The notes under the pieces were generated by a model, which saw only the letters and a program-made list of their open reading frames with translations, searched no databases and had not been told where the DNA came from. A stretch of 64,000 nt of DNA from Sipunculus nudus (taxonomy: Eukaryota; Annelida; Sipuncula; Golfingiida; Sipunculidae): contig CM049309.1 in the NCBI GenBank assembly GCA_026874595.1, forward strand, positions 56,161,926 through 56,225,925, given 5' to 3'. Below are positions 1 to 64,000 of the stretch, piece after piece. A program made the position numbers and the translations under genes. How positions within the stretch are numbered: the stretch's first letter is position 1; the number at the start of each line of letters is the position of its first letter.

Positions 1-607
1 CCTGAGACTGGGTAGTGGCTACTTCATTTAACACATAGTTAGTGCAAATTAAGTCCATAGGGTACAGGCTTGTTGCAGCTAGACAGTAACCAATCCTGAC
101 CCTAGACCCACTAGTGGACAAAGTAATCTGCCAAATTTCTGCCCCAGGGCAAGTAAGCTAGAAACAGTTCTCATTTGCTGACCCTTAGTGCAGCTCATTG
201 TGATACAGGAGGAAACAGTTGGCTAGTCCACCATTGTGAATGAGGGGTGGCTCAGATGTCTTTTAAGGTTGCTTATGCTATGAGTATTTGTGCTGGCTAA
301 TTATTAATATCTGACAAATATAATCAGCTTTTCAGTAATTGTTTACTTAAAAAAAGTGAATTTTTCAGAATATGAAACAGTGGAACAGTAAATCTTGTAA
401 CTTTTTGTATGATTTAAAGCCTTTTCAGTAACTTATTTGTCAATTTCAGTTAATTATTACAGTAATTCAAGCTAGGCCTCACAACTGTCTTAACTAGATT
501 TAACCATGTCAGTAACCATTATTCATCCGTAAAGTCCCCTATTCAACAAATAATACATTTGAATTGGAAGTATTTTGTGCATTAAGTCATATGTCTATAT
601 AAGTCTA
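1..607. other. noncoding flank, no gene seen
   Basis: AT-rich sequence with no open frame of note and no recognisable exon. It may be an intron of the EGF/laminin G gene, because the first exon seen (2790) begins in the middle of a codon and so needs an upstream exon outside the window. Confidence 0.6.
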
Positions 608-2723
608 CAGTGTTGCTCCTAGGCATGAAAAGCAAAGGGACACCGGGCCCCTTTATGTAATTTCTGGGGGACACAACAAAATTAGGTGGGGACAATGTCT
701 TCGAAGCAAAATATCATCTTAAAATAATCTATGTAATATGAATGTAGTATGTTTTGGGCATTTGGAATGAATTATTAATATTTGTAAAGGTTGGAATCGT
801 TACATGTTTTACATGTAATCACTTATAAGTCGCATTAAAACTGAAGGCAATAGAATTCATGTCTCAAGATCAATAATAACGGTACATTGATGTACATATT
901 GCAAAGTGGTGACATACAATCATGTTCATTGCTAATTGAGGAATCGCGCAACAACTAGTGCCATTCAAAGTGGCAAATCAATATCCACACTTAATGTTGT
1001 GAACAACTCAATACGGACAAAGGATATACACATTTAGGCAGGGGTTTATTCACTGTCGATAAATTTGATAAGAATAGGTTATTCAGAATGTCGGCTGTGC
1101 TAGCGTAAGTTGCCGTGGTACGATGAGAATTTTGCTGCCCGCGTCACCATATTACATAATTGTTTGTATGAAAGTATGAAAGGAATAATCGTCGAAATTT
1201 CGGTTCCCACGACGTGTCATTTATGCGTTGGCGGTGCCGTGCAACGATGTTTGGCCTACATGTTAGCCGGGAAAGTTTGCTGCCAGCGCTACATTATTAG
1301 GCCTATAATCTAAAGCAAGTATCAAAAGACCAGACACCACAATTTCTTTTAAAAAATAAAACATTTGAACTATTTAAATTATAAACTGATTCTTTCTGTC
1401 CGTATATATTCGTGTTAGCCTATATGTATGTCGCCGTGGAAACGATGTCAGCTTAACCGTGAAAATATGCTGCCTGCGCGGCAGCAGCTAAAACTACTAG
1501 TTCAACAAGTAACAAACGATTAAATGTCCATATTATTGGTCAGAGAAAATGAAAAACAACCAACAACGAAATAGTTGGGTTCTTCTTAGTTATGGCATTT
1601 TCATATCAATTAAACTGCGATAGTGAAGTAATTCAGTCAGGAGAAACATTGCACTTTCGTCGAAGTATATTCCCGGGCTCAGGCTTCTTTATACATACCG
1701 GGGAACAGAGAGATCACTAGCTGCATTAAATACGGCTGTATCCAGGACCATCGCACAGCGTAGCGTAGTAAGAGAGGACGGGTGCTAGGGCTAAGAGATC
1801 ACGTGTCCATGAGGCTTGAAAATTACGAGGAAGTTCCCATTCAAATCACAGTCATATGCCTAGGATTCAAATTAAACGCTCAGTCCAGTATAGAAATATG
1901 CAAATATAGAAAAAAGAGCAGCCATAGATTGGCTTGTCTTCCATGAAACGGTGTCACGACAGGCATAGACCGGTAGTTTGAGATTGTGGGAGACCTAAAC
2001 TGAGTTGCTTTGAGCAAAATAATCGTCGGAGCAATCGTAATCACGTTATCTGAGGCATTATTATGTAATTTATATGATCAACCTGGTGTAATTGTTAACT
2101 GTATACGCTGTTGAGAACTGCTTGACATCATGAAATAAGAACATTTCGAAATGCCGGGGAGGCGCGTTTCCAACCTTACTTCGCGGATGATCTTTTAGGG
2201 GAAATGTCGTAAAGATTGATCATGTCGGCCGTGGGCGCACTTTCTAAACTTCATTTAATAAATAAATATATATTTTTTTCATATTAATTTTTAAATGATT
2301 AAAATGCATCTTTATGTGAGATTATGTAGGCTAAACAACATCCGGTCGAGCACTGGACGCTGGCTTGCCACTTTATTCTGACCACAAGAACATTGATCTC
2401 TTCCGTGTATGTGCAACCCCTTCTTGTGTTTGGACCAACCCTGAGCCGATGCATTCTTGACATCGATGGTGTTACCATTCAATCAGTGTCACAGTATGTG
2501 TATCATGTAATCCTGCATAGATGGTTTTATCAGAGATTCCTACCGGAGGATTCCCGCAAATCTTTCATATAACTACGTTCGTTTAAGGGTTGCATTATTT
2601 AAACTTTTAAGGGATGCATGTGAAAATATTGCGTCCACATGGGACACGCTTGCCTAGAAACAAAGGGACATGGCCAAAAATATTGCGGCATTGCTGCAAT
2701 GCCGCACTCTAGGAGCAACACTG
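608..2723. mobile_element. hAT-like DNA transposon, non-autonomous
   Basis: A perfect 15-bp terminal inverted repeat is visible: CAGTGTTGCTCCTAG at 608-622 and its complement at 2709-2723. The hexamer agtcta abuts both ends (602-607 and 2724-2729), consistent with a target-site duplication. CAGTG-type termini are typical of hAT transposons, although hAT usually makes 8-bp duplications. No transposase frame survives; the 67-codon frame at 1110-1313 has no recognisable motif. Several diverged copies of a 'gccgtgg..acgatg...tgctgcc' module lie at about 1111-1290 and 1431-1485. The right end is only 66 bp upstream of an EGF exon. Confidence 0.65.
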
Positions 2724-2789
2724 AGTCTATACATGTTTTGTTTCCTTGACTATCACATAAATTTTAAATAAACATGACTGATTTTGCAG

Positions 2790-3028
2790 GAGACCCCTGT
2801 GCTGGTAATCCATGTAGAAATGGAGGAGAGTGCAGGTCATATTCACGTTCTGAGAGGGTGTCGGTAGCGTTCTACATCTGTGTGTGTCCTCCTGGGTTTA
2901 ACGGGCCCCACTGTGATCTTACATCATCATGGTCCAAAAAGCCACGTGGTACAAGACGAAGCATTCCAGCCACTCAGCAAGTGTTACCTTTATCAACACA
3001 AGTCAGAAGATCTGTATCACTTACTGGT
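2790..3028 (+). CDS. exon 1 seen: EGF plus basic linker
   Basis: Acceptor ttttgcag, donor gtaagt at 3029. It enters in phase 1 and leaves in phase 0. It encodes one EGF ([14 protein letters not shown]...GFNGPHC) followed by a Ser/Arg/Lys-rich linker with [10 protein letters not shown]. The linker resembles a furin-type basic stretch, but cleavage is not shown. Phase-1 entry means at least one exon lies further upstream. Confidence 0.8.
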
Positions 3029-6000
3029 GTAAGTCACAGAACTAACTAACATATCAGAACTTTAACTAACATATCTTTTTTAAAGTTATAACCAAAGCTG
3101 TTATGTTGATAAGACTGATAATTAAGTATCATAGTTTGGCACATATGGCATTTAATTCAATGTACATATTGAATTTCAATGTTTTGTGAAATGTGAGTTA
3201 TGAGGTATGAGTTGGTTTCTTGGGAACTGATCTACTCAAAACTAGTTGCAAGTACACTAGGGCTAACATCAAAGTTTCTGTGTGTTTTAACAGTTTTGTG
3301 TTGTGATCAAAGCTTTCTTTCTTTCTTCCATAAATAACCCATGAATGCTAATATGGCTTCTTTACTGAAATATGTATGTTTGTCATCTTAGTCTCCTAAT
3401 TAGAAGAGTACTTTGACTACTTTCATCTGATATGACATGCAGATGTCCATTTATACATTTGGGTCAAAGTAATGCTAAAGTAGCATTTTAAATAATATCC
3501 AAAGTTTTCCCAGTCATTAATACACTATATCTTAGTTCATATTTTCTCATATAATTATAATACTGTTCATTATTTTTCTGATCATTTATATAAGTAATTT
3601 TAGACACTTTAAGCCTTTGAATATATAGTTTTCGGTCAGGGATCTTACATAAGAAGTACCTGGTTGTCTGCTCATTCCTTTCCCCACATATTTTAAAATG
3701 CTATCAGAACTTCCTCCTTTGGTAAAATAGTTATTGAGATCTTAACAGTAAACCCTCACTGAATAATATGAATACAATTATGTCAGACATAAATGTTATT
3801 TCAGACACCTTACAAAACCCAGGGGTCCCCAAACCCTCCACTTCTCCCTGACCCTGGATCCTGTCGACCAAACAACCCCTGTATGAATGGAATATGTACC
3901 CCAATCAGAGGGGGATTCCACTGCTCCTGTAGACCAGGTATGTTTATTTACATAAAGTGAAACAAAGGCAATAAGTATTATTAACTTTTGGTGATCTGCT
4001 TATTGCCACAATAATATGTGTGTGTAAATATTCAAGAAACAATGGACGTTTAATATATGAAAATAAGTATGCATGCAGCCTTTTGCCAGCTGTAACAACT
4101 TGGAATACATGTTGATAAATAATCAGAAAATGATCTGTATAACTTTTTACTTTAATAATACTGGTGTCTTTCATTTTAAAATATGAAAAGTGAAAAGTTC
4201 ATTTTCCATTATAATGATAGTAAATTTACAAATATATTAAGAAATTAATTGTAAATGCTTTTTACTTTTCAAAACATTAGTTGACATCTGAATTCATTGA
4301 GAACTGTGGATATGTATTTAAAGGTTATACCGGACTAAGATGTGAATTTGGGATTGACATGTGTGCATCAGAACCCTGTCTTAATGGAGGTACCTGTAAG
4401 GTAGGTTAATCATCCTCCTTAAAACATCATGTACTGGTATGTACAGACCTCAGGCAAATTTGGTAGTTGGAGTCTAGATATCTGATTGCCTTGTGAGAGA
4501 CTCAGATACAAAGAAAAGAATTAGAAATATAAGCAGTATTCTTTGATTTATCTTTTTGAATCTGTACTGAAATGTAAAATTGGCTGAAAATTTCACTTTA
4601 TATCTTCCATAAGATATTCCTCACATGACTGACTTCTCTTGAATAAGTGATTTCTTTATGATACATGGTCATTAAATAATTAACCTTCATCGGTACATGA
4701 TCACTAAAGAGTAGAGTAGCACATGGTCAGTAATCACATTGATTTTCTATAATTAAGTATTCTAGATGTGAATAACCTGTGAGAAATGATATGGGCTATG
4801 TGAAGTTGTTCCATGTATCTCATATCTGTACAGAAAGAAGCTGCGGGCTTTGCTTGTTTATGTGTCCCTGGCTACAGAGGCAGGCAGTGTGAGGAGGATG
4901 TAGATGAATGTGACATACAGCCCTGTCAGCATGGTGGCTTGTGCACCAACCTGCCAGGTGGTTACAGGTGTACCTGTCCTGCTGGATACACAGGTAAGGG
5001 TAATAGGGATACATGAATGTGAGAATGCTTCGAATGTTTGAGATGGTCACTTGTCATATAATGCTGGATATATATGATGGGGTAACATACTATGATACTG
5101 ACACCCATCTTCCATGTGGTTACAGGTAAACCTGCCCTGCCAGATGCACAGGGATGGTAATAGAGGTACACAAATATAATTATGATACCAATCTTAAACA
5201 CAAGTAGTGCTAAAATAGATACACAGATATAATAATGGTACTGGTACCAATCTCCCAGGTGGTTACAGGTAAACCTGCCTTGCATAATACTGCATTTGCA
5301 GGTATGCTGATTGGTAAGTCCACTATTGATGGAGGGAATAATTTATAAAATGTTTATACAACAGTTTAAAAACTGTTTTCAGATGGTAAACTGGATGCAA
5401 AGGTATAAGTAGATCACATGTCAATGTTACAGGTTTTCTTCCACTTTAGGCAGGAGATGATTAATATTTATATAAATTTTATGTCCCATGTGTGGCCTTA
5501 AAATTTTAATAATAGGCTCTTTTTCATATCGTAATCCATCAAGGTGTTCAGTGTGAGACCGACATTGATGACTGCTTGTCTGGACCTTGTGTCACACTTG
5601 ATGGGGGCAGCTGTGTGGATGGGGTCAACAGGTACACCTGCAGATGCCCTCCCAGCAGAGCAGGAGAAAGATGTGAGAGAGTACAGCTGTGTAAGAGAGG
5701 TCAGTATATTGACAATTCTCTGGATTGGCAGAACTCTTTCAGGAGTTTTATTCTGCAATATTCATAAGTATTAAATATTATAAGCTTCTTCCCCATAGCC
5801 ATTCAGTTTACCAAACTCACCTTAAAGGATGAGTGGGTGCATCATCCTTTAATTTCCATAGTTCAGACTACTCAGCTAGAGGCTATAATGAATATACTTT
5901 TATATTTCAATATTTTTTTTGCACAGTGACTGCTAAGGGAAGGAACAGGGTACAATCATTTAATTCAGATTTTGGACCAATTTTGGTAGCTGCTTCTCTA

Positions 6001-9000
6001 CTGATAATACAATTTATTCTATGATACTGAATTATTGAGAAGAAAAGATTAAAAGACAATACTTGTCTTCAGTTTAGTCATTAAGATCCCATGTAGCCAG
6101 AGGCATAGGTTTACAGGTTAGCCACCTGTCCTGTGTATTTAATTCACATATCACCATTTATATTTATTCAGTCAAGTTCTAATTCAGATATCCTGAAAAG
6201 TACACATGTGGTTTTACTTAATTAAATTTCCTTGTAAAAATGCTTGTGAAATTATGTTACTGGTGAATATCCTTATGTCATGAAAAGTCATTTAAATTAG
6301 AAGTTATAACTTCTCACAATTTTTCAATGGTGTATCGCCATTCTTGAAGACTACCTGGGACTAACTGAATTTGATTGAGGGATGGCTTATTGTCTTTCAT
6401 CAGTGAAATTAGTTTCATTTTGGTGTAACCAGAATTGTTTATTATACTGGAAGGATTGTTTATTACAGAGGACCCCTGCAAGAACTTTGGTGTGTGTTAC
6501 CCTCCAGCAGTTGCCACAGAGAGACCTAGGTGTATTTGTCTTCCAGGGTTTTCAGGAGACTTGTGTGAGATCAATATTAATGACTGCATCGGGAATGTCT
6601 GTGGTGATCATGGTGTGTACAAAACTTATTCATATAGTCACAATGTTCTTAAATTGAATAATTTATATGTGTTGTAGAGTTATATATAATTCACCTAGAG
6701 AGAAGGCTCTAACACCCCACATGTAATAGACAGCAGATAAATTTATCTGGAAATCTCCTTTTGATTAAAGATTGTATTAACTATGTATGTTGAATTGGAA
6801 AATTTGAACCTGCAGCTGCAGACTTTATTCTGTATTAATATACAGGAACATGCCTTGTAAATTTATTTTTTCCTTAATACAGTTTTATAGATAAAACATG
6901 AATTTCAAATTATATGTGTGAGGTTTACCACTGTAATTACTCAAACCTACATTATATTAAAGGTATCATTTGTTTTATTGAAACTGTTACATATAAATCA
7001 ACATTATGTCACAGGTATCTCTCTATACACAGTCATGAGGTGCCAGTGTGAGAGCTTCCATTACCCAGTTTACAAAGGATCCAGGTGTGACACTTTACTA
7101 ATTGAGATATGTATTTTTATCTTCAGGTACCTGTGTAGATGGAGCCTATGAGTTCCTCTGTGATTGTGACCTGGGGTAAACAAGTACCAGGTGTGACACT
7201 TTAATTGAGATATGTTTTTTTATCTTCAGGTACCTGTGTAGATGGAGCCTATGAGTTCCACTGTGTTTGTGATCCGGGCTACACAGGTTCCAGGTGTGAG
7301 ACCTTCATAGACCCCTGTACACCTAACCCATGCCAAAATGGTGGCTACTGCTGCCGTCATGGGAAGTCTTTCTGTGCCACTAACCTGCCCGTCAACTACT
7401 ATGAGTGCTACTGTGTAAATGGATTCACAGGTATTGTAATTAGACTAGTTGCCGGAATAGGATTATTCATACCTATCAAACAACATTGAGTAGGAAAGAA
7501 ATTTGTAAAAAGAGGGCTCACTGATAACACAATCCACCCAATGAATTGTTTAGCTGTTACTAAGTTTCATAAAATGTACCTGTTTGTATCCAGTTGTTTA
7601 AAATGAGAAAAGTTTCTTATTTAAACAGATGTAGTTGACTTCCTTTCATATAATAATTTTTCTATTGGTAGCATGATCAGAACCACAGTCATATTTATTG
7701 AAAATTAAAATAACTTAAATATTAAAAAAAAAACTGCTGATGAAAAAGAAATACACTTAAGTGTGACATGTTAGTAGTTTATTGTGATTAAACATGCATG
7801 GCACCTACATTTTTGTTTGGCTGAACACAGGGAAGCTGGGTACATACTGGCAAAATAATGGCAATGCAGATGATTGCATTATTTGTTCATTTCTGCAGTG
7901 GTCTTGATGCTGTGTTTCAGGCAACCACAATAAGCATCAGTAGATACCTGCTCATATGACTAGTGGAGTTTTACATTATTTGTTAATAGCTGTGGCTTTC
8001 CTGTTGTTTTTCTCAGGTAACCACTGTGAACGTAAGTTGGATCCATGCTCACCTGACCCATGTCAACATGGAGGCATGTGTAGTCCTAATGGTGATGACT
8101 ACATATGTACCTGTCCCCTTAACTATACAGGTTGGCATTATTTTATTAACCATAATAACCAGTATATGAAGAATAATTATTAGTTTCAAAGCTGCCAGCA
8201 GGTATTAATGGACCTGTTGTGGCTGGCACAGAATTGAAGAATCCTGTAGATTCAGTTGAAATTTTTTATTTATTCGAGGTATCGTTCTGAATGCTCCTGA
8301 TTATATTTAGTTGTCTTTATTCTGTGCAGGATAAAATTTCATGCTTTCATTCTCAGCTCATCACTTCCTATTTGATTTAAAAATAAGTGCAGTTCATTCA
8401 GTTTTGTCTTTCTTTTCCTTTTTACTCTGATTAAAAAAATCATTTTCATCATTTTATCTTGCCACTTTGAGTTTCAGCAGTAAAAAAAGACTCATAATAT
8501 GCTGTTTTTGTTTCATTAAAGTAAAAGGAAACCATGCTTTACATTGGCTGTCAAAACAGTCTGGTAAAAAATATTCACACAGGAGAGTCCTGCCATCTGT
8601 TTTGAGTAAATAGCAAGTGACCATTACTGTAAGGCCCCAGAAATATCAGAAATGTATCTTTGATGTATTTTAATACAAATAATACAATCATCTTAGTGTT
8701 ATTTTCTATTTGTAGGTGTAAACTGTGAGACCCCTAATGCCTGTGCCAGCTTGCCTTGTCTTAACAATGGACAGTGTCAAAATAACGGCAGCAGCTTCCA
8801 GTGTCTGTGCTCAAGTCACTTCACTGGACCTTATTGTGAGAAGTCTTCTTTTTGTCAGCCTAATCCCTGCCTTAATAATGGATCATGTATTGATACCAAA
8901 AACACCTACACCTGTAGCTGTCACCCACAGTACACAGGTAAAAATTGTGAGACACAGCATGCCTGTGCCTCTAATCCATGCTCTAACGGTGGAACTTGTG

Positions 9001-12000
9001 TAGATACAGTCTTTGGGTTTACGTGTAACTGCTCATCCAACTTTACAGGAGCTCAGTGTCAGAGTTACCTGTGGTGCAGCAGACAGCCTTGTTTGAACGA
9101 TGGAGAGTGCATGGAGAAGCAGAATTTCTACGTATGCAGATGTAATGCCAGCTACACGGGTGAGACGTGTGAGACTCTGTTGTCATGTGAAACATTACCA
9201 TGCATGAATGGTGGGGAATGTGTTCAAAATGGAAATATCTACATGTGCCAATGTCCTAGCAATTATACTGGCAGTCGCTGTGAATCATTTAAACCATGTG
9301 GGAGTAATCCTTGTAAGAATGGTGGAAGGTGTACCCCAGATGGTGACCATTTTAAATGTGACTGCAAAGAGCCTTTTACAGGTTTACAGTGTGACCAGCC
9401 AAACTTTGCTCCATGTGAAAGTTCACCATGTCGCCACAATGGTAAATGTACACCGTTCGGCGTCACATATGTTTGCTCATGTTCAGCAGCATATACAGGA
9501 AGGAACTGTGAAACCTACATGGCATGTAGCAGTAACCCATGCATAAATGCTAAAGAATGCATCAGTCTACCTACCAAGTATTACTGTGTCTGTGAAAATG
9601 GTACAACAGGTCCAAGGTGTGAGATTCCAGCTGTTTGTGACCCTAACCGGTGCCAGAACAACGGATCATGTGAAGCGAGTGCTGACACCTACACATGTAA
9701 ATGTGAGTTACCATACAAAGGACCAAACTGTGCTGACAGGGATTACTGTCTGAGTAAGCCCTGTCTGAACGATGGAGTCTGCAGCAGTCACCCTTTTGGC
9801 TATAAGTGTCAGTGTAGTGATGCTTATACAGGACTTCAGTGTGATCAGGAGCAGCCATGTAACAGTTCACCGTGCCAAAACGATGCTAAATGTATCAACA
9901 AACTAACTGATTATCTCTGCAACTGCACTGAAGGATACAGTGGTAAAAATTGTGAAATACAGACGCCGTGTGGTAGGAAACCTTGTCAGAATGAGGCAGT
10001 ATGCTTCAACAGGGGCAATGACTACATGTGTGTGTGTAGCTCAAGGTTCACGGGCAGGAACTGTGAGTCTTTACTCACCTGTAACAAAGACACCTGTGTC
10101 CATGGTACCTGTCAGCAGACCACTAATAGCACTGCTGTGTGTCACTGTGATCCAGGATTCACAGGTAAACTTGAGTCAGTCATATACTAGTATTATGATT
10201 CATTATCAGTATTGTAAACTATGATTTGTCCAGTTATCCTCTTAAGATCTCTTTAACCACAGCATTAGCTATTTATCTGATGTGTCCAAAGGACTTTACT
10301 GGGCAAATCTTAGTTTATCCTTACAAAGATCAGCTTCAGTAGATTATCATTTCAAAGATCAGCTTAAGTTCTTGAAAGCATAATATTGTATTCATTTGTT
10401 TAAAACCCTGATGTTTTATATATTTTTAGATTAGAAATTATTAGTTCTTCTCAGAGAGCTTATTTAGTCAACAGATAGTTTGACAGATTTGTAGTACAAA
10501 GAATAGTTCACTTCATAATTATTTTGAGAAAGTACTATAATGTATCTTGAGTACTTGGCATATATCATTTAAAGAGTGTTTGGTGTACATATATATATTG
10601 AAGTGCATCAGACCTTTGTTTTAGTTACACCATGATCTTATTGCCTGTCACAGTATGTTGTAGGTGTATGTTTCTATGCTTTCATATGTTTTGTGTTGTA
10701 TTATCAAGAAAACCCCTTTCGTCCTTATTCTTTTTTCTTGGGGACATATTCTTGGTGCAAGGTAACAATATAAACTTGGGAACGTATCCTGATTATATGA
10801 AGCATGATACACTACAGTTAAGTGTCACAATAAGCACCCAGCCATTTATTAGTAACGTAGTCACATGTTGCTTGATATGATTTTGCACGTAGGAGTCAGT
10901 TGTGAAACAACTATAGGACCTTGTGATTCTAAACCATGCATGAATAATGCTACCTGCATCCCTATGACAACAAACTACCTGTGTGTATGTCGATCAGGAT
11001 TTACAGGTGAGTTAAGTTTAAAAAATATAAGTTGATCAAAAAGATAATATAGCATTAAATTAGTGTTCTAATCACCCCCAAACTAGAAAATCATTTGAGT
11101 TTTGCTGTTTTCTCAATATTTTCTACTGTTAGAACTGTATATTTCATGTGAAAATATGTAAAATATTGTCACAACTAACTTAAACCAAGTTTGGTGAGAA
11201 ATGAGAATGAGTTGGATTTAAAACATTATTAGTGCATAGGATGAAACAGGATATTATACAGCTTTTACATGCCAGTGTGTAAGTTCTGTTTAATAAAAAT
11301 TCAGAAACAGTCAGGTATATAAGGAAGGTGCTAATAAAGAAATTAAGAATAATCTATGCCATTAATAGTACTATTAGTGTTTTTAATAACTGAAAGTAAT
11401 ATAAGAATTTATGGACATTAAACTGTCTTGTGAAATGTATGAACCTAAACCTACTCACAATTCCTTACATTTTTTGTGAAGATCTAAAATATGCTACACC
11501 TTATGTTTTTGGTAATATTTGCATGCATTTATTGTGTTCACAGGAACATTGTGTGACACCTACATCAACCCATGTATTAGCAATCCATGCTTGAACAATG
11601 GCAGATGTGTTCACACCAGTACAGGTTACAGCTGTGTGTGTCAGCCGCCCTGGTCAGGTAAGTACCACACTGCAGTAGTCCACATTCTAAATAACAGCAT
11701 GGGCCATGTGGCTACCTGTAAGGTATCACCAGGTATGATTGCTTTAGAGTCATGTGAAAATGCAGCTCAAAGGTCCAGACCTGAAATAGTCACATTTTAT
11801 TATTTGATAATTTTTTGCATATTTATTAGACTTATGTTCTAGACAAGTCATGAAACTTGAGCTCCCACTTCTTTTGAGCCATATCATATTAGTTAATTGT
11901 TTTAATAGTATTAATTCTAGTTACTAAACTTTTGTATATGTTATGATGTTAAATTATTATGGAAGCTGTGAATTTTTACAAGTCTATAAAGTTTCTTTTG

Positions 12001-15000
12001 CATTTTTTTGTGGCTGTTGATGCAGAGTTAATTTCACCTGCTCTATTTTACCTTCCTTTACCTTTAGACAAGTTCATTGTTGAAATTAAAAATTAATGAT
12101 TGATCTTCATATAACTGTCTTAAAGCTTTTGTAATGTTTTATATATATATTAATGACCTGTGAAATAGTAAAGTAATTTGTAATAATATACTCATCTTTG
12201 AACTCAATAGGTGAGAACTGTGGGACAGAAGTGACCTCCTGCTCACCTAACCCCTGCAAGTATAATGGTGACTGTTATGAAGATTCGCTCGGAGTGTTCT
12301 GTGTGTGTGATTCCCAGTATGAAGGTCTGTTCTGTCAGTGGAAGCAGGGAGTGTGCAGCCCCAATCCCTGTCAGCATCAGGCTCAGTGCTGGCAGCTTCA
12401 TGGCCAGCCTGTCTGTGACTGTCCACGTGGATACCAGGTATATTTATATAAGATCTTTTTTATAACTGCATGAGTGTGTGCTCATAGTCATATTGACACA
12501 AATGTTAATGGAAATACAGCAAAGTGATTATGATGTTGAACATGTGAATGTCAGAACTAGCTGTATACTGTATTGAATTTTTAACAAATCAACCAGCTGT
12601 ATAATGTTTTTAGTTTTAACTAAGGTACATTTTAAGACCCAGTCAGACTTTAATTATGTGTTGGCTCTTTAATTGTGTCCTTGTGTTAGATCATGTCAGG
12701 ATGGTATATCATTTGTATAGTATTCTATATGTTCTATATATTATAGACAGCAGGAACACTTCACATTTGCAAAGTTTTGTTGTTGCCTTTTACCATTTCC
12801 CATTGTATCATTTTATTTTCTAGGATGTTAATCTACCTATAAGTCCTGGAGCAGTTAAGGTTATTTGACTGTTAATTTAATGCACAGGGAAAGCGCTGTG
12901 GTCAGAGGGTTCAAGGCTGCACCCCCAACCCCTGTAATGGAGGAAGCTGTGTGGAGGGATTTAAAGGCCAGTTTCAGTGTACCTGCCCTCCTGGTCTGAT
13001 TGGTGACAGGTGTACAGTGCAAGATCCATGTATAGGTAAAACCAGTTGCTTAGTTCAGGTAGCTGTATAGAAAAAAAATTTGTTTTATTTGTAAACATAA
13101 TTGTGAGCTGTTTCTGTATTAATGAGAATTTTCTCTGTTAAAGTTTATACGCCAGAGTAAGCCAACCGAAAATTTTTCCCTTATTGGGTCTATTATCGCC
13201 CATCCCGCCTTGTTCCCGTGTATCTAGGTCACACTTCCGCTTCCTGTAATCACATTTTTCTTCTGGCGTCAGCCATGATGGACGTGTGATCCCGCGCTGC
13301 GAGATTCTTCCACTGTTGAGTTTGTACGGTTGAGTTTGCCAACTGACTGTAAGTTGTGTTTCTTTTCCCTTGCCCGCCATGGAGAACCCCACTTACTGTG
13401 TCTCTTGTGGTTCTGTAATCCCGGGTTGGGATTCCCACCCCACTTGCTTCCATTACGCACCAACAATGACTCCTGCCGGGGTACGGCGGATCCTTGTTTT
13501 TATTGCCTAACCTGGACTTCAGACAAGTGGGCTTTGTTCCAGGCTGGGACTCATTCCCCTGTAGTTGGGGGTTCCCCCTCCACGCTTCCTTTGTCTGGCC
13601 CCGTGGTTGTCTCCGGGGGGGGGGGGGGGGGGGGAGCCTGCCCTGGGTGACCGCACCACGGCCATGTTGCGTTCCCCGTCCGTTCCCGCCGGTCCTGTTT
13701 CCTCACCAGTGGTTTCGACTGTAAAGTCGTTACTTTCTCATACTCGCAAACGGAAATCTTCCCCCGTTCCCGCGGCCTCCCGTTCAGACGGCCCGTCTGC
13801 TTATTCCATATTACATAAATTGTCTCGATTCTGCTCATCACTTATGTCGTATCTAGACGTTCCGTTTCGACCCGACTCCGTCTGCCCAGCGCCCTCACCG
13901 GTTCCCTCGGTGCTTTCTCCCCGGCCGTTCTCTTCGCCCCAGGCTCCTCGCCGGCTTCCTTCCTTAACCCCGGGGCCGGCCGGGGCCGTCCCGCTGGTTC
14001 GCCCGGACCTTCCTGGTGTGCAGGTAAGTGCGTCAGTCCCTCCTGCCTCCGTTTCCGTGCAGCCGGCCTCACCTCCGGTAACTCTGTCTGCCGCCGTTCC
14101 TGCCCGGCCAGCCGGCTCTTTATTTCTGTTACCGTCTGCTGTGCTGCCTGCGGCTCCGGTTCCTGGGTCTTCCCGGATGGTCCCTGCTGCTGCTCGGTCC
14201 TCGGCTACCTGTTTCCAGCCTCCGGTCGTTCTGGCTCAGCCGGTCTCTCTGGATCCCCCATCCTGGGGTTCTCCAGCGTCCCCGTCTTCTCCTTCTGCCG
14301 ATCCCGCCCTGGCACATGATCAGTGGTCGGAGATCGCGCTGCAACGCCAGGCTTGGCGTACGTGCAAGTCTGCGCTTCAGGACCTCGTGGCTACCTCCAC
14401 CCAGGAGGCTAACCCCAGTGGTCCGAAGTTCCGTAGGTTACAACCTCGGTCTTCCTCGGCGTCGGCGGCAGGATCATATTTGAATCCTGCCGCCCTTCAA
14501 TCACCCTCCTCAGGGGTTGAAAATTGTATCTTATTACGCCGCACGGCTTGCATTCAGTCCTTGAAGCACTTAAAGCCGGAGCTCACTCAGGCGGAGTTGA
14601 CCGAGCTTTATGCTCAACCTTTTACCGGAATTCGATCTGTTCGATTTTCCATCTCCCCCAGTTCTCGTTCCTACCGCGACAAGTCTACGTCACCCTCGCG
14701 ACCGCCTCCCGGAGATGCCGCCGTCCGGGTGGTCTCACCGGTTTCTCTTTGCCTTTCCGGCGCCTCATCTCCTCCGCCGTGTCCTTCTCTGCTTGTCCAG
14801 CGCGGATCAGACGACCCTCCTTCTCATCCTACCGTTTCATCCTGCGGCTCCTTGGTTTCCTCTGTGGCGCTCTCTTCTCTCTCGCCCCCCGCTTCTACTG
14901 CCGCTCCGCTTCATGCTTCCGTCGTTACCTCGAGCGCATCCCCCATTTCGGTTGTGCCCTCTCTGCGCATGCGTGCTCTCCTCGGACACCTCAAGGATCA

Positions 15001-18000
15001 GGGCATTTCAAGTCCGGCTGCTCTCCTTGCCTCGGCTCCCCGTCGCCGTGCTTCGGACCACATCTATGACTCCTGGTGGCGTCTCTTCCACGAGTGGGCG
15101 TCTTCACGCGGACTCTCCCCCTTAGATCCGTCGCTTGCGGTGGTTTTAGATTTTTTTGTGTACTCACTGCAGGATAAACATTTATCCTATCCCTCTCTGC
15201 TTGGCTAACGTGCTGCCCTGCTTTCTGTGCTCCGTCCGCTGGGTCACAATCGTGTCCTTCATCATCCGTTGGTGTCGGATTTTCTCAAAGGGGTTCATGC
15301 CCGTGCGTCTCGTCCTTGGTATGTTGCGCCTTCCTGGCGCCTGGACATCATCGTACGTCACCTCCGGTAACCCCCTTATGAACCGCTGCGTTCGGCCCAT
15401 CTTCTTCGTTTATCTCGGAAGACGGTTTTCCCCCTCGCTCTTGCCTCAGCCGGTCGCCGCTCTGAGCTTCATGCCCTCGTGGCTGATTGGAAATTCACGC
15501 AAATTGCGGCCAACGGTTCGTCGGCCACCCTCCATTTTCCTCCGGACTTTTATAGAAAGAACCAAAATTTTGATGATCCTCCATCTGCTTGGCACGTTCC
15601 GGCCCTCCCTAACGGTCAGTACCGCTATGGGGCTACCAATTGCCCGGTTCGTGCGTTACGCTATTATCTTAAAGCTACTCATTCTTTGCGGGGGGGGGGG
15701 GGGGGGGGGGGGGGGGGCGCAAGAAGTTATTAATTTCTACCAAAGTCACCACTTCCAATAAGGAGATTAGCCCTATCACCATCAGTGCGTGGCTCAAAGC
15801 TACTATCGTCGCCGCCTATGAATCTGCTTCTCCGTCCACCTTAGCACAACTTCACATCAAGGCTCATGACATTCGAGCTCTTTCTACTTCCTTGGCTCAT
15901 CTCTCAGGGATCTCACCGAATCAATTGGTCAAGAAGGGCTACTGGAAATCCCCATCAACTTTCACACGCTTTTATCTCAAAGATGTTCAGCTCCAGGCTT
16001 CGGGCCTTTACTCCCTGGGCCCTGTGATCGCGGCGGGTGAGATCCTCCAATTTTCCAGGCCATCTTCGTCCTCTACGTCTGTTCCACCGCCGACGTCGTC
16101 TACTGCGCCATCCCAGCACTGAGGTTCTCCTCGTTCCATCGTTACAGGTAGGTGCTCCCTCCCCAAGGGTTGTCTGTTCTTTTCTCATTAATACAGAAAC
16201 AGCTCACAATTATGTTTACGTAATAAAACCCCCCCATTCCCTCCCTGTGAATGGTGGTTTTGTTAGTAAACTGTTGTGAGCTTTTCTGTATTACAAACAT
16301 CGCTCCCTCCCAGTCCACTTCCTTCCCCCTTTGAGAAATGTGATTACAGGAAGCGGAAGTGTGACCTAGATACACGGGAACGAGGCGGGATGGGCGATAA
16401 TAGGCCCAATAAGGGAAAAATTTTCGGTTGGCTTACTCTGGCGTATAAACTTTAACAGAGAAAATTCTCATTAATACAGAAAAGCTCACAACAGTTAACT
16501 AACAAAACCACCATTCACAGGGAGGGAATGGGGGGGTTTTAAAAAAATTGGTAACTTTTAAAGTCCCTTCCGTCTCGTGTTATCATCACATCGGTTCATA
16601 GTTTTGACTTTTCTGCTGCAGTTAATTATTAACATTTCTGGTTCAACAATCTCAGATCTCACTGTTTCATACCAACATGAAAATGCAGAAATATATCCAG
16701 ATGTTTTTCTCAGAGTCCACTATTGGTTGAGTCCCAAAATTGATAGGAAATGTATGTATAACCACAATGTTTCCTTTAAAAGATGTATTTTTCATGTACT
16801 TAAATTTAAAGAAGTTTAATATATACCAATGCAGTTTCTTAAAAATTGTTATTGGTATACTTCATCACAACACTTGACCAGTGCTTTCAATAACCTCTAT
16901 GTGTGTGCCCTAATGTAAATGTTTATCTTACTTTATTACTGAATATTAATTGCTTTGTGTGTGTTTTAGTGTCTAGGCCATGTCAGAATGGAGGCACATG
17001 TGTGACATACAGAGATTCTTACATTTGTGCCTGCTCAGCATTGTATTCTGGCCGTCACTGTGAGGAGGTGCTGCCTCAGCCTAATGTGACTGATCCATGT
17101 AAAGCAGAGCTGTGTCAGAATGACGCCACCTGTCACAGCATTGGATCAGCTTACAGGTAAAACAGGTTGAGCAAAGTATTCACACCAATCAGAATTAGTC
17201 ATTTTGAATACAGTATTTGAAAGTAAATTATTGTATTTTTAAATTTGAAAAAGTACCATGTATTTGTAATTGCCATATAACACCAGTAATAAATGCCACA
17301 GGTAGTCCTTAGGTACCTTATATAGACCAAAGTATTGTTAGACTCTCATGATAGTGTCCATTTAATCAGTAACTGTTTTGTTTGATATGCTACTAGAGCA
17401 TACAAATTACATGTTTTCATAATTTTATCATTTTTTGGTTGGAAATATCTGTATTTATACCTGTAAGCTGATGGTATAAGATGGTAACCAATTATTTTCA
17501 TTCCGTGCCAGGTGTGAATGCCAAGCCACTTTCACTGGTCAGCACTGCGAGACTGGAATCAACAGCCCATGTAATGGTAAGACACAGATGTATAAGTGCA
17601 AATCATGTAAAATATTATGTCAAGTTTATTACAATAAAAATAGACTCATTGCATACCCACCATAATGATGATCTTTCATCATGTATTTGCTGATGGTAAA
17701 TGTTGTAGCAGGTTTTTTGCTGTTCATTATGCCACTGCTTGGGCAGTTCTGTAAGTGATATGTAGATTGCAGCAGCAGTCTTATTATAGGAATCAAGCAT
17801 TTATCTTACATTTGTTTATAAACTAAAAATAATTGATGAAGAATTAAGGAAATAGGAAAAGATTGATGCTCTCACCCTTTTGTTTTACTGAATTGTTCAT
17901 GATCAAAATAACCTAATGGCTTTTCCTGTAAATCAATTATTCCTTACTAGGTTAAAAACCAGATTGAAAGGTCTTTGCATTTGTAAAAAATACTGACAGT

Positions 18001-21000
18001 TTTTAGATCTGGTATTCAGTGTGTTCATTGAAACAAATCATGCAATAAATTTTTCTGACTGATATGCTGTTTTGTGTGTTCAGGTGTAGATTGCAGTGGA
18101 AATGGCAGGTGCATCCCCAGAGGTGCTGATGGATATCATTGTCTGTGTAGTCCTCAGTATACAGGCAGAGACTGTTCTGTACGGGTTTGTGATGTCATGG
18201 TCTGTAGTAATGGAGGAATCTGTGTTACTACCAATAATGGTCAGCACTGTTCATGTCCTGCTGGTTGGGCTGGAAAGCTTTGTGAAATAAGTGAGTGGTT
18301 TGTGTGTAAAAATTTGTTTCCTATTGTGATCATTCAACAAAACAGCTTTCCTTGAAATTAAATTCACCTTGTCACAATGAAAATCACAGCAGTAACAACC
18401 AATAATGTGAAATGTTTTAATTAACAGAGGTAAATGGAAACCAAGGGAAAATCTGTCATTTATAGAGCATACAAATAAGTTAATAACTGATCAAGGTGTA
18501 CTCATTTCATGAAAACTTGACAGATATCTGCTGCACCTCTGATTCAGTATAAACAGCAGATATACACTAGAATAAAAGGTAGATTTTTATTATGTAAAGT
18601 AAGTAGCAGAACCAACAGTTTAATCAGTAGTAAAACTTTACAAAATGTTCCTTGAAACTACTGTTTTCCTATATATTGCTGTATCCTTTTCAGCCTCGCC
18701 CTTTTACTGTTGGATATGGTGTCTGAGTTCTAAATGTGTGTTACAAGATGTTAATCTTTCAGGTACCGCTGAACTAGAGCCACAGTTTAATGGGACATCT
18801 GCGGTGGAGTTTGAGCCCCTGACTGGCACCTCTGTAGCTACTTCTGTCTCTGTGCTGCTGAACCCCATCAGTCAAGATGGCTTACTGATCTATACAGATC
18901 TTCAGCAAGGGGATGCCAACAGAGATTTCATGGCATTAGGCCTGGAGGGAGGCAGGCCTACTGTACAAGTTAATCTGGGTTAGTATAAAGGACACACCTT
19001 AAGTAACAGAAGTTTATATACTTGGTACCTGTTGAGATAAATTTCTCCCCATACAGATTTTGTCTTCAGGATATCTTAGGCCAAAAATAATAAAATGTAT
19101 GGTTCTCAGGCACTGTCCCATCAATTCCCCCCCCCCCATCAAAACATTTTATTTTGATTTTCATCTTTCAAGAAGATAAAATAATACAATTTTGATAAGC
19201 TTTCCTTTGTTATGTTGTGCTTTTACCTCTTTAGAAAAAAAAATTATGTTATTATCATGCTTTTCCCTGATCATATGACATTTTTATTGAAACATACAAA
19301 AAAAAGGTATTAAAAAAATGCACGCCCAGTGTCGCCCTCACTGATTTCTGATAAATAATTTCTGATTTTTTTATACAGGATCTGGTCCCCTGCTCCTTCA
19401 GCTTCCCATACCAGTATCATTGAACCAATGGCAGAGAATTTTTGTGAACAGAACAGGCCAGGATGTAGTGATCATGATGGATGGAGAGATAGTAAGAGGG
19501 AAGACACCCGGGTCTAGCTGGGGCCTGTCTGTTGATGGACCAGTTCTGGTTGGTGGTGCCAGCAACTGGACCAGGTTACATTCACAGCTAAGGTTCAGCA
19601 CTGGGTTTGTTGGATGTCTTCATAGTGTGAAGGTATGGTATATCAGAGAGTCTGAGGTTGCTATAATCTGATGTTCTGCAATGAATCTGTATCGTTTTAT
19701 GACTATGATGTTATGACATTGTTACTCAACATAATTATCTATTATAAAATTTATTAATTTTATCAAGTGAATGACCATTGCTCCCTTGATATGATATCAG
19801 GGTTTATTAATCACAAGAAGATATAAAGACAAGTTCCCAGGTGAAGCCTACTGGGTACCTAGTTTAGAATAGCACAGGAGTGAAGTTGCAATTTAAGCCT
19901 ACCTGGACGGAAAAGCAGAGCAGTAATGTTGCAAATTAAGCATACCTGAACAAAAAGCAGAGCAGTAAAATTGCAATTTAAGCCTACCTGGGCAAGAAAA
20001 ACAGTTAAAAGTTACAATTTAAGCCTACCTGGGCAAAGAGGGGGAGCAGTAAACTTGATTAAAATATTGCAGGAACCCTGTGTCAGAGAACTAGCTGTGT
20101 CTCAGATCTGCAAGACATCAGTCCCATCTTATAGTCCTGTTGCCATGGATCCTTTACATATTACTAAATTATAAAATTTTTATTACAGATAGGTGTGTAC
20201 CAGTCAGTCTTGTTGCCATGGAGCCATGCATTGAGATCTTCTGGTATAACTCACTGTTCCTCTAGTCCATGTTCCTCATCACCATGTGGTGGACCTGTCC
20301 GAGGTCTCTGTCAGCTACAGCCACCAGCCAACTACAGCTGTCTGTGTAAAACAGGATACACAGGAACCTGGTGTAACCAAAGTAAGGGCAGGGGTAAACA
20401 GGAAATTCTTTGAAGATGAAGAAATATAAGAATTTGTTTAATGTCTAACTGGATTTATCAAGGTGTCATGAAAATGTATTTATAAGGTGATAATGTTATT
20501 ACCTAATTAAGACTAGAAGAATTATGAGGATTGACAAAATGCTTTTTAGCCCTCAGCCCTTAGGCTGATGGGCTATTTTTGTCTGTCCATCCGTCCGTCT
20601 GGCGTCCATTAACTTTTACCTTATGAGCGGGAAATCTCTAAAAGGATTCACTGTAGGAATTTTATTTCCTTGGTGAAGATGTACATAGACAAAATCTTGG
20701 TCAAGTTCGAAGATGGGTGACCTTGACTTATTTTTCTATGTTTTAGAGCCGATTATAGAAAAACACTTAGAAGCTTATTTCTCAGGAACCATTGGGTGGA
20801 TTTTCACAAAAATTACTATAATTTTAGGGAGTGATAGTCTGTACCTACTTCACTAGTATAGGTGCGCAACCTATGATTTCTGATTTTTTTATGAATTTTT
20901 TTCGGATTTTTTGTCTTCGGCCTTGTGAGCAGGATAACTTTAAAAGGATTCACCGTAGGAATTTTATTTCTTCAGTGCTGATGCATATTTACAAAATCTT

Positions 21001-24000
21001 GGTAATGTTCAAGGATGGGTGACCTTGACCTACTTTTCAAGGTAACATAGCTTAGAATAGAGTAAAACTTTGGAGCTTATTTCTCAGGAAGCATTTTGAG
21101 GATTGTTATGAAACATGGAACAGACCTCTCCAGTTTAAATTTATAACTGAAACATGTGCAGATATACATCCATGTGAGAACAGATATTTCGTACTTGTTA
21201 CCGTTACCGCCTATAAACACTGTTCTTTTGGCTGAACGCCTTTGTCAGCTTCTGCTGATATTCTAGTTAAGCTTGAAATTAGGAAATATTGTTTCCTGTG
21301 TAAAGTTCATATTTTTACAATTTTTTGGGAATAGATTTTTGGAGTGTAAACAGTTAAAGCAGTGCCAGAAGGATTAATTGATAAAATATAATGAAAGAAT
21401 TTTCATCTTATTGTTGTTTTGTTATCAGTATATTATGACAATGGCCATATCAGTTGAATTATTTCAGGCATTACCATTTAATTAGACTTTTTTTTAGGCC
21501 ATCAGGAAATACAAATATTTGTTGATAGAAACATAAAGCTACCTTGAGTAAACAATAACCTTGCATGATCCTAGTACAATTTATGATGTATAAGAGTATC
21601 ACGCTGTAGGAAAAACTACAGAGGCTGTTTGTCCTGTCTTGTATTCACTTTAATTTTCATTGCTTCTCATTGCTTTCTGTTCAGCTGAGGTGGTGACTGT
21701 GCCGTCACTTACTGGAGGTGGTTACATGGAGCTGACAAATATACTACCTCCAGTTGATGACATTCTGGTTACCATGATGATAAGGCCCCGCAGTCCAGGA
21801 GGAATTTTATTGTTCAACCAGAGAATAAATGATTACATTGGTATGTCAAAACATGTCATGCCTACTCAGGTGTAATTGGCAGAACTGTTACACCTTGATT
21901 TAACACGTATTCATAATAACACACTACTAAGACTGACACGTCCTTGCACATCCTTGCAGAAGATTTCTCTTGTTCTTAAAGACAAGACCTGTACCTGTAA
22001 GAAATTCTTAACAAGATTGATCATAATTGTTTTCTGAGCATTATAATATTTTTTTGGGGAAATGAAATATTGAGCCATTTATTTTAGCTCTGGCAGGGAA
22101 CTTAAAACATATAAGCTATAACAGTATTATGAAAAGCAACCACACCCTGTCAAAAGTTAATAAATTTCACATGAATGAAATGCTGGCAGGTTAGATTTGT
22201 ACTAGTAGCCTGTAGGATCAAAGTATTTTTCTTCAACCAAAGAAGACATTTTCAAGAAAAATGTTGGCATTTCAATATTTTTTCCAGGGGTTTATTTGAA
22301 TGATGACAACACAGTTGATGTCATCACTGACCTGGGATCAGGTCCAGCCACCATCACCAGTGTGGACACAGTCCTCTTAAACGCCTGGAACACAGTGGAA
22401 GTTAGGCATTCTGGGAGGTCAACATCAGTAAAGGTCAATGATGGTCAGGTCACACAGGGGTCAGGGGTTGGTCCCAGTAGGAGCCTGGAGGTTGACAAGA
22501 CAATATACCTGGGTGGTGTCCCAGAATATGTTGAGCTACCAGCAGACATAGTTATGAACAGAGGTCAGTTCAGCATCATCTATCCTTGTTCACTCTGTTA
22601 ATACCTGTTCATTATTCAAATGAATTATGCTTTTCTAAGCAGGATAGGTCTGGAATTAACTCCTTTTATTTATTATGATAATTACAAGAATTTAACTCTG
22701 AGCTTCACGGATAAGTAGTAAATTGATAGATACATGCATTGCTCTTAAGATTGTGGATGGAGTTTGCTTATATTTAATTAAAGGACTGTCAGGAGTGTGT
22801 GATGTGGAGCCAGAGGATATATAAATAGACTAAATGAATGTTGCTAAAACAGTCAGCAAATTGAATTTTCTTCATGGTTATTAAAACAACTGTTTAACCA
22901 CTTCACTTTCCATACCTGCAGAAACAAATTAAAATAGGGCAAGTTTTGGTCACTACATGCTGTATGTTGTTTGGGTCATCATGAGTTTCTCTATTGGGAA
23001 TTATACATTTATATGTATAATGGATCAGTTAATTACTGAACTGAAAAGACCACTTAATTAGTGCAAGATTAGTACAGTCTGGTGGTTTTAATTGAAACTT
23101 TAAAGAAAAATTAATAAAACTGAGATCAACAGTTGCTAATTATGACTGAGCTGCAAGATGCCACAGAACAGTTTTATGGTGCCCACTGCCCAGATGTCTT
23201 CAACACCAGATTAATTAATGGAAGAAAATTTTCATTACTTTCTTCATATGGATCGAGGTTTCATCTACTTTGTTTTGGATGCAGGGTTCCATGGCTGTGT
23301 ACAGAGCTTGGCTGTGCAGGGCACTGATGTTGATTTGTCAAAGGTTACAGATGGTCTGGCAGTCAGCCAGTGTCTGCTACCTGTGTGTGAAGGAAACAAA
23401 TGTGCTAGTGGTGCCATCTGCAGCCCAGAGCCCTCATCAAACACAGGTTACACCTGTGTCTGTCCAGCTGGTAAAACAGGTCAGTATTGATAATAATATG
23501 AACCATGTCTCTGTATAAACAGAACTGTGTATTCATACTAAGTAAACTGTTATAGTAAAATCAGAAAGTGTCCTGAGATATTTAAATCAGCATGAAAACT
23601 TTCCATAAAGTTAGACAATACGGTATACACAACTAATGTGCAAACTGGAAATATGTTTTGTAGTTGATAAAGTACACAACTGCAGTAAAAAACAGTAATT
23701 TGCCTTTTATGTAAAATGTGGTTATTATATATGATACAGAAATTGTAGCTTACACTTTTACATTTTCTTCTGCACTTTTCTTCCTCATCTGAAGTGTTTA
23801 TCCTGTTCTCAGGAACCCTGTGTGATTCTCATGTCTGTGACCAGCACAACTGTACCAACCAGGGCACCTGCTTTGTCGGCCAGTCCGGGAAAGCTGCCTG
23901 CCTGTGTCCTGTTGGTTACATGGGGGATGTGTGTCAGACAGGTGTGTATTCTGCTTTCAGATATGACATAATCTAATATATGTCACAGTTTACTGACACA

Positions 24001-27000
24001 ACACACAAACATATTGGATTGCCTGTCAAAATGTCTCATCAGAAAAACCGCTGAGATATTGTGGCAATCACAGTTTAATTTTTCATTGCTATATCACAAG
24101 AAAATTTCTCTCTGAGAAAGAAATGTTTAGTGTTCTGACTGTATGTGAAGCTATAGACGCTTTGCAAATTTTCCCCGGGAGCTGATAGCAGGATAGTATT
24201 AAAGTTTTAACTGAAGATAGTTGAAGGAAACTTTAGCATTTGCATCTTTTTTATATTAAAACTGTAGCATCATTCATATGCATTTATATACACTTATAAT
24301 TACGGTGTAGCTCATCTTATGTGAATTAAGAAGTAAATTTTAAAAGGATACTTCATTGTTTACAAGATGTTTAACTAAGGCAAGGATCCTTTGGACAACA
24401 GCCATTGGTACTCCAGATGTAATGGTCTTAAAAAAATTAATATACTTGTGATTATATATGTTCAGTGGTTTATATATAAAATAACAGACTAACTACTAAG
24501 TCTACAATATATGTAAAAGTGAGTGATTATTGACTTTGCACTAACCAGATGGCTGCCTGCTATTCATTCAGCTTTCAGCTTTACCATGGCAGAGTTTACA
24601 AACCAAAGCTTTCTAGCTTTTAACAAGACTCTGTTTGTTGGGTATGTATAAGGAATGCTTCACAGGCCTGGGTATACGTTTATGTGTTACACTCATGGTC
24701 TTATTTTTTCTCCACCCTGATTCATCTGTATCTGAAGCATTTAATGAAAATCAGCTAGAATACTCGGCCTCTGAGTCCTGACACAATGCTCTTTTATCAT
24801 TCATGCAAATCTGGAGATATTTTTTTCTTTGGATCCGATGGACAAATTCACAACACCTCTTGTGTAAAGTGGATTACATTTATCTCAAAGAACCTACCAT
24901 ACATTCTCAGTTCGTTCAACTAGAAGATATAATTAGAGCAAAGGTCTAATTAATTAGACTGGTACCCTGCACTATCATGATTCTCTGCCATGATTGGCTG
25001 AGAGCAGTAGATATTTACAAATCTAAGGTCTTTTCCATTCAGTGCAGTCCTGTCATAATAAACCTAGACAAATTGGCAACCTCCAGGAAATCGACAATGT
25101 GGCAGATGAGAGAAGATACATTTTTTCACTCCAGCTACTGGAAGTGGGATATTTTTCCTTCCAGCTATAGAAATTTTGTGCATTTGAATGGATTTAATTA
25201 AGAAAAATGTTTAAAAGAAAATACAGTTTTTAAATTTTAACAGAATTTGAACTGATTGAGTATGTATGTACATATAGTAGGTAACAGTATTTGATATTTC
25301 TATACAAATGAGATAAAAACCGGAATTAACTAATCATGCGTACTTGGATGTAACTTGATATACAGCTTAAAGTTTATTGGTCAGCATACAGATGAATCAA
25401 CTAGCAGCTTAAACTTTTCCCCATGTGAAGGGGCTGTACCCTTTTTTTCAGTTAAATGACACAAAGTGACATCTGTGGAGGGAAAATCTGACACCATTTA
25501 CGTTACTGCCACTTTCATACATTACTGGCAGTAGATAGTCACTGTTGATGTTACATATTGTATCAGTTTTCACCTTTCAGGTATAATAGACTGGAAAGAC
25601 AGATCACTCTTTATTTGTGATTTCTTTCATCCCTTTTCTTAATTTGGAAGAGTGGGACACAGGAATGTTTATGGTCACCTTTTATGTTGTTAGTTATCAC
25701 AGTACCGTAGTAAGGCAAGGGTTTCAATGTTTTTGTTTATACTCATCAAAATGTACAACTACATGTTTTATAATAGATATGATAAATCTCAAAAGCACTG
25801 ATTATTTAAGATGAAACTTTACCAAGAGATTATTCATTCTATAAAAGCACCTGATGTATCTCATTAAATAACCATGAGATACAGTGTGTCTCATATGAAA
25901 GTGCAAATGCATACCTTAGGGACACAAGGAAAGTACTGCTACCACAATGTCTTGTTTGTAATTGGAAAATGGATGAACACAATGTTTAGATTCAAGATAC
26001 AACAGTTCATATTGTATGGTATACAACAGGAACTTGTGTTGTGTGTCAGTGTGCCCATTATTTCATTTTGTAAGCTGATTACAATTGTTTTTATACCTTT
26101 TGGAAGATAACATTTTGACCAGGCAGTAATGCCATGCATGTATAAGGAACAGTTCTGCTGATTAATTATATCTATAGAAAAAAAAGTTTGAGTTGAGATG
26201 TCTTGTTTTTATGTGTATATTATACTGATTTATAAATATAGCTGTTGAACATTACAGAGATGGCTATGCCGCAGTACAGATGATTTTCAGGTCGCGCAGG
26301 TCAGAGGCCATGCTGCTGTGGCACGGACATGTAGGTTTGATTCTTTGATTACTGCATCATTTATGTATAATTAGTGATCATCATTTCTGGAATGTTTGCC
26401 TGGGTGTGTATTTGACTCATTAGGTACCTTACATAACTGCAGTAATAAACCACTAATGCTAAATGTATATGAAAAGTAGTTTCATTTGTCAGAATCCTGA
26501 CATGTACATTTATTTTTGCACATGATAAATTACTCAAGAGTTGTTATATGAGCATTTAAGGGGTTTATAAAAGTTTATAAATAAACAATATATATGATAT
26601 AAAGCACCTTTCCAAAACATATGTGTGTGTATATATATATATATATATAATACAGGATTATTCTTTCAGGCATTTGGAACTTTCCTGTCCCTGGGAGTGA
26701 AAATGGGAGTCCTCCAAATGAGGTGAATAATAAATGAGTATTATTAGTATCCCTACATTCTTTCACATTGAGTTGAGATTTATTTGAAAATAAAATTATG
26801 ACATCAGGTTTAACTAGTATACCTCATTCCTAAATAAAAAATACCCCCCCCCCTCCCCCCCCCCCCCCAGTAGCCAGGAGCATGTATGCTGTGTCAAGAT
26901 TAGATCAAATGTGAGCCTTTTGCCCATTTATATACATATGACAGTTACATTTACATTTATATGCTGGCAAGAGTACCAGTTTATATACAAAAGAATAAAG

Positions 27001-29057
27001 CTGTGAGTATATTCTGATACAGTTGCCATGCATTGATCTTAGGATGGCCTGGAAAAAATTCATAACCAGCCTGGAAAAGGCCTGGAAATTAAGGTTTCTC
27101 AAGGTGTACAAACCCTGATAATAGGTATATTTGTGTTACCTACTGTTTCAGGTCAAACACTGGAGGTGGTATTGGTGTTCTCCTGGCAAACCTTGGAGGG
27201 ATTCAACTGAATCAGTGGTATCAAGTTATTGCTTCTGTGTGAGTATTATCAATCTTTATGTACCACAGTGCTCTCATGGAAGAGATCAGGGAATCATTTT
27301 CATTCTTGTTTTCCAGGTACAAGATGGTTACATGGGCAAAGGTGTTATTTTAATCCCAGCACCCAATATTGTTAAAAGGGATAATTTTCAAAACTCTGAA
27401 TAAAAAAAGGAGGATAATGGAAGAGATCTGAATGTTATGAAACAGTAACTAATGCCATTATAAGCAGCTTATTGTCACCTGGTAATGTTTATTTAAGAGA
27501 TCTGTTATAGTTTTGTGGTTCCCTTTATTGTAGGAGTGACACTTCACTGTCACTGTCTGTGACTGACAGTCGGGGAATAACCACTTCATACAGTGGAAGG
27601 ACACCTAGTGGCGGAAAAAATAAACTGGAGACTTCTGAGTCTTTACTGTATGTGGGTAAGTTAATTTTCCTGAATATCATACTTCCTCTGTTTATGACAG
27701 ATATAAATATCTGGTATTGACAATTCTTGCTCTTAGAAGTCTTTGTTGCACAGTTTTCAGTTAACACACTACCAGGGGAAGACAATTAATTAACATTTAT
27801 TTATGATTTAACCTTATGGATCAACTCAGCATGTTGAAAACCTCATGAAAATTTATGGTAAACTTTAGAGAGATGTTTTACTCAGACACATAGACAGTGA
27901 GGATCTTATGTTACTTTTAAGGTTGATGCATTAATCATGGTTTATGAATGGAGATATGCATTACTGTGGACATGCATCATGTAGAATGTAAAATAATGGC
28001 ATTGCATGAACACACAACTCCAATGTTATAATATGAATTCACAGTATAAAAAGGAATTCATAGACACATCAACATTTGTTTGATTAAAATTATTTAATAT
28101 CATTCAGGAGCAGTATGAGTAAAACATATATAACTGTAAGGATGACATACAGCAGATCCTTTGAAGAAGGGTACACAAAGCATAGTAGCTAAGCTGGGAG
28201 GTCTGGGTTCAAATCTCAGTCAAGGGGCAGTAAGATTTTACAGTTGGCCCCCTTCTGGAATGAGTGCTCTGCAGGCTTACTGGCAAGAGTGTGCCCTGTG
28301 GCCATGATTCACCCACAAAAACTGAACCTTTTAGAGATTTCTCCATTCCAATATCTAACATCTATTAAATTAAGATTATTCCTTGAACTTGACCTTGCCA
28401 ACCCCACATTGCACAGGTTGTTCCTTTTGTTCATACCTCCATGTTTAAAATGGGAGGGGGGAACAAAATGTCCAACCAAAACTTGTCTAACAAGGACATC
28501 TGGGGGCAATTCAGATGAAGCAGAGTTTTGCAAATGACAAAGTGTTCCCTTACACTCACCACCATCTAGTGACCTTTCAACTTCTCCACATGTGCAGTGA
28601 ACCAACTCCACATACATCCTTTTTGTTTGTCAACATCGGCACATGCACTGTGTTTACTAAGAGCTTGTAGATAAACAAGCTGCTACCACTGTCACAGGGG
28701 TGTCTTATCAACCTTTCTTAGCATGAATTACCCACAATTCATTAATATGTATGCAGAGCAAGCCAGAAATCACATAACTTGTGCAAATAATGCAGGTGAA
28801 CAGTTGGCTTTAACTATTTGCAACCAAATGGGTCTTGATTTTCTCTAACCTTGCCTTTATACTATACAATTTGATATTGTTCTTCACCAGGGGGCGTACC
28901 TGGCAAGCTGGAGGAGAGTACTGGAGGGTTTTACTCTCATGGTCTTGATGGCTGCGTGATCCAGCTACGAGGGGCGGCCCTACCTTACCAGTGGCACAAT
29001 GTTAAGCTGCAGCAAGAAACTGTGGAAGGAGCTGGAATATTACCTTGTAAACCTTAG
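2790..29057 (+). CDS. EYS: EGF/laminin G secreted protein, Eyes shut-like (29 exons, 5' incomplete)
   Basis: Twenty-nine exons chain with matching phases into about 1907 codons. The order is 31 EGF repeats, laminin G, EGF, laminin G, two EGFs, laminin G, stop. EGF repeats follow the C-x3-PC-xNGG-xC pattern and one is calcium-binding (DVDEC). Laminin G domains keep the GLL(I/L)Y core and the F(V/H)GC near their ends. No transmembrane helix follows the last laminin G domain, which ends with a cysteine and TAG at 29055. Family knowledge: EYS proteins are secreted, have EGF arrays followed by laminin G domains alternating with EGFs, and shape the extracellular space of photoreceptors. Crumbs has a similar middle but ends in EGFs, a membrane helix and a PDZ ligand, which are absent here. 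The signal peptide and first exons lie outside the window. Identity as EYS is inferred from architecture, not alignment. Confidence 0.6.
3805..3937 (+). CDS. exon 2: linker and first part of an EGF
   Basis: Acceptor ttatttcag, donor gtatgt. Phase 0 in, phase 1 out. A proline-rich lead ([13 protein letters not shown]) precedes [12 protein letters not shown] and the C4-C5 part of the repeat, which is completed in the next exon. Confidence 0.8.
4324..4400 (+). CDS. exon 3: EGF end and next EGF start
   Basis: Encodes [13 protein letters not shown], which closes the previous repeat, then [13 protein letters not shown]. Phase 1 in, 0 out; donor gtaggt. The acceptor tatttaaag has a weak pyrimidine tract, so the 5' edge is less certain than the reading frame. 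Confidence 0.7.
4834..4993 (+). CDS. exon 4: EGF end and calcium-binding EGF
   Basis: Acceptor ctgtacag, donor gtaagg, phase 0 in and 1 out. It finishes one EGF ([15 protein letters not shown]) and carries [16 protein letters not shown] through CPAGYTG. DVDEC is the calcium-binding EGF signature, uncommon in the rest of this protein. Its 3' part is the source of the decayed copies at 5096-5310. Confidence 0.85.
5096..5310 (+). pseudogene. two decayed tandem copies of the exon 4 end
   Basis: About 5096-5170 and 5244-5310 repeat the sequence around the end of exon 4 ('caccaacct.cca.gtggttacagg', then 'cctgcc', then the start of the intron), spaced about 148 bp apart. The copies have substitutions and indels and do not keep the EGF frame, so they look like remnants of tandem duplication across the exon-intron border. 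Confidence 0.7.
5544..5699 (+). CDS. exon 5: complete EGF
   Basis: Phase 1 to 1, acceptor catcaag, donor gtcagt. It encodes [10 protein letters not shown], then [14 protein letters not shown]...[12 protein letters not shown], then VQLCKR. The C2-C3 loop is longer than usual (VTLDGGS), and CLSGPC fits the O-glucose consensus C-x-S-x-P-C. Confidence 0.8.
6469..6612 (+). CDS. exon 6: EGF and next EGF start
   Basis: Acceptor attacag, donor gtgtgt, phase 1 to 1. It encodes [10 protein letters not shown]...[12 protein letters not shown], then [15 protein letters not shown], which continues in exon 7. Confidence 0.75.
7040..7229 (+). pseudogene. decayed tandem copies of the exon 7 start
   Basis: 7128-7200 is a near copy of the start of exon 7, including its own acceptor 'tatcttcag' and the codons for [10 protein letters not shown]. 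It then carries ctggggtaa, an in-frame stop at a place where the real exon has ggctac. A second, more decayed partial copy lies at about 7040-7127. Both contain 'ccaggtgtgacacttta...attgagatatg', so the unit is about 100 bp. Confidence 0.75.
7230..7430 (+). CDS. exon 7: EGF end and cysteine-rich EGF
   Basis: Acceptor tatcttcag, donor gtattg, phase 1 to 1. It finishes [12 protein letters not shown]...GYTGSRC and continues with [14 protein letters not shown]. That second repeat has extra cysteines (CCRHGKSFC) before CYCVNGFTG, so it is not a standard six-cysteine EGF. Confidence 0.85.
8017..8130 (+). CDS. exon 8: EGF
   Basis: Acceptor ttctcag, donor gttggc, phase 1 to 1, 114 bp, the standard size for one EGF unit here. 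It encodes [19 protein letters not shown] through CPLNYTG. Confidence 0.85.
8131..8715 (+). other. intron, nothing further seen
   Basis: AT-rich intron between exons 8 and 9 with a pyrimidine-rich 3' end (ttttctatttgtag). I see no repeat or RNA signal in it. Confidence 0.6.
8716..10164 (+). CDS. exon 9: 1449-bp exon with 12 tandem EGF repeats
   Basis: One uninterrupted frame of 483 codons, acceptor tttgtag, donor gtaaac, phase 1 to 1. It contains 12 complete EGF repeats of about 36-38 residues plus the start of a thirteenth ([12 protein letters not shown]). None carries the D-x-D/N-E calcium signature. C-x-S-x-P-C (CASLPC, CASNPC, CGSNPC, CESSPC, CSSNPC, CLSKPC, CNSSPC) is frequent, matching the POGLUT O-glucose consensus, and some repeats have the O-fucose consensus (CSNGGTC, CQNNGSC). 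N-x-S/T sequons recur next to the fifth cysteine (NFTG, NYTG, NASYTG). Confidence 0.95.
10165..10892 (+). other. intron, nothing further seen
   Basis: AT-rich intron. The 82-codon frame at 10632-10880 has no coding character. A short near-duplicate ('aaagatcagctt.agt') lies at about 10325-10370. Confidence 0.6.
10893..11006 (+). CDS. exon 10: EGF
   Basis: 114 bp, phase 1 to 1, acceptor gcacgtag, donor gtgagt. It encodes [20 protein letters not shown] through CRSGFTG, with both O-glucose (CDSKPC) and O-fucose (CMNNATC) consensus sites. Confidence 0.9.
11007..11543 (+). other. intron, nothing further seen
   Basis: AT-rich intron between exons 10 and 11 with no recognisable repeat. Confidence 0.6.
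11544..11657 (+). CDS. exon 11: EGF
   Basis: 114 bp, phase 1 to 1, acceptor ttcacag, donor gtaagt. It encodes [20 protein letters not shown] through CQPPWSG. Confidence 0.9.
11658..12210 (+). other. intron, nothing further seen
   Basis: AT-rich intron; no repeat or RNA recognised. Confidence 0.6.
12211..12437 (+). CDS. exon 12: two EGFs
   Basis: Acceptor tcaatag, donor gtatat, phase 1 in and 0 out. It encodes [13 protein letters not shown]...YEGLFC, then [13 protein letters not shown]...CPRGYQ, completed in exon 13. Confidence 0.9.
12438..12887 (+). other. intron, nothing further seen
   Basis: AT-rich intron with no recognised element. Confidence 0.6.
12888..13035 (+). CDS. exon 13: EGF
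   Basis: Acceptor tgcacag, donor gtaaaa, phase 0 in and 1 out. It encodes GKRC, then [12 protein letters not shown]...GLIGDRC and the start of the next repeat (QDPCI). The following intron hosts the tyrosine-recombinase element. Confidence 0.9.
13101..13257 (+). repeat. left inverted terminal repeat of DIRS-like element
   Basis: About 155 bp matching the complement of 16336-16492 with only about three differences, indicating recent or concerted origin. It runs from 'ttgtgagct' through 'gcgcc..' rich sequence to 'gtaatcacattt'. The sequence outside it (13091-13100) is also represented in the internal complementary region. Confidence 0.9.
13379..14960 (+). pseudogene. gag-like ORF of DIRS-like element, frame-disrupted
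   Basis: Starts [20 protein letters not shown], a Cys/His cluster, in frame 2. The likely continuation with a second pair of cysteines (DPCFYCLTW) is in frame 1, so a frame change lies near 13465-13490. A second change back to frame 2 falls at the 20-G tract (13615-13634). From there a long frame (13565-15208) is rich in Pro, Ser and Ala and includes a charged block (RKRKSSP). A gag/ORF1 role is inferred from position before the recombinase; I recognise no further domain. Confidence 0.5.
13615..13634 (+). repeat. 20-G homopolymer tract
   Basis: An uninterrupted run of 20 G on the plus strand. The likely coding frame changes from frame 1 to frame 2 across it. Length may be unstable in vivo or misread in assembly. 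Confidence 0.95.
14950..16122 (+). pseudogene. tyrosine recombinase of DIRS-like element, broken
   Basis: An N-terminal SAM-like core-binding region is visible ([20 protein letters not shown] ... [16 protein letters not shown]). The catalytic domain has the first arginine in SAGRRSEL (codons near 15455-15460), the H-x-x-R box [15 protein letters not shown] (H 15865, R 15874), a GYW segment and the nucleophile tyrosine in FTRFYLKD (Tyr codon 15973). Breaks: TAA at 15206-15208, TAA at 15368-15370, and a frame change at the 28-G tract. A Ser/Pro-rich tail runs to the TGA ending at 16122. Family knowledge: such enzymes integrate DIRS-type circles into chromosomes. This copy is probably inactive as written. 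Confidence 0.85.
15690..15717 (+). repeat. 28-G homopolymer tract inside recombinase
   Basis: An uninterrupted run of 28 G. Upstream the recombinase reads in frame 2 ([14 protein letters not shown]); downstream it resumes in frame 1 ([15 protein letters not shown]). The tract is therefore both an expansion and a frame-switch point. Confidence 0.95.
16182..16293 (+). repeat. internal complementary region of DIRS-like element
   Basis: The first half (16182-16219) is the complement of 13091-13131; the second half (about 16224-16293) is the complement of the right end down to the G-run at 16530-16536. The two halves join at a short 'gtaataaaac' segment. In DIRS elements this region templates completion of the ends of the circular intermediate. 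Confidence 0.85.
16336..16492 (-). repeat. right inverted terminal repeat of DIRS-like element
   Basis: Complement of 13101-13257. It is followed by a right extension of about 45 bp (to about 16540) ending in a G-run and tttta, which is represented in the internal complementary region. Confidence 0.9.
16541..16969 (+). other. intron remainder after DIRS-like element
   Basis: AT-rich intron sequence up to the acceptor tgttttag. The 80-codon frame at 16577-16819 shows no domain. Confidence 0.6.
16970..17156 (+). CDS. exon 14: EGF and next EGF start
   Basis: Acceptor gtgttttag, donor gtaaaa, phase 1 in and 2 out. It encodes [11 protein letters not shown]...LYSGRHC, then a linker with an NVT sequon, and [12 protein letters not shown]. 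The unusual phase 2 is matched by exon 15. Confidence 0.85.
17512..17576 (+). CDS. exon 15: EGF end, 65 bp
   Basis: Acceptor ccgtgccag, donor gtaaga, phase 2 in and 1 out. It encodes [12 protein letters not shown] and the start of the next repeat (INSPCN). Confidence 0.8.
17577..18083 (+). other. intron, nothing further seen
   Basis: AT-rich intron; no element recognised. Confidence 0.6.
18084..18290 (+). CDS. exon 16: two EGFs
   Basis: Acceptor tgttcag, donor gtgagt, phase 1 to 1. It encodes [10 protein letters not shown]...QYTGRDC, then [13 protein letters not shown]...GWAGKLC. These are the last EGFs before the first laminin G domain. Confidence 0.9.
18763..18978 (+). CDS. exon 17: laminin G domain 1, first half
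   Basis: Acceptor tctttcag, donor gttagt, phase 1 to 1. It reads [32 protein letters not shown] and [11 protein letters not shown], the usual start of a laminin G fold (strand, hydrophobic core, GLLIY, then the display-of-ligand strand). Confidence 0.85.
19379..19632 (+). CDS. exon 18: laminin G domain 1, second half
   Basis: Acceptor ttatacag, donor gtatgg, phase 1 in and 0 out. It encodes [30 protein letters not shown] and [13 protein letters not shown], the conserved W...V...DG and FVGC motifs of laminin G. Confidence 0.9.
19885..20052. repeat. intronic minisatellite, ~43-bp unit x4
   Basis: Four imperfect copies of 'gttgcaatttaagcctacctggg' plus 'aaaagcagagcagtaa', starting near 19885, 19929, 19971 and 20012, in the intron between exons 18 and 19. 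Confidence 0.75.
20189..20381 (+). CDS. exon 19: end of laminin G 1 and an EGF
   Basis: Acceptor tattacag, donor gtaagg, phase 0 in and 1 out. It ends the laminin G domain, then encodes [15 protein letters not shown]... [12 protein letters not shown]. The EGF carries an additional cysteine in its first loop. Confidence 0.85.
20545..21267 (+). mobile_element. Helitron/Helentron-like non-autonomous element
   Basis: It starts with a self-complementary segment (agccctcagcc/ggctgatgggct, 20548-20574) followed by 'gtccatccgtccgtc'. It ends with a small hairpin (tcagc/gctga) just before CTAG at 21263-21266. Two internal copies of a ~95-bp block ('aggattcac.gtaggaattttattt' ... 'gatgggtgaccttgac') start at 20642 and 20945. 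Hairpin plus CTAG is the classical 3' end of Helitron-type elements. It has no protein coding capacity and lies in the intron after exon 19. Confidence 0.6.
21685..21840 (+). CDS. exon 20: laminin G domain 2, part 1
   Basis: Acceptor ctgttcag, donor gtatgt, phase 1 to 1. It encodes [36 protein letters not shown], the start of a laminin G domain. Confidence 0.85.
22288..22563 (+). CDS. exon 21: laminin G domain 2, part 2
   Basis: Acceptor ttttccag, donor gtcagt, phase 1 to 1. It encodes [40 protein letters not shown] and [15 protein letters not shown]. Confidence 0.9.
22564..23284 (+). other. intron, nothing further seen
   Basis: AT-rich intron. Open frames run through its end into exon 22, but the phase and the laminin G match start only at 23285. 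Confidence 0.6.
23285..23479 (+). CDS. exon 22: end of laminin G 2 and an EGF
   Basis: Acceptor ggatgcag, donor gtcagt, phase 1 to 1. It encodes [18 protein letters not shown], the end of the laminin G domain, then [13 protein letters not shown]...CVCPAGKTG. Confidence 0.85.
23813..23941 (+). CDS. exon 23: EGF
   Basis: Acceptor tgttctcag, donor gtgtgt, phase 1 to 1. It closes the previous EGF (GTLC) and encodes [13 protein letters not shown]...GYMGDVC. This is the last EGF before the terminal laminin G domain. Confidence 0.85.
24572..24641 (+). CDS. exon 24 (candidate): start of laminin G 3
   Basis: Acceptor ttcattcag, donor gtatgt, phase 1 in and 2 out, exactly the phases needed between exons 23 and 25. 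It encodes [20 protein letters not shown], which resembles the first strand of laminin G (SFLAF). Chosen because the neighbouring acceptor at 24579 gives a stop. Less certain than the others because it is short. Confidence 0.5.
24642..26257 (+). other. 1.6-kb intron, nothing further seen
   Basis: AT-rich intron with no recognisable element. Small frames at 24977, 25617 and 25874 show no domain or EGF/laminin G similarity. Confidence 0.6.
26258..26330 (+). CDS. exon 25: laminin G 3, part 2
   Basis: Acceptor cattacag, donor gtaggt, phase 2 in and 0 out. It encodes [20 protein letters not shown] followed by WHGH, matching the FR...GLLLY core of laminin G. Confidence 0.7.
26670..26722 (+). CDS. 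exon 26: laminin G 3, part 3 (53 bp)
   Basis: Acceptor tctttcag, donor gtgaat, phase 0 in and 2 out. It encodes [18 protein letters not shown], the strand that follows the GLLLY core. Without it the phases of exons 25 and 27 cannot be joined. Confidence 0.7.
27152..27238 (+). CDS. exon 27: laminin G 3, part 4
   Basis: Acceptor ctgtttcag, donor gtgagt, phase 2 to 2. It encodes [20 protein letters not shown] followed by QWYQVIASV, the W-x-x-V motif of laminin G. Confidence 0.75.
27534..27655 (+). CDS. exon 28: laminin G 3, part 5
   Basis: Acceptor ttattgtag, donor gtaagt, phase 2 in and 1 out. It encodes [18 protein letters not shown] and ends ESLLYVG, the strand before the final loop (L-Y-V-G-G). 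Confidence 0.8.
27656..28890 (+). other. intron with a SINE-like B-box fragment
   Basis: AT-rich intron. At 28206-28217 there is ggttcaaatctc, a pol III B-box-like sequence, preceded by 'tagctaagctggg'. The A-to-B spacing is too short for a tRNA, so this is at most a fragment of a tRNA-derived SINE. Confidence 0.4.
28891..29057 (+). CDS. exon 29: end of laminin G 3 and stop
   Basis: Acceptor tcttcaccag, phase 1 in. It encodes [20 protein letters not shown], the GC...L...L ending of a laminin G domain, then a short tail with a final cysteine and TAG at 29055-29057. No membrane helix or PDZ ligand follows, which argues against Crumbs. Confidence 0.85.
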
Positions 29058-29610
29058 TCATATATCATACTTATATACAATATCAAGAAAATCTGTATTG
29101 GGATAGATCAGTGTCCTACAACATAATTGTAATAAGTTACAATAATCTCAACCAGAAGTCATTCTGTAAGGACCACTTAAGTCATACTTTGACATAATTC
29201 TTTGAGTTTTCTTCCTCTATTATTACTTCTGCCTCTTCACTGATGACCAAGATATTTCAGCTAGTCTTTGCTGTAACCCACAGAGACACTTTGGGAAGTA
29301 CATGTGGTGTTTATGCAGGTGTACAATTCAGTGTTTATACCTTTATGTGTGTGTGTATCTAGGTCCTTCCTGTTAACTTTTGAATTATGTGATTTTACAT
29401 GATCAGGCTTAATAAATGGCAAAACATTCATAAGAATATATAGTATGTTTTGTTTAATTTAATGTGCTCATTTTTAAAGATTCTTTAGAAATGTCAGACA
29501 TTGATTGGGTGAAATTAGCACAGCAGGGTCCTCTGGTAGTGTCTGAAGCAACTAACCAGTCAAAAGAAAATGTTAATTATGCCACAAAATATATTCAGTG
29601 TGCCATTCTT
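29058..29610 (+). other. presumed 3' UTR with poly(A) signal
   Basis: AT-rich sequence after the stop codon. AATAAA at 29411-29416 is the first canonical polyadenylation signal; another lies at 32104-32109. Which is used cannot be told without transcripts. Confidence 0.5.
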
Positions 29611-31139
29611 TTTATGCCCCCGCCACAAAGTGGCCGGGGCATATAGTTTTACCCATGTCCGTCATTCCAAAATCAAACAGTTGTACAGACTTTTTTTCGC
29701 AATGCCTGCAGATATTGGCCTGATTTTTGGTGTGTAGGCAGATATAGACCAGTTACAGATCAAGTTCGCGTTTCGTCCCGGTTGACCTACTTTTCACCAT
29801 TTTACGGCTCCTAAACTTAGAATATTTCATGAAAAATAGAAATTTCATGACAAATACACATGTACGGACTTTTTTTCGCAATGACTGCAGATATTGGCCT
29901 GATTTTTTTGTGTGTGGGCAGATAATGACCAGTTACAGATCGAGTTCGCGTTTCGTCTTGGTTGACCTACTTTTGAATGTTTTACGCCTCCTTAACTTAG
30001 AAAATTTCATGAAAAATAGAAATATTCATGACAAATACACATGTACGGACTTTTTTTCACAATGCCTGCAGATATTGGCCTGATTTTAGGTGTGTGGGCA
30101 GATATAGACCAGTTACAGTTCGAGTTTGCGTTTCGTCCTGGTTGACCTAATTTTGACTGTTTTACAGCTCCTGAACATAGAAAATTTCATGAAAAATATG
30201 AAATTTCATGACAAATACACATGTATTTTTTTTTTTGCAATGCCTGCAGATATTGGCCTGATTTCTGGTGTGTGGGCAGATATTGACCAGTTATAGATTG
30301 AGTTTGCGTTTCGTCCCAGTTGACCTACTTTTGACTGTTTTATGGCTCTTGAACATAAAAAATTTCATGTAAAATATAAATTTTCATGACAAATACACTT
30401 GTACAGACTTTTCTTCGCAATACCTGCAGATATTGGCCTGATTTTTGGTGTGTGGGCAGATAATGACCAGTTACAGATCGAGATCACGTTTTGTCCCAGT
30501 TGACCTACTTTTGACTGTTAGACGGTGCTCTTACATAGAAAATTTCATAAAAAAAGTGCACATGTATGGACTTTTTTTCGCAGTGCCTGCAGATACAGGC
30601 CTAATTTTTGGTGTGGAGGCAGATAATGATCAGTTACAGATCGAGTTCTTGTTTTGTCCCAGTTGACCTACTTTTGACCATTCGACTGCTCCTGAACATA
30701 GAAAGTTTCATGAAAAATAGAAATTTTCATAACAAATGCATATGTACTGACTTTTTTTCCGAGTCAATGCCTGCAGATACCCCCCTGATTTTTTATGTGT
30801 GGGCAGATAATGACAGTTACAGATGGATTTGGTGTTTTGTCCAGGTTAACCTACTTTTGATTGTTTTACGGCTCCTAAACATAGAAAATTTCATGAAAGA
30901 CAGAAATTTTTATGGAAAATGCACATGTATGGACTTTTTTCACAATGCCTGCATATACTGGCATGATTTTTGGTGTGTTGCTTGATAATGACCTGTTACA
31001 GATCGAGTTTGCATTTTGCCCTTGTTGACCTACTATTGACCATACGACACCTCCTGAACTTAAAAAAATTTTCAAAATTTTACAAATGTTTCTAATTTGC
31101 CCCAGGCGGGGGCATTCGTGTCGTTCCGACACATCTAGT
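29611..31139 (+). mobile_element. Helentron/HINE-like element with internal tandem array
   Basis: The 5' end has a hairpin (atgcccccgcc...ggccggggcat, 29614-29642). The 3' end has the complementary ggcgggggcat (31105-31115), then a hairpin (gtgtcg/cgacac) and CTAG at 31135-31138. Subterminal inverted repeats plus a 3' hairpin are known features of Helentron-associated elements. Between them are eight copies of a ~180-bp unit. No coding capacity. Bivalve 'pearl' elements have a comparable design (from memory of the literature). Confidence 0.7.
29691..31080. repeat. tandem array, ~180-bp unit x8
   Basis: Unit starts near 29691, 29871, 30051, 30230, 30410, 30572, 30752 and 30936, each beginning 'ctttttttcgcaatgcctgcag' or a variant. 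They continue with 'cagttacagatcgag', 'gttgacctacttttga' and 'aaatttcatgaaaaatag'. Copies differ by scattered substitutions, and the later ones are more diverged. Confidence 0.9.
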
Positions 31140-32640
31140 TTTTATTCTCATTCACATGTTATCACTTTGATTAAAATGTATATAAGCATACACATATATA
31201 CACACATGTTCTTCTTAATCTTTTTTAAGATTATTAAACAGAATTTTCTCCGTTTTAATACATGTTGTCTTTTATGTATTGTTCAGCTGTCACTGAATGG
31301 ATTTGCATAATCTTCCTGGGATGACATGCTTTAATGTTTTCTCCTATTTAGGAACAAATTGTAAAATTTCACACCAGGCATATAGTAATTCTCAGATCAC
31401 AGTGATGAACTTCTTTGTATTAGCTTTGTAAAATTTTGTATATATGAAAGAGATGGTAAAGCAAGTTCAATATAAGAACATCCAAGGTGCTCCAGCTGTT
31501 TATTCATAACAGCAAGCATGTTCATAAAATTTGTATCTCTGGTATTTATTATGTTTGTTACTATATATTACCTTTTGAAAGTAGTTGCGCAGTAGGGAAA
31601 GTAACATCTAGCTTTTACTGGCTTTGCATGAATTTTTACTTGTCCTAGAAAAATCAGTGAATTCACAGCCACAAACAAAAATGGTGTTCCACATGATTAC
31701 TTTGCATAAATAAATATGTTGAAATGATTATTTTAACATAATATTTCTTGTTAGCATTTTTGCGGACGAACTTACAGGTAATTTAAGATAGAGGTATTAC
31801 AATATAATTTCGTTTCTCCAAGAAAGAACATGGCTAACATAAGGTTAGATAAGACTCTGGCCTTTGTGTAAAGGTGTTTGTAAGTCCCCAGTTGGGCAAG
31901 TAGGAGGCCTTTTTTGGTTGCCCTACCATCATTTTCTGGAACTTTTACTTGCCCTGGGCAAGAGGTGTGTCATAAATCATCAGTTATTGGTAGTATGGTG
32001 GCTCGTGTTATGTAGTACAATATTTAAATATTTATGATCTTATGGAAAAAGGGTTTGTATCAGGTTCTTCATTATATGATATTTATGTACAAGACAAACT
32101 GTAAATAAAGTATTCATATTTAGTAACCAGTTTGTGATTATTTTATCCTAGATCAATATGGTAGTTCATAGTGCCCAATACTATGCATGGTCTCTCTATG
32201 TGAGAGGTAGTGGTATCTAAAACTTTTCATATAGAGTGATCATATTTATAGTGTAAAACTATAAAATTATTTGATTCTCATATACTTTCCTGATACCTTG
32301 TAGCAAATTAAAAAAAATAGTCACCTTGGCCAAGTTCTCTTAGGTCAACTCTTCATAATTGTAGAATTATTAAGACACCCATAACAGAAGTACTGAAGAT
32401 TTTTCTTTCAAATTTGACACACTAGTTGTTTCCGTCATGTCCTCAGATGAGTGGGATAACTGGTGACCTTGACCTTGATCTTCAATTTAGATTTAAAAGT
32501 CATATAAAAAAATATCGGACAGAGCTTATTCTTTTTTACTTTATTTCTTTTTTGGCTATCTGCAATGACTTTAATTTTATAGGGTTTAAAAAAGCTGAAT
32601 AAAACAACTTCTCCAAAACTGTCCTGCCAAATTGTTCATA
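31140..32640. other. intergenic AT-rich sequence, part repeat-derived
   Basis: No gene seen. From about 32430 the sequence has 'ggtgaccttgaccttgatc' and 'ggctatctgcaatgactt', shared with the dispersed repeat family also present at 62815-63540. Confidence 0.5.
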
Positions 32641-32645
32641 TTTAA

Positions 32646-33113
32646 AGGAGCCCAATCACCTACCTTTTGTAAAGGAATTAGTTATTTCTGGCTTCCTCTG
32701 TGCATATATTAATGATCGAAGGGTAATTTTGGTTGTGAAAAGTTCTTATAAGGCCTTCCCGGAATTGTGTGAACTTGTTTATCAAAAACATGTTTGTAAA
32801 CACGGCAATATTGACACACGGAAAAAAACATGTAACCTAAAGGGGTAGGTTGCATATATATGGAGTTACGAAGGTCACTTATTGCAAAACGCCATTTGCA
32901 AAGCTCTGGCTTATCTGACTAGCTTCCAGATACTCTTGTTAAATTTGTTTTTATTATTTTGGTGGACCCCCTCATATTATAAATACATTATATAAGCAAA
33001 AAAAAAAAAAAAACAGGCTGTGAGCGGTGATATCCCCGTTTTCTGGCCTATTTGTATGAAAGCTCCAAGGGATAACCTTTAGTTTATAGAGGTCAGATAG
33101 GTGATTGGGCCCC
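32646..33113. mobile_element. TTAA-flanked MITE (piggyBac-type)
   Basis: TTAA stands at both borders (32642-32645 and 33114-33117). The termini are inverted: aggagcccaatcacc on the left and ggtgattgggcccc on the right. The flanks rejoin to give 'aaattgttcatattt..aatagaaataatccgag', closely matching the uninterrupted paralogous repeat at 62920-62950, so the insertion site is verified inside the window. 468 bp, no coding capacity. The TTAA target suggests piggyBac mobilisation. Confidence 0.7.
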
Positions 33114-33239
33114 TTAATAGAAATAATCCGAGAAACAATCTCTTTCAAGTTTGTTCAAATGGTTCCAGTCCAGTGAATTTTGGTCGATGAATCATTTTTG
33201 AAATTAAGGTTTTTGTGGTGCCACCTGCCTCGACCTGAT

Positions 33240-34170
33240 CTGTACGTGCTAAATATTATAGCCTCTTTCAGCTTCTAAATTAAAAATCTTTTATGGTGAC
33301 AAGCCCAATTGTTTCATTTTCACCCAAAAAAAATCCTTGGGAAGGGTTCTCTCAATTGTATAAGAATATATCGGAATCGTTGATTTTTGGTAGTCACAGA
33401 AGTCTGAAAGTGGACTTGTGGCCAAGTAAACCTGTTAAAACTAAGGGCTACAAAAGTCTTCTTCTGCAAAACGTTTGTTTCAAATTCTGTAACAACTGCC
33501 TGTCTAACAACTGGCAACTGCCTTCCTCAGATGAGCTTGGTCAGCCAAGTGCACCGGACTCAAGAGAAGTTTGATGTATTGGCCTGAATGTTTGGCCTGT
33601 CCATGCATCTTGGATGGCTTTCACGTACACAAGTCTGGTGTCGCCACCTACAGTGATTTTTGCAAAGTGTATGTCCCAGCTTCTTATTTCCCCAGGAGGG
33701 ATTTGATATATCAGTCTGAAATTGTGCATATCTCTACATCTCGAATACCTTTGCCGTATACAAGGCTGGTGGCGCCACCTACAATAAGTTTTGCACGGTG
33801 TGTGTCCCTGCTTATTTCTCAAGAGGGATTTGTTAAATCGGCCTAAAATTGTGCATGTCCCTACACGGTGTGTGTCCCTGCTTATTTCTCAAGAGGGATT
33901 TGTTAAATCGGCCTAAAATTGTGCATGTCCCTACATCTAGGATAGTTTTGTTGTATACAATACTTGTGGTGCCACCTGGTTGTTTTTGGGTTTCATGCAT
34001 CTGTGCACATTGCTCAAGAGTAGTTTGAAATTTTTGCTCAAGAGTAGTTTGAAATTTTTGCCTGAAATGTTGCATGTCCATACATTTTCAATGGCTTTCT
34101 CATACAAGCCTGGTCGCGCCACCTACAATCATTTTTTGTGGTGTACACTCATGCCAGTATTTCAGGAGTG
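33240..34170. repeat. degenerate tandem repeats with GGTGGCGCCACC
   Basis: Repeated blocks containing 'gtgcatgtcc.taca', 'tttgttaaat.ggcctaaaattg' and the palindrome at 33768-33779, with degenerate forms near 33634, 33962 and 34105. It includes the perfect 70-bp duplication described separately. No gene. Confidence 0.7.
33794..33933. repeat. perfect 70-bp tandem duplication
   Basis: 33794-33863 and 33864-33933 are identical by eye, starting cacggtgtgtgtccctg. Identity contrasts with the diverged blocks around them, implying a recent duplication or an assembly artefact. Confidence 0.9.
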
Positions 34171-35140
34171 ACGTCTGTGTAATTGGTACTTGTACTCTCG
34201 TTCAAAATGTTAAGTACTTGCTTTGTACATGTGCATGTCGCATATGTACTTGGAAAGTGATCAATACTTTTCAAACAATGGTCAAGCCTTTATTAGTCCT
34301 GTAGGCCTTGTCTTGAATTGTACCCCGTAGTCACAGTGAGCTCGTAAGATTTGTTATACTGTCTGTTATCTCACACTCCTTGTGAAGTATATCCCCGCGC
34401 AGTTTGAGGACAGTTATCAGTGATTTCAAGTATTTACTAATAACTGTGCACTTGCATTAAATTTAGTGCTGGAGTAATGCTTATCTTTGTAATTACTGAA
34501 ATGACACAGGTTTTACACCCAGTGCTATAACCATATTAACCTCGGATTTCTTAATATATCCCTCAAGCTTACACCACTCCACCACCAAGGACTCCGGCCC
34601 GTTATTGATCTGGGTATGACAGCCGTGACAGGAGGCTTGTTTATGTCAGACAGACGGTGGCCTTCACTAGTCTGAATACAGGACTAAATGCCACCTAACA
34701 CACAGCAGAAGTCAGGGTGTTTGTGCCAGACCATTGACCGAATTTAACAGTACTAGCGGTTAGGCCTGCATCGGTGGAGGGGAGAAATTACTTTATTTCC
34801 TTTATGTCGAACATTGGTCTTTATGCAGGCAGGTTATAAACTTCGTATATCCCAAAGTGTTCCTGTAAAATACGTGGTAAAGTTTCTCATTTTCATGCAG
34901 TGCATACCTTTGTACTGGCGTGTGGATTGCAACCTTGAAGCCTTAGGGGAATGTTAATTTTAGTTCTGTAAAAAAATACATTCTTTGTTTTACGTCCAGA
35001 AACACATGAGCACTTTTATTGAAAGAATTAGTATTTTTAATGTATCAGTCACTTAAAAAAGGAAGTATTATATAGCTTCCTTTTATTTTCCATGTAAATT
35101 TCTGGTAGCCAGGAGGAAGAGTTTTCACAAATTTAAGCTC
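34171..35140. other. intergenic, no gene or clear repeat seen
   Basis: Mixed-composition sequence without a convincing exon. I recognise nothing in it. Confidence 0.5.
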
Positions 35141-35245
35141 GGCTGACTAAGTCTTCTGAGCTATCGCGAATTTGTAGGTTTGGCTCATTGTCCGTCGTCA
35201 TCGTGCTGTCAAGCCGTCTATTTTTCTGTCCGGTCGTCTGTCAAC
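35141..35245 (+). repeat. 5' end of Helentron-like element
   Basis: 'gctcggctgactaagtcttctgagc' is self-complementary around its centre, followed by 'ttgtccgtcgtcat' and 'gtccggtcgtctgtc'. It is the same start as at 59014 and 63550. The 3' end belonging to it was not identified. Confidence 0.6.
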
Positions 35246-35659
35246 ATGGTACAAATCGTAACTGTTGGAAACAGAAACGTCCAACTTAATATCCGGAGAT
35301 CCTGAGAAAATTAATCATCAGAAAACCTGGAACTGGGTCACTATAGCCAATATTCATCGAAAGACGGACATAAAGCAGGTGGCAGCACCTCGGGAGTCGA
35401 GACTCTTGTTAGTAAGAGTATATGCAAAAGACCAGATTACTCATGGAATGGGTTGACTGATATTGATGAAATTTGGAATGTTCATTGTTGACTTGTTGAA
35501 CTCAAATTGCTACACCGTCTAAATTTATCTCTGTTTGTCCATATTTACTTGAATTTTAAGGAATTATTAGTATGACAGATTGCAGCTGATGGTCGATCTT
35601 TTAAATAGTTCACAAATTTAAACCACTGCACTCGGAAAGCTCTAACGTCACGTCATTAC

Positions 35660-36400
35660 AGATCCTGATGGATCATCAAGAAGACATGAAATGAGGTAAT
35701 ACTGTATGTTATCCGTTTTGCAGGTAGAAACCCTCAGTTTGAGCACCTTAGTAGTGAAACCCTTGCCTGTAAGAAATGCTGATTATTATGAAATTTGATG
35801 TCGATATTGGTCTTGAAAACATTATCTAATTTACAAATGGGGTGGCGCCACCTTTAGTTTTTGTAGAGCATACAGAACATACAGATTCTGTAGAGATTTT
35901 GTTCTACCCTTAACGGTGTATATAATAGCAGACGAAGGAAGCTACAGCTTCATATCAACACAGGTCCTGATGGAATCCAGAAAGGCTAGAAATGAGGCCA
36001 GTGTAAAATATATTAATCGATTTATTATGCGGAAATATCTATTTGAGCACCTCAGATATGGAGACTTTTTTTTGTAACCACATACAAAAGGCCAGAAAGG
36101 TCATGGAGGATTATTATGAAATTGGCTGTCTATGTTGGTCTCGAAAACATCTTATGTACGAATTGGGTGGCGCCACATACATTTTCTGTAGAGCATTTAG
36201 ATTTTTTTTTAGATTTTGGTCTACCCTTAAAAAGGGCGTATATAATAACAGACAATGGAAGCTACAGCTTCATATCAACACAGGTCCTGATGGAATCTGG
36301 AAAGACTCGAAATGAGGCCAGTGTAAATTATTTTAATCGAGTTTGAGCACCACAGATATGAAGACTTGTATTGTAAAATATATATTACAGGACAGATAGG
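35660..36400. repeat. tandem array, ~310-bp unit
   Basis: Units marked by 'cctgatggaatc..gaaa', 'aaatgaggccagtgtaaa' and 'gagcacc..agatatg' begin near 35660, 35970 and 36283. Each full unit contains a 'gtggcgccac' site (35842 and 36167) and 'gaagctacagcttcatatc'. The 90- and 76-codon frames here are repeat translations. Confidence 0.8.
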
Positions 36401-38480
36401 TCTTGACGCATGGGCCACTCGTTCATTCCGTTATACATGGTGTTTTGCAGACCCTGTTGAATGTATAGGTAATTGAAATTACCTCTGCTAGATGAAACTA
36501 ATGTGAATTCAGTAATCTCCTAATCGTATGCAAAGGTCCAAGGCGAAATATACCATTAAAAATTTATTTATGGTTGAATATTGCTGGCCTGAATAATGCC
36601 TGTTGATTACCCGAAGACGTTAGACACTGTGCTACATGTATTGTTAAACGACAAAAAGAATCTATTGAGTCTCTCATGGAAATGTCAAGTTCATCAAAGA
36701 AATTTAGGACCCAGATTTAGGACCCCAAGGCAGGACAGGCATTGACTAGGAGAACTTTTGTGATCAGGTGTGAGATCTTCCAAGATGGGTCCTTGTTATC
36801 CTTGCTCTTACTCTGACGGTAGGACCACTCCAACATGCCGGACAGAGCAGCTATGTATATAAAATTCTTCCCACAGTGGACGACAATCACCATCTTGATT
36901 TGCTGTCTTAGTTCAGAACTTGATCGACGACAACAAGGTTCCTTTTTACATGAGTCAGAAATTGGAGAAGGGACGACCTATTCGTTAAAGAGCTAACCAG
37001 AGAGGGCAATACTCGTATCTAGTAGTTACTACACATGGTATGGAGGGAGCAGAACTGGGAGAGAGAGAAAGAAACTTTTAACAGTTCCTGCATGCACCTT
37101 ACTTTGAAACCCGTCCTATTCCAACAGTCATCCTCCTCAGCATAAATAAAAAGAACTTGGGACGACAACGTGATATACACTCGAGTCCCGAGGAAGTAGG
37201 TATAAAATCATGCTGACGAGGTTTTAGAAGTTGTACTTTGCCGGAGAGACAAATTTCCGCTTGGTTTTGTTACGGGAAGCATACACATGAAATGACTGTC
37301 CGACACAATTATTATTCGAGACGTGCGGTGTTATATCCGGAACATAAATTGTGGCTGTAATTGTTCTTTGAGTTGCAAACTAAATTTCAAAAGGATTTCA
37401 GATTAGGCATATAACCAAAGAGAGTAATATGATATCATACTTCACTATTTGATATAACTGCTTGGACATAAAATTTCAGGAATCCATGAAACCGTTCATC
37501 AAATAAAAATTATGTAAAAGTGAGTTACAGATGGCGACAATAGTATTTTTCAATAAAAGAACTATAATCAATCCATGGGCATGGCTGAAGAAACAGATCA
37601 GCGCCAATGGGCAACAAGAACAAAATTGCCCTAGTGCTATATGGGCTTACCAATGATATGACAATATAGTCTGCCGTCCGTGAGTAAATAAATAGAAAAT
37701 TGATTGTGAAGTCAAGTCTTGTACAACGAATGATAGCTTGTTTAAGGTCTTCATGATATTTGATTTTTAGTAAAAAATCTATTAAAAATTACCGATATAA
37801 GGTCAATTAAGGTCACCCTTGGAGAAGGCTACACACTCCTCAGAAATATCATCTTTTGTGTGAATTTTACTGAAAATTGTTCAGCATAAGCTCAAACACA
37901 CTCTCTTAGTCATGTTCATGGCCGTACTTTGTATATACTTTTGACTCGCTTCTAAGTACATGCAAAATATGAAAGAAATCCGTCTGCTATCCTGAACCCA
38001 TTAATTTGAATACCAATGGTCCAGGAGGTAAATTGATCAAAAAGGGGAAAAGATCGTAGATGGAATCTTTGGTCATTCCAAACTGCAGAAAAATCCCTCG
38101 ACCATTCTACAGAAAACAATGTAAAATGGATATGTAAAGATGCACAGATTCAAGGTCAAGGTTACTCGTATGTGAAAGACATTCATGATCCTTTATAATT
38201 GTATCTCCAAACAAGGTCGGCGGATACTATGGATCTAGCTTGATCCCATCGCCGCCCTTGTAGAGAAATCTTGTGACAGGTTATCTCAATAAATATTACA
38301 TAGATAAGGGTGAGAGGACTAAGTCTGTGTAAAATGGGGTCATGACCTTAACTAAAAAGGTGACTTTGAGGTTACAATTGAATAGTTTTATTTTTGTGAA
38401 AATCACACAATATCTCAAGAAACAGATTAATAAAAAATGAGGTTGACCTGAATTCATGGTTCTGTCATAGCGTTTGTCTT
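36401..38480. other. intergenic, nothing recognised
   Basis: No exon with paired splice signals and coding character was found. It is partly repeat-like, with 'aggtcaaggttac' near 38150. Confidence 0.5.
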
Positions 38481-38484
38481 GTAG

Positions 38485-39095
38485 GGAGAACAGTGGCGCC
38501 ACCTATTATCATTTTCTTGTGTGAGCATTTTAAGCCTTCAAGGTCAAATCTGCGAAGATATTGGATTTTTATAAAGCTAATACCTTATGAAGTACTACAT
38601 ATTTTTTCCTCAAATTTTACAAATAAATAGTTTCCATTAATATCCCGGAAATGTTCTAAAACTGATGACCTTGACCTTGGTTTTCAAGGTAAAAAAGCCG
38701 AAATATAGGAAATTTGTGGCCCCCACAACTTTTTGGTACTGCATCTTTTTTATTTTCGAATTTTCCAAACAAATTGTTTACACCAAGATATCGAATCTGT
38801 TTTTGTAAACTGGTGACGTTGACTCCAGCCATTTAGGCCAAATCTGCGAATTGTAGGATTAAATTGAGCCTCAAACTTTTTAAGTACCGCTTCTTCCTGC
38901 TCACATTTTATACACAAAAAATGTTTCCAAATTTTCTCGCATTTGTTTGAAAATTAATGAGCTTGACCGTGGTCATTAAGGTCAAATATGCGAAAATATA
39001 AGATTTTTATTTATCCAATAACTTTTGTATTGACTGACCATTTTTACTTCAAGTTTGATACACGAAAAACACTCCTTAAATTGTATAGTTAAAAG
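38485..39095. repeat. tandem array, ~150-bp unit x4
   Basis: Four diverged copies start near 38535, 38685, 38825 and 38965, each with 'aaggtcaaat.tgcgaa', 'acttttt.agtactgc' and 'aattttacaaa..aa'. The array is preceded by gtggcgccacct at 38493-38504. Confidence 0.75.
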
Positions 39096-40084
39096 ATATA
39101 AATAGCAGCTATAATATACTCTATCAAACTTTATTTTAAAGATTTCGAAATGTAGGTTGCGCGACGCAGGCAAATGGGTAGCAGTCTTGCATCAAGGTAA
39201 ACACGTAACATTTTGTGGAAACCTTCCCCGCCTTTGCTAAAACAGCTGAAGAAAATTGGTTGATGGACAACACATGGTCAAGGGTCAGTTGTCCTCCAAA
39301 AAAAATATTCATGTAGCACCATTTCAAATGTGACCTTATAAAGTAAACGGCTGCAGAGACGGACGCTGGAAATGGCTCAAAACATTGCATTTTCAAATTC
39401 CGCTTTGGCGGATATAATAAAATCTACAGCACACATCATAACTTAAACACAGTGACAGCAGAAGGCCAGACTCGACAGAGAGTCATGAGCATCAACCGGT
39501 GTTCACTACCAAAGACCGTCACTATTGTGCCGATGGGAACGGAGCATGCATGAATACATGTACACGCTGATAGAAAGTGCGAGGAACCTATCACTCACAT
39601 CTGTTCCTCACAGGAAAGAGTGAAAATATTAATTATGTTTTAACAGGAACCTTTCCAAACATATACAGGCTAATCACTTCACCAAGATCGATTTTTTTTT
39701 TCATTTTTGGTTGAACATAACTCCAATTTTCTCTTTACCTCTTTGAGGAGTAGTATATAAGCTTTAAAATAATGAGTATGAAATTAAAAAGAGAGGACCA
39801 GTGGGGGAAGCGCTTTTATATTTCTTGAAACATTTATCATGTTTTACATTTTAATTTAATAAAAGAAATAAGTGTTTAAAAGTTGACCTTAATACCTCTT
39901 ATATTTGTGGGGAACATGTATTGGAAGATATCAGGATTTTTTAAAATATATTTTGCTGTGAATCTTGAATTAATAAAATAATGCTCCTCAGGCATATGAC
40001 ATTCTCGTTACGAAAATATTGGGTGAGAATCAGGGAAATCGACACGTATTACATGTATCGGTTGCTAAGGAAATTGGTAAATCC

Positions 40085-40085
<1 letters not shown>
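39096..40085. other. intergenic, nothing recognised
   Basis: No gene or clear element. The minus-strand frame at 39136-39396 has no domain. Confidence 0.5.

Positions 40086-40090
<5 letters not shown>

Positions 40091-40136
<46 letters not shown>
40091..40136. repeat. (TA)n microsatellite
   Basis: About 46 bp of alternating TA. Confidence 0.95.
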
Positions 40137-40143
<7 letters not shown>

Positions 40144-41657
40144 ATGTCTTCAGACATTTCCTACAGAATATAGCTGTATGGATCGCTATACTGATCTGAT
40201 GTGGTTTTATGTTTATAGGGAGCCGTGTAAATTTCTTACGAATGTTTTCTGAGAAAGGGTCTTTTACTTTCAGCAAATATTTTGCTCTTAAAGGAACATA
40301 GTCAGTTATCACAATAGGTTATATCTTCCACGCTCAGTACATGTACATCTTTTTCACCTAGCTGTTTTTACATTTGTTTTGTTCTGTGTATTGATATAGA
40401 CAATACCCGTGTGTTGTTTGTTTACCATAACAGGATCGCATGCATGACTGCAGGTACAATATTGCGCATGAGCAAAATATTGTAATGGAAGAAGAAGATG
40501 TTCTTGACGCAAATCAATCAATTATTCACAAATTAATTAGATTTATTTGATTTACTGTTGGTCGCCATCTTGATTAAAGACAGCTGCGCAGGACACTGTT
40601 GGTTTCTTACGCGCTACTGAACGCGCCCAATGCAAGTTTATTAGTACTGTGGAGGAAAGGGTTTCAGAGTTATCATAGTGCAGGAGAAAACACAATTTCA
40701 TGCACACCTAATATGCCTGGTAAAAGAGTAAATATTCATATAATAGATCCTGTCCTTAATGTTGGATTATATTGAATTTTTTTTCGTGCATTCTAATCAT
40801 TGAAACTTTATCAATATGGCGCCACCTAAATTTCTTCATTTCTTTACATTTTAGGAATGAAAGATAGGTCAACTGTTTATACATCGCTGTCATCGCGGTA
40901 GGAGAAAGCTATTCAAGATGTCTGGTCATGCGCCGACAGTCTGGTGAAGAAAATATCAAACATCAGGCCATACATGAAACCTGTCCCGGGGTATTTACGA
41001 TTTTCATCCAAAATAGACCCAAGGGTGGACGAAGAACTTTGTAGGTGACACTATTGCTGTTGTGTACTAAATAAAGCTATCCAAAATGTTTGGAAATGTT
41101 ATATTTAAGGCCAATACATCAAACCATATATGCGCATGAATGGATGTTACGCGAAACATGCAGCAGCAAGAGCATTGCAACATAATAGTATAGGTATAAA
41201 AGTAGTTTTAGATGTAGTATAAAAGTTTCAAAGTAATAAAAGTGTGTTTTTTATAACAAGGCCTACAGGCCTAATGCGAACCAGTGCGAAGTTTGGGAGT
41301 ATGAATGTTTATTTTTAAAATTTAGTACTGATACTCTCATGTCCTGCATATCTACCTTAGTCATTATGATTTCAGGCAAATGGACGTTTCGGACCTGCAC
41401 GTTTCGGACTAGGACATTTTAAAGCTAGAATGTATCAGTCAGGATATTTCCGATATGTTCTTTTTGCCAGGGAGGGATATTGGGACAGATGAATGGACAA
41501 TATGGCAGCATGGTTTCGGAGAAGAACATTTTAAAATGTTCTTACAGACTGAAACTTGACCTGTTGGCAAGTCTGAAATGGTTGACAGTATGCCAAAGTT
41601 ATTTAGAGATACAGAGCGTAACTTTACCTTTTGTAAAATCTGACACAGTTGGCTGGT

Positions 41658-41704
41658 TCTAGACGTCTAGACGGTGTGCTAAACACATCGTCTAGACATC
41701 TAGA
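41658..41704. repeat. near-perfect ~21-bp inverted repeat, 4-nt loop
   Basis: Left arm tctagacgtctagacggtgt and right arm acatcgtctagacatctaga pair with a few mismatches around ctaa. The arms contain repeated gtctaga units. The function is unknown; it could be a hairpin remnant of a mobile element or a foldback RNA. Confidence 0.75.
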
Positions 41705-42025
41705 CTGTATCTGGACACCAGGCAGAGCCAGGTCAGTTGCCATGGTGATGTCTGGACTGCACCTGAGTGCACTGATTGACCTCTTGACCTGACATGCTGA
41801 AACTTGCCATGCTGCCAAATCTGTTTTCAAACACTGAAAGCCTTTTTTCAATTGGCTACACTGCTTTTTTAAAGCTGCATTAACCAAATCTATTCTTATA
41901 ATACTGACAGAACAATACCACAGAACAATATTTGTAAAGTTTAAACCAATCGGTTTAACAGTTTCTTAAAAAACACAGTGCAAAGCTAGAAGAGTCTAAA
42001 CCTACATTTTTGCTTGTAAAAAACA

Positions 42026-42829
42026 GATCAATGTAGGTGGCGCCATCAACACCTCAATTTCAGATATGACTCATGTGACAAACATTGGCATAAAATTTGG
42101 TGATGACAGCTCCAGCTGTTTCTGAGATTTTAAGTTTAGTATGCTTTTTTGCACAGATGATCAAGTAAAACCTCCTGTAACTCGGCCAAAAGTCACCGAA
42201 CTGGAGCCATTCAAATAAATTTGCGAGAGATTCTAAGTATCATTTCTGTAAAATATTGGACAATTTGGCTGGAAAGTTTCGGAGAAGAAGATTTTTATAT
42301 CTTTTTAAACTTTTCCTGTATAAAATCTAAGAAAATCGCTGAATCAAAACCATTTGAACAAATTTTAATTATCAACATTTATAGATCATTCATGTGTGAG
42401 ATTAAAGAATTTGACCCAGTCGTTTGAGAAGAATATCTTTGTAGCCATTGAGCAGAAATGGGCTGCTATAACATTTGACAATATTCAGCTTCCAATAACT
42501 CGGCCAAAAGTCATTGAACAGAGACCATTTGAACATACTTAAGAAAGCACTACCCTAGGAGCATTTTTGTGCAATATTAAACAATTTGGCTTTACGCTTT
42601 TAGAGAAGAAGTTTTCTGTAGCCCTCTGTATGCTTTGGGCATGACCCCCGTACAAACAGACCAATGCAGGTGGCGCCAGCAATACCTCAATTTCAGATAT
42701 GACTCAAGTGACCAACATTAACATAAAATTTGATGATGAAAGCTCCAGCCGTTTCTGAAATTGTACTTTTAGCATGCAAATGACTAAGTTCAACTTCCTG
42801 TAACTCGGTCAAAAATCACCGAACTGGAA
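42026..42829. repeat. pair of dispersed repeats with GGTGGCGCC
   Basis: 42026-42211 and 42658-42829 share 'caatg.aggtggcgcca', 'acctcaatttcagatatgactca', 'gctccagc.gtttctga' and 'cctgtaactcgg.caaaa'. Reverse-complement relatives occur at 58205-58325 and 63060-63150. Between them is a further, more diverged copy (about 42430-42550). Confidence 0.8.
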
Positions 42830-42850
42830 ATAATCCGAACATATATATAT

Positions 42851-43255
42851 ATTGGTGGTAGGAATGGGTTTTAAAATCATAATCGAAGATTGTAAAATAT
42901 AAACGACTGATGATCGATTATAATCGATTATTTCATGTACTTTCTAAATTAATTGAAAACTGCTGTAAAACTAGTACCTAAAATATTGACCCCAGTATAT
43001 AGTGTGACATATTATTCGGCATTCATAATAAAAATATTCATCGGTCCGTCGGCGTCCAAGGTTGACTTGCCGTCAAACGATTGTTGGCTGCGTAAGGTTC
43101 CGTTTTGATGCTGCTCGTTACACTTTGTGTTCGTATATCTCTCTCTGCTTGCCCATACAGAATCGTTTTCAATCGACTGTGCAAGATACAATCGATTTAA
43201 CTGATTTTGGAAGGAAACGACCATTCACCGATTTAATCGATTAATCAACACACCA

Positions 43256-43258
<3 letters not shown>
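42851..43258. mobile_element. MITE inserted in a TA microsatellite
   Basis: Left end attggtggtagg and right end acaccactaat are imperfect inverted repeats, with AT-dinucleotide tracts on both sides. The interior repeats 'atcgattataatcgatta', like the subterminal part of the hAT-like element at 46808, so it is probably a small relative. Confidence 0.5.

Positions 43259-43327
<69 letters not shown>
43259..43327. repeat. (TA)n microsatellite
   Basis: About 69 bp of alternating AT. Confidence 0.95.
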
Positions 43328-43329
<2 letters not shown>

Positions 43330-43482
43330 AAGTAGAAGGTAGTGTTATCCTCCGATGTAAAGTGTTCTATGGCCTACAGACTAGGCCAGAGCGGTATAAC
43401 TCTAACCACATTCACCTGATGATCGGGTCGCATCCCGTGAAACAGACTGTTGTGAATTAACAGTGTTGTTTTTTCTTCAGAG

Positions 43483-43483
<1 letters not shown>

Positions 43484-43548
<65 letters not shown>
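43484..43548. repeat. (TA)n microsatellite
   Basis: About 65 bp of alternating AT. Confidence 0.95.
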
Positions 43549-44220
43549 CTCGCAAATAATGGTAGTACATGTAGGGCCTGGGGAGCATGGTCAAGGTTAG
43601 AAGATAAATATCAGGTGAAAGTCTGTGGCCTAGGACTAATATTGCTCAAATTCAAGTTATTGAAAATCAGGCATATTTGAAAACTAACACAGTCAGGGAC
43701 AGGAACGGCGATAATGGAGAATCCGCAACGGAGTGTACGGCCTTGGATAGAAGATCAAGGTAAAATATAAATAACAGGTGCAAGTCTGTGACCGCGGATT
43801 AAAACAGTGCCAAATTTCAGTATTAATAAAGAAAGAGCAGATTTTTCGATGGATGTAAAATTACATGTTATTTCTGAACATTGCGTTTCAAGGTAAAACA
43901 GTAGCCTATAGAACTACATATCACCAGTGAAAGGTAGAATGTCTTGCTTTATTATTGTTTATGGACTAGTTTTTTATACATGTTAAATTATTGTTTGGGC
44001 TCTTTTAAAATAAAATACAGTGTACTATAAATATAAAAATAACAGTTAATAATTATTACATAATTAGCTTAAAATGCTTATATAACTGTCTTATTCTCTT
44101 ATATTTCATTCTTATATATAGTCGACCGAGAAATGAAAATTTACACCAATAGAATGAAGCTGTTATATTTTTCACAATGTAGGATTTTATACAATAAATT
44201 ACCCTCGTAGACAAATTAGG

Positions 44221-44248
44221 CTGAGCGCCGTGACCCATGGGTCTCTTG
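44221..44248 (+). repeat. 3' terminus of Helentron-like family
   Basis: 'ctgagcgccgtgacccatgg' then gtctCTTG: the conserved palindrome gacccatgggtc followed by the CTTG end. It lies about 330 bp upstream of the candidate first exon of gene 2. Confidence 0.6.
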
Positions 44249-44476
44249 TTGAACTGGTTCGAATAAAGGCCCATTAAGAATGAACAATAGTACATATCTG
44301 TTTAAAAATAATTTCGTCGCGTATTGGAAAAATGAGGGGTTTCAAACGACCACACTGAATGCGATATCATTCGCAGATGGACCACGCATAAATGTCTTAA
44401 CAGATGGAAAAACAGCAAGAGTATCTTCAGTTGAGATCTGATAAGAAAAATACAACCTTCGGCAATGGAACCTCTG

Positions 44477-44581
44477 TATATAAAAGAAAACGGCCCGATG
44501 AAGTGAATTATATTAACACAGCTTTGTGACAGTTATTTTGTTTGACCGGAAGGTGGCGCTGACAGTTGATCTGAGCAGACG
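44477..44581 (+). promoter_or_regulatory. candidate promoter and 5' UTR of gene 2
   Basis: A TATA-like tatataaa at 44477-44484 lies about 100 bp before the ATG. An ETS-type ccggaag at about 44545 and the gATGGCGG context at the start codon (resembling the YY1 downstream motif of housekeeping promoters) are consistent with a start region. This is inference from motifs only. Confidence 0.4.
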
Positions 44582-44695
44582 ATGGCGGAATCAGGGGGCT
44601 ACAAGCCCCGATACGTGAAAACAAACCAAGAATACAGGGGAAGAAATGCATCTAAGCTGCCAAAGAACCCTCTACAGCGACTACAGTACAGAGAG
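44582..44695 (+). CDS. candidate first coding exon, unknown gene 2
   Basis: ATG at 44582 opens 38 codons (MAESGGYKPRYVKTNQEYRG ... LQRLQYRE) ending exactly at a GTTAGT donor in phase 0. The peptide is basic and hydrophilic with no signal peptide, like the N-terminus of a small cytosolic or nuclear protein. I do not recognise the family. It shows no repeat character and stands just downstream of promoter-like motifs. Candidate continuations are at 53935-53971 and 62499-62552. Confidence 0.5.
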
Positions 44696-45530
44696 GTTAG
44701 TCTTTATGTATGATCTCTTATGTAGCCACCCTAATACCGCAACCTGGGTAGCGTTTTTGTCGCCTGCGGGAGTCATGTTGGCTCAGGTCGGTTGGTTTGA
44801 CTGAGATTTGGCTCTGTATGTGGACAACACTGTCACAAACAGTCAGGTCGGCCTTCAGTGTGTAGCTGGAGACTGTATTCTTGGTTCGTAAGCTTGCTCT
44901 AGAAATGTGTTTACAGGACCTTGATTTCTGATCTCACTCTAAAGCCAGAGCTGTAATCATGCTTTCTGAACTGATCAGGTCCTAAACTTAAAATCTGAAG
45001 CCCACAGGCACTGGTGATGTGTTTCCAACATGAGGACCTGTGTGCATGTCAACTCTGCTGATATAGCTGTGAGTCACACCCACAGACTAAAGACTGAATC
45101 TAAAGAAATATGTCTTAAAAAATGTCAGATATATAAAGAAACATTTGTTGTAAATAAAACCTAAGAATGAATGAGTTTTTGGATGGTTTGGTATTTCTTT
45201 TATATATAGACTACTTTTTATCTTTTATAACCTATAACTGACTGGATGGAAACTGCATATATGATAAGTCATTACTTCGTGGTTTATTTTGAGTCCAGGG
45301 TGGAAAGATGATTTCAGAATTGGTGATTGGGGCAATATGGTGAGGCTGGTCACAGGCACTTGATGCGTAAATTAAGAATAAATCAGTGATTTCTAAGAAT
45401 AAACTATGTTCACAGCCTCTTTCTTATTAACCAATTATGAACAGGGCATGCACCTATCTTCACTCAGTAACCATCCAATAAAAGTTCTCATTTGACATTT
45501 GATGTTGTAGGCCAATGAAGTCACTCTTTT
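44696..45530. other. intron or intergenic, nothing recognised
   Basis: Follows the candidate first exon. No clear element. Confidence 0.4.
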
Positions 45531-45566
45531 CAGCTGAGCATGCCATTATGACCCTTGGGTCGCTAG
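45531..45566 (+). repeat. 3' terminus of Helentron-like family
   Basis: cagctgagcatgcc, then the hairpin gacccttgggtc and gCTAGt at 45562-45565. Confidence 0.55.
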
Positions 45567-46807
45567 TTGTGGTTATGATAAATTTAAAGAGCCTCCCATG
45601 AGTGTGTTATACTCGTGACACAAATATAACCTAATGTTCTGCACTCGTGACACATGAAAGGTCCATGTGGACATCATATCTACCTGTCATAATGGTATGA
45701 AAGTTGTAAATAGAAAGAGTAATGCGTTGTCTAAAATGCCTGTTTTGTCCTACACAGGTAGTGTTTTTCCCAAGCACAATACTAATCTGGTTTGAAAATG
45801 ACGAAATAGCCATTCGAAACGGCGAAGTTTATGGTAAATGCCGATAATCCTGTTGTACACCAGGTTCTGGTTTTAGCATACAAGTTGCAAAGTCACAGCA
45901 ATCGGTCAGATACGAGGTTTTCTAGCCGAGTTAAATACTATTATAATAAGACACCTTTGATGGACATGTTTAATTCTCACTACAAGTCGAGAATGATCTT
46001 TTAAACTGTATAAATTTATTTTACATGGATTGTACTTCAGGTTTATACTTTTATTTAAATCATGTGAGTGCCTTGTCTCAGATGGTGGAGTTTAGTAGTC
46101 TGTAATATCTGAAAACTGTGAAACCTTGTGCTCTGTTCTCCATAAAGGTGAACATGTTGTATATTTACAATTATTTTCACCCCAAATAATGTTTTAAATT
46201 AAGGGAAACTATTTAGGAATAGGGAAAATTCATTGATGATGGACATAACTACCAGGGATGGGAGTAACAGTTGACAGTACAGGTACCTGGATGTAGGTAC
46301 AGTGGAACCTGTCTGAAGGAACACCTGTCCAGTGAGGCAACCTGTCTATTAAGACAATCCTTGAGTGAACAAAGCTTTCACATGGTTGGAACTGACCTGT
46401 GTAATAAGAACACTTGTGAAGTAAGACCACTTTTGGTTAGTCCATTATCTATTTATACTATAAAATGACAACAATAATGTCAGTTTCAAAGCTGTTATTA
46501 CAACTAGTGTCCGAATACCAGATGTGTTTATTGATAACAAGTGGATGCCCTATAGTAATCACAGTCAGTCTGTCTGTTGTCTGTCCATCCGTCCATCGAC
46601 ACAGATTTATTTCCAGATTACTCCAGGTTGGTTTGACACATGGATTTCAAACTTGCCCTTCATATAACCCACCACTAAAGCAAGAACCGATAAAAAAATT
46701 TTGGGTCATGAGGTCAAAGGTCAAGGTCACAGGACTCGCTTATTAAAAAAGATTATGGCTAGATTCATCCCAAACTTTCCATCTTGCACATTTAGCTGAC
46801 TTGTCAG

Positions 46808-48399
46808 TAGTGGTGGGCCGATCATCGAGTTTTATCGAAAGTCAATCATTTTGCTGCCACTTTCAACGCTCAATTACAAAAGGCAACTATCGATTACATC
46901 ATAATCATGATAATGTGTCTTTGTTCCAGATAACTTCTGTATGTAACTGAGTTTAACATGGTAGATGTGAGAACGGAGGACATAATAAACCTCTGTGAAC
47001 TGGCAGGGAGCTGCAGAATATGCGGGGAGTTTTGTAACGAGATGTACATCGCACAATATGGCCTTATGGGCTGTATGGCGTTAAAATGCACCATAAATTC
47101 TCTGGGTCTATGCAGCAAGTAGATGTCTTGGATTGTGTTTTAATTCTTGATTATTATAAATGATTAAAATGATACTTTTAAAAGCATATTTTACCAATAA
47201 TAGGGAAATTTAAAAAAAGGGAAATACTTCTTTTCTTGCGTTTGGTTAAGAAAGTACAGTTTCACAGATAACTGCAGGTTTCTTTATATTTGCCTGAACC
47301 GATTATTAATGTCTGACAGGGTTGGGTTTTAGGCTGCCCAAAACCTGTTTTCGGCAGGGCAGAGCCTAAAACCTGCCTTTAACTGCCTAAAATAGGTTAT
47401 AACCTGCCTTTAACTGCCTAAAACCTTACATACCTTCACCTATGACTTGCAGTTAACTATGTTTTATTGTTACACAGCTAAATGCATTAAAGAAATATCC
47501 TCAACAAATGTAAAGTGAGGAACACTTTATTCAAACTAAATATATTAAACCATGACACAAAAAAAAGCAAAAAATGAATACAACACTACTTCAGGTGTTC
47601 CATATGAACACATTTCCTGGACAGTTTTAGCTTGTATCCCAAAATCATGTTCTGACGTCTCCCACCTCCATTACTGCCAATTTATAAAAGAATTCTCATA
47701 CAGTAAGCTTATAACCAGATACTTTGATATGTAGCATTTTGATCACAATCAAGGGACCAGGGCTGGGGCCAGGTACTTGTACCTGTACCTGTACCTGCCG
47801 GTCATGAGTAGGAAGTACCTTGTACCTACACCTGGAACTAAAGTACCTGTACCTGGTTCAAGGTACTCCAGGTACATTTTCTTATTTTCAGTTTTTTTCT
47901 CTTTTAGTTTAAATTTGGTTACCTGTATTGTTAAATAATCAGCAGGCCATCAGTGTAATAAACTGCTCATGAATTGAATTGTTATCACACCTCCAGAATG
48001 GTCACATGTGTGAAATCAGCTGTAACCACTTATATGGCAAATCACTCGATTATACTGTACTTGGTGTCCTTAATGAACTTTAAGTACACAAATATCATGT
48101 TTGTGAACTATGATGTCATCCTGTCATCCAGAAGCCAAGCAAAGCCTTGTGACTGTGTCACCCAAGCCAGTTTGGTAGTTTTATAGATCTTTAAGTCAAA
48201 ATTTAAACAAATATAGGTTTTAGGCTCTTTTGATGCCTAAAACATGCCTAAACCCTGTTTTAGGCGGGGCAGTTTTAACCAGGTTATAACCTATGGTTAA
48301 AACCTTCATGCCTAAAACTTGCCAACCCTGAATTCTGTCATCAATCGGTTTGCTCAAACCGATGATCGATTATAGAAAAGGAACCAACGCCCACCACTG
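46808..48399. mobile_element. hAT-like transposon, 8-bp TSD
   Basis: Left end tagtggtgggc and right end gcccaccactg are inverted. Flanking octamers cttgtcag (46800-46807) and cttgccag (48400-48407) differ by one base, as expected for a hAT target-site duplication. Subterminal 'cgatcatcga' and 'gatgatcgatta' motifs point inward. There is no transposase. It contains a second insertion. Confidence 0.7.
47317..48330. mobile_element. nested hAT-like element (CAGGGTTGG ends)
   Basis: Left cagggttgggttttaggc and right gcctaaaacttgccaaccctg are imperfect inverted repeats. Multiple 'aacctgcc' / 'cctaaaa' motifs lie near both ends (47330-47435 and 48210-48325). A 'gtacctgtacctg' cluster (47770-47880) may be another fragment. 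The flanking octamers do not match, so the duplication has decayed or the ends are imprecise. Confidence 0.5.
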
Positions 48400-48779
48400 C
48401 TTGCCAGTATGGGGAGAGCATAAATAAATTTGGGGTCAAAGGTAAAGGTCACAGGAGCTAACTGTTCAAAAATTAGTTTCCAGATGTGGAAATGATTGTG
48501 GATGCACTCTAAATCAAACTTTTCATCCCAAACTTTCCAACCTGCATACGTGGCTAACTCGTAAATCTGTAGATTTTCAGGATACCTTGTCAGAGGCCAA
48601 GGTCACTTTTTAAAAGATTGTTACAATAATCTAAATGCCTCAAGTTCAAGGATAATAAGTTCTAAGTTTTTTAGTCACAAGGTCATTGGTTAAGGTCACA
48701 GGGCTGTAATTCTGAAAAATTTCTTTTAAAATATCCTTGTAGACAAATTCAGCGAGCGTCTAGACCCATGGGTCCCTAG

Positions 48780-51394
48780 TTTGTTTATGAAATGGACATA
48801 TTGTTTTGTGACTAGCTCAAGCAACAGATTGATGGTGTCCTTTTAAGAACTACTGCCGTATTCTGGTTTGTTTTTCCTGACCAGTGCTGATAATTTAGCG
48901 TGCCAGTACACAAATAGGGCAAAGCAGATCCTGTAGAATTAACATTCCTTATGTCTCCCCTCCCTAGTGTTTGGTCTGTTGTCATCCTCTGTTGTCGCCT
49001 GTGTCATTTCTTGTGAACACGACTCCTCATTTTTCATGAAACTTGAAATTTAATTTGGTTCTGCCAATATCTCGGATGAGTTTGAAAATTGGTTACCTTG
49101 ACCTGGATTTTCCAGGTCAGTTCAGCTGGAATAGAACTTATTTGTGATCACTGTAACTTTTGAACCAATCAGTATATTTTCTTGAAATTTGAAATTTACA
49201 TTGTTTCTGACTTAACCAATATCTCGGATGAGTTAAAAAAAGCAAGAACCAACATGCTTGCTTTTACTGCAAAACATGGTAATATCTCCCATACAATAAG
49301 TGTTTCAACCCATGGTGACACGTTGATCGTCCTTGAAGATTCTCAAGGAACCAACAATCATTTTCTGACTTATGTATGGCCCACCACTAAAGTAAGAACC
49401 CTATAGGTTCTAGGGTCATGAGGTCAAAGGTCAAGGTCACTGGACTCATATCTTTAAAGATATTGTGGATGCATTTTAAGCCAAACTTTTCAGCCCAGGT
49501 CTTCAATCTTGAACATATAGCTCACTTTCCAATAGTGGATGATCCTTATTAATTTTTGGGTCACAAGGTCAAAGGCCAAGGCCACAGGAGCTATCTGTCA
49601 AAAAATTAAGTTTCTGGATGATAATTCCAGTTTTTTTTTATGTATGGATTTCAAACTTGCCTTATATGTGTCCCATTAAAAAAGCAAGATCCAATTTGAT
49701 TTTGAGGTCAAGGTCACAGGACACACATCTTTAAAAAGATTGTTGATGCATTTTCAGCCGAACTTTTCATCTCAAGCCTTTTATCTTGCACATATAGTTC
49801 ACAAGCCAATAGAGGAAGACCACTGTCCATTTTGAGGGCAAAAGGTCTAAGGTGAAGGTCACAGGAGCCTTTTGTCCAAAAATTAGGTTCTGGGATGATA
49901 ATTTCAGCTTGGACTGATATATGGATTTCAAACTTGACCTATATATGGCCCATCAGTAAAGCAAGACCTCTATTGATTTTGAGGACATCAGGTCAAAGGT
50001 CAAGGTCCCAGGACACACATATTTGAAAAGATTGTTGATGCATTTTCAGCCAACCTTTTATCTTGCACAATAGGTCACCGACCAATAGAGAAAGCCCCCT
50101 ATCCATTTTTAGGTCACAAGGTCAAAGGTGAAGGTCACAGGGGCCACCTTGCAACCTGTCAAAAATTCATTTCATGTTGATAATACCAGCTTGGACTGAT
50201 ATATGGGTATCAAACTGTGGCCCATCAATAAACCAAGATTACTATTGATTTTGTGGTCAAAGGTCAAGGTCACAGGAGAAACATCTTTGAAAAGATTGTG
50301 GATGCATTTTCAGCCAAACTTTTCATCTCAAACCTTTTTTCTTGCACATATAGTTCACCTGCCAATAGAGGAAGACCCCTATCAATTTTTAGGTCACAAG
50401 GTCAAAGGTGAAGGTCACAGGAGCCACCTGTCCAAAAATTCATTTCCTGTTGATAACTCCAGCTTGGACAGATATATGGGTTTCAAACTTGACTTATATA
50501 TGTACATCTGTCTTGGAAAGTTTTTTCATCAACCATTTTGGTGGTGCCACCTACCTTCCTGTTCTGTAGAATAAATTAATACCCTTTTCTGAGAAGTGAT
50601 TTGCCCTATTGCCCTAAAAATGTGCATATCCATAGATGTTGGGCTTCTACATTTTGTACTCAAGACTGGAGGCGCCATCTGCAATCGTTTTAGCGTGGCG
50701 TCCACCTGTACGTGTGCTTTGGGTAAAAATTGGCTCATATCTCCGGATTTGTTCAAGGTTTTGGTCTGAAATTTGGCATGTCCATCCAACTGGGAAAGTT
50801 TTCACGTAAACCACACAGGTGGTGCCACCTACCTAACTGTTTCTGAAAATTAAATTAATGCTCTTTTCTCAAGAGAGATTCAACATATTGGCCTCCATAT
50901 TTGGTGAAAAATATTGTTTCTCAAGTTGATAGATGGAAGAAACAATAGTCGCTTGCTAAGTGTCAGTATATGCTGATGAAGATGGTTTTCTACTTTGATA
51001 TAAATTAGATCAAATATCTCAGTAATGATTGCATAGATCTTTCTGATCATGGACAGCCCTTTCACCTGTGGAACGAAGACCAGTGGAGCCATCTACATTT
51101 TCCTTTTTTATGCATTTTCAGACTTCGAAATTAGGGTGGACATGTCACAGTCAATGCTGAAGCCCAGCAAACAAATTCTTTACAGTAAAACCACTGATTG
51201 AAAGAACATGTATCATTATGTACCTTCACATATGTATTTGTCACAATAGAAAATTTGAAGAAAATCCATATATAGGATAATTTTTCACAACTGCCACAGA
51301 CACAAATGCAAAAATAATCAAATGACAGCATTCTAAGTTGTTAGAATTTTTAGTGTCAGAGATTAGCTGAGCATCATGATCCCTGAGTCACTTG
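48780..51394 (+). repeat. Helentron-like repeat region with ~300-bp tandem array
   Basis: From about 49340 to 50560 there are roughly four to five copies of a ~300-bp unit: 'atatatgg.tttcaaactt', 'aggtcaaaggtcaaggtcac', 'agattgt.gatgcattttcagcc', 'cttgcacatatagttcac' and 'ggtcacaaggtcaaaggtgaagg'. Degenerate GGTGGCGCCACC sites follow at 50541, 50666 and 50820. The 3' terminus is gctgagcatcatgatccctgagtcaCTTG at 51367-51394. The 123-codon frame at 50203 is a repeat translation. Confidence 0.75.
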
Positions 51395-52004
51395 TTTATT
51401 ATGCAATTTGTACTGTATTTTTCAGAGTTTTAGACTAAGGGTATTTTAGTTGGATTTTACCAGTCAAGTTATGCTTATTAAATTAACAGGTACAAGATTT
51501 CATTATCAGCATATCCCTGTCACCAGGATACTTTGCCAAGTTTGGCATCACTGTGTTCATACTTTTTCTACTTGTGTACAGTCAGTCTACTGAATCAAGG
51601 CCAGTAATTTTAGAATAGGTTAAGACTGAGTTAAGAACCTTTTGAAGGGAAAACTGGATTGTAGCTTTTCTGTCTTTGACCTGTTCCTATAGATCTTTGT
51701 TCATCAGTTTTTGTTTTTCTTATATTAAGTTTTTTGTTCACAGGGTGTAAATTGTCACATATATCCAAGAATAGAAAATTTTAATTTCACATTGAGACAG
51801 GAGTTTTTGAGAAAACAGGCCAGTGGGCTAATTTTTTACACCGGTCTATGACGGGGCATTGCATGGTAAATCCACAGTCTGTCTGTTAACTTTTAGTGTT
51901 GCCACCATGATTTACCAGAGCTTTGATTTTCATGAATCTCAACATAACTATTCAGATAAGGATTACCTTGCCCAAGTTCAAGTATAAGCAAAATCCACAC
52001 ATAT
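51395..52004. other. noncoding, nothing recognised
   Basis: No exon or element identified except the margin of the repeat that receives the TTAA MITE. Confidence 0.4.
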
Positions 52005-52008
52005 TTAA

Positions 52009-52513
52009 AGGGACATAATCAGGATCAATATTATGCCTAATTTTTTCACACTATCAGTTCAGTTATGCTTTATACAAAGGTTTCCTAGCAGAACCATCTC
52101 AGCACACAGTCTCATTTCCTCACATATGGCTGTTTAACACCTTGTTATGACTGCATGTGTTCGTAAACTCAGTCCACGTGTCTGTTTTCCATAACAAGGC
52201 CGTATGACAGAAGGTCCAATTAAGATGGGCAACATGTGGTTATTCAGCCAGCGGGAAAATGTATTATATTTTTTCGGCAAGGTCAGTCAGGGCATCTCCT
52301 GATTGACATGTGTTGTGGCTCCATGCTGCACACGGCCCATGCACTGTGTTTATGTTGACACCTGAGATCACGCCTGGTCCACTGTTTTTAACAGTCGTTT
52401 ACAGGAGAAAGCAAACAGTTTCAAAGCAATATTGTGGCAGGTACAGATTTATTTTAAAGGGACAAAGCTATTTTTCATGTTAACTCAATTTGCTTTATAG
52501 GTGAATGGGCCCC
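52009..52513. mobile_element. second TTAA-flanked MITE
   Basis: TTAA at 52005-52008 and 52514-52517. The right terminus ggtgaatgggcccc resembles that of 32646-33113; the left is agggacataatcagg. Removing it joins 'aaaatccacacatatt' to 'aaatgaggtcagatttcac', matching the related uninterrupted stretch at 52748-52785. 505 bp, noncoding. Confidence 0.65.
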
Positions 52514-52911
52514 TTAAATGAGGTCAGATTTCACAAGGCCACTGTTAAATGTGGTATCAGGAATATGATTGATTTTGATGAAACTCAATAGAAATAGGTC
52601 AATTCCCGGCAAAATCCATTGATATTTAATGAGGTCAGAGGAAACCAAATTTAGGTGCCTCAGTGAAGACTTATAAAAAATCTGATGGATATTCATAAAA
52701 CTCATTATAAATATTAACCAATACAGTTTCTTGCCTAAATTTAATTCTTGGCAAAATTCACACATATATTATGAGGACAGAAGTCACACGACAAAAGATG
52801 GGTGTATTATGCACGTTTGCATTGCTTATGTTTAAGAAGTTTGCTAAACGTATAAAAATGGAAAATCAGTTTTAAGATGGTTATTGTTCAATGTGGCTGT
52901 GCATTCTTTAC

Positions 52912-53707
52912 GTCAGGTGACTAAGTCATCTGAGCATTAGCGATCAACCTTTGTGCATCATCCGGCTGGCCATCAGTTTACTGGGCACAGATCATGTAAA
53001 ATTATTAGACCTAGAAACTTTTAACTGTACACCCAGGTAGGTCCTAGGCAAATCTCCATGGAAACTTTTAATTAGAGCATGGTGACCTATTTTCTTCGAC
53101 CTGTGGGCCAAAACATGATTTTTACTCAGTAAAATTTTTAGCACCCAAACAGTTAAACTGGGCACAAGTTGTATCCCTTAGGCCTAGAATCTTCTCCAAA
53201 TTCTGGGTGGTCTTTGGCAATAAGGTCAAAAATAAGGTCATGGTGACATTTACTGTGACCTAGGGGCCCAAAACATGATTTTGAGCAACCAGACGGTCAG
53301 ACAGGGCACAAATTGTAATTGTTAGGCCAAAAGTCTTCTAATAAAAAATCTTGGAAGTCCTGGGAAATGTCCTGTGAAACATAAAATTACCTGGAAGTTA
53401 CAGGCCAAAAAGCACCTTGAATGTCAGATGGGTACAGATTGTATGTACTTGATTGAATTATAAATGGCCCATCAATAATGAAAGAACCCTTTTTTTATTT
53501 TGGGGTCATGAGGTCAAAGTTCAAGGTCGAAAGGTAGAAAGGTCTATTCAGTGTTATGTCAAATCACAGTCTGAATCGGGATTTGGGCTGAACCAGACCC
53601 TAATCAGGGTTTGGACTGGTCTGAATCAAGGTAGGGATTTGATTTGGACATTATAAAAATATTTTCATAATCAATTTCAGCTGAGCGCCATGACCCACAG
53701 TCCCTTG
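52912..53707 (+). mobile_element. short Helentron-like element
   Basis: 5' start 'gtcaggtgactaagtcatctgagc', then blocks repeated internally ('gggcacaga/aattgta', 'taggtcctaggcaaatctcc', 'ggccaaaacatgattttga'). The 3' terminus is cagctgagcgccatgaccca, cagtccCTTG. It shares its body with 60940-61390. Noncoding. Confidence 0.65.
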
Positions 53708-53934
53708 TTTTTTTCATGGAATGATTAAATTGACATGTCTGTCTCAAACATAGATCTCCCATTGAATTGTTAAGAAAATTAGCCTACCAGTTCATAAAAA
53801 TACTGAAAATTAGACGAAGCATACATGCTGCACTTTATGTGTTGTTTTTCTTGCAAACATTGGGAGTTTATTATAGATTATAAATTATAGATGTCTTGCA
53901 AATTCCTTGAACTATTTATTCAGTGAAACTTCAG

Positions 53935-53971
53935 GCATTTGTAGATTTGAATTTACAGGGTGGTGGAAGAG
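53935..53971 (+). CDS. candidate small exon of gene 2
   Basis: Acceptor acttcag and donor gtaagt (53972) bound 37 bp, or 13 bp if the nearer acceptor atttacag (53958) is used. Both lengths take phase 0 to phase 1, as needed after the exon at 44582. It encodes AFVDLNLQGGGR or GGGR. The support is only splice signals and phase. Confidence 0.25.
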
Positions 53972-54129
53972 GTAAGTCTAAACATGTGATGTTACCAGCC
54001 TGATGTTGGAGTAGGGGTTATAAAGTATGGCATGTTAACACTGCCTTTATTGATTCAGTAGTATGATATTTTGAGAAATAAGACACATAATCCTGAGAAA
54101 TTCATGATTATTTTGAAGCAGTTCCATGA

Positions 54130-54161
54130 GAATGATAAATAATATATATATATCTCTCTCC

Positions 54162-54194
<33 letters not shown>
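54130..54194. repeat. TA/CT compound microsatellite
   Basis: (TA)n, then (CT)n, then (TA)n immediately left of the TIR element. Confidence 0.9.
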
Positions 54195-56216
54195 CTGTAT
54201 TCGACGTAATAAGCGCCCCGGGCGCTCTCAAAAATTAAATTTTTCTAAATTTTTTATACCCTAATAAGCGCCCCCCCCCCACACACACACACACACACAT
54301 CTGCCAACTTCCAAAGTGCATTACGATCCTCCAATTTAACACTGCGGCTTGTGTACACGTGTTTGACTTCACAGCACATTCAGGACAATTCAGAAAAAAA
54401 AATGGTTGTGTAATCCAAGTGATACCGATTTGCAGACGATTTTATTTTGTGTTGCATGAGAGAATTGTCTGAATGACTACAGTTCGAGATTTCCTTTGCA
54501 GGTGAAGAGGAAAAATAAGGATGGTAATAAATGAACGCTTTTATAAAAGTCAACGCCTAATAAGGTAGCAGAATGTATAAAATGTTCATATAAAAATATA
54601 TAAAACAGTATTTATTTGAATGATGAAAAAAAAAATAATACGGGACATCGGTACCCCGATTATGTCAGTCACCTTGCGCAAATACCTTTGACAGCTGAGC
54701 CGATTAATGACATGGAATGGCATCGACTATAATTGTCTTTTTTGTCTTTCATTGTGCTTGATATTACATGCAAAATTAAAAAAAAACTGAAATACTGGCC
54801 CTCAGACTCCTGCGTATTATATTTACTTCAGTGCGTATACGAACCAAATCCGGGGTTTTGTTTTAAAATTGTTAGGAAATTTGTCATATTTATATCCCGC
54901 GGAAACACGGTCCCTTTCTTGAACTTTGTTGACCCGTTATAATACATTCATTTTCTCGACGTAGTCCAATAATACAAGCTTGACAAACATTGTCACCTGA
55001 GGAAAGGCCGCTTCATATTTATAATTATAATGCTTTACTGGTTGTCTTGTAATTGAAGTGCCATGAGCGAGTCTCTGTGTATGTCAGTGTGCAAGCAAGC
55101 TGACAGCGTCCGCATTCACTGGACTCGTGAACATTTTACGCAGTAAATACGGCACCATATGAAAAAATCATCCTTGTTTTAACATGCATATTACGTGCTA
55201 CTGGATGGCACTTGGTTAGGCAATTCCCAGCATCCCTTGCGCGAGCGCTGTATACACACAGATTAACCCAGGGCACTGGGATCTTGAGAACACGGGTAAG
55301 CCCTGCACGCTGTCAGCGGCATCGACAATTATATTGTTGTGTACATGTTTCAAGTGAATTACCAAGATATTTTTTGGCAAAAAATACATTAAAACTTATA
55401 TATTATCAGGATTGGGAATTCCGTTTTGGTCCGTCAATTCAGCAATTCCGTCCGCGGTTGCGTAAATTCACTGGCTCTACTGTCAGAAGGGCTTTCATAT
55501 ATTGATTCAGTTAAAATCCCTGTGTCAATGCGGCAAGGGCAAACCTTTTCTTACCAATTATTTAACTATGTGCACATGGAAATCTGATGTATAAACGATA
55601 AATTCAAACAAAAACAAAGCATTGTAATGCCTTTTATTGAGTGTATATTACCACCATACGGACATGATCACTGATACACGGCATCAAGTTCGGCCGACGT
55701 AATAATTCACATTGCCGTAAATTATCTTTGGCGGCCCTGAGGACGCTGAGAAACTTGTACCAGTGTATAAGACGGCCGCCCTTCTTTGCCAATATTTTAG
55801 GATAAAATTTATCGCCCATCACGAGCAAATACGGTAAGTAATATATATTTCATTGCATAATACATCCACATACGTACCTGAATTCAGGTCACCCGATCAG
55901 CATGGCCACCTGCGGGGTCTGCCTTCACAGCCACCGTCATCCAGTGTTATCTATGATACACTTGACCACTGATTCTGTTATGTGTAACTAATATTATTAT
56001 TATATTAGATGATAAAGCTTAACAGAGATTGAATAAAAACTGGTGGTAACTTTTAAGTTTGGCGGGGAGAAATGAAAGCATTACGTTGTCCTGTGTTATA
56101 TTGGCTAGGGAGAAAAATGAGGTTAGGATGGCTCATCCTTTAGTTTCATAAAGTGATCTCCAAAATCCGGTGGGGGGCGCTTATTACGGGAGGGGCGCTT
56201 ATTATGTCGAATACGG
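54195..56216. mobile_element. 2-kb TIR DNA transposon, non-autonomous
   Basis: 25-bp inverted ends with two mismatches: ctgtattcgacgtaataagc at 54195 and the complement at 56192-56216. Both are flanked by TA dinucleotide sequence, compatible with a TA target (Tc1/mariner-type) although the flanking microsatellite makes the duplication ambiguous. Subterminal partial copies of 'taataagcgcccc' lie at about 54263 and 56176. The interior includes 97- and 64-codon frames without recognisable motifs. Confidence 0.65.
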
Positions 56217-58200
56217 TATATATATATATATAATGTACAAGTGTTGTTGCTTAAACCCCTCAGCCTGTGCTGTGTTTAACCATCTGGCCATGCCAGCCTG
56301 TGCAGAGGCTGGGATTTGGGTAAGAGGTCCAATATTCCAAATTTTTATCAGGCATGTTGCAAATATTTTGATTCTATATATCTTGCTCATTTACAAAATG
56401 TCAGGACTGATTATTTAATTTTTACTGAAAAAAATTAATTCTTTCTAATCACCACAGATTTTCACTGGAAAACAGATATTTTCTACCCAAATTCAGGCAG
56501 TAAGTTAGCATTAGTAACATTCCTTTATTTATCAATGTTTGGCCAAATTGCTTTCTCTTATCTTTAAGATCAAGGCTTTTAGTGATATCCTTGTCCAGTT
56601 GAAGGTTTTTTGTAGATGAGCGCAAAACTGACATTTCTCTCCTTAAGATAAATGTGCAGGTGCAACATGCAAGGAGACAGTTCTAGTTATGATGAGGGTA
56701 CTGTGGTTATGAGGTCATTATCTTAGTTGTACAGCCCACAACAGACATGTATGTGTGACATGGTCGTATGTAGACCTACTTAGAGTGCACATCAGGCAGG
56801 GATGTGTGACATGTCTGTGTGTAGACAGGCAGGTGTGCTGTACCCTTCTTCAGGGGTCAGATAGTACCCATGAAGCTTCACTGAAACAAGGTTATAAGGA
56901 ACTAGCCTAGTAACAGACTGAAGGTTTACACAAAATCAATACATTCCTTATATGTAGGATCTCAGACTATTTATGAACATTGCTTAGAACTAGCTCCTTT
57001 AATAAACAGTTGGATAAATTTTTCCTCAGACCCAGCCTTTAAGTTCTTCTGAAGAAAAAATTAGTAGGGAAACATCAATAGATTTATATTCCTGTGGCCT
57101 TGAAGTTAATTTAAGTATACATAGATATAGAATGATTGCTTGTATAAAGTGTATATTCTTGAATATTCTTTGACATGGTGTTGCTTCGATTTTATCCCCC
57201 CCGCTGTTGACTGTCATAGGGATGTAACATGTCTGGCAGTTGTTCATTTAAGATTGGCTTTTATTTCTTGTACCATGAGTTAATCATATATTTTATATAA
57301 ATGTGACTATTTTTTGTTATGGTTCAGTAGGTCGACAGTATTTACCTTGTATAAATACAGTTGAGTTACTATTAAAGTGTCATTTATCTGAACATCATTT
57401 ATCCAATGAATTATCTGAAATTGAGAACTGAAAATTTGATTGTTAAAACATGAAAATTTTATCAAAAATGTTGGTATAAAGGATTTTTTTATTTCAGCAA
57501 ACAAACATAGATAAATATTGATCCATAATGCTAATTGATGCACCATTCAAAACATTTTGCTTTACCTCTGACTTTGCCTGATCCACTTTCTATTATCACC
57601 GAAGCAGGACATGGTTTAGGTACAATACTGAGTCTTCTGACTTCTTCAGGGCTGTTTAGCAATAATTTTAATGTATTTTACATGATATTTTGTTTGAATT
57701 TATGGTGAATGTCAGACAAACATTGTTTCTGCTGTTTATTATGGGCTATGGCATCATTAATATGGGTCTGCAGGTATCTGATAAAGTCAAGTTCTCAATG
57801 GCAGGTAGGCAAACATGGTGAATCCTGGTGGAGACTTGCGCAAAATCATTATCCAAATTATGGTTTATCGTTACCTTGTTGTATAAGCCTTTTGCATAAA
57901 GATGCTCTACTGTATTTTTCTCTTCTGTTTTGTTATGAGGATGCTGGCTGAAGAAAATTTCTGAGCTGCTGATTCAAGTTACGGATACAAAATCAGTGCA
58001 TATCTTCATGTATTGCACTTTTACACATGTCTGAGTGTGTTACTTGCCATGTAAGCTCAAATGAATATTTGCTGTCTGACTGTGATTTCATAATTCCTGC
58101 AGGTAGCTACCTTAATAAAAGAGTGTGGTATTTGACAAAATTAGCAACAAATATATCTGAAACCCCTCTCTCAGTTATCACAAAAAAATTTTGCCTGGTC
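56217..58200. other. noncoding, nothing recognised
   Basis: A short open stretch (56263-56322) with an acceptor-like and a gtaaga donor-like border was considered, but there is nothing to support it. Otherwise AT-rich intronic or intergenic sequence. Confidence 0.4.
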
Positions 58201-58204
58201 AGGT

Positions 58205-58345
58205 CAAAGTGCAGCTGTTGAGACCTTGAGGACGGCTGGAGCTATCATCACCAAATTTTATGCAAGTGTTGGTCACATGAGTCAGATTTCATTTTGAGGT
58301 ATTGGTGGCGCCACCTGCATTGACCTTTTTTGTACAGGGGCCATG
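58205..58345 (-). repeat. dispersed GGTGGCGCCACC repeat, reverse copy
   Basis: Reverse-complement relative of 42026-42211, with 'ggctggagctatcatcaccaaattttatg' and the exact palindrome at 58303-58314. Confidence 0.75.
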
Positions 58346-59010
58346 GGTACTAGATTGACATTGTTCCTTGGTCAGTGATGATGTGTCACTCATAACACAA
58401 CCTACAATGTTTCCATGTTACAGTTTCCATCTCATTAACACAATCAGGGCTGACAGAGGGCTTCAGTACCAGCTTTGACAGTCTCCTAAATGGTCCAGTC
58501 TGTTTGGTCTTCATTTATAGAGGTGTTGATTTCAGTCTCTGGGGAGAACTTTCTCATGGTCCTGACCTGGGTCCAGAATGGAGTTATCAGAATAGTTCCC
58601 CTGGTAAAACTAGCCTGTATATTTGTCTTGGTGACTGACAGCCTTGTGACTTGTGGCTCAGCCTATGGATAAGCTAATTGGTCTCAATGGTGAAGGTATA
58701 TGGGCGGTATTGCTTCTCTCTCAAAACCTAAAATTCTTTTTGTAAAACTACATTGCTGTATCTTCAGGATTTAGATTTTGTTATAAACTAGGAATTCCTT
58801 TTTTAGGGAGGTCCATGAAAAATCTCCTTGGAAACCTGAAATTAGGTCAATGTTACCCATATGCTCCGTGCTACTGAGCTCGCCAATACCCCCCAGAATA
58901 ATAAAAAATTTGATACAAAAGCTCCAGTATCTGATCGCCATGATTCTTTGCATGCATATTCATCATGGAGTGTTTCATCAGGTCCCACAGACTTGTGGTG
59001 CCACTTGTAT
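58346..59010. other. noncoding, nothing recognised
   Basis: No convincing exon. The 60-codon frame at 58490 has no domain. 'aatctccttggaaacctgaaattaggtca' near 58820 belongs to the same repeat body as 61020. Confidence 0.4.
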
Positions 59011-60906
59011 TTTTAGCTCTGCTGACTGTAAGTCATCTGAGCTATAGATGTGGTCCATTATCCATTGTTCGTCCATCTGTCTGTCTGTCCGTCTGTAGAT
59101 GTGGCACGTTTGAAACGGTAAGACCTAGGAATCCAAAATTTGGCATAATGTTAGATGTCCCCAAGATCTCCTACCAAGCCGAAAACTGGGTTTTTGTGAC
59201 TGCGTTCCTTTGAGAAATTAAGGAAAAACCTCAATTTTTTATTAAAAACCTATTTTCACACTTCAGGACTACCTAATATCAAAACCACTAACCTGTTTTT
59301 CCTCATATTTACCATAAATATTCCTCTATATAGTTCCTATGTACATGCCAGAAATTAAGTCTGTATTATATAATTTTATAAAGTTATGGGCCCAAACATA
59401 ATGCATTTTGTAAATAATCAGGAAAGATATTTAATCACTTAACACAAAACATGTTACAGCTAAGGACTTTTTTCCCAGAAATATAACTTTAATAAATCAA
59501 AATTAAATTGTATACCCAAAATTAGATCAAAATCTTTTAAATTTTTTAAAATATTAGCAAAAATAAAAAATTGGTACCTTAAATTTTGCCCAACTTTGAC
59601 CACGGCATGTTTTTATCTTGTAAGTACATTTGATTTAATTTTCACAGCCAGTTTACATATGGATTTAATCTGATAATTTTTGAAATTTGGAAGTATAAGC
59701 TTAAAAAATAGTCTAGCTATTGAAGTTTTTTAGAGGCTCAATGTATTTGTATTTTCTAGCATCATGACCCCACTTTTGTTTACTACAACTTTGCCTGGTA
59801 ATCCAAAAATTTGCATAATGTTTAGTTAGATTTCCCTAAGATCTCCTTCCAAGCCAAAAACTGGGTCTCTGCGACCTTTTTCCTTTGAGAAATTAAGGAA
59901 AACCTCAATTTTTTTTATTAAAATCATTTTTACACTTCAGGAATGCCTAATATCAAAACCACTCACTTATTTTTTTCATATTTTCAAAAAAAATAATTGT
60001 CTATATATAACCTGTGAACATAACCTATAACCTGTAATAGGTCAGTACTATATGATTTAAAAAAGTTAAAAGTTAAAAAAATTTGTAAACTGTTGAACTG
60101 TCAACAGCTTATCAAAAAAGTAACCAATTGAAACACATGGTCAGATCTCAAAATTTTATTTGCAACAATATCTTCAGTCATATCAACCAACCATGGCCTA
60201 GGTTACCTCTTGCTCTCAGACTTTATCTACATTTCACCTTCCAGGTGTTTAAGTACTGTTGAATGCTCCAGCCCCCTCTCTTTCCTCTCTTTTTCTCTCT
60301 ACATCCACCCCTCCTTGCTGCCCTCACTATTCTCTTCTCCAAAGTCCATCCCAATGTCAGCCTCAGTAAACAAGAACAAGATGAATCAGATATATTCATA
60401 TTTTCATATTTTGTATAACTATTAATCCATATTTACCTATGTACATGCCAGAAATTATGTCAATATTGTGTAATATGTAGAAGTGGTGGGCATCAAAATA
60501 ATGTACCTTGTCAAGACCGAACAGATATCATGTCATACAGTCACAAATTCATAAATCCCCTCATCAGCATAGTTAATCATAACATTATATCTGTCAAATT
60601 GAAATCTTGCAGACTTCCGTACACTATAGATCCTTCAACAAATAGCCTTATCATCATTCTACCACTGCTTAGTATACTGTCATTGTATTCATATTTTCTC
60701 AAATATATTGCTGTTTTCAACCCCTCCCAAATCAATGAAATATAAATCATTCACTCACGTATTACATTATATTCCTTTATTATATTATAATAGCCCACCA
60801 TGTCCATGATATTCATAAGCTTTATCAACTCAATATAGTATCACAATGATGATACATTTATACTCAAATCATGATCAGCTGTGCGCCATGACCATTGGGT
60901 CCCTTG
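59011..60906 (+). mobile_element. Helentron-like element, apparently complete
   Basis: 5' hairpin agctctgctgact/agtcatctgagct (59015-59044), then 'gtccatctgtctgtctgtccgtc'. The interior has two related blocks (59119-59460 and 59800-60535) marked by 'atctcct.ccaagcc.aaaactggg' and 'cttcagga.t.cctaatatcaaaaccact'. The 3' end is cagctgtgcgccatg, hairpin gaccattgggtc, cCTTG. No protein coding capacity. Confidence 0.7.
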
Positions 60907-61420
60907 ATCTGTCTAATTTTGAGAACTGCAATGAAGCAATGTGGCTGTTTATAGGGCACAAAGCGTAACCGTTAGACCAGGTAATTTCAAACTTCACATC
61001 CAGGGAGGTCCTAGGCAAATCTCCTTGGAAACCTGAAATTAGGTCATGGTGACCTATATTTTAAGAAATAGGGGAGAAAACATGATTTTTAAGCACTCAT
61101 TGAGTCAGATTGGGCACAAATTATATCCATTTGGCCTATAATCCTCATATACAACTTTCAGGGAGGTCCATAAAAAATTTCAATGGAAACCTGAAATGTC
61201 ACTGTGACCAGTTTTTTGCAAGCTGTGTGAAAGAACATGATTTTAACACTTTGAGTCAGATGGGCACAAATGGTAGCAGCTGGATGTATAATAAGGTCAC
61301 TGTTACCTATATCCACGGTCTATTGGCAAAATGCATGATTTTGAGCACTCCGGGAGTCATTTTACCCATTGTTCAAGGCTCCTTGAAATCAGCTGAGCGC
61401 CATGGCACATGGGCCATTTG
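60907..61420 (+). repeat. fragment of a related Helentron-like element
   Basis: Three degenerate copies of 'gggcacaaa..gta', 'agggaggtcc', 'ggaaacctgaaat', 'gtcac.gtgacc' and 'aacatgatttt', ending cagctgagcgccatggcacatgggcc at 61391. The body is shared with 52912-53707; the start is not evident. Confidence 0.65.
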
Positions 61421-62498
61421 TTTAAACCTAGAATTATGTCTTTTTTTCAGTATTTGATATGGACTCTTGTAATTTTTAAGTCTTTTTTCTCATAGTTTAT
61501 CAATTGGAGTTCTGACTCTAAAAAGTTGCTTTTAAATTATCACATCTTTTTTTTAGCTGTATGGCCATGTACACATAATTCATGGCTTTTAACAATGTTG
61601 TTTTACTTAAAGTTATATACTGGCATATGAGAAAAAATGCAAGAATAATTGAACCTGTCATTAACTTATGTCGTTTCTGATATCATTGGATAATGGCATT
61701 CTGATTCTGTTTGGTTAGGTACCTTAAGTGATATTTTCACACACATTGATAATGTTATCAACAGCTGATTACTTGGTAGTGACAGGTGCCAACATTATCA
61801 GTAAGCATGGCCTTGACATATTCTGTCATGTCAGAGGTCATATGCCATTAATACACAACAACACTTGTAAGAGTCATTTTATCTCATTTATAATATCATT
61901 TTCTGAGTCTTAGGAACATTCCATTATAAGAGCTTGTATGCAAAAGAACTCACAGTTTAGAAAGATATACATATATGGATCCGCTTGACCAGACCTTTGC
62001 TTAGTTAATCTTCAATCAACTTAAACAGACAGTAGAGTCAGTGGCCCCTAGCTGAGTAATCAAAGTAGCTTTGAGAAGTGACATATATCTAAATAAAATT
62101 ATATATAAAACACTCATGTTTATGATGTATTTTTTAAATGTTAATTTCATAATACTTACAGTATACTTTTTATAAATCTATGAACAGGAGAGGAAGCAAA
62201 CATCTACTTCTTCTCAATCATTTCTGATATGAGGTCATATTATTGTGTCCATGACTTGTTATCATGCATAGTTATATAGTGATATCATTATTCATATACT
62301 TTTCCTGAGTAGCTTGCACCTGCTAACCTGTTTATGTTCAGAAATGTCTCTATCATGGTGATATGTTCCATTCATTTCCTGACTAGATAGCGCATGTATA
62401 TTTTCTTAGCTTGGCTGTAGACTGTTGTTATAAAGTACCAGCAGAGAGTACCAAGTTGTCAATAATATGTCATGTCTGTATTTCTATGTCTTTAATAG
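61421..62498. other. noncoding, nothing recognised
   Basis: AT-rich, without repeat or gene signal that I can support. Confidence 0.4.
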
Positions 62499-62552
62499 TC
62501 TACAGGGAAGCCCAGGAGCAGCTTGATAAAATTTTTACAAGATTCTGTAACT
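62499..62552 (+). CDS. candidate exon of gene 2, 54 bp
   Basis: Acceptor ctttaatag and donor gtaagt bound 54 bp, phase 1 to 1, encoding YREAQEQLDKIFTRFCN, an amphipathic, plausibly helical peptide. Its phase fits directly after the 53935-53971 candidate. It is not in a recognised repeat. No homology could be tested. Confidence 0.35.
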
Positions 62553-62689
62553 GTAAGTGTAAGGTGAATCTAAAGAATTGGTGCTTAAAATATCTGACCA
62601 TTCTATGAGGCAGGTGCACAAGACTGCATTGTGGTGATCGATGACTATCATTTCCACATTTTTGCTTTAGTTTGGGACACATTTATTAG

Positions 62690-63545
62690 CTAACCTGTGA
62701 GCTTATGCGATAGCGCAGCGTTGTCCATCCACAATTGGCCTTAAGTTAACCCATGCTATCTCAAAAACTGTCAAAGCTAGCAGCGCTCAATTTTATGGAA
62801 TAATCAGTCAAATGTCAAACAGATTGAGCTTATTTTTGGCTATCTGCATTGACTTAGATTTTAAAGGGAAAAGTTAAAAAACCTTTAAAAATCTTCTTCT
62901 TTGAAACTATCCAGCCAAATTGTTCAATATTTCACAGAAATAATCACAGAAACAATTTTTCTCCAGTTTGTTCGAATGGTTTCTGTTAAGTGAATTTTGG
63001 CCAAGTTACTGGAAGCTGAACTTAGTCATTTACCAAAAAAGCATAGTAAATTTACAATCTCAGAAACGGCAACACCAAATATTTGTGCAAATGTTTGTCA
63101 CAGGAGTCATATTTGAGATTGAAGTATTGGTGGCGCCACCTGCATCGACCTTTATTGTACAGGGCTCATCAGTCATCAGTACATTAACCCATATAAATTT
63201 CTCAGGAACAGCAATCCCTAGTTGTATGAAAAAATCAGTCACATGTCAAATGTTATGGAATTGAGCTTTTTGTAGCGCCACCTGCATCAACTTACATTTT
63301 ATGGGGGGAAGCAATATGCAATAGAAACTCTTCTCTTAAATCATTCAGCCAAATTGTTCAATATTTCACGAAAATGACCCAAGAGATGAGCTCTCTCAAG
63401 TTTGTTCAAATGGTTTTGGTTTGATGAATTTTTTACAGGAATATGAACTTAGTCATTTGGCCAAGTAAGCATATTAACATTACAGTCTCAGAAACAGCAG
63501 GAGCTAGAATTGCCAAGTTTTTTGCAAATGTTGGTCACATGACTC
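62690..63545. repeat. dispersed repeat with GGTGGCGCCACC, two tandem parts
   Basis: Two related halves (about 62900-63150 and 63330-63545) share 'ccaaattgttcaatatttcac', 'gtttgttc.aatggttt', 'aacttagtcattt' and 'ttggtcacatgactc'-like sequence. The exact palindrome lies at 63130-63141 and a decayed one near 63275. They are paralogues of 33120-33250 and, in reverse, of 42026-42829. Confidence 0.75.
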
Positions 63546-63547
63546 AT

Positions 63548-64000
63548 TTTTAGCTCAGCTGACTATAAGTCATCTGAGCTATAGTCGTGGTCCATTGTCC
63601 GTCGTCCATCCGTCTGTCGTGCCAGCTGTCCGTCTGTCCGTCCGGATGTCCGTCTGTAAGACTGCCACGTTTCGACACCATTGGACCTACGAATCTGAAA
63701 TTCAGCATACAGTTAGATGTCCCCAAAATCTCCTACCATGCCGAAAATTGGGTCAATAGAACTTCGTTCCTTCGAGATATTAAGGAAAAACCTCAATTTT
63801 TTATTAGAAATCTATTTTCACACTTCAGGAATGCCTAATATCAAAACCACTCATCTAGTTTTCTTCATATTTACCATAAATATTCCTCTATATAGTTCCT
63901 ATGTACATGCCAGAAATTAAGTCAGTATTATTTAATTTAAAAAAGTTATGGGCCCAAACATAATGGACTTTGTAAAAAAATTAGGAAAGATATTTGGTCA
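63548..64000 (+). mobile_element. Helentron-like element, truncated by window end
   Basis: 5' hairpin agctcagctgact/agtcatctgagct (63551-63579), then 'gtccgtcgtccatccgtctgtc'. From 63716 it parallels 59158-59460 closely to the end of the window. Confidence 0.75.

Follow-up and report, generated by a model that had tools for sequence, protein, structure and literature searches.

An element with DIRS ends on the + strand of the window, the whole 64,000-nt stretch of Sipunculus nudus DNA analysed here, is very probably a private, doubly deleted and dead copy belonging to an ordinary DIRS1-like family, which is common in the genome. The preliminary description had seen in it either an internally deleted DIRS derivative that spread with its own recombinase or a distinct recombinase-only lineage. 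Because longer relatives in the same genome encode reverse transcriptase (RT), the window copy is an ordinary element of an already known kind, not a new lineage. The genome search for copies with the same ends that had been suggested there was run, and it showed this copy to be a unique deletion derivative of a standard, full-length DIRS element, the very outcome that the preliminary description had named as speaking against novelty.

Element ends and internal complementary region

The whole element occupies 13082..16538 (+ strand; 3,457 bp), with ends placed by repeat alignment and by the terminal GTT found across copies; the extent first proposed, 13091..16540 (3.45 kb), agrees to within 10 bp. 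The left terminus, which is the left inverted terminal repeat (13082..13260), starts with GTT, as repeat alignment and copy comparison indicate, and the right inverted terminal repeat (16333..16508, − strand), placed by repeat alignment, is complementary to it. The ~155-bp inverted repeats reported earlier were recovered as an ungapped inverted pair of 150 nt at 98% identity (13111-13260 and 16333-16482), and the gapped pair 13082-13260 / 16333-16508 is identical in 169 of 179 columns. The alignment score of these terminal repeats is 302, with a maximum of 32 in 500 shuffles. Beyond the right repeat lies a right extension, in the sense given in the available part of PMC3266345, at 16509..16538 (+ strand); by alignment and copy comparison, it is complementary to the internal complementary region only and ends in GTT. 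Where the search pattern could be located, counts by eye give a left end of GTT in 37 of 39 sequences, the window copy among them; of 38 right ends, 26 are GTT, 11 GAT and 1 GTG. Copies mostly end GTT/GTT or GTT/GAT, and the GTT termini of these other copies are the reason why the element is best drawn as 13082-16538.

The internal complementary region matches both extreme ends, as first described and far above shuffled sequence. Its left half, defined by alignment (16182..16229, − strand), is complementary to the left extreme end: its reverse complement matches in 46 of 48 columns, with one substitution and one gap (score 84; maximum of 500 shuffles, 27). The right half (16224..16293, − strand), also from alignment, is complementary to the right extreme end, its reverse complement matching 16472-16541 in 69 of 70 positions, with one difference (score 135; maximum of 500 shuffles, 29). 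The two halves overlap at a putative 3-bp circular junction, AAC (16227..16229, + strand), the complement of the terminal GTT; this assignment draws on the sequence, the copy ends and the definition given in the available part of PMC3266345. A region that matches both ends, with halves that overlap in this way, is the end structure expected of a DIRS1-like element. Because the ends are nearly identical to their internal templates, the insertion appears to be fairly young.

EGF-encoding stretches of a + strand host gene lie on either side of the element, which presumably sits within an intron of that gene, the intron being deduced from the flanking EGF stretches. DIRS1-like elements are expected to end in an NTT-type trinucleotide and to insert without target-site duplication; the ends here read GTT, and no target duplication was seen in the element flanks on inspection by eye. 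Rfam and tRNA scans of the window found nothing.

Degraded gag-like and recombinase-like frames

The gag-like region (13379..14509, + strand) has a Cys-rich start and broken frames, and its identity as gag is suggested by position. It carries a 20-nt G run (13615..13634, + strand), at a position where G runs recur in many other copies. From 13637 to 15205 a frame continues for 523 codons without a stop, a length reached by none of 500 single-base shuffles (maximum 457). The gag-like region has no Pfam match above cut-off in the window element or in L094, the relative of 5.69 kb that serves below as the reference copy.

Downstream, a degraded, putative tyrosine-recombinase region (14960..16119, + strand; start approximate) is interrupted by two in-frame stops and by a 28-nt G run (15690..15717, + strand) at which the reading frame changes; other copies carry variable G runs there as well. 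With these interruptions, the window copy cannot move itself. The recombinase-like reading contains ASAGRRSEL, which we take to be Box I-like, and a presumed HDIR...W...Y motif. The earlier claim of a gag-like frame and a recombinase with R, HxxR and Y motifs therefore stands as to the long frame, which exceeds chance, and the visible motifs, with the correction that both frames are degraded.

Database searches did not recognise the window recombinase (Pfam, NCBIfam, phmmer against PDB), the unbroken recombinase of L094 has no Pfam match either, and PHROGs, phages and viral contigs yielded nothing useful for recognising the window recombinase. Against a bacterial tyrosine recombinase (YR) HMM, built from the 44 sequences without internal stops among 46 of 80 loci given, plus 6 named recombinases, the window sequence reached 2.1 bits and the best of 2000 shuffled versions 5.3 bits. 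An hhalign comparison of 11 natural ORFs from other copies scored 33.5, and 200 column shuffles reached at most 26.3; the probability was 33%, and the HxxR box lay out of register. The Box I pattern is present in 2 of these 11 ORFs, not all of which are long enough to include it. This weak profile match, the motifs and the position tentatively point to a tyrosine recombinase.

Longer relatives and the two deletion junctions

The genome holds 930 terminus-like sites, 451 in forward and 479 in reverse orientation; a control gave 5 and 2. By eye, the first 100 of these sites include at least 30 facing pairs, 1.7-7.4 kb apart; of those 30 pairs, 20 were fetched, one was the already known copy L097 and nine were left out. 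Across the 1.43-Gb genome, the sole match over the whole element, among the matches listed (40 of 1258 first-look candidates scored), is the element itself.

The other copies share ~83-92% DNA identity with the window copy in large gag and recombinase blocks, and 19 of the first 20 fetched copies have extra sequence at both points at which the window element is interrupted (~14510 and ~14626). At the first point, 19 of 20 have separate match blocks 377-491 bp apart; at the second, 17 of 19 have 764-1,772 bp between blocks (4,984 bp in one of these 17). Some copies are themselves reduced: L097 retains the first stretch and L099 part of it, and both have the start of the second, followed by a larger deletion of their own; L103 matches the window only to the right of 14625, yet retains part of the second stretch.

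The longer relatives measure 5.55-5.69 kb. In L094 the second extra stretch matches RVT_1 (E 1.1e-23) and RT_RNaseH (4.5e-06), and its best PDB relatives are RT/RNase H chains, Ty3 among them. L094, L100 and L107, the three copies inspected for the YLDDW RT motif, all have it in their second stretch, and the four ORFs of L094 have no Pfam match to a methyltransferase domain. In the window element, Pfam found no RT in 8 + strand pieces, bearing out the initial report of its absence from this copy. RT and RNase H, which form part of the DIRS1-like definition, are thus carried by the relative and missing from the window copy, which is for this reason filed as a defective copy and not as an autonomous element.

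Two junctions account for the loss. At deletion junction 1 (14509..14515, + strand) a net 471 bp is absent relative to L094; at deletion junction 2 (14625..14628, + strand), which has a 4-bp CCGG microhomology, a net 1,776 bp is absent, the stretch that holds RT and RNase H in L094. Copy comparison places a retained stretch of 114 bp between them (14515..14628, + strand). Each junction has one exact site in the 1.43-Gb genome. One further match per junction, with 3 mismatches, falls outside any element copy, the one with a 22-bp element match and the other with none. Both deletions are multiples of three relative to L094, and the frame is open from 13565 to 15205, an outcome with a chance of ~1 in 9 that depends on the reference, since the length of the first deletion varies between copies. 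The preserved frame may be a sign of past expression of the short form.

Internal deletions are frequent in the family. We compared 40 copies, comprising the window copy, 19 of the first 20 fetched copies (L094 being the reference) and 20 end-pair copies, which are 73-93% identical to L094. A deletion of at least 200 bp is present in 21 of the 40 (window copy included), where deletion means absence relative to L094 and an insertion in L094 would look identical; no breakpoint pair is shared. The RVT_1 stretch is missing, entirely or but for a few tens of bp, from 8 of the 40 (window copy included), with other breakpoints. Since both end motifs were required of the end-pair copies, truncated ones are under-represented.

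Origin of the window copy and known recombinase elements

Between their DIRS-type ends, the longer relatives have a gag-like frame, RT/RNase H and a recombinase-like frame. Following the published model, they would presumably copy by reverse transcription; the internal complementary region would restore the ends, a circle joined at GTT would form and the recombinase would insert it at a genomic GTT without target duplication. The window copy very probably lost ~0.47 kb towards the end of gag, and ~1.78 kb with RT and RNase H, through two internal deletions unrelated to splicing; these arose either from template switching in reverse transcription or, once the element was in place, from end joining.

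When the deletions occurred bears on whether the short form ever moved. They may have come first, the 3.46-kb form then being inserted with RT from full-length relatives and possibly with its own, then-intact recombinase. Such a mobilised, non-autonomous derivative would fit ends that match their internal templates almost perfectly, the frame preserved by both deletions relative to L094 and the RT-less copies with other breakpoints; however, both junctions are single-copy, no two surveyed copies have a breakpoint pair in common and a single insertion fits deletion before or after insertion alike, and we regard this origin as possible and the less probable course. A stronger version makes the doubly deleted, frame-preserved gag-YR form itself a mobile parasite of full-length relatives, with packaging and reverse transcription in trans and insertion by its own recombinase; it would be one among several RT-less forms that the family keeps generating independently. 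This version is improbable. The part of the preliminary description that saw an internally deleted DIRS element holds; the idea that it spread has no support, since both junctions are single-copy and no other whole-element match was listed.

The next three readings are each extremely improbable. A recombinase-only lineage with DIRS ends, standing between DIRS and Crypton, would account for a window copy that has gag-like and recombinase-like frames but no RT. Against it, 19 of 20 fetched loci have the missing sequence at both points, there are copies of 5.55-5.69 kb, the related copies are ~83-92% identical in DNA, L094 has RT and RNase H, and the deletions are variable and unshared. The single-copy junctions and the RT-bearing relatives led us to reject it. 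A retrocopy of spliced element RNA, with the missing stretches as introns, would explain two clean gaps around the 114-bp stretch, like introns around an exon; it was rejected because GT-AG is absent from both junctions, also when sliding by eye within the CCGG overlap, and the second stretch contains the RT open frame besides. A Crypton-type DNA transposon would likewise have a recombinase-like frame without RT, but long inverted repeats, an internal complementary region and an RT-bearing relative do not belong to such an element. According to the available part of PMC3212892, Cryptons carry direct repeats of 4-6 bp at their termini and lack terminal inverted repeats, and animal Crypton YRs match DUF3504, whereas DIRS YRs do not; DUF3504 is not among our Pfam matches up to E 10, in a library that may lack the model. 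Crypton was rejected on end structure and on this Pfam result, and the likeness is confined to a recombinase without RT in this one window copy. PAT and Ngaro, which are tyrosine-recombinase retrotransposons as well, were rejected on end structure: PAT and Xenopus Ngaro-like elements have split direct repeats, whereas the window element has inverted repeats and an internal complementary region, and the direct repeats listed for it form no split structure by eye.

Compared only by the dimensions in Table 3 of PMC3266345, the DIRS1-like element nearest in its ends is LgDIRS2 of Lottia gigantea. Both have one right extension, a conserved inverted repeat of similar length (~150 bp here, 141 there) and similar internal complementary halves (~48 and 67-70 bp here, 46 and 67 there). 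They differ in the terminal trinucleotide (GTT here, AAT there) and in the right extension (30 bp here, 46 there); GTT termini are listed in the same table for fish and hemichordate DIRS elements. The gag-like, RT-RH and putative YR content of the 5.55-5.69-kb relatives is that of DIRS1-like elements, of which the mollusc entries in the table measure 4.7-5.8 kb, whereas the window copy, at 3,457 bp, is shorter than all 28 table elements (3,793-6,283 bp). In the available part of PMC9210276, a methyltransferase domain is usual but not universal in DIRS, being found in 38 Xenopus families, and degenerate repeats or ORFs are given for 36 of 75 and 13 of 20 Xenopus DIRS families. Defective members with interrupted ORFs are normal in DIRS families, although the degeneration described there is that of family sequences and not a gag and YR configuration.

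The classification of tyrosine-recombinase elements is unchanged, and an apparent missing link between DIRS and Crypton becomes one deleted copy. The by-product is a family with many end-retaining copies and many different internal deletions, which could help to tell deletion in the course of reverse transcription from deletion after insertion.

Ends and internal complementary region

The window copy, a DIRS-type element at window 13082–16538 (3,457 bp), has GTT at both termini and carries inverted terminal repeats, with 98% identity between left and right across 150 nt. An internal complementary region at 16182–16293 pairs in alignment with both extreme ends, matching the left in 46/48 columns and the right in 69/70, and AAC lies where its two complementary halves meet. 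The three alignments (terminal repeats, left half and right half) score 302, 84 and 135 against shuffle maxima of 32, 27 and 29 (n = 500), bearing out the DIRS-type ends and internal complementary region reported in the preliminary description. By-eye counts of the copies listed from the same genome give GTT opening the left end in 37/39, and a right-end triplet of GTT in 26, GAT in 11 and GTG in 1 of 38. Many copies also have C or G runs of variable length, both within the internal complementary region and at the right end.

This end design is that of the DIRS1-like layout, right extension and 3-bp circular junction included, as presented in PMC3266345. In the model outlined there, the ends pair with the internal complementary halves, the product is closed at the 3-bp junction and then inserts, without any duplication, at a genomic triplet identical to that junction. 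The ends of the window copy are nearly identical to its own internal template, a likeness that fits a recent last cycle, with the deletions either before or after it.

Two deletions private to one locus

When the 1.43-Gb assembly containing the window was searched with the whole element, the single full-length match among those listed was the window copy itself; the other listed copies match piecewise. Match blocks, mapped in 20 fetched copies, separate at window 14509/14515 in 19/20, with 377–491 bp between them, and at 14625/14628 in 17/19, with 764–1,772 bp between them and one case at 4,984 bp (L096, with ~3.2 kb of other sequence within). In L094, a 5.69-kb relative in the same genome that serves as reference, the second stretch encodes RVT_1 (1.1e-23) and RNase H (4.5e-06) within a 628-residue frame; the PDB entries most closely related to this frame are RT/RNase H chains, Ty3 among them. 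L097 and L099 keep the beginning of this stretch, beyond which each has its own, larger deletion; L103 matches the window solely right of 14625 and, when compared with L094, keeps part of the stretch. Copies of ~5.55–5.69 kb without a deletion of at least 200 bp relative to L094 include L095, L100, L105–L110 and L113.

Relative to L094, the window copy lacks a net 471 bp (reference 1427–1904), where 5 nt of other sequence fill the join, as well as a net 1,776 bp (reference 2017–3790), with a 4-bp overlap; CCGG lies on both sides of the second boundary, and GT-AG is found at neither. Each junction sequence has exactly one exact genomic site in a search allowing up to 3 mismatches. One further match per junction, at 3 mismatches, was rejected: one locus has 22 bp in common with the element and the other has none, and therefore neither is another copy. 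The 3.46-kb form is private to its locus in this assembly. The RT-bearing L094 and the single-copy junctions show that the explanation listed first in the preliminary description, an internally deleted DIRS derivative, was right. Both deletion lengths, measured against L094, are divisible by three (chance about 1 in 9), the sole hint at past expression of the short form.

Coding content and G runs

A frame at 13637–15205 runs for 523 codons without a stop, a length reached by 0/500 shuffles, and spans the gag-like region to the recombinase start. The recombinase-like frame of the window copy is interrupted by two stops and, at a 28-nt G run (15690–15717), by a change of frame. Another G run lies in the gag-like region (13615–13634), and many copies (L094–L133) have runs of 10–31 nt at the same places in both the gag-like and the recombinase region. 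Run lengths at the recombinase site divide among the three frame classes (12, 9 and 7 of the 28 copies measured), so this site is frameshifted in many copies.

No Pfam match to RT, RNase H or recombinase was found in the window-copy pieces searched (4 + 8 pieces, all + strand), nor did Pfam recognize the unbroken recombinase-like frame of L094. The putative recombinase identity rests on position, on tyrosine-recombinase motifs (one resembling Box I, and HDIR...Y) and on a profile built from 11 natural ORFs in other copies. Against bacterial recombinases this profile scores 33.5 (column-shuffled maximum 26.3, n = 200), with an hhalign probability of just 33% and the HxxR box out of register; the window copy's own recombinase sequence scores within the shuffle range. 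Of the 11 ORFs, 2 have a Box I pattern; some ORFs of the set are too short to contain one.

Deletions across the family and status of the window copy

An internal deletion of at least 200 bp, meaning absence relative to L094 only, is present in 21 of 40 copies compared, and the RVT_1 stretch is wholly or almost wholly absent in 8 of the 40, both counts including the window copy and both drawn from a non-random sample biased towards copies that match well and those carrying both end motifs. No breakpoint pair is common to two of these 40 copies within 15 bp. L097 (3.7 kb) and L099 (3.6 kb) lack 1,965 and 1,964 bp, with breakpoints ~60 bp apart; L126 has the RT part (reference 2578–3162) in three tandem copies; and L096 and L127, far longer than 5.7 kb, each hold ~3 kb of other sequence, probably nested insertions. 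The genome contains 930 terminus-like sites, and at least 30 facing pairs 1.7–7.4 kb apart were read by eye among the 100 listed.

EGF domains on the + strand lie on both sides of the window copy (12876–13067 and 16894–17157), which is therefore probably intronic and in sense orientation; five EGF-like pattern matches, one in the left flank, fall between about 9.5 and 23.9 kb. Elsewhere, the window contains a ~7.6-copy array of a 180-bp unit (29682–31040), repeats sharing a recurrent GGTCAAGGTCACAGG-like core, a 277-bp tandem unit among them (46662–50537), and a 300-nt dispersed direct repeat with 87% identity (59109–59408 and 63671–63970).

The novelty claimed in the preliminary description falls away by its own test, the element being a unique deletion of a standard one in the same genome. 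RT and RNase H are absent and the recombinase is interrupted, so the window copy is unable to move itself today: it belongs to a standard DIRS1-like family, as a private copy with two internal deletions.
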